Shown: piece after piece, positions 1 through 22,758 of the stretch
How positions within the stretch are numbered: the stretch's first letter is position 1
Layout of the letters: every line of letters begins with the position of its first letter
Translations under genes and position numbers: made by a program
Notes under the pieces: model-generated
Databases searched by the model: none
What the model saw: only the letters and a program-made list of their open reading frames with translations
What the model was told of the DNA's origin: nothing
NCBI GenBank assembly: GCA_002335115.1
Contig: DDCR01000057.1
Location: 1 to 22,758, forward strand
Length of the DNA stretch: 22,758 bases
Direction: 5' to 3'
From: Oceanospirillaceae bacterium UBA2001
Lineage (GTDB): Bacteria; Pseudomonadota; Gammaproteobacteria; Pseudomonadales; Balneatricaceae

Positions 1-285
1 TTTCGTGCTAATCTCGTTGTCAATAATCACACGCCTGATATAGAGGATAACTGGAAAAAAATTCGTATAGGAGCGTGTGAGTTAGAGGTATCCTACCCCT
101 GTGAACGCTGCGTATTGACCACCATCGATCCTGTGTCCCTTGTGCAACATAAGCAACAGGAACCGTTGCGCACGTTGGCACAATACCGGCGTTTAGAGAC
201 GGGTGGTGTTGGGTTTGGTATAAACCTTACGGTGTCTTTAGCGGGTCCTATTGCTGTTGGTGATACGGTTGTGATTTTAGAATAG
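1..285 (+). CDS. MOSC-domain protein (YcbX-like), C-terminal part only
   Basis: Reading frame 1 is open from the window edge to TAG at 283-285, giving the last 94 residues of a protein that begins outside the window. The fragment carries the MOSC C-terminal signature: FRANLVV at the start, W-KKIRIG near residue 18, a PCERC motif (Cys34 and Cys37 of the fragment), then EPLRTLAQYR and VGFGINL, ending in G-I-VGD. MOSC proteins of the YcbX/mARC kind bind a molybdenum cofactor through a conserved cysteine and reduce N-hydroxylated or other N-oxygenated compounds. E. coli YcbX has a ferredoxin domain after the MOSC domain. This protein stops right after the MOSC domain, so it would need a separate electron donor. 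Family assignment is good; the substrate is unknown. Confidence 0.8.
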   Translation, partial: FRANLVVNNHTPDIEDNWKKIRIGACELEVSYPCERCVLTTIDPVSLVQHKQQEPLRTLAQYRRLETGGVGFGINLTVSLAGPIAVGDTVVILE

Positions 286-369
286 GATAATGGAAATAGA
301 TTAAAAGCTTTGCTGCAGGCCAATGATGTCCGCGATCTACAGTTTTGCTTTCGTGTTGAGACAATCGCT

Positions 370-392
370 ACTGCGCTTCTATAAAACGCAGT
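370..392 (+). other. Inverted repeat downstream of the MOSC gene
   Basis: ACTGCG (370-375) and CGCAGT (387-392) form a perfect 6-bp stem with an 11-base loop, 85 bases after the MOSC stop codon. No clear T-run follows, so it is at best a weak terminator. The rest of the 286-485 gap shows no convincing sigma-70 promoter, although the four-gene operon starting at 486 should have one here. Confidence 0.25.
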
Positions 393-485
393 GACTGTTT
401 AGCCTATCGATTTAGTTTCAGTATTGATTTAGGTATTGTGACAACGCGGCTTTTTGGCTAAGTTGGACGTCATAATAATGCAGCT

Positions 486-1214
486 TTGGAGTTTGATTTG
501 GTAAAGGTATTTAATAGTGAGGGCCAAGCCCCAATTTTGCTAGTGTGTGAACACGCTACTAATTTTATTCCAGCTCTTTTTAAAGACTTGGGTTTGACTC
601 CGACACAGTTGCAAAGCCATATTGCTTGGGATCCTGGTGCCATTGAGACGGCTGAAGCGATGGCTGAAATACTTGATGCACCCTTGATTTCGGCCACTGT
701 TTCACGCTTGATTTATGATTGTAACCGGCCGCCTGATTCGGCCACAGCCATGCCTTTGACATCAGAAAACCAGATCATCCCTGGTAACGTTGATCTGGCA
801 GAGACGTCAAAGCAGCAGCGCGTGACCAACTATTATCGTCCATTCGAAGCCGCTTTGTCTGAGCGCGTGGTGTTAATGGGCATGCCCCTCATGATCACGG
901 TGCACTCCTTCACACCTGTTTTTTTAGGCGAGCATCGACAAGTAGAAATAGGGGTGTTGCATGATGAAGATAGCCGTTTTGCTGATGCATTTTTACAACA
1001 GACGCTCACAGATAGTCGCTTTAATATTCAGCGGAATCAGCCATATGCTCCTACCGATGGTGTTACCCATACATTAACACACCATGCCTTACCCCATGGA
1101 TTAGCTAATGTGATGTTAGAAATTCGTAATGACCTAATAGCATCACCTTTACAACAACAAGAGATGGCAGCTTATCTTGCTAAACACATCGTCTTGGCGT
1201 TAGAGAGAATATAA
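486..1214 (+). CDS. N-formylglutamate amidohydrolase-family protein
   Basis: A 242-residue cytoplasmic hydrolase of the N-formylglutamate amidohydrolase family (PF05013). The family hydrolyses N-formyl or related amide bonds using a metal, as HutG-type enzymes do in histidine breakdown. Visible family motifs are CEHATNFIP near residue 21, HIAWDPGA near residue 45, SRLIYDCNRPP near residue 73, TVHSFTP near residue 139 and LEIRNDL near the C-terminus. No histidine-utilisation gene is nearby, so a role in the local oxidation operon is more likely than in histidine catabolism. The start is uncertain. The frame is closed upstream by TAA at 459-461 and contains no ATG before the conserved region, so TTG at 486 is proposed, without a good ribosome binding site. 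An ATG at 478 is out of frame and soon hits a stop. The stop codon abuts the ATG of the next gene, so the two are cotranscribed. Confidence 0.8.
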   Translation: MEFDLVKVFNSEGQAPILLVCEHATNFIPALFKDLGLTPTQLQSHIAWDPGAIETAEAMAEILDAPLISATVSRLIYDCNRPPDSATAMPLTSENQIIPGNVDLAETSKQQRVTNYYRPFEAALSERVVLMGMPLMITVHSFTPVFLGEHRQVEIGVLHDEDSRFADAFLQQTLTDSRFNIQRNQPYAPTDGVTHTLTHHALPHGLANVMLEIRNDLIASPLQQQEMAAYLAKHIVLALERI

Positions 1215-2606
1215 ATGTCCAACAAACAGCAGGTTATATCACCCATTGACGGTAGCGTTTATCTTGAACGAAATTATGCTCAACCTAAACAGGTCGACCT
1301 TGCCTTAGGCCTAGCTAGTCGGGCACAAAAACAATGGTGCCATAGCTCCCTTGCTGAGCGTAAAGCTCTGTGCCGTGATGCTGTGAAAGCTTTTGTATCA
1401 AACAAAGAGACTGTTGCTCAAGAGCTATGCTGGCAAATGGGACGCCCGATTAGGTATGCAGCAGGAGAGGTGAATAGCTTTGCTGAACGAGCAGAGTACA
1501 TGATTGATCATGCTGATATGGCCTTAGCTCCCTTGCAGCAAGAGGAAAAAGCCGGGTTTATACGCTATATTCGCCGAGAACCAGTGGGTGTGGTCTTAGT
1601 CGTAGCACCGTGGAACTACCCCTTACATACTCCTATCAACGTCATAGTGCCGGCTTTGTTGGCAGGCAACAGTGTCATTTTAAAACACTCTAGCCAAACG
1701 CCCCTGTGTGCCGAGCGAATCTGTCAAGCTTTTGCTCAGGCAGGCCTGCCGGAGGGTGTATTACAATACTTACACATGGACCACCAATCGACGGAAGCAC
1801 TGGTGGCATCTGGTCAGGTCAATCACGTAGCCTTTACGGGTTCGGTGGCAGCGGGTCGAAAGATTGAAGTGGCAGCTGCTGGCCAGTTTATAGGTCTGGG
1901 CCTAGAATTGGGTGGTAAAGATCCGGCCTATATCCGTGCAGATGCAGATTTGGACTATGCCATTGAATCTACCGTTGATGGAGCCTTTTTTAATTCTGGA
2001 CAATCATGCTGTGGTTTAGAACGTATTTACGTACACGAGTCAGTTTATGACGCTTACGTAGCTGGGTTTGTTGCCTTAACCAAGGCTTTTAATTTGGGCC
2101 GTTCCGATGATCAAAATACAACTCTGGGTCCCATGGTGCGCGCATCGGCTGCTGACTTTGTGCGCCAGCAAATTGTTGAAGCCCTTGACCAAGGCGCAGA
2201 AGCTCATATTGATCCCAAAGCATTTCTGATGGACCAGCCTGGGAGCCCCTATATGGCGCCTCAAGTACTGACTCAGGTTGATCACCGTATGCGGGTGATG
2301 ACTGAAGAGAGTTTTGGACCTGTGGTTGGTATTATGAAAGTGGCTAATGATGAAGAAGCCATCGGCTTGATGAATGATAGTGACCTAGGTCTTTCTGCCG
2401 CTATTTTCACCCAAGATATCGACACTGGTATGGCCTTGGGTGACCGAATAGAAACAGGCACGTTTTTTATCAATCGTTGTGATTATCTAGATCCTGCGTT
2501 GGCTTGGACTGGGGTCAAAAATACTGGACGAGGCTGCACCTTATCAAGTTTAGGATTCGAAGCCGTGACGCAGCCTAAGTCCTACCACATTAAAATTAAG
2601 CTATAG
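1215..2606 (+). CDS. NAD(P)-dependent aldehyde dehydrogenase
   Basis: A 463-residue aldehyde dehydrogenase that oxidises an aldehyde to a carboxylic acid with NAD(P)+. The catalytic set is complete: PWN with Asn134, LELGGKDP with the general base Glu231, and GQSC with the nucleophile Cys265 (followed by Cys266). The C-terminal stretch CDYLDPALAWTGVK followed by GRGCTLS resembles, from memory, the ALDH family 21-like group often found beside GMC oxidoreductases. Its ATG directly follows the stop codon of the upstream hydrolase, and the GMC dehydrogenase starts 8 bases downstream. The likely substrate is therefore the aldehyde produced by that dehydrogenase, by analogy with BetA/BetB in choline oxidation. 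Sequence alone does not identify the aldehyde; betaine aldehyde is one possibility. Confidence 0.88.
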   Translation: MSNKQQVISPIDGSVYLERNYAQPKQVDLALGLASRAQKQWCHSSLAERKALCRDAVKAFVSNKETVAQELCWQMGRPIRYAAGEVNSFAERAEYMIDHADMALAPLQQEEKAGFIRYIRREPVGVVLVVAPWNYPLHTPINVIVPALLAGNSVILKHSSQTPLCAERICQAFAQAGLPEGVLQYLHMDHQSTEALVASGQVNHVAFTGSVAAGRKIEVAAAGQFIGLGLELGGKDPAYIRADADLDYAIESTVDGAFFNSGQSCCGLERIYVHESVYDAYVAGFVALTKAFNLGRSDDQNTTLGPMVRASAADFVRQQIVEALDQGAEAHIDPKAFLMDQPGSPYMAPQVLTQVDHRMRVMTEESFGPVVGIMKVANDEEAIGLMNDSDLGLSAAIFTQDIDTGMALGDRIETGTFFINRCDYLDPALAWTGVKNTGRGCTLSSLGFEAVTQPKSYHIKIKL

Positions 2607-2614
2607 AGTGATTT

Positions 2615-4234
2615 ATGGACACATTTGATTACATTATTGTCGGTGGCGGTTCAGCGGGTTGTGTGGTGGCTAATCGATTAAGTGCGGACCCAGACGTGAG
2701 CGTCTGTTTGATTGAAGCAGGCGGCAATGGCAAAAGTCCTTGGGTGAGTATTCCTGCAGGTATTTTTGGCTTATATGGTAATAAGAAATACGACTATAGC
2801 TTTGTCACTGTGCCACAAAAGCATTTGTGTAATAGGGTTATGGATGTCAACCGGGGTAAAGCACTGGGTGGGTCTAGTGCGATTAATAGCATGGTTTACA
2901 TGCGTGGTAACCGTAATGACTATGACGGCTGGGCTGCCTTAGGTTGTGAAGGCTGGTCTTATAATGAGGTATTACCTGTCTTTAAAAATATGGAGGCCAA
3001 TCAGATTGGTCAAAGTGCTGAATACCATGGATTTGAGGGCGAGTTAAGCGTGTCTGAACAGCAGGACGCAAATTCTGTGGGCAAAGTGTTTGTTGCGGCG
3101 GGTCAAGTTGCGGGGTTACCAGAAAATACAGATTTTAATGGCCCGTCGCAATTGGGCTTAGGCATTTATAATGTTAAACAAAACCGTGGTCAAAGGGTGA
3201 GTAGTTATACGGCCTTTTTGCAGCCCGTTGAAAACCGCAGTAATCTCACAATAATGACTCACACCCAAGTATTGGAATTAGACATTGTAGACCAAAAAGT
3301 ATTGGGTCTGACAATTGAAAAGGCGGGTGTAAAGCAGCAGTTGCAGTGCAAAAAAGAAGTCATTCTTTGTGCAGGTACAATTTTGTCACCGCGTATTTTA
3401 ATGGCTTCAGGCATCGGTAATCGTGACGAACTGGATCAATTAGGTATTGACTGTAAACATCATGTGCCTGGAGTGGGAGAGAACCTTCAGGACCACATCG
3501 ACAGTATGGTCACCGTTAGGTCAGCTAAAGCTGAGTCTATCGGGGTGTCGCTTAAAACTTTATTACCTCATGTGCTGCCAGCACCCTTAAAGTATCTTTT
3601 GGGTCGCAAGGGCTGGTGGACCACTAATTATGTTGAGGCGGGTGGTTTTGCCAAAACTAAGTTAGCTGAGGCTGACGACACAGACGCTGATGTACAGTTT
3701 CATTTTACACCACTATATCGTAGTCATCGAGGCAAGAAGTTTGAATGGGGCCATGGCTATTCAGTGTTTACCTGTGTTTTGCGTCCCCTTAGTAAGGGTA
3801 GTGTTAAATTGGCAAATGATGGGAGTAGGCGCAATGTTGAGATTGATTATAATTTTTTTGCCCACTCACATGACCAACAAACGTTGGTAGAGGGAGTGAA
3901 AAAGGCGCGTCAAATACTGGCGTCATCTGAGTTTGATCATTTGCGAGGTGAAGAGATGGCACCCGGAAAGGCGGTTCAAACAGATGCTCAAATTCTTGAG
4001 TATCTGCGCCGCACTGCCTCGACTGTATACCACCCTGTGGGTACCTGTAAAATGGGAACTGATGCCATGGCCGTAGTGCATCCAGCCACCCTAAAAGTGA
4101 CGGGCATGGATAATTTGCGGGTGATGGATGCGTCTATTATGCCAAGCTTGACCAGTGGGAACACCTCCGCGCCCACCATGATGATTGCTGAGCGCGGCGC
4201 CGCTATGGTGTTGGCAGAACAGCAGGGTCAATGA
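2615..4234 (+). CDS. GMC-family FAD oxidoreductase (choline dehydrogenase-like)
   Basis: A 539-residue glucose-methanol-choline flavoprotein that oxidises a primary alcohol to an aldehyde. The N-terminal dinucleotide fold IIVGGGSAGCVVANRL binds FAD. GKALGGSSAINSMVYMRGN is the GMC signature 1 region, and GTILSPRILMASGIG is signature 2. The catalytic pair is visible as His473 in HPVGTCKMG and Asn516 in SGNTSAPT, matching the His/Asn arrangement of choline oxidase. Length fits the family (530-570). The overall pattern resembles BetA, but GMC enzymes of this type act on many alcohols, so choline is only a candidate. It lies between the aldehyde dehydrogenase (8-base gap) and the DadA-like gene (13-base gap to the start chosen here), in one operon. 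Confidence 0.9.
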   Translation: MDTFDYIIVGGGSAGCVVANRLSADPDVSVCLIEAGGNGKSPWVSIPAGIFGLYGNKKYDYSFVTVPQKHLCNRVMDVNRGKALGGSSAINSMVYMRGNRNDYDGWAALGCEGWSYNEVLPVFKNMEANQIGQSAEYHGFEGELSVSEQQDANSVGKVFVAAGQVAGLPENTDFNGPSQLGLGIYNVKQNRGQRVSSYTAFLQPVENRSNLTIMTHTQVLELDIVDQKVLGLTIEKAGVKQQLQCKKEVILCAGTILSPRILMASGIGNRDELDQLGIDCKHHVPGVGENLQDHIDSMVTVRSAKAESIGVSLKTLLPHVLPAPLKYLLGRKGWWTTNYVEAGGFAKTKLAEADDTDADVQFHFTPLYRSHRGKKFEWGHGYSVFTCVLRPLSKGSVKLANDGSRRNVEIDYNFFAHSHDQQTLVEGVKKARQILASSEFDHLRGEEMAPGKAVQTDAQILEYLRRTASTVYHPVGTCKMGTDAMAVVHPATLKVTGMDNLRVMDASIMPSLTSGNTSAPTMMIAERGAAMVLAEQQGQ

Positions 4235-4247
4235 CAGTGATAACGAC

Positions 4248-5501
4248 ATGAATGAGCTTCCTTCAAAACCACAGGACGTGATAATTATTGGTGCTGGCTT
4301 TGTCGGTATAGCCACCGCAATGTGGTTACAAAAAAGTGGCCATAAAGTCACGGTAGTGGATCCAGAGCCTTTTGCTCAAGGGGCTTATTTTGGTAATGCC
4401 TGCACCATAGCAACCTACGCTAATATTCCTGTGGGTACGCCGAGTACCATGAAACAGTTACCACAATTATTGTTCAATGCTAATAGCCCTTTGTCGATTA
4501 ATGGGACTTATCTGCCTTGGCTTTTGCCATGGTTGTTAAGGTTTGCTTGGGCTAGTCGTCCTCATAAAGTAGCGTATATTGGGTCTCAATTAGGCATGTT
4601 GCTAAGTCAAGCACATAGTGCGTTAGTACCCCTGATTGAAGCGGCACAAGGTTCTGATTTGGTTAAAAAAAATGGAACTTTATATTTGTATGCTAGTGAG
4701 GCTGGTTTGGTTAAAGCCCAACCAGACATTGCCTTAAGGCGTCGCAATGGGATCGCTGTGACCGAGTTAACTAAGTCTGAGATTAGCGATTTAGAACCCC
4801 ACTTGAATCCAATCTATGAGCGTGGGTTGTGGTTTGAAAATGCCCAACACCTGCTCAACCCCTTAGATTTGTTAAAACGCATGGGGGCATCAGTGGTGGC
4901 CAATGGGGGACAAATTGTCACCAACAAGGCCATGGGTATTAAGCGCATTAGTATTGATACGCTTAGAGTGCAGTTACAAGACACCAGTATTCAAGGCCAA
5001 AAAGTGGTAGTGGCCGCAGGTGCCTGGTCAAAGGGCTTGGCGCAGCAAGTGGGGGATACATTGCCTTTAGATACGGAGCAGGGGTATCACCTGATGTACA
5101 AGGGCGCAGAACAATTACTTAATCGGCCTGTGGGTTGGGCTGACGTGGGGTTTTATATGACGCCGATGAACGAAGGCTTGCGGGCAGCGGGCACAGTGGA
5201 ATTGGCAGGCCTTAACAATGCAGCCAATCCAAAGCGTTTACAGCTCATCGCTAAGACCATGAAAACTCTTTTGCCACAGCTTAAAAGTCACGACAGTGAG
5301 TGGACTGGTTTTAGGCCATCTATGCCCGACTCTATGCCTGTTATAAGTCAATCTAGTAAAGACACGGGGGTTTATTACGCTTTCGGTCATGGCCATATCG
5401 GGGTGACATTATCCGGTATTACGGGCAAGTTGATTAGTGAAATGATTGATGGAAAAACACCGAGTATGGACATTGCTGCCTTCTCAGCGCAGCGTTTCTA
5501 A
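4248..5501 (+). CDS. DadA-like FAD-dependent amine/D-amino-acid oxidoreductase
   Basis: A 417-residue FAD oxidoreductase of the DAO fold (PF01266). IIIGAGFVG at residues 12-20 is the FAD-binding loop. The following region, GAYFGNACTI, then PVGTPSTMKQLP and the LPWLLPWLLRFAWAS segment, matches the layout of DadA small-subunit-type D-amino acid dehydrogenases. TGFRPSMPDSMPVI and FGHGHIGVTLS near the end are also typical. It should oxidise a C-N bond of an amine or D-amino acid and pass electrons to the respiratory chain. The frame is open back to 4185 inside the GMC gene, but the ATG at 4248 sits 13 bases after the GMC stop and puts the FAD motif at the usual distance from the N-terminus. The substrate is unknown; hydroxyproline, sarcosine-like and D-amino acid substrates all remain possible. 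Confidence 0.82.
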   Translation: MNELPSKPQDVIIIGAGFVGIATAMWLQKSGHKVTVVDPEPFAQGAYFGNACTIATYANIPVGTPSTMKQLPQLLFNANSPLSINGTYLPWLLPWLLRFAWASRPHKVAYIGSQLGMLLSQAHSALVPLIEAAQGSDLVKKNGTLYLYASEAGLVKAQPDIALRRRNGIAVTELTKSEISDLEPHLNPIYERGLWFENAQHLLNPLDLLKRMGASVVANGGQIVTNKAMGIKRISIDTLRVQLQDTSIQGQKVVVAAGAWSKGLAQQVGDTLPLDTEQGYHLMYKGAEQLLNRPVGWADVGFYMTPMNEGLRAAGTVELAGLNNAANPKRLQLIAKTMKTLLPQLKSHDSEWTGFRPSMPDSMPVISQSSKDTGVYYAFGHGHIGVTLSGITGKLISEMIDGKTPSMDIAAFSAQRF

Positions 5502-5517
5502 TCTGTGTGTTAGGTGT

Positions 5518-6138
5518 TCAAGTTGGGGTCCTTCTTTGGGTGACAGGTAATCCTGATATGGTCCCTTCTTTGATGACGGTTGGTGCATAGGCTTTGCGAC
5601 TGAATACGCGCTCTAAAAATGGTTTAAAAAAGGCTAAGGGTTGGCTGTCATAATGTGGGTCAAAGCAGTTTTGATCCCAGCGTTCACAAAAATCAACCGC
5701 AGTTTGATAATAAGCATGACTATGGTAACGATCACGTTCATTGGGGTTCCAGCCTGCTAAGTGATGGGCGTAGTAGATCATTTGAAAAGCACCATGATGC
5801 TCTACAACCCAAGTGACTTCCTCACTGACGAAAGGTCGTATTATTTCTGCTGCCATGCGGTCGTGATTCTGTGGGGCCAAACCGTCGCCGATATCGTGTA
5901 GTAAAGCAGCCACAACCCAATCATCATTAGCTCCCTCGCGCCAAGCTCTGGTTGCAGATTGCAAACCATGTTCCAAGCGGCTTATGGCATATCCCTCTAT
6001 GCTTTGGTGACCCTGTCGCTCGAGTTGTTCATATAATCGATGTGCCGTTTTGGCATTGAACTCATGCTCGAACTCTTGCAATATGGCGTAATCTTCTTGG
6101 GTGCCATGTTTCATTTCGGTAAAGCTGACGGTGGCCAT
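5518..6138 (-). CDS. HD-domain protein, putative PhnZ/TmpB-like diiron oxygenase
   Basis: A 206-residue HD-domain protein. The metal ligands expected of the PhnZ/TmpB/inositol-oxygenase group can be placed: His57 in LEHGLQSA, His81-Asp82 in ALLHDIG, His92 in QNHD, His115 in EHHGAF and Asp155 in ERWDQ. These enzymes use a mixed-valent diiron centre and O2 to cleave a C-P or C-C bond next to a hydroxylated carbon. Against the PhnZ sequence as I recall it, the substrate-side residues differ: the Tyr-x-x-Glu before AI-QLEH is replaced by Ile-Glu-Gly-Tyr (47-50), and the phosphonate-contacting Lys four residues after the fifth ligand is Gln119. An oxygenase on a different substrate, or an ordinary HD phosphohydrolase, are both possible. 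The ATG at 6138 has GGAG 8 bases upstream. It follows the PhyH gene by 19 bases in the same unit. Confidence 0.75.
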   Translation of the reverse strand: MATVSFTEMKHGTQEDYAILQEFEHEFNAKTAHRLYEQLERQGHQSIEGYAISRLEHGLQSATRAWREGANDDWVVAALLHDIGDGLAPQNHDRMAAEIIRPFVSEEVTWVVEHHGAFQMIYYAHHLAGWNPNERDRYHSHAYYQTAVDFCERWDQNCFDPHYDSQPLAFFKPFLERVFSRKAYAPTVIKEGTISGLPVTQRRTPT

Positions 6139-6157
6139 GGCCTATACTCCAGATCTT

Positions 6158-7006
6158 TTATTGATTATCACCTTGAATACGCTTAAGTTTTGTATGCAGA
6201 GATTGCTGCCTTAGCCATGCTTTTTTATCAAAATTGCTGAGGGCCGGCTGGTCTGTTTGAAAGTGACCATAGTCATCCACGCCACGCACTAATATAGCAG
6301 AATCTTGTTGCTGTTTTAATTGTTTTACCACGGGATTAATGTATTGAATATTGAGTCCAATACGACGGTCATCACTGACATTGGGTTTGGAGCAATGCAG
6401 GGTCCACCCGTGATGAAAAGAGGCTTGGCCCGCAGTGAGGCTAACCACTACACTTTCGTTGGCGTTTACGCCTTGGACCGTTTGGCCACTTAGCAACACA
6501 TTATTAGCATCTTCTGTGGTGTGATGCTTTTGTTGCCCATTGATGTGGCTGTTGGGTATCATATGCATGCAACCGCTGGCCTCGCTAGCTTCAGATAACG
6601 CCAACCAAACACTGACCTGAGCGTCAGAATCTAAGCCCCAATAAGTCAGGTCTTGATGCCAACTGACGTGGCTTTCAGTATGGGCTTCTTTGATGATATA
6701 GGTGGTGTTGTAAAGCAATATATTTGGCCCTATCAACTGTTCAATAACATCAAGTAGCTGAGGTAAGGTTGCCAGTTTAAAGGGTGAGTTCATGGCCGTG
6801 TGAATTTTGAATTGGTAGTGCATTGGACCACGCTCGGCTTCAACGGCTTCCAAAATGGAGCGATGGGCCAAGGCCTCCTTTGGATTAATAATGGGCACCG
6901 CCGTTAAAAAACCTTGTGCATCATAAAGTGACTTTAAACAATCTTTCACGGTCAAACTCCATTGCCATTCATGTAGGATACTGCCATTTTTCCAAATAGC
7001 TGACAA
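6158..7006 (-). CDS. PhyH-family Fe(II)/2-oxoglutarate dioxygenase
   Basis: A 282-residue (maximum) phytanoyl-CoA dioxygenase-family enzyme (PF05721) that hydroxylates an unactivated carbon with O2 and 2-oxoglutarate. The iron triad is visible: His117 and Asp119 in SWHQDLTYWG, and His204 in WTLHCSKPN. Arg214/Arg215 in SDDRRIGLN is the expected 2-oxoglutarate anchor. ASGCMHMIPNSH is the usual mid-domain motif. It is first in a two-gene unit with the HD protein, the arrangement of phnY-phnZ and tmpA-tmpB. It lacks the ectoine hydroxylase motifs. No ATG is available at the N-terminus: the frame is closed by TAG at 7013-7015, TTG at 7006 has no ribosome binding site, while GTG at 6949-6947 has GGAG 7 bases upstream. 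The protein may therefore be 263 residues, though the extension includes a helix (SLTVKDCLKSLY) that fits the family. Confidence 0.85.
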   Translation of the reverse strand: MSAIWKNGSILHEWQWSLTVKDCLKSLYDAQGFLTAVPIINPKEALAHRSILEAVEAERGPMHYQFKIHTAMNSPFKLATLPQLLDVIEQLIGPNILLYNTTYIIKEAHTESHVSWHQDLTYWGLDSDAQVSVWLALSEASEASGCMHMIPNSHINGQQKHHTTEDANNVLLSGQTVQGVNANESVVVSLTAGQASFHHGWTLHCSKPNVSDDRRIGLNIQYINPVVKQLKQQQDSAILVRGVDDYGHFQTDQPALSNFDKKAWLRQQSLHTKLKRIQGDNQ

Positions 7007-7241
7007 GAGTCGCTAGTCAGGGTAGTTGATAAGGGTAGGACATAGGAGCACCTATAGACGAAGTGACAGGGCCCAATAACCACCCACACTAGTTAAGGTG
7101 GGAGATGCTGTGCAGAAACTTTGATGGTCTGTATGACGCATAGTGCTGCGCCAAATGCTGGTGGGCATGCGCCAACTACTCTGACGCTTTAATCAGTGTT
7201 AAGGTAGAGGATGGGTTCATTTTACTAAGGAACTTTTGCGC
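7007..7241. promoter_or_regulatory. Divergent intergenic region between the PhyH-HD unit and yqcC
   Basis: This 235-base gap contains two perfect copies of TGCGCCAA (7147-7154 and 7168-7175) spaced exactly 21 bases apart, on one face of the helix, and a short hairpin ATAGG-AGCA-CCTAT at 7042-7055. A second possible stem pairs CCACC and GGTGG around 7080-7103. No clear -35/-10 pair was found on either strand. The repeats are candidates for a regulator site controlling the PhyH-HD unit; this is inference from spacing only. Confidence 0.3.
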
Positions 7242-7565
7242 ATGACCAGCTTGCATCAAGACTTGCTTCGAGAAATTGGCATTTTGCAATTAGAATTGCA
7301 AACTGCTGGGCTATGGAGTGATCTGGCTCCTTCTGAGGATGCCTTAATGAGTAGCGAGCCTTTTTGTTGTGACTTGATGGGTTTTGCCGAATGGTTGCAG
7401 TGGATTTTTATTCCGAGGCTGACTTATTTGATAGAAACAGAGGGTCAGTTGCCTCGTAAAAGTAGTATTTATCCTATGGCACAAGAGGCATTTGTGCATT
7501 TAGAAGACAATATTAAAGGTCTGATGGGTAGCATTAAACGACTAGACACTATACTCACTGAATAA
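7242..7565 (+). CDS. yqcC: YqcC family protein (DUF446)
   Basis: A 107-residue acidic helical protein of the YqcC family. Characteristic stretches are the LWS-L-PSEDALMSSEPFCCD region, FAEWLQWIFIPRL and the later AQEAFVHLE. In E. coli yqcC sits next to the tRNA pseudouridine synthase gene truC; no truC is in this window. The function of YqcC is not established. The ATG at 7242 is preferred over the in-frame TTG at 7236, because AAGGA lies about 10 bases before the ATG and only 4 before the TTG. It is a single gene, flanked by the divergent PhyH unit and convergent with the transporter genes. Confidence 0.82.
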   Translation: MTSLHQDLLREIGILQLELQTAGLWSDLAPSEDALMSSEPFCCDLMGFAEWLQWIFIPRLTYLIETEGQLPRKSSIYPMAQEAFVHLEDNIKGLMGSIKRLDTILTE

Positions 7566-7585
7566 ACCTTTAAAAGATGCTCCAC

Positions 7586-8017
7586 TCAATGCTGTATGGA
7601 ATTGCCTCTCACTGAATAACGCTGACCTATCCAACCACCAATGACCAAAGCAGGTAAAAAAACCAAAGCTTCAATTGGGTTTATAACGGCGTTAATAATG
7701 CCTGGTCCAGGACAATATCCACTCAGCCCCCAGCCAATACCAAATAAACTTGCGCCTATGATTAAGGGTCTGTCGATGCTAGTTTTAAGGCTTATGTAAA
7801 ATTGATCAGCAAATATGGGTGCTTTACGTTTCATGATAAAGCGTGATGTGCCTAAAGTGACCATCACAGCGCCACCCATAACGAAGGCTAAACTGGGGTC
7901 CCAATGACCAAACGGGTCAAGGAAATTTTGTACCTTTACTGGATTGGCCATTTCTGAGATGACTAGACCCGCACCAAAAATGAGACCTGACGCTAGAGCG
8001 ATAATTAAACGTTGCAT
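7586..8017 (-). CDS. YeeE/YedE-family sulfur transporter half, second subunit (PmpB-like)
   Basis: A 143-residue inner membrane protein with about four membrane segments, the second half of a split YeeE/YedE transporter (DUF6691 type). The start, MQRLIIALASGLIFGAGLVISEM-NP-KV-NFLD, and the later GIGWGLSGYCPGPG (Cys102) are the family hallmarks. YeeE-type proteins pass thiosulfate or another reduced sulfur species through conserved cysteines. It lies 13 bases downstream of its partner in the same unit, with a good ribosome binding site (AAGGA, 6 bases before ATG). In other bacteria such pairs belong to sulfide-detoxification operons with BigR, a persulfide dioxygenase or sulfide:quinone reductase; none of those is present here. 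Confidence 0.85.
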   Translation of the reverse strand: MQRLIIALASGLIFGAGLVISEMANPVKVQNFLDPFGHWDPSLAFVMGGAVMVTLGTSRFIMKRKAPIFADQFYISLKTSIDRPLIIGASLFGIGWGLSGYCPGPGIINAVINPIEALVFLPALVIGGWIGQRYSVRGNSIQH

Positions 8018-8030
8018 TTGAAATCCTTAG

Positions 8031-8450
8031 CTATCCAATAAAGTTGCGCAAAATAGTGACGGTCAAGATGCCGCTAATCATAAAAGCGACTGTCGCAGCA
8101 ATTGAACGGACAGACAACATGCCGATGCCACAGACCCCGTGACCACTGGTGCAACCATTACCGATACGGGTACCTATGCCGACGGCCAAGCCTGAAGCGA
8201 TAAGCAAAACTGGCGAATACCCCTGTCGCAATTCAAACTCAACAGGCAGCATGAAATAGGCTCCCCCAACGAGGCCAGCCATAAAACACAAGCGCCAATT
8301 GCGTTCAGTGCCACTTAGTGGGTTATATAATAAGTTGTATAAGATACCGCTTATGCCTGCAGTGCGGCCGTTAAATGCCAACAATAGTACAGCACTAAAA
8401 CCTATCAAAATGCCCCCAAAAAGCGCTTGTGAAGGAAATGTTTCTAGCAT
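8031..8450 (-). CDS. YeeE/YedE-family sulfur transporter half, first subunit (PmpA-like)
   Basis: A 139-residue inner membrane protein, the first half of the split transporter. It has about four membrane helices, the N-terminal motif FGGILIGFSAVLLL--NGRTAGISGI, and the signature GNGCTSGHGVCGIGMLS with Cys100 and Cys107, which in the family lie along the sulfur conduction path. It is the promoter-proximal gene of the two-gene unit. The promoter and operator at 8465-8513 indicate regulation by a repressor acting over the transcription start. It presumably imports reduced sulfur such as thiosulfate or sulfide-related species; the actual substrate cannot be read from the sequence. Confidence 0.87.
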   Translation of the reverse strand: MLETFPSQALFGGILIGFSAVLLLAFNGRTAGISGILYNLLYNPLSGTERNWRLCFMAGLVGGAYFMLPVEFELRQGYSPVLLIASGLAVGIGTRIGNGCTSGHGVCGIGMLSVRSIAATVAFMISGILTVTILRNFIG

Positions 8451-8464
8451 GGCTAATCTCTTAT

Positions 8465-8480
8465 ATTAGAATTTTCTAAT
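8465..8480. promoter_or_regulatory. Palindromic operator over the transcription start (BigR/ArsR-like)
   Basis: ATTAGAA-TT-TTCTAAT is a perfect 7-bp inverted repeat with a 2-base centre, starting 4 bases after the -10 box and covering the expected start of transcription. AT-rich palindromes of this form are typical of ArsR-family sulfide/persulfide sensors such as BigR and SqrR, which control YeeE-type genes in other proteobacteria. The regulator gene itself is not in this window. Confidence 0.6.
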
Positions 8481-8483
8481 TCA

Positions 8484-8513
8484 ATTATACTCTTAAAAAA
8501 CAACTTTTGTCAA
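8484..8513 (-). promoter_or_regulatory. Sigma-70 promoter of the YeeE/YedE pair
   Basis: On the minus strand a perfect -35 TTGACA (8513-8508) is separated by 18 bases from a perfect -10 TATAAT (8489-8484). Transcription would begin near 8477 and give a leader of about 25 bases before the ATG at 8450. A promoter this close to consensus usually needs a repressor to be silent, which agrees with the palindrome directly downstream. Confidence 0.75.
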
Positions 8514-8657
8514 TTACTAATGCTCTAAATGAAAATAGGTGTCTTAAAAAATATAGCTTTGTTGGTGAATTACAGTGCTCTCAGTATCAACAAATGACTC
8601 AGATCATGTTATGTTTAGTATTATCAACTTGATGCTAATAAACTGGATGTCCTGCAG

Positions 8658-9776
8658 ATGGCAAGAAATGAAGATATGGGTGATTTACCTAGCTTAAGAC
8701 CTGATTCGGATGAAATTAAAGGGGCTGGGAAACAATCATTTTCAGACAATAAAGGAGCCAATGCCTATGCTGATGTTGATGAAGGTACATTGAGGCGCGG
8801 CAGTAGAGATAGCAACAGGCCAATAGCAGCACCTCGGCCAATGCAAACAGGTTCACCCCAAGTTGCAGCCAACAGTAATGGGCTTTTGTGGTTTTTAATG
8901 TTGATCATGGTGGTGGGTCTCTCAGGCGGTGGATATTGGTCCTATAATAAATTAACTGATGTGGACCTTTTGCTAACCGTATCAAGAGGTGAACTCGAGC
9001 ACGCTCGGAAACGTATTGGTGAATTAGAAGCTTTAGTCGTGGCGACGGATGTTAACTCAAATAAGTCAGGGACAGTGATTCAAACGCAGGTAAGACTGAT
9101 TGATAATAGAGCGAAAGAGCGTAATAAATTTATAGATACAGAAATAGATAAGCTGTGGGGTGTTACCTACCGTACTAATCGTCCAGACATAGAAGAAAAT
9201 CAAAAAGCCATAGATAACAATACCACCGCAGTGAAACAGCATCAAGAAAGCCTTAAAACACAAGCTGAGCGTGCACAATTGCAACAATCATCCATTACCA
9301 AGCAACAAGCTCAAGTGGAAAAAATCAGTCAAGCTAGTCAACTCGCAGCGCAAGTTCTAGAGGATCAGCTATCTCAGGTAAAATCGTTACAAGAAAAAAT
9401 AGCAAAGGTATTGAGTCAGGTGGCAGTGCAAGAAAGCACCTTGGCAGACCAGAATAAAACAGTCCTTGGTCAAGCTCAAATTTTTGATCAACATGCCCAA
9501 GATATTGCTGATCTAAAAACCTCAGTGCAAACCGTTTCTCAACTAGTTGGGGGCTCGTCTGTAGGAGAAGACATTGATGTACTCGCCAAGAGCCTAGTTG
9601 AACTTGAGAATAAGGCCAAGTTGCTTGACGTTATGGAACAAAACACCAATCAATTGGATGATCGCGTTTTTGTGGTCGAGGCGTCCATTGGTTCTGTTGA
9701 TGCTTTTCGAAGAGATACTAATCAAAAATTGGATCAATTAGAGAAGCAAATTCGTAAATTATCCTACAGCGAGTAG
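8658..9776 (+). CDS. Inner-membrane-anchored coiled-coil protein, unknown function
   Basis: A 372-residue protein that I do not recognise as a named family. Residues 1-73 are polar and probably cytoplasmic (rich in Asp, Ser, Arg, Pro). Residues about 75-95 form one hydrophobic membrane segment (GLLWFLMLIMVVGLSG). The remainder is a long, Gln- and Lys-rich, heptad-like coiled coil (about 97-125 and 180-370) that should extend into the periplasm. Orientation is inferred from the positive charges before the segment (RR, R, R). No signal peptide or enzyme motif is seen. Such one-pass coiled-coil proteins often act in cell envelope or division scaffolding, but nothing here proves that. ATG at 8658 has no clear ribosome binding site; ATG at 8676 (residue 7) is an alternative. 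Confidence 0.75.
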   Translation: MARNEDMGDLPSLRPDSDEIKGAGKQSFSDNKGANAYADVDEGTLRRGSRDSNRPIAAPRPMQTGSPQVAANSNGLLWFLMLIMVVGLSGGGYWSYNKLTDVDLLLTVSRGELEHARKRIGELEALVVATDVNSNKSGTVIQTQVRLIDNRAKERNKFIDTEIDKLWGVTYRTNRPDIEENQKAIDNNTTAVKQHQESLKTQAERAQLQQSSITKQQAQVEKISQASQLAAQVLEDQLSQVKSLQEKIAKVLSQVAVQESTLADQNKTVLGQAQIFDQHAQDIADLKTSVQTVSQLVGGSSVGEDIDVLAKSLVELENKAKLLDVMEQNTNQLDDRVFVVEASIGSVDAFRRDTNQKLDQLEKQIRKLSYSE

Positions 9777-9810
9777 ATCAACCGGATTAACTGGATCAAC
9801 TGGATCAACT
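9775..9810 (+). repeat. Four tandem 9-bp repeats (GGATCAACT)
   Basis: Starting in the stop codon of the coiled-coil gene, four consecutive 9-base units read AGATCAACC, GGATTAACT, GGATCAACT, GGATCAACT. The last two are identical and the first two differ by one or two bases. The block lies 14 bases upstream of the next start codon and just before its ribosome binding site (AAGGGA). It is probably a slipped-strand microsatellite-like tract; a regulatory role is unproven. Confidence 0.8.
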
Positions 9811-9823
9811 TAAGGGACTAAGT

Positions 9824-10822
9824 ATGCAAAATTTATCCCATCCGAAAATTCAATTGGGCCATTGGCCCACCCCTCTTGAGCCTTTACTGCGCATTAATGA
9901 GATGCATAAAGGACCCGAGTTGTGGGTCAAGCGAGATGATTGCTCAGGGCTTGCCTTTGGTGGTAATAAAACCCGTAAATTAGAATACTTGTTAGGGGAC
10001 GCTCAGCTAAAAGGAGCGACTACACTGCTCACTGCTGGAGGCTTGCAATCTAACCATGCTCGGCAAACGGCTGCCGCTGCTGCTCGAGTGGGTCTGGGTT
10101 GTGAGTTATTTCTGGAACATGTAGAAGGAGTATCAGAGAAGGATTATAACCACTCTGGTAATCTGCTACTGGATCAATTGCTTGGAGCACGACTGCATCG
10201 TTTGCCAGCAGGGCAAGATTTGGATGCCGCCATGGCTTTGCGTGCTCAAACTCTGGATGCTTTGGGTCAAGTGCCCTATGTGATGCCTGTAGGTGGCAGT
10301 AATGTGATCGGTTCAATGGGCTATGTTGAATGTGGTTTAGAATTGACCCAACAAATACAACGACAACAACTCAGCTTTGATGCCATTGTTTTAGCCACGG
10401 GCAGCGCTGGAACTCAAGCGGGTTTATTGGCAGGTTTGGCGTTGGCTGGAATAGATATACCCGTATTAGGAATAACCGTCAGTCGGGCGAGTAGTGAGCA
10501 ATGTGAAAAAGTGTTGACCTTGCTGCACCAAGTCCAAGAGTCACTGCAGCAACCTGAGTTAAATGCAGATCATGTTATTTGTTTCGACCAATATTATGGT
10601 TCAGGTTATGGTGACCCAACGCCCGCTATGATCGAGGCTGTTCGCCTTGCGGCAAGCTTAGAGGGATTGTTGTTAGATCCTGTTTATTCGGGCAAAGCCT
10701 TTGCGGGCTTACTTGATTTAGTTCGTCATGGCTATTTTGATACCTCCGAGCGTATTCTGTTTCTTCATACAGGTGGTGCGCCAGGGTTATTTGCCTACAG
10801 CGAATGTCTAAGTGAACACTAA
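9824..10822 (+). CDS. PLP-dependent D-cysteine desulfhydrase/ACC deaminase-family enzyme
   Basis: A 332-residue fold-type II PLP enzyme. The cofactor lysine lies in GGNKTRKLEYL, and the phosphate or substrate loop in GGLQSNHARQTAA. PVGGSNVIGSMGYVE, ATGSAGTQAG, LLDPVYSGKAFAGL and LFLHTGGAPGLFAY are family signatures. Relatives are D-cysteine desulfhydrase (D-cysteine to pyruvate, ammonia and sulfide), L-cysteate sulfo-lyase CuyA (sulfite release) and ACC deaminase. The HTGGAP end and ITVSR segment favour D-cysteine desulfhydrase; WVKRDDCSGL and the DLDAAM stretch recall CuyA, so both stay open. The ribosome binding site AAGGGA is 6 bases before the ATG. It is convergent with the LysR gene. A sulfur product would fit the sulfur transporter genes nearby, but they are not in one operon. 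Confidence 0.82.
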   Translation: MQNLSHPKIQLGHWPTPLEPLLRINEMHKGPELWVKRDDCSGLAFGGNKTRKLEYLLGDAQLKGATTLLTAGGLQSNHARQTAAAAARVGLGCELFLEHVEGVSEKDYNHSGNLLLDQLLGARLHRLPAGQDLDAAMALRAQTLDALGQVPYVMPVGGSNVIGSMGYVECGLELTQQIQRQQLSFDAIVLATGSAGTQAGLLAGLALAGIDIPVLGITVSRASSEQCEKVLTLLHQVQESLQQPELNADHVICFDQYYGSGYGDPTPAMIEAVRLAASLEGLLLDPVYSGKAFAGLLDLVRHGYFDTSERILFLHTGGAPGLFAYSECLSEH

Positions 10823-10846
10823 CGAGATGACCACCTCGTTCAAGTG
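10817..10846. terminator. Hairpin shared by convergent genes
   Basis: CACT-AACGAG (10817-10826) pairs with CTCGTT-(CA)-AGTG (10835-10846) around an 8-base loop. It overlaps the stop codons of both the PLP enzyme (+) and the LysR gene (-), which are only 17 bases apart. No strong T-run follows on either strand, so the terminator call is tentative. Confidence 0.4.
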
Positions 10847-11754
10847 ATTAGTTGAGTTGGGTTTTCAAGGTCTTTGGTCCTGCGCTTAAAGGTGTCAATA
10901 ATAATGCTCTCAAGGGCTGCTGTGGCTGGCATTTGTTGATGATGGCGGGATTTCATGAGTGCAATCTGACGTTGGACTGGGGGTTCTTCAATTAACCTAA
11001 AAGCCAGTTCATGGCTACCTCTAGGGAAAGCTAACCAGGGCAACGTTGTAATGCCTGCTCCCCCTTCTAGCATGGCAACTAGGGAGGTCATGTTAGTGAC
11101 TTGCATGGCTGCAAACAGAAACCCCTGAGCTGGAGTCTTATCAACCAGTGGGGTTGTGCCATTGCGAATTAGCTTCTCTTGGCTGAGTTGGTCCCAGTTA
11201 ATTTGGCTGCCTTTTTGCATCCAAGGGTGGCTTTTTCTGGCCACAATCCCCACTCGGTCAGCACACAAGTGGGTATAATTTAGATCTGGTTCAGTTTGCC
11301 AAATACTACTGATGGCTAAATCAACCCTTCGGTCGAGTACCTTGTCTCTCAAATTGTCACCGTTGTCATCCTGTACTTGCAAATGCACTTGTGGATGCTG
11401 GACTAAAAAAGCCCGAATAATGTGAGCTAATACGGTTTTAGCGATCGAGGGTAAAACGCCTAACCTTATACTACCAGACTGCCCTTGAGCCATGCTCATA
11501 CCATTATGTAAAGTGGTTTCATAAAGTTGATACAGTGCCTTAGCCTCAGGTAAAAAAGCGGCACCAAAGGCGCTGAGCTCGCCATGACGCTCAGAATCAA
11601 ATAGACATGCACCTAATAATTGCTCTAATTGTTTAATGGCCAAACTAACCGCAGGCTGAGATCTGTAAAGCACAGTCGCAGCCTTGCGAAAATTTTTACA
11701 GTGGGCTACCGTAAGAAACGTATTAATCTGTGCTATTTTTATATCAGGTAGCAT
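10840..11754 (-). CDS. LysR-family transcriptional regulator
   Basis: A 304-residue LysR regulator. The N-terminal winged helix-turn-helix (about residues 6-65) reads FLTVAHCKNFRKAATVLYRSQPAVSLAIKQLEQLLG in outline, ending with LFDSER. The co-inducer domain starts at about residue 92 (GSIRLGVLPSIAKTVL) and holds VDLAISS and GAGITTLPW. It is transcribed away from the aldehyde dehydrogenase at 11916, the usual arrangement for a LysR protein controlling the divergent operon. That makes it the likely activator of the ALDH, dipeptidase-like, unknown and DUF3726-like genes. The ligand is unknown, but is probably an intermediate of the pathway. It might also act on the operon at 486-5501. Confidence 0.92.
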   Translation of the reverse strand: MLPDIKIAQINTFLTVAHCKNFRKAATVLYRSQPAVSLAIKQLEQLLGACLFDSERHGELSAFGAAFLPEAKALYQLYETTLHNGMSMAQGQSGSIRLGVLPSIAKTVLAHIIRAFLVQHPQVHLQVQDDNGDNLRDKVLDRRVDLAISSIWQTEPDLNYTHLCADRVGIVARKSHPWMQKGSQINWDQLSQEKLIRNGTTPLVDKTPAQGFLFAAMQVTNMTSLVAMLEGGAGITTLPWLAFPRGSHELAFRLIEEPPVQRQIALMKSRHHQQMPATAALESIIIDTFKRRTKDLENPTQLIT

Positions 11755-11915
11755 GAAAATCCTCGCCGTTGATGTGGTGGGGTATAAAATTAAAGTCTAT
11801 TATAATAAAACTTATCAAATAAAGCATTCAATTAATTATAATTATCAAGCCTGAAAGTTTAAACTAGGGTCATCTGAAACAATACCATGCCAAGTATGGC
11901 AACACAGGAGTCAAA
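11755..11915. promoter_or_regulatory. LysR/ALDH divergent control region
   Basis: The 161-base gap is very AT-rich and holds two perfect palindromes: TATTATAATA (11798-11807), which includes a TATAAT on both strands, and TAATTATAATTA (11833-11844), which includes TATAAT at 11837-11842 on the plus strand. These could supply -10 boxes and LysR T-N11-A type sites. A small leader hairpin, TGCCA-AGTA-TGGCA (11888-11901), sits just before the ribosome binding site AGGAG of the ALDH. No good -35 box was found, as expected for an activator-dependent promoter. Confidence 0.4.
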
Positions 11916-13349
11916 ATGAGCCAAGTCCAAATGAACTACATTGCTGGGGAGTGGGTAGAAGGTGAATCAACCGTTAATAATATTAACCCTTCAAATCACA
12001 GTGAACTAGTGGGTGAATTTGCTCAAGCGTCAACGGCTCAAGTTGATCAGGCTATAAATGCTGCTCGTCAGGCACAGTTAGTTTGGCAGGCTACTGGCTT
12101 AGAAGCTAAGCAGCGTGTGCTACAGGCGATTGGTGACGAAATGATTGCTCGTTGTGACGAGCTTGGTGAAGTACTTTCCCGTGAAGAAGGCAAACCACGT
12201 GCAGAAGGCCGAGGTGAAGTTTACCGGGCGGGTCAGTTCTTTCAGTATTATGCAGCGGAAGTTTTAAGACAGATGGGTGATACTGCAGACTCGGTGCGTC
12301 CGGGTGTGGAAATTGAAGTTCGACGTGAACCCATGGGAGTTGTAACAGTCATCAGCCCTTGGAATTTCCCCACGGCCACTGCTTCTTGGAAAATTGCGCC
12401 AGCCTTAGCTTTTGGTAACGCAGTCATCTGGAAACCAGCGAACCTAACCCCTGCCAGTGCAGTCCTATTGACTGAAATAATAGCGAAGCAAGATATTCCT
12501 GCGGGACTATTTAATTTAGTCATGGGTGCGGGTGCTAGTGTGGGCGAAAAACTTATTAATTCAGACGGCATTGATGCTATTTCATTCACAGGCTCTTTGG
12601 CTGTGGGTAAACGAGTCGCTGTAGCTGCGGCTGGCAATCTCACCAAATTTCAACTCGAAATGGGTAGTAAAAATGCCTTGGTAGTTTTGGATGATGCAGA
12701 CTTAGATAATGCTGCAGATTGTGCCGTTAATGGTGCCTTTGGCGGTTCAGGTCAGAAGTGTACAGCGTCTTCTCGTTTAATTGTGACTGCAGGGGTGCAT
12801 GATGCGTTTGTTGTTAAAGTGCAAGAACGTATGGCCAAGCTCAAGGTTGGTGGGGCGTTAGAAGAAGGGGTCACTATTGGCCCCGCCGTAGATGCTAAGC
12901 AATATGCACAAAATAAAGAATATTTTAAGTTAGCCCAAGACGAAGGCGCTCATCTGGTTTGTGGTGGTGAATTTGATGATAGTAAGGGTTATTTTATGAC
13001 ACCAGCATTATTTACCAATACGACTAATGCAATGCGTATTAATCGAGATGAGGCTTTTGCTCCTCTGGCCTGTGTTATTAAAGTGGCAGACTATGATGAA
13101 GCTTTGACGACTTTAAACGATACGCAGTATGGTCTGACCGGCGGTATTTGCACAACTTCGCTAAAGTATGCGACACACTTTAAGCGGCATGCTAAAACGG
13201 GCTGTGTGATGGTTAATTTGCCTACTGCGGGCACCGATTACCATGTGCCATTTGGTGGCCGGAAAAACTCTAGCTTTGGTTCACGTGAGCAAGGTAAGTA
13301 TGCAGAAGAGTTCTACACTGAAGTTAAAACAACGTACATGAAGGCTTAA
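11916..13349 (+). CDS. Aldehyde dehydrogenase, 2-oxoglutarate-semialdehyde dehydrogenase-like
   Basis: A 477-residue NAD(P)-dependent aldehyde dehydrogenase with a complete active site: Asn150 in SPWNFP, Lys173 in WKPA, Glu248 in LEMGSKNALV and the nucleophile Cys282 in GQKCTASS. The Met-Gly-Ser after the catalytic Glu and the C-terminal run NLPTAGTDYHVPFGGRK-SSFGSREQG resemble 2-oxoglutarate-semialdehyde (2,5-dioxopentanoate) dehydrogenases, which end the hydroxyproline and pentose/uronate oxidation routes. The other enzymes of those routes are absent, so the substrate may be another small acidic semialdehyde. AGGAG lies 6 bases before the ATG. It is the first gene of an apparent operon divergent from the LysR gene. 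Confidence 0.88.
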   Translation: MSQVQMNYIAGEWVEGESTVNNINPSNHSELVGEFAQASTAQVDQAINAARQAQLVWQATGLEAKQRVLQAIGDEMIARCDELGEVLSREEGKPRAEGRGEVYRAGQFFQYYAAEVLRQMGDTADSVRPGVEIEVRREPMGVVTVISPWNFPTATASWKIAPALAFGNAVIWKPANLTPASAVLLTEIIAKQDIPAGLFNLVMGAGASVGEKLINSDGIDAISFTGSLAVGKRVAVAAAGNLTKFQLEMGSKNALVVLDDADLDNAADCAVNGAFGGSGQKCTASSRLIVTAGVHDAFVVKVQERMAKLKVGGALEEGVTIGPAVDAKQYAQNKEYFKLAQDEGAHLVCGGEFDDSKGYFMTPALFTNTTNAMRINRDEAFAPLACVIKVADYDEALTTLNDTQYGLTGGICTTSLKYATHFKRHAKTGCVMVNLPTAGTDYHVPFGGRKNSSFGSREQGKYAEEFYTEVKTTYMKA

Positions 13350-13419
13350 TTAGATGGATGACATTTAAATAACTTTGAAATTTGACATGGGACTAAGGCA
13401 CAGTTTTGGGGACTAGACG

Positions 13420-14403
13420 ATGAGCAAAATGATGATGATTGATGGCTTGCAATACAGTCATTGGAGCCGCCGAGTATTTGAACAGATGCGCGAGGGTGGT
13501 TTGAGTGCAGTCCATGTGACCATTGCCTATCATGAATTAAGCCGAGAGACATTGCAGAATATTGGCCAATGGAATCGTTTGTTTGAAATCCACAGTGATC
13601 TAATTATGCCTGTGCATACGGCCACGGATATTGAACTTGCCCATAGACTAAATAAAGTGGGCATTATCTTTGGTTTTCAGAACTGTTCGCCTATTGAGGA
13701 TGACATTGACCTAGTGGCGATTTTTCACCAGTTGGGTGTGCGCATTATGCAATTGACTTATAACAATCAAAGCCTCTTGGGAGCCGGATGTTATGAGTCC
13801 ACAGATGCTGGTATCTCTCGTTTTGGAAAGGTTGTTATCGAAGAAATGAATCGGGTAGGAATGGTAATTGACATGTCCCATAGTGCTGAAGAAAGCACTC
13901 TGCAAGCCATCGAACTATCACAGCGTCCTATTGTTATTAGCCACGCTAATCCAACTTTTTTTGAACCAGCTAAGCGCAATAAATCAAACAAGGTCTTATC
14001 TGCTTTGGCTGAAAGTGAAGGTTTACTGGGCTTCAGCATGTACCCCTTTCATCTTAAAAATGGCCCTAAATGCACCTTAGATGAGTTTTGCACGATGGTT
14101 GCCCAGACGGTTGATTTTATGGGTGTTGACCGAGTTGGTATGGGTAGCGACTTATGTTTAGATCAGCCCATTGCTGTTTTAGAGTGGATGCGCAATGGCC
14201 GTTGGACTAAGCAAATGGATTATGGGGAAGGTTCTGCTAGCAATGCGACTTGGCCTGATGCACTATCTTGGTTTGAAACCAGTGCCGACTTCCCTAACAT
14301 AGTTGTGGGCTTGCAGGATAAAGGTTTCAACCAATTAGAAATAGAAAAAATCATGGGCCTTAACTGGTTTGATTTCTGTGCCGCAGGGTTTGGGCCAAAA
14401 TAG
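13420..14403 (+). CDS. Membrane-dipeptidase-like protein (peptidase M19 family, altered metal site)
   Basis: A 327-residue TIM-barrel protein of the renal dipeptidase family (PF01244). His154 in DMSHS, His175 in VISHANP and Asp244 in GMGSDLC match the second metal site and catalytic Asp region. The N-terminal His-x-Asp of classical dipeptidases is missing (IDGLQYSHW at residues 7-15), and the bridging Glu is Gln87 (FGFQN), so ordinary dizinc dipeptidase chemistry is doubtful. From memory, the same IDGL-W pattern with MR-GGL and GFQN occurs in the dipeptidase-like protein beside the dimethylglycine demethylase genes dgcAB of Pseudomonas aeruginosa (PA5396). This suggests a role linked to N-methylated amine catabolism. 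The start ATG at 13420 follows GGGGA by 7 bases; it is 70 bases after the ALDH. Confidence 0.8.
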   Translation: MSKMMMIDGLQYSHWSRRVFEQMREGGLSAVHVTIAYHELSRETLQNIGQWNRLFEIHSDLIMPVHTATDIELAHRLNKVGIIFGFQNCSPIEDDIDLVAIFHQLGVRIMQLTYNNQSLLGAGCYESTDAGISRFGKVVIEEMNRVGMVIDMSHSAEESTLQAIELSQRPIVISHANPTFFEPAKRNKSNKVLSALAESEGLLGFSMYPFHLKNGPKCTLDEFCTMVAQTVDFMGVDRVGMGSDLCLDQPIAVLEWMRNGRWTKQMDYGEGSASNATWPDALSWFETSADFPNIVVGLQDKGFNQLEIEKIMGLNWFDFCAAGFGPK

Positions 14404-14485
14404 AAAGTTATTATAGTTGCTAAAATGAAGCCTGGATATGCCCCTGCTTTAGCAGCCACAGCACCATTTGTTTTGAGGTATGAAT

Positions 14486-16186
14486 ATGAGTCAAATTATC
14501 TTGCGTCCCGCATCACAAGCCATGGACTTAGAGCGCTTAGGTGCTGGTTTTTCTAGTCGTTTAAGTTTTATGCGAACTTTAGTTAGACATATGGTGCAAG
14601 ATCAATGGGCCATTAGTTATAGTCAGTTTAAATTAGACGATCTTGGTTATGGCCATGCAATATTTGATATTAAAATGCCCCATAGCCAGTTGAGTTTAGT
14701 CGTATTTTCTCAATACCTAGCCCCCGAAGAACGTAACGATCGTGTGATCGCAGAAAAATGGGATCTGACCATGACCTTGGTGGAAGGTGAGGTGGATGAT
14801 GCATGGCTTGAGCGTTTGTCAAAAAATGTACCGTTACAAGAAGCAGGGCGCATAGACTCCAGAAGCTTATGCCTATCCCGTGGTAATCGAAGTGCGCGGA
14901 TCTTTGATTCTTTGTTACAACAACTGCGCAGTGGAGTGCAACCTGACCCTAAAAAGTTAGCTGAGGTGGGTTACTTATACCGCACCACTGCTGTTTATGG
15001 CTCGGGTAAGTTTGGTGCTTGTGATTGGGATAAAATAGCGCGTCACCATCCAGACTTAGCACGGCCTTTTTCTGCTGAAATGTTGGTGTGTTATTTATTG
15101 CGTCAATTTAGTTTGGACCAATTACACCATATGGTACATCAGCCCGATTACCCTAAAGCTGTTGACCTCGATATGGATTTGCAGCGTTATCTTGGCATTG
15201 GAAATTCTACGGGCCTTGGTATGGCACCTTATTTGATCAATCACCCTTTATTAATGAGTCAGTGGATAGGTCAACGGGAACAGGCTTACGCTGAAGTTTT
15301 AGCAGAGCCAGTCGAACAGGCACAGCTTACAAGACTTAAACTGGTGCTTGAGCAAGCCATGCAACACGTGAGAGAGGTGAGTACCTTCGATGCGTGGCAG
15401 AGTAAGAACAATGTGCAGTTGCTCGTTGACGCCCAAGAATTGAGTGATTGGCTATCCAGTGAAGATCAAAGGGTCAATGATTGGCGTCAATTACATGAAT
15501 GGGCCCAGCAGCATTACAGCTTAGAAACCCAAGAGTTATTAGTGAGTTTGTTACTGGAACTATACCCAGACATAGTGAATCCAAAAGAGGATCAGTTGGC
15601 CATCAATGAAAGCCTGACTTATGATCCAACCCAATCTGCCCAGAATTTGGCTGACAGTATTCAGGAAAGTTACGACTGGGTGTTTGATTATGACTTTACT
15701 GAGGCTGATGAAAATCAGACCTTTTGGTATTACTCACAAGAGAAAATGGAGCCAAGGCTAGGTAAAACTGACATCGATGATGGTGCTGAGGTGCAAATGT
15801 TCTTAGGCATCGCCAAGGCTGTGCAGGCTTGCCACAATGATTTGCTTACCATGATGCAACAATCTCATGATGTCAGTGTGGCTGAGTTTTTATTACAAAA
15901 ACCAATGCATCTTGGTATTGTCAATCGAATTGCGACTATGGCACAGACTCAGTATGGAGAAATTAGAGCCAATCTTTTGCATAAAGATGTATTGCCTATG
16001 CACTTATTACGATGCAAATTAGCCTTTTTTGGGGTCAGTAAATTTGATCCAAAGTCGGCCCTGTGGGTTCGTAACACGATGTTCCAAGGGGCGCCTGTTG
16101 TGGATGATTTAAAACATGAATTTAATGATGATTGGTACTTTCCTGTGGCGCCCATTATAGGCAGTAAGCACCAACCTAATGCCTGA
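14486..16186 (+). CDS. Conserved-looking protein of unknown function (567 aa)
   Basis: A 566-567 residue soluble protein that I cannot assign to a named family. It has no signal peptide or membrane segment. The most motif-like region is residues 160-178, YLYRTTAVYGSGKFGACD, where a Gly-rich GSGKFG could be a nucleotide- or phosphate-binding turn, though it is not a true P-loop. A second conserved-looking stretch is LGIGNSTGLGMAPYLINHP near residue 245. The C-terminal third is helical. GAGG at 14475-14478 lies 7 bases before the ATG at 14486, and too close to the ATG at 14480, so the second ATG is chosen. It is 82 bases after the dipeptidase-like gene and overlaps the next gene by 8 bases, so it belongs to the LysR-linked operon. 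Confidence 0.78.
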   Translation: MSQIILRPASQAMDLERLGAGFSSRLSFMRTLVRHMVQDQWAISYSQFKLDDLGYGHAIFDIKMPHSQLSLVVFSQYLAPEERNDRVIAEKWDLTMTLVEGEVDDAWLERLSKNVPLQEAGRIDSRSLCLSRGNRSARIFDSLLQQLRSGVQPDPKKLAEVGYLYRTTAVYGSGKFGACDWDKIARHHPDLARPFSAEMLVCYLLRQFSLDQLHHMVHQPDYPKAVDLDMDLQRYLGIGNSTGLGMAPYLINHPLLMSQWIGQREQAYAEVLAEPVEQAQLTRLKLVLEQAMQHVREVSTFDAWQSKNNVQLLVDAQELSDWLSSEDQRVNDWRQLHEWAQQHYSLETQELLVSLLLELYPDIVNPKEDQLAINESLTYDPTQSAQNLADSIQESYDWVFDYDFTEADENQTFWYYSQEKMEPRLGKTDIDDGAEVQMFLGIAKAVQACHNDLLTMMQQSHDVSVAEFLLQKPMHLGIVNRIATMAQTQYGEIRANLLHKDVLPMHLLRCKLAFFGVSKFDPKSALWVRNTMFQGAPVVDDLKHEFNDDWYFPVAPIIGSKHQPNA

Positions 16187-16892
16187 GTTGATGCAAATAT
16201 CAGCCAATGAGCTTAAGTTTTTGGTCAAGCGCAGTGCAGAAGGCTTAGGTTTTCCCCCAGGCGATCAGTTGTCGGCTGGTCTTAAAGCAGCGGTAGCTTT
16301 TCAGCTAGGATTAGCCAATAGCCATTTGTTAGTTAAAGGCTTAGATGCGCTCAACAGTGCCATTAGAGCACCTTTGCTGCTGGCCTCTAGTGATGAAGAA
16401 TTAACGTTTGATGCACAAGGACAATCTGCCCTTGTACAGGTGGAATTGGCATTAGGTTTGGCCCTTGCTAAGGCGGTACCTCGTTTGCACATAAAGCACC
16501 TTGTTGCAGCGGCCTTTGCAGTGCCTTGTTTAATGAACTGGCTAGCCCAACCTTTGAATCAGGCATCAGCACAGCAATGTTATGCACTCTATTTTACCCA
16601 CCATAGTGGTGCACAGCGATGCGTGCTAATTGCAGCGGATGGTCAACTATTAGGTTTGTATCAGCCGTTACAGACCATCGTAGAAATGGATGAGCTGCTA
16701 TTGTGTATGGGCCAAGCCGACATTGACGGTGTGTTAATTACCGATGGTGCCGACTTACTAGGGTGGCGAGAGCGTTGTCTAGACCAAGGTGTCTTCCTTG
16801 AAGCCACTTTAATTAATCGTTTGAAACACATGATGCAGGCCTCGCTAGTACCAGAAACTGAAGCCTCACGCGCAGGCGCAGGGCCTGGTTAA
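16179..16892 (+). CDS. DUF3726-like protein of unknown function
   Basis: A 237-residue protein whose first 30 residues (SANELKFLVKRSAEGLGFPPGDQLSAG) resemble DUF3726 proteins, which begin with a helix of the form NE-L-KAARG-G---G-A--. The rest is Ala- and Leu-rich, with a central segment (LVQVELALGLALAKAVP) and a C-terminal alpha/beta part. The start codon lies inside the upstream gene (ATGCCTGA, 8-base overlap), which implies translational coupling and probably a shared complex or pathway with the 567-residue protein. No catalytic motif is evident. The assignment to DUF3726 is from memory of the family's N-terminus and is moderate. Confidence 0.6.
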   Translation: MPELMQISANELKFLVKRSAEGLGFPPGDQLSAGLKAAVAFQLGLANSHLLVKGLDALNSAIRAPLLLASSDEELTFDAQGQSALVQVELALGLALAKAVPRLHIKHLVAAAFAVPCLMNWLAQPLNQASAQQCYALYFTHHSGAQRCVLIAADGQLLGLYQPLQTIVEMDELLLCMGQADIDGVLITDGADLLGWRERCLDQGVFLEATLINRLKHMMQASLVPETEASRAGAGPG

Positions 16893-16901
16893 CTTGCCTC
16901 G

Positions 16902-17936
16902 CTAGCCCTGTGTTTGTCCCATAAGTGCGCCAATGGCTTGAATGAGAGCAGGGCTTCGCTCTTGAGCTCGAAATGCCTCTAACACCCGTATACGTGCCTT
17001 AGGACGGAACATTAGCTCTTGCACTAAGGCATTGAATATTCCCTGATCTGCCGCACATTGGTGTACGAATAAATCCATGAGGTCACTGGTCAATAAATCT
17101 TCGCTGCATTTACTGGCGATAGTCGCCAGTAGTTCAACTCCCACATTGGTTTCTTTAGCCATTATTTGCTGCAGCCATTGCTGGCGCGATGCTGTGTCAG
17201 TTGACTGGCTAATGGCGCGCAGGCAAGCCGCTTTTTCACCTTCATCAACACTGGTTTTGCCACGCAAGATAAATGCCTTGGCAAGCGTGTGGTTGAGCCT
17301 TTGATTTTCCAACTGAGCAGCGATAGTGTTAAGCACTATCGTTGGCATTTGACTTATTTGTTGATGCCAATCGGGTTGTTGGTCCAAGCGCAAAGCAAAA
17401 TCAGCAAACCCCTGTAATCCTAATTCTTGCCAGCTTTGGTGTGGTTGAGTACCACTCATATAATGACATACGGCAGGATAAAACTGAGAAGCGTTTTGCT
17501 CTAGGATAAGGCTAGCTTGGGCATGAAAGGCAGCCATGCGGGCTGGGTCTGGAGTAAAAGCAAGGTTACTATGTTTGAGCTGCTCAGCCCAATCAGCAGC
17601 CACCTGTTGGTCTAACATTTTGGTACCCATAGTTTCTAACAATTGATTAAGGAATTCATCTCGTGCAGCTTGAATTAAAAGGCCGCGCTCATCTAAGGGT
17701 AATTTAAGAAACCAAATCGTAGGACTTGAAGCCCCAAACTCAGGAGTTTGTGTTGACCATAATAGAATACCTACCCAGGCATGCCGCAGCCATGGTGACG
17801 AGTAGGGTTTTTGCCCTTCTTCAAAAGCCTTAAAATCTGCTGTAGAAAGTTTACTCAGGTGACAGCCCATATCGTAAATGCGGTAGTGGCCTTGCAAGTG
17901 CTGCAAAAGGTCGCTTAAAGTATCCATGGGTTGCAT
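16902..17936 (-). CDS. DUF3549 family protein
   Basis: A 344-residue cytoplasmic, helical protein of the DUF3549 family, restricted to gammaproteobacteria as far as I know. The N-terminal signature is clear: TLSDLLQHLQGHYRIYDMG, then FEEGQKPYSSPWLRHAWVG, then PTIWFLKLPLDERGLL-QAARDEFL. The C-terminal half looks like helical repeats (HEAT-like). Its function is unknown. It is convergent with the DUF3726-like gene, with a gap of 9 bases, and divergent from the GIY-YIG gene. ATG 17936 or the in-frame ATG 17927 could be the start; GAG 8 bases before the first favours 17936. A TATAAT on the minus strand near 17973 may be its -10 box. Confidence 0.82.
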   Translation of the reverse strand: MQPMDTLSDLLQHLQGHYRIYDMGCHLSKLSTADFKAFEEGQKPYSSPWLRHAWVGILLWSTQTPEFGASSPTIWFLKLPLDERGLLIQAARDEFLNQLLETMGTKMLDQQVAADWAEQLKHSNLAFTPDPARMAAFHAQASLILEQNASQFYPAVCHYMSGTQPHQSWQELGLQGFADFALRLDQQPDWHQQISQMPTIVLNTIAAQLENQRLNHTLAKAFILRGKTSVDEGEKAACLRAISQSTDTASRQQWLQQIMAKETNVGVELLATIASKCSEDLLTSDLMDLFVHQCAADQGIFNALVQELMFRPKARIRVLEAFRAQERSPALIQAIGALMGQTQG

Positions 17937-18006
17937 TTGGTCTGCTCACAGGCCTAGGTTAATATAGGCGTTATTATATCAAGTTTTGCCTAAAGAGGTG
18001 TGACAA

Positions 18007-18303
18007 GTGGTCCCAAAAAGCTGGTGGGTGTACATGGTGCAAACCCAGAGTGGGCGACTATATACTGGCATCACCACCGATACCAAAAGACGTTTCAAAG
18101 AACATTGTGCTGGCGGTAAGCTAGGGGCACGATTTTTCCGCACGGACCCAGCGTACGCCATGGTGTTTATTGAAGCTCAGCCAGACCGGTCTGCTGCAAG
18201 TAGACGTGAATCTGCGATGAAAAAATTAACGCGCCAGCAAAAGTTGGCGTTGGTGGAGTCGTATTCGGTGGGTAAAATAGAACCAATAAAGGCAACTGAA
18301 TGA
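18007..18303 (+). CDS. GIY-YIG nuclease family protein (YhbQ-like)
   Basis: A 98-residue stand-alone GIY-YIG domain protein. The core reads WWVYMVQTQSGRLYTGITTD, with the VYM and YTG strands, then RRFKEHCAGGKLGARFFR with the catalytic Arg region, and the Glu in RRESAMKKL as the metal ligand. Length fits the YhbQ/UPF0213 group, small DNA nucleases implicated in DNA repair in E. coli. The start is GTG, with AAGAGGTG about 7 bases upstream. Its stop codon overlaps the ATG of the next gene (ATGA), so it is cotranscribed with yjgN. Confidence 0.85.
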   Translation: MVPKSWWVYMVQTQSGRLYTGITTDTKRRFKEHCAGGKLGARFFRTDPAYAMVFIEAQPDRSAASRRESAMKKLTRQQKLALVESYSVGKIEPIKATE

Positions 18304-19487
18304 AACCATTAGACTTTGGGGGCAGTGGGTTTGAGTACTTTAAAATTTGGATCGTTAATATATTATTGATCCTCATTACTCTTGGAGTCTACTATCCATG
18401 GGCAAAGGTGCGCAATCAGCGTTATTTTTATGCAAACACAACTTTAGAAGGTCGTAATTTTGAATACCATGCTACAGGCAAGCAATTATTGATGGGTTAC
18501 ATCATTGCCATGGTCTTTTTAATGGTGGTTTCCATTGTTCAAAACGTATCCCCCATTGGCGCTTTGGGTGCATTTTTGGGTTTATCTATCATTATTCCAT
18601 GGGTGGTTTGGCGCAGCCTTGCTTTTTCTATGCGCATGAGCAGTTTTAGTAATGTGCGCTTTCGTTTTGTAGGTGACTTAAAAGGCGCTTACATCAATTT
18701 TATGTTACTACCTGGGTTATTACTTTTATGCATTTATGGTGGACCAAGTTTAGTATTGCTCTGGTTAATCACTTTGCCAACTTCGATTGGCATGGAAGAA
18801 GGGTTATTAATAGCAACATTTGCCTTCGTTTTAATCGTCTTAATGGTCTACCTTTTTGCGTTCTTAAAAAATAAAAACACCCACTATATGGTGAATGGTT
18901 ATCGATTTGGTCAAGGCCAATTTAGTACCCTACTAGAAACTCAAAAATTTGTGAAAATACTTCTAAAAACTTTAGGTTTAGCTGTATTGATTTTGATGAG
19001 TATAGCTATTTTAACAGTCTTTATGATGGTTTTAGCGGGGGGCTTTCCCAGCCTATTAAATATATTTAGCCAGGATGCAAGTGACATTTTAGCGTGGCTT
19101 TTAAGGCATAATATAGAAGGGGCTTTAGGTCTAGTTTATATTGCATTTTTGATGGCCACGTTTATTCTTGTTGCGTATTTTCAATCTCAAGTGCGCCAGT
19201 ATGTATTTGCCAATACAGTACTCAATGGGAAGGTTAATTTTAGCTCGTCCCTCACCACAATCTCACTTGCTTGGTTAATGATGTCTAATTTTTTACTGGT
19301 GTTGGTGACCCTTGGATTAGGCACCCCTTGGGCAAAAGTGAGACGAGCAAAGTTGATACTAAAAAACACCTTAGTGGATGTTGAACATGGTATCGATGGA
19401 TTCATTACCCAACAACAAGATAAACAATCTGCCTTAGGTGAACAAATTGGGGACGCATTTGATGTTGATATTGGCATTGGTGTCTGA
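18300..19487 (+). CDS. yjgN: YjgN family membrane protein (DUF898)
   Basis: A 395-residue polytopic inner membrane protein of the DUF898 family with roughly eight hydrophobic segments. The motif LGVYYPWAKVRNQRYFYANT (residues 31-50) recurs near the C-terminus as LGLGTPWAKVRRAKLILKNT, and FANTVLNGK echoes YANTTLEGR, so the protein is built from an internal duplication. The family's function is not established. It overlaps the GIY-YIG gene by 4 bases and precedes an M48 metallopeptidase by 48 bases. The YjgN-M48 pairing recurs in proteobacteria, as far as I recall, and suggests that the two act together in the membrane. Confidence 0.85.
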   Translation: MKPLDFGGSGFEYFKIWIVNILLILITLGVYYPWAKVRNQRYFYANTTLEGRNFEYHATGKQLLMGYIIAMVFLMVVSIVQNVSPIGALGAFLGLSIIIPWVVWRSLAFSMRMSSFSNVRFRFVGDLKGAYINFMLLPGLLLLCIYGGPSLVLLWLITLPTSIGMEEGLLIATFAFVLIVLMVYLFAFLKNKNTHYMVNGYRFGQGQFSTLLETQKFVKILLKTLGLAVLILMSIAILTVFMMVLAGGFPSLLNIFSQDASDILAWLLRHNIEGALGLVYIAFLMATFILVAYFQSQVRQYVFANTVLNGKVNFSSSLTTISLAWLMMSNFLLVLVTLGLGTPWAKVRRAKLILKNTLVDVEHGIDGFITQQQDKQSALGEQIGDAFDVDIGIGV

Positions 19488-19535
19488 GGTTAAGTTGAAA
19501 GTAAAAGTTAATTGTGAAAAAGGTCTGCTAGATTG

Positions 19536-20663
19536 ATGATTCAAGGTGTGTGGTTTAGCCAAGGCAGGGCGCAAAAGTACGATGCCACCCTCCAAGTCCG
19601 GGCCCAAAGCTATGTCATCAGTGTTGAAGGTGGTGAGTTACTGCAAGGTGATTTGAATCAACTTACAGTGAGTGATCGCATTGGCAATGTAGAGCGTAAA
19701 TTGACTTTAAGTGATGGTTCGGTGTTTGCGTCTAGGGAAAATGACGCGATTGATGACCTTTTACAGGCAAATAGAAATGGGCCTGGATTGATTCATTTTT
19801 TAGAATCTCGGGTTGCATGGATATTGTTGGCTCTGGTGATTACGATTGGCTCGGCTATTGCTGGATTTAGATGGGGTGTTCCTTTGGCAAGTGAATTCAT
19901 AGCTCACGCATTGCCTCATAAAACTAATGCGCTGATCGCCAATGAAACCCTTAGTTTTTTGGATGAGTTTACTTTTAAACCAAGTCAATTAAGTGCAGCC
20001 AAACAAAACCGTATTCGTGATCACTTTCGGGAGCGACTAGTGCCCCTTGATGAAAAAAATCAGCACCTCAAATATACCTTACACTTTCGTGCTTGGGATT
20101 ATGCCGGTAACAGTATTCCCAATGCCCTTGCACTTCCCTCTGGGGACATTATTGTAACCGATCAGTTTATCAATTTAAGCCAAAATCAAGCACAAATAGA
20201 CTCTGTATTACTGCATGAAATGGGTCATGTTGTGCACCGGCATTCTCTACAAAAATTAATTGAAACTACCTTAATCGGTGCCACCATGGTTATGATCAGT
20301 GGAGATAGCAACAGTGCAGTCGATATGGGAGTTGGCCTAGGTTCGATCATGGTCACCAGTCATTATTCAAGAAATCACGAATATGAGGCAGACGCATACG
20401 CCTTTAAAAAAATGCTGCAGGCTGGTATCGATCCCCAAGCATTTGCCAAAGTTATGCAACGCATGCAGCACTTCATGAATTCCAAACAACATGGGCGAAA
20501 AAATAATCGCACAGCGGCTTCGCCAGCATCTACTGAAAAACCACCATTAGGCAAAATTATTGATTACCTTAGTTCTCACCCCAGCACAGAAAAACGCGTA
20601 CAACAGGCACAAGCTTATAGCCAATGTTTTAAACAAAAAAGCGCTGCATGTGATCGCCTTTAA
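19536..20663 (+). CDS. M48 family zinc metallopeptidase, membrane-anchored
   Basis: A 375-residue peptidase. Residues 1-75 form a small N-terminal beta-rich domain, residues about 93-115 a single membrane segment, and the rest an M48 protease domain. Zinc ligands are His227 and His231 in HEMGH, with Glu228 catalytic, and Glu282 in HEYEAD. NALALPSGDIIVTDQFI before the active site is the usual M48 substrate-cleft strand. Pairing with YjgN suggests a role in membrane or periplasmic protein quality control, like Oma1/BepA/LoiP relatives, but there is no lipobox and it is anchored by the internal helix. An in-frame TTG at 19533 is possible; ATG 19536 is chosen. The C-terminal tail ends in a Cys-containing region (QCFKQKSAACDRL). 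Confidence 0.87.
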   Translation: MIQGVWFSQGRAQKYDATLQVRAQSYVISVEGGELLQGDLNQLTVSDRIGNVERKLTLSDGSVFASRENDAIDDLLQANRNGPGLIHFLESRVAWILLALVITIGSAIAGFRWGVPLASEFIAHALPHKTNALIANETLSFLDEFTFKPSQLSAAKQNRIRDHFRERLVPLDEKNQHLKYTLHFRAWDYAGNSIPNALALPSGDIIVTDQFINLSQNQAQIDSVLLHEMGHVVHRHSLQKLIETTLIGATMVMISGDSNSAVDMGVGLGSIMVTSHYSRNHEYEADAYAFKKMLQAGIDPQAFAKVMQRMQHFMNSKQHGRKNNRTAASPASTEKPPLGKIIDYLSSHPSTEKRVQQAQAYSQCFKQKSAACDRL

Positions 20664-20704
20664 CTCAGGCTCACCCTAAAGTGTGTTGTTGTGCCCATCG
20701 ACTT

Positions 20705-21508
20705 TTACTGGGTCATATTTTCTTTTGCTTTTACTATGCCAGCTTCTTCCTTGGGTGGTTTCTGCATTTCTTGGGCGTTAAAACGCTGTCCAGTAACCCC
20801 CACACTATCGGGCCCAAGCAGGTATTGGTAGCTAGGCATAATTTCTTTTGGAGTAAGGTTAAGGGCGGGGTCTTCTCCAGGGAAAGCTTGGGCTCGCATG
20901 CTGGTGCGAGTGGCTCCTGGGTTGATGATATTGACTCGTATTTTACTGGTGTTTTCAGTTTCTTGTGCTAATACTTGGGCCATGCCTTCGGTGGCAAATT
21001 TAGAAACGCAATAGGCACCCCAATAAGCCTTACCTTGAGTGCCAACACCCGAGCTAGTAAAGATGACAGACGCATCCTTGGAGACCTCTAGTAAAGGCAA
21101 AAGGGCTTGGGTCATCATGAATGGGGCCGTGACGTTTACGTGCATGACTAAGCGCCAAGTGCGCGATTCATAATTAGACATAGGGGTAAGTTGGCCCAGT
21201 ATTGACGCATTATGCAACAGACCATCTAAACAGCTAAATTCCTCTTTAAGAACATCTGCAAGTTCCTGATAATCTTCGTCGGTCGCCGTGCGCAAGTCTA
21301 AGGGGTAGATCGCGGGTTGTCCGTAACCTGCGCTCTCTATTTCATCAGACACAGACTCGAGTTTTTCAAGCGTGCGACCCAATAAAATAACCGTTGCCCC
21401 TAGTCGAGCACAATCCATGGCAGCAGCGCGCCCGATGCCGTCACCCGCGCCAGTGATTAAAATAACTCGGTCTTTGAGTAGTGTGTCTGACGCAATGTAG
21501 TTAAGCAT
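20705..21508 (-). CDS. yciK: YciK-family short-chain dehydrogenase/reductase
   Basis: A 267-residue SDR oxidoreductase. The NAD(P) fold ITGAGDGIGRAAA (residues 18-30), Asn100 in HNAS, Asn125 in HVNV, Ser152/153, Tyr166 and Lys170 (YCVSK) give a complete catalytic site. The opening NYIASDTLLKDRVILITGAG is characteristic of YciK, whose physiological substrate is not known. It lies downstream of ubiG on the same strand with a 57-base gap. In Pseudomonas a phosphatase gene (mupP, gph-like) usually lies between the two; it is absent here. AAGGA lies about 11 bases upstream of the ATG. Confidence 0.88.
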   Translation of the reverse strand: MLNYIASDTLLKDRVILITGAGDGIGRAAAMDCARLGATVILLGRTLEKLESVSDEIESAGYGQPAIYPLDLRTATDEDYQELADVLKEEFSCLDGLLHNASILGQLTPMSNYESRTWRLVMHVNVTAPFMMTQALLPLLEVSKDASVIFTSSGVGTQGKAYWGAYCVSKFATEGMAQVLAQETENTSKIRVNIINPGATRTSMRAQAFPGEDPALNLTPKEIMPSYQYLLGPDSVGVTGQRFNAQEMQKPPKEEAGIVKAKENMTQ

Positions 21509-21565
21509 AAAATTTATCGTCCTTAAACAAGATTATAAGATGCACCCATAGGGCTCTTTATTGAC

Positions 21566-22339
21566 TCATGTTGGGTCAAGCTTAGGTTTGGTGGCATAGA
21601 CAAGGTAATTGACGTCCACATCACTGTCAGTCAGAGCGTATTTTTTTGTGATGGGGTTATAGGTCATACCCGTCATTGCTTGGGCAGATAAATCTGCCAA
21701 ACGCATATATTGGTGCAGTTCAGAGGGTTTAATGAATTTTTTATATTCGTGGGTACCCTTAGGTAACATCTTGAGCAGGTATTCTGCACCTATTATGGCA
21801 AATAAATAGGATTTTGGATTACGGTTGATGGTAGAAAAGAAAACCTGGCCACCGGGCTTAAGTAACTTTGCACAAGCTGCAACAATGGCACTCGGGTCGG
21901 GCACGTGTTCAAGCATCTCCAAACATGTCACCACATCGTATAAGCCTGCTTCTTCTTCAGCCAGTTGCTCAGCAGTTATTTGTCTGTAATTCACCTCCAC
22001 ACCACTTTCTAAGCTATGCAGTTGTGCCACTTTTAACGGCGCCTCTCCCATATCTATGCCGGTAACGGTGGCGCCTCTTTGTGCCATTGCTTCGGCAACA
22101 ATACCTCCACCACAGCCAATATCGGCTACTTTTTTACCATGAAGCTGTGCACGCTCGTCAATCCACCCAATGCGCAGGGGGTTGATCGCGTGTAAGGGCT
22201 TGAATTCACTGTCTTTATCCCACCAGCGGGCGGCGAGGGCTTCAAATTTGGCTATTTCTGCAGGGTCTACGTTTTGGTTCACAGTCGTGTTTCTTGCTGA
22301 GAAAAAATGACCCTCAGTATAGCGCGGAAATTGATTCAC
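21566..22339 (-). CDS. ubiG: Ubiquinone biosynthesis O-methyltransferase
   Basis: A 238-257 residue SAM-dependent methyltransferase that performs both O-methylation steps of ubiquinone synthesis at the inner membrane. Near-identity with E. coli UbiG is seen in [32 protein letters not shown], the SAM loop [28 protein letters not shown], the [12 protein letters not shown] loop and [10 protein letters not shown]. No ATG is available. GTG at 22339 gives 257 residues; GTG at 22282 gives 238, closer to the 240 of E. coli and starting VNQNVDP, like VNHNVD there. A TATACT at 22321-22316 could be a -10 box, which would favour the shorter form. It is divergent from gyrA, the same arrangement as in E. 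coli. Confidence 0.95.
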
Positions 22340-22410
22340 TGCATCTGAAAATTAGCAGCAGCAGAGTCAGTTAATGATCTCTTTGTAGGTGGCAAATTAG
22401 CCTCTAATTG

Positions 22411-22450
22411 TGTTAAAATATAAGATCATCTAACGCCTTATTTTGGCGTT
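22411..22450 (+). promoter_or_regulatory. gyrA promoter (extended -10) and leader hairpin
   Basis: TGTTAAAAT at 22411-22419 is an extended -10 element (TGn plus TAAAAT) with no good -35 box. Just downstream a perfect 6-bp stem, AACGCC (22432-22437) and GGCGTT (22445-22450) with a 7-base loop, would form near the 5' end of the transcript. The leader to the ATG at 22513 would be about 85 bases. Supercoiling control, known for gyrA elsewhere, is plausible but not shown. Confidence 0.4.
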
Positions 22451-22512
22451 GTTCATAAGGGCGCCGGAAGGTTAGCTCGAAGCGTTACGCGCATAAGGAA
22501 ATTGGCTTAATT

Positions 22513-22758
22513 ATGGCTGAAATGGCTAAAGAAATATCGCCTATTAACATTGAAGATGAACTCAAGCAATCCTACCTAGATTATGCCATGAGCGTAATTG
22601 TGGGTCGTGCGCTGCCCGATGTACGCGATGGCTTAAAGCCTGTGCATCGGCGTGTGCTGTTCGCTATGAATGAGTTGAGCAACGATTGGAATAAGGCCTA
22701 TAAAAAGTCTGCCCGTGTTGTGGGTGACGTTATAGGTAAGTATCACCCCCACGGTGAT
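22513..22758 (+). CDS. gyrA: DNA gyrase subunit A, N-terminal 82 codons
   Basis: The start of GyrA, running off the window edge. The sequence opens [20 protein letters not shown] and continues with [32 protein letters not shown] and [16 protein letters not shown], all typical of the winged-helix breakage-reunion domain of the type II topoisomerase that introduces negative supercoils. Numbering matches E. coli, so the window ends at Asp82, just before the quinolone-resistance positions 83 and 87; Gly81 and Asp82 are wild type. AAGGA lies about 13 bases before the ATG, a little far. It is divergent from ubiG. Confidence 0.97.

Follow-up and report, generated by a model that had tools for sequence, protein, structure and literature searches.

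A PhyH-type dioxygenase and an HD-domain protein with a changed pocket as a candidate oxidative module outside phosphonate metabolism

The window analysed here, a stretch of 22,758 nucleotides from Oceanospirillaceae bacterium UBA2001, carries two intact adjacent genes, one for a predicted PhyH-type Fe(II)/2-oxoglutarate dioxygenase and one for an HD-domain protein that is a candidate mixed-valent diiron oxygenase. PhnY-PhnZ and TmpA-TmpB release phosphate from aminoalkylphosphonates by hydroxylation followed by oxidative cleavage, and in our judgement the chances are about even that the present pair is a similar hydroxylate-then-cleave module for a non-phosphonate substrate, the likely class being methylated onium or amine osmolytes of the DMSP, choline or betaine type. 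In such a module, PhyH would use Fe(II), 2-oxoglutarate and O2 to hydroxylate the carbon adjoining the scissile bond. The HD protein, through its Fe(II)/Fe(III) pair, would then bind the alkoxide at one iron and O2 at the other and break the bond by a four-electron oxidation, with a carboxylate as the product. We infer the metal state of the HD protein, the order of the steps, the bond cleaved (most likely C-C) and the substrate class; the reading as a whole draws on the fold ranking, the PhyH pairing, the exchange of the hydroxylase partner, the fixed pocket and the DMSP- and choline-type neighbours.

The pair and its neighbours are located in the window as follows:
5518..6138, minus strand: HD-domain protein, 206 aa, candidate mixed-valent diiron oxygenase (Pfam, ligands, predicted fold)
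5518..6138, minus strand: changed pocket of the HD protein, I47, Y50, D85 and Q119 (alignment)
6139..6157, minus strand: spacer of 19 nt from the PhyH stop to the HD start, with a GGAG ribosome-binding-like site before the HD gene
6158..7006, minus strand: predicted PhyH Fe(II)/2-oxoglutarate dioxygenase, 282 aa from TTG; triad H117, D119, H204 in the numbering of this long reading
4248..5501, plus strand: FAD-dependent amine/D-amino-acid oxidoreductase (DAO), convergent neighbour; reading frame listed from TTG at 4185
2615..4234, plus strand: choline-dehydrogenase-like GMC oxidoreductase, convergent neighbour; 555.5 bits, under the NF002550 cut-off of 605
1215..2606, plus strand: SSADH/BADH-like aldehyde dehydrogenase (ALDH), convergent neighbour; under the cut-off of all 25 NCBIfam models shown
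486..1214, plus strand: N-formylglutamate-amidohydrolase-like protein (Pfam FGase), convergent neighbour; HutG match of just 23 bits

The host genome comprises 2.45 Mb on 201 contigs and is 90% complete. Both genes of the pair are on the minus strand with the HD gene 3' of PhyH, and the 19-base gap described by the sequence-only reading is indeed found between them. Both products exceed the respective Pfam cut-offs of 22 bits (PhyH 83.7, HD 28.5). A GTG at codon 20 (6949; 263 aa) is a likelier PhyH start than the TTG at 7006, since GGAG stands seven bases upstream and the relatives L008 and L009 have Met there. The proposed iron triad H117/D119/H204, numbered by the long reading, is invariant in 11 of 11 aligned rows. 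On the opposite strand, the DAO gene stops at 5501 and the HD gene at 5518, which leaves 16 nt between the two ends. Because the FGase, ALDH, GMC and DAO genes are convergent to the pair, they are neighbours and do not form one operon with it; a common catabolic operon was rejected for this reason and for the narrow spread of the full gene set (see below), and the four genes are kept as a local association. For a role of the FGase cluster in homarine catabolism, the literature listings offered nothing usable.

Elsewhere in the window, positions 9824-10822 encode a PLP enzyme close to the D-cysteate sulfo-lyase CuyA (427.5 bits, cut-off 450) and two YeeE-type genes, named by eye, lie 1.4 kb from it, which together suggests sulfonate or sulfur metabolism. 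A KGSADH-like ALDH gene followed by an M19 dipeptidase-like gene occupies 11916-14403; their relatives adjoin in L074, L080 and L082, at a distance of about 8 to 10 kb from HD. In L002 (G000:C95:37939-38022), 69 bp with 66/69 identity to window positions 5920-5988, within the HD gene, recur inside an unrelated oxidoreductase-like reading frame and may be a small duplication, a recombination product or an assembly chimera.

In a homologue search with the HD protein, 7,893 of 8,000 scored candidates passed E 0.001, the best 120 of which were listed. The proteins of 121 loci together with that of the window, which is also present as L090, gave an alignment of 115 rows after removal of identical and short sequences (85 of the window's class, 17 of a sister class and 13 more distant). 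The six diiron ligands assigned beforehand (H57, H81, D82, H92, H115 and D155) are kept in 115/115 rows. According to the accessible parts of a 2020 review, most known HD proteins are phosphohydrolases, some of them with two metals, and the HD oxygenases named there as characterised are MIOX, PhnZ and TmpB (PMC8177086). Since two-metal HD hydrolases exist, the ligand set alone is no proof of an oxygenase. The predicted structure of the HD protein, however, ranks PhnZ (Z 16.8), TmpB (15.8) and MIOX (10.9) on top, with the next best at 7.8, which suggests an oxygenase-type fold and leaves the earlier interpretation standing. We consider it very unlikely that HD acts as a phosphohydrolase or another kind of hydrolase and lies beside PhyH by chance. 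The comparison with phosphohydrolases was one by similarity ranking, and the HD tree covered the 115 rows with PhnZ and TmpB. The predicted PhyH model had a mean pLDDT of 69.9 and was left out of the fold search.

The nearest characterised proteins are PhnZ and TmpB, which are also the only PDB sequences under E 0.001, and the best NCBIfam match is Phn-HD (E 1.2e-13). This is what one would expect if the pair were a PhnYZ/TmpAB variant for another phosphonate. However, the Phn-HD score of 50.9 bits is far under its cut-off of 214.6, and two other models (36.7 and 36.2 bits, the latter for TmpB) are far under their cut-offs of 300 each. To the three HD oxygenases named in the review, NCBIfam adds a hydroxymethylphosphonate dioxygenase. 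Besides missing these curated cut-offs, the HD protein has I47 and Y50 in place of the YxxE loop and Q119 in place of K108, so that it falls outside the PhnZ and TmpB families. The earlier comparison with PhnZ proved correct against the PDB sequence (Y24=I47, E27=Y50, K108=Q119). In PhnZ, Y24 and E27 belong to a mobile loop, which shields the iron and binds the amino group, as far as the available text of the review states (PMC8177086). Position 50 is Y in 109 of the 115 rows and F in the other 6, whereas every row has Q at position 119 and D directly after HDxG (H62 in PhnZ, D85 in the window). K108 and H62 are presumably the phosphonate contacts of PhnZ, and we take K127 of MIOX to sit at the H62 position. 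Fifty-five positions are invariant in the 26 rows of the HD protein's own branch and few of them are common to PhnZ. With PhnZ and two TmpB sequences as outgroup, a long branch (support 99) splits off the 115 rows. As judged from these sequences, the HD branch is distinct and its predicted pocket, fixed in the rows examined, is unlike the known phosphonate-binding one.

The genomic context also speaks against a phosphonate. The TmpA model NF049936 (cut-off 400 bits) gives no match to the window PhyH at E 0.001. Its sole match in the window's genome, on contig C67, reaches 554 bits and is followed by TmpB, which makes the PhyH-HD pair a second system. The sequence-only reading had noticed no phosphonate transporter nearby; among the 11 of 25 listed reading frames that were scanned with Pfam and NCBIfam profiles, there is neither a transporter nor any other phosphonate gene. 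Considering family scores, pocket and the separate TmpAB, a role in phosphonate metabolism was judged unlikely, and we would give this alternative little credence. A TmpB-like sequence split over two frames was seen in L034 (7632-8191), about 1.8 kb from the HD gene and on the opposite strand.

The distribution of the pairing was surveyed in 80 HD loci from named genomes, the nearest of which belong to Oceanospirillaceae or Pseudomonadales MAGs such as ASP10-02a. Ten of them have PhyH immediately upstream of HD, five of the Oceanospirillaceae type (L004, L005, L008, L009, L011) and five alphaproteobacterial (L053 from Roseicyclus, L055, L059 from Primorskyibacter, L062, L070), with 4-nt overlaps of the two genes, at mechanically called starts, in L053, L055, L059 and L062. 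The expected pairing therefore exists in gamma- and alphaproteobacteria, which likewise leaves the earlier interpretation standing, but it is not the rule, as neither PhyH nor a TmpA-like enzyme adjoins HD in 58/80 loci. Even among close relatives, three of eight (L006, L007, L013) have HD at the same site without PhyH. Likewise, the proposed conserved PhyH-HD-GMC-ALDH neighbourhood holds for Oceanospirillaceae-type relatives and was seen nowhere else. The DAO gene also stands beside the pair in L004, L005 and L011, and these are the only loci with the full GMC/ALDH/DAO/FGase set; L007 and L013 have DAO and GMC, L008 and L009 GMC alone, and some contigs end nearby.

In an evenly drawn phylum sample of 398 genomes, seven reach 360 bits or more for HD, with PhyH adjacent in five; G183 has PhyH elsewhere and G238 only a distant PhyH of 149 bits. 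Clades I and II of the PhyH tree hold every adjacent PhyH that was included. PhyH at 230 bits or more is present in 13/398 genomes, eight of them with a member of clade I or II, and all eight carry HD at 289 bits or more. The remaining five (G071, G139, G200, G249, G384) fall outside these clades, and G071 has a sister-class HD. With HD at 255 bits or more in 22/398 genomes, the co-occurrence with clade I/II PhyH gives a Fisher value of 2e-11, uncorrected for kinship. Five plasmids carry PhyH proteins 36-51% identical to that of L053 with no visible link to HD. Since PhyH homologues occur in such HD-unlinked settings, mere presence of PhyH was rejected as a marker and only clades I and II were counted. 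For the 70 loci without adjacent PhyH, the genomes of 45 were searched and 23 hold PhyH at 230 bits or more; 20 of these were placed in the tree (G409, G422 and G424, at 260-270 bits, were left out), and 11 fall into clades I or II. The clade II row L202 is a Ruegeria plasmid whose genome lies outside the HD tally.

PhyH is not the sole hydroxylase beside HD. A TmpA-like TauD enzyme is directly upstream of HD in 12/80 loci. Two of these, scanned with the TmpA model, score 340 and 333 bits, and the three TmpA-like enzymes scanned in all span 333-348 bits, under the cut-off of 400. In 11 of the 12 loci, the gene order is dmdA, MFS, RidA, TmpA-like, HD, glutathione peroxidase, and an ammonium transporter gene is convergent, adjoining or a few kb away. 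Aligned to human BBOX, whose numbering was checked on the sequence, the TmpA-like enzymes have D at N191 and S at N292 (6/6 each), whereas the TmpA of the window's own genome keeps N at both. These two residues of BBOX presumably bind the carboxylate. Together with the HD pocket, the exchanges indicate that the anion end of the pocket is altered in both partners, which argues against a carboxylate and fits a less anionic substrate. Sister-class HD genes are found on a P. aeruginosa plasmid in the order TauD (347 bits), HD, choline binding protein, choline dehydrogenase, ALDH, and on a Phaeobacter plasmid next to an FA_hydroxylase gene (HD-FA_hydroxylase). An FA_hydroxylase subfamily at 370 bits or more is present in 29/52 HD-positive genomes and in 0/28 controls without the HD branch, at a threshold set after the scores were seen (best control 295 bits) and with controls that were not taxon-matched; a third partner is therefore only suggestive, and no member of this subfamily occurs in the window's genome. 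The HD protein thus has partners of two, or perhaps three, hydroxylase types.

At least one of the three types occurs in 35/52 HD-positive genomes and none in 17/52, counted with the post-hoc threshold for the third type (the 52 are 51 distinct genomes, as G432 and G238 are the same). Such numbers bear on the possibility that HD is a MIOX-like oxygenase whose substrate is a natural alcohol or diol and which acts alone or with varied unrelated partners, with PhyH as a passing neighbour. The 58 loci without either adjacent partner and the close relatives without PhyH would fit this, as would the name 'inositol oxygenase family protein' given to a sister-class relative. On the other hand, the reading frames overlap in several loci, the pairing with PhyH or TmpA-like enzymes is repeated, the 35 genomes do hold a hydroxylase, and MIOX is structurally farther from the predicted HD model than PhnZ and TmpB. 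We regard a MIOX-like role as a real but clearly less probable explanation than a hydroxylate-then-cleave module. The latter is weakened by the same unpaired loci, by the 17 genomes without any hydroxylase type, and by the fact that the dddP and dmdA links described below are confined to single clades.

The neighbourhoods of HD in relatives give some clues to the substrate. The DMSP lyase gene dddP is directly upstream of HD in 10/80 loci (L014 is cut by a contig end), and two DddP proteins checked reach 829 and 817 bits against a cut-off of 600. A dddP-HD locus is also carried by L022, a record titled Flammeovirgaceae, although such loci are otherwise seen in alphaproteobacterial records; it is probably a misplaced contig. 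In the TmpA-like gene order, DmdA of L080 scores 505 bits (cut-off 410), and six such DmdA proteins group with Pelagibacter DmdA at support 99, with a long-branch warning. Each of the two links, to dddP and to TmpA-like/dmdA, represents one clade on the HD tree. In G401 and G408, HD follows dddP, and a separate operon for an FMN 2-hydroxyacid dehydrogenase, a TPP lyase, a transthyretin-like protein and a DmdA-like protein (480 and 491 bits) ends in a clade II PhyH; this PhyH-linked demethylase lies outside the Pelagibacter DmdA clade in a tree with a long-branch warning. In G410, one enoyl-CoA-hydratase-like gene separates PhyH from dddP (889 bits), and in Phaeobacter marinintestinus (L066) about 2.8 kb containing other genes separate HD from dmdA.

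The window's genome has no DddP, and its DmdA-model matches are on contigs other than that of the window. It holds the FMN-TPP-TTR-DmdA-like gene set without PhyH (L184, G000:C179); a CuyA-like gene (40%) was noticed about 2.7 kb away, and in G319 (L193) ABC transporter genes adjoin the corresponding set. Two tandem DmdA-like genes in L185 (G000:C161:13197-15545; 456 and 430 bits) both exceed the cut-off of NF009133, a model whose matches may therefore outnumber the true DmdA. In the phylum sample, a DmdA-model match over the cut-off occurs in 7/7 genomes with HD at 360 bits or more and in 10/391 others, where five of the seven belong to one family (f55) and the model also passes the tandem DmdA-like copies. 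Among listed genomes of family f55, DmdA is present in 11/11 with HD at 255 bits or more versus 3/9 without (Fisher 0.002). The genes for RidA and the ammonium transporter next to the dmdA-type genes would suit a nitrogen compound better than DMSP. DMSP as a firm substrate was rejected in view of the single-clade links, the demethylase outside the Pelagibacter clade, RidA and Amt, and the changes at the anion sites.

The suggestion that the pair acts on a non-phosphonate, betaine-like or amino-alcohol substrate is hence backed by the changed pocket and by DMSP-, choline- and betaine-type links in some relatives, but not by a general pairing. Two forms of the hydroxylate-then-cleave module come into question. 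In one, an onium carboxylate would undergo alpha-oxidation, either DMSP or beta-alanine betaine, both isosteres of TmpA's substrate; the 2-hydroxyacid operon and the neighbouring DMSP genes speak for this form. Alternatively, an onium alcohol may be hydroxylated to a diol that undergoes MIOX-style cleavage, for which the altered anion sites and the choline genes in L160 speak. A broader idea, which we consider doubtful, is that the HD branch and its hydroxylases represent a new marine oxidative route for DMSP-type onium osmolytes, with alpha-hydroxylation and subsequent removal of one carbon. By analogy with TmpAB, which turns its phosphonate into glycine betaine, the products may be, for example, dimethylsulfonioacetate or a betaine. 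The PhyH in the FMN-TPP-DmdA-like operon of G401 and G408 fits such a route, and the window's genome has this operon without PhyH.

Among open-licence literature, as far as titles and the beginnings of abstracts tell, we found no paper on this HD branch. It has thousands of homologues, and their partners and neighbours point to substrates that can be tested. Should the DMSP link hold, the module would contribute a further step in a major flux of marine carbon and sulfur. Should the route be of the choline or amine type, the range of HD oxygenases would still be widened past phosphonates and inositol. The exchange of hydroxylase types around a single HD branch is also an unusual natural experiment.

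Compared with the characterised systems, the pair shows a mixture of likeness and difference. The nearest solved relative of the window PhyH is the monooxygenase 6zyk/6zyl (E 1.6e-31), which forms a long branch in the PhyH tree; we take it to be ThoJ of thioholgamide biosynthesis, whose substrate would be a peptide natural product. MIOX shares 14% identity with the HD protein, and no MIOX chain is among its five PDB sequence matches at E up to 10 (phmmer). MIOX works without a hydroxylase partner, according to the parts of the review at hand (PMC8177086). Unlike PhnY-PhnZ, which acts on 2-aminoethylphosphonate, the window system has an HD protein without the YxxE loop and K108, and relative to PhnZ its HDxGH motif has become HDxGD and is followed by a gap of 11 columns. 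In comparison to TmpA-TmpB, which acts on 2-trimethylaminoethylphosphonate, the hydroxylase differs in type (PhyH in the window, TauD in TmpA) and the canonical TmpA and TmpB are encoded elsewhere in the window's genome, but the proposed two-step logic is alike and some relatives of the HD protein are paired with a TmpA-like enzyme.
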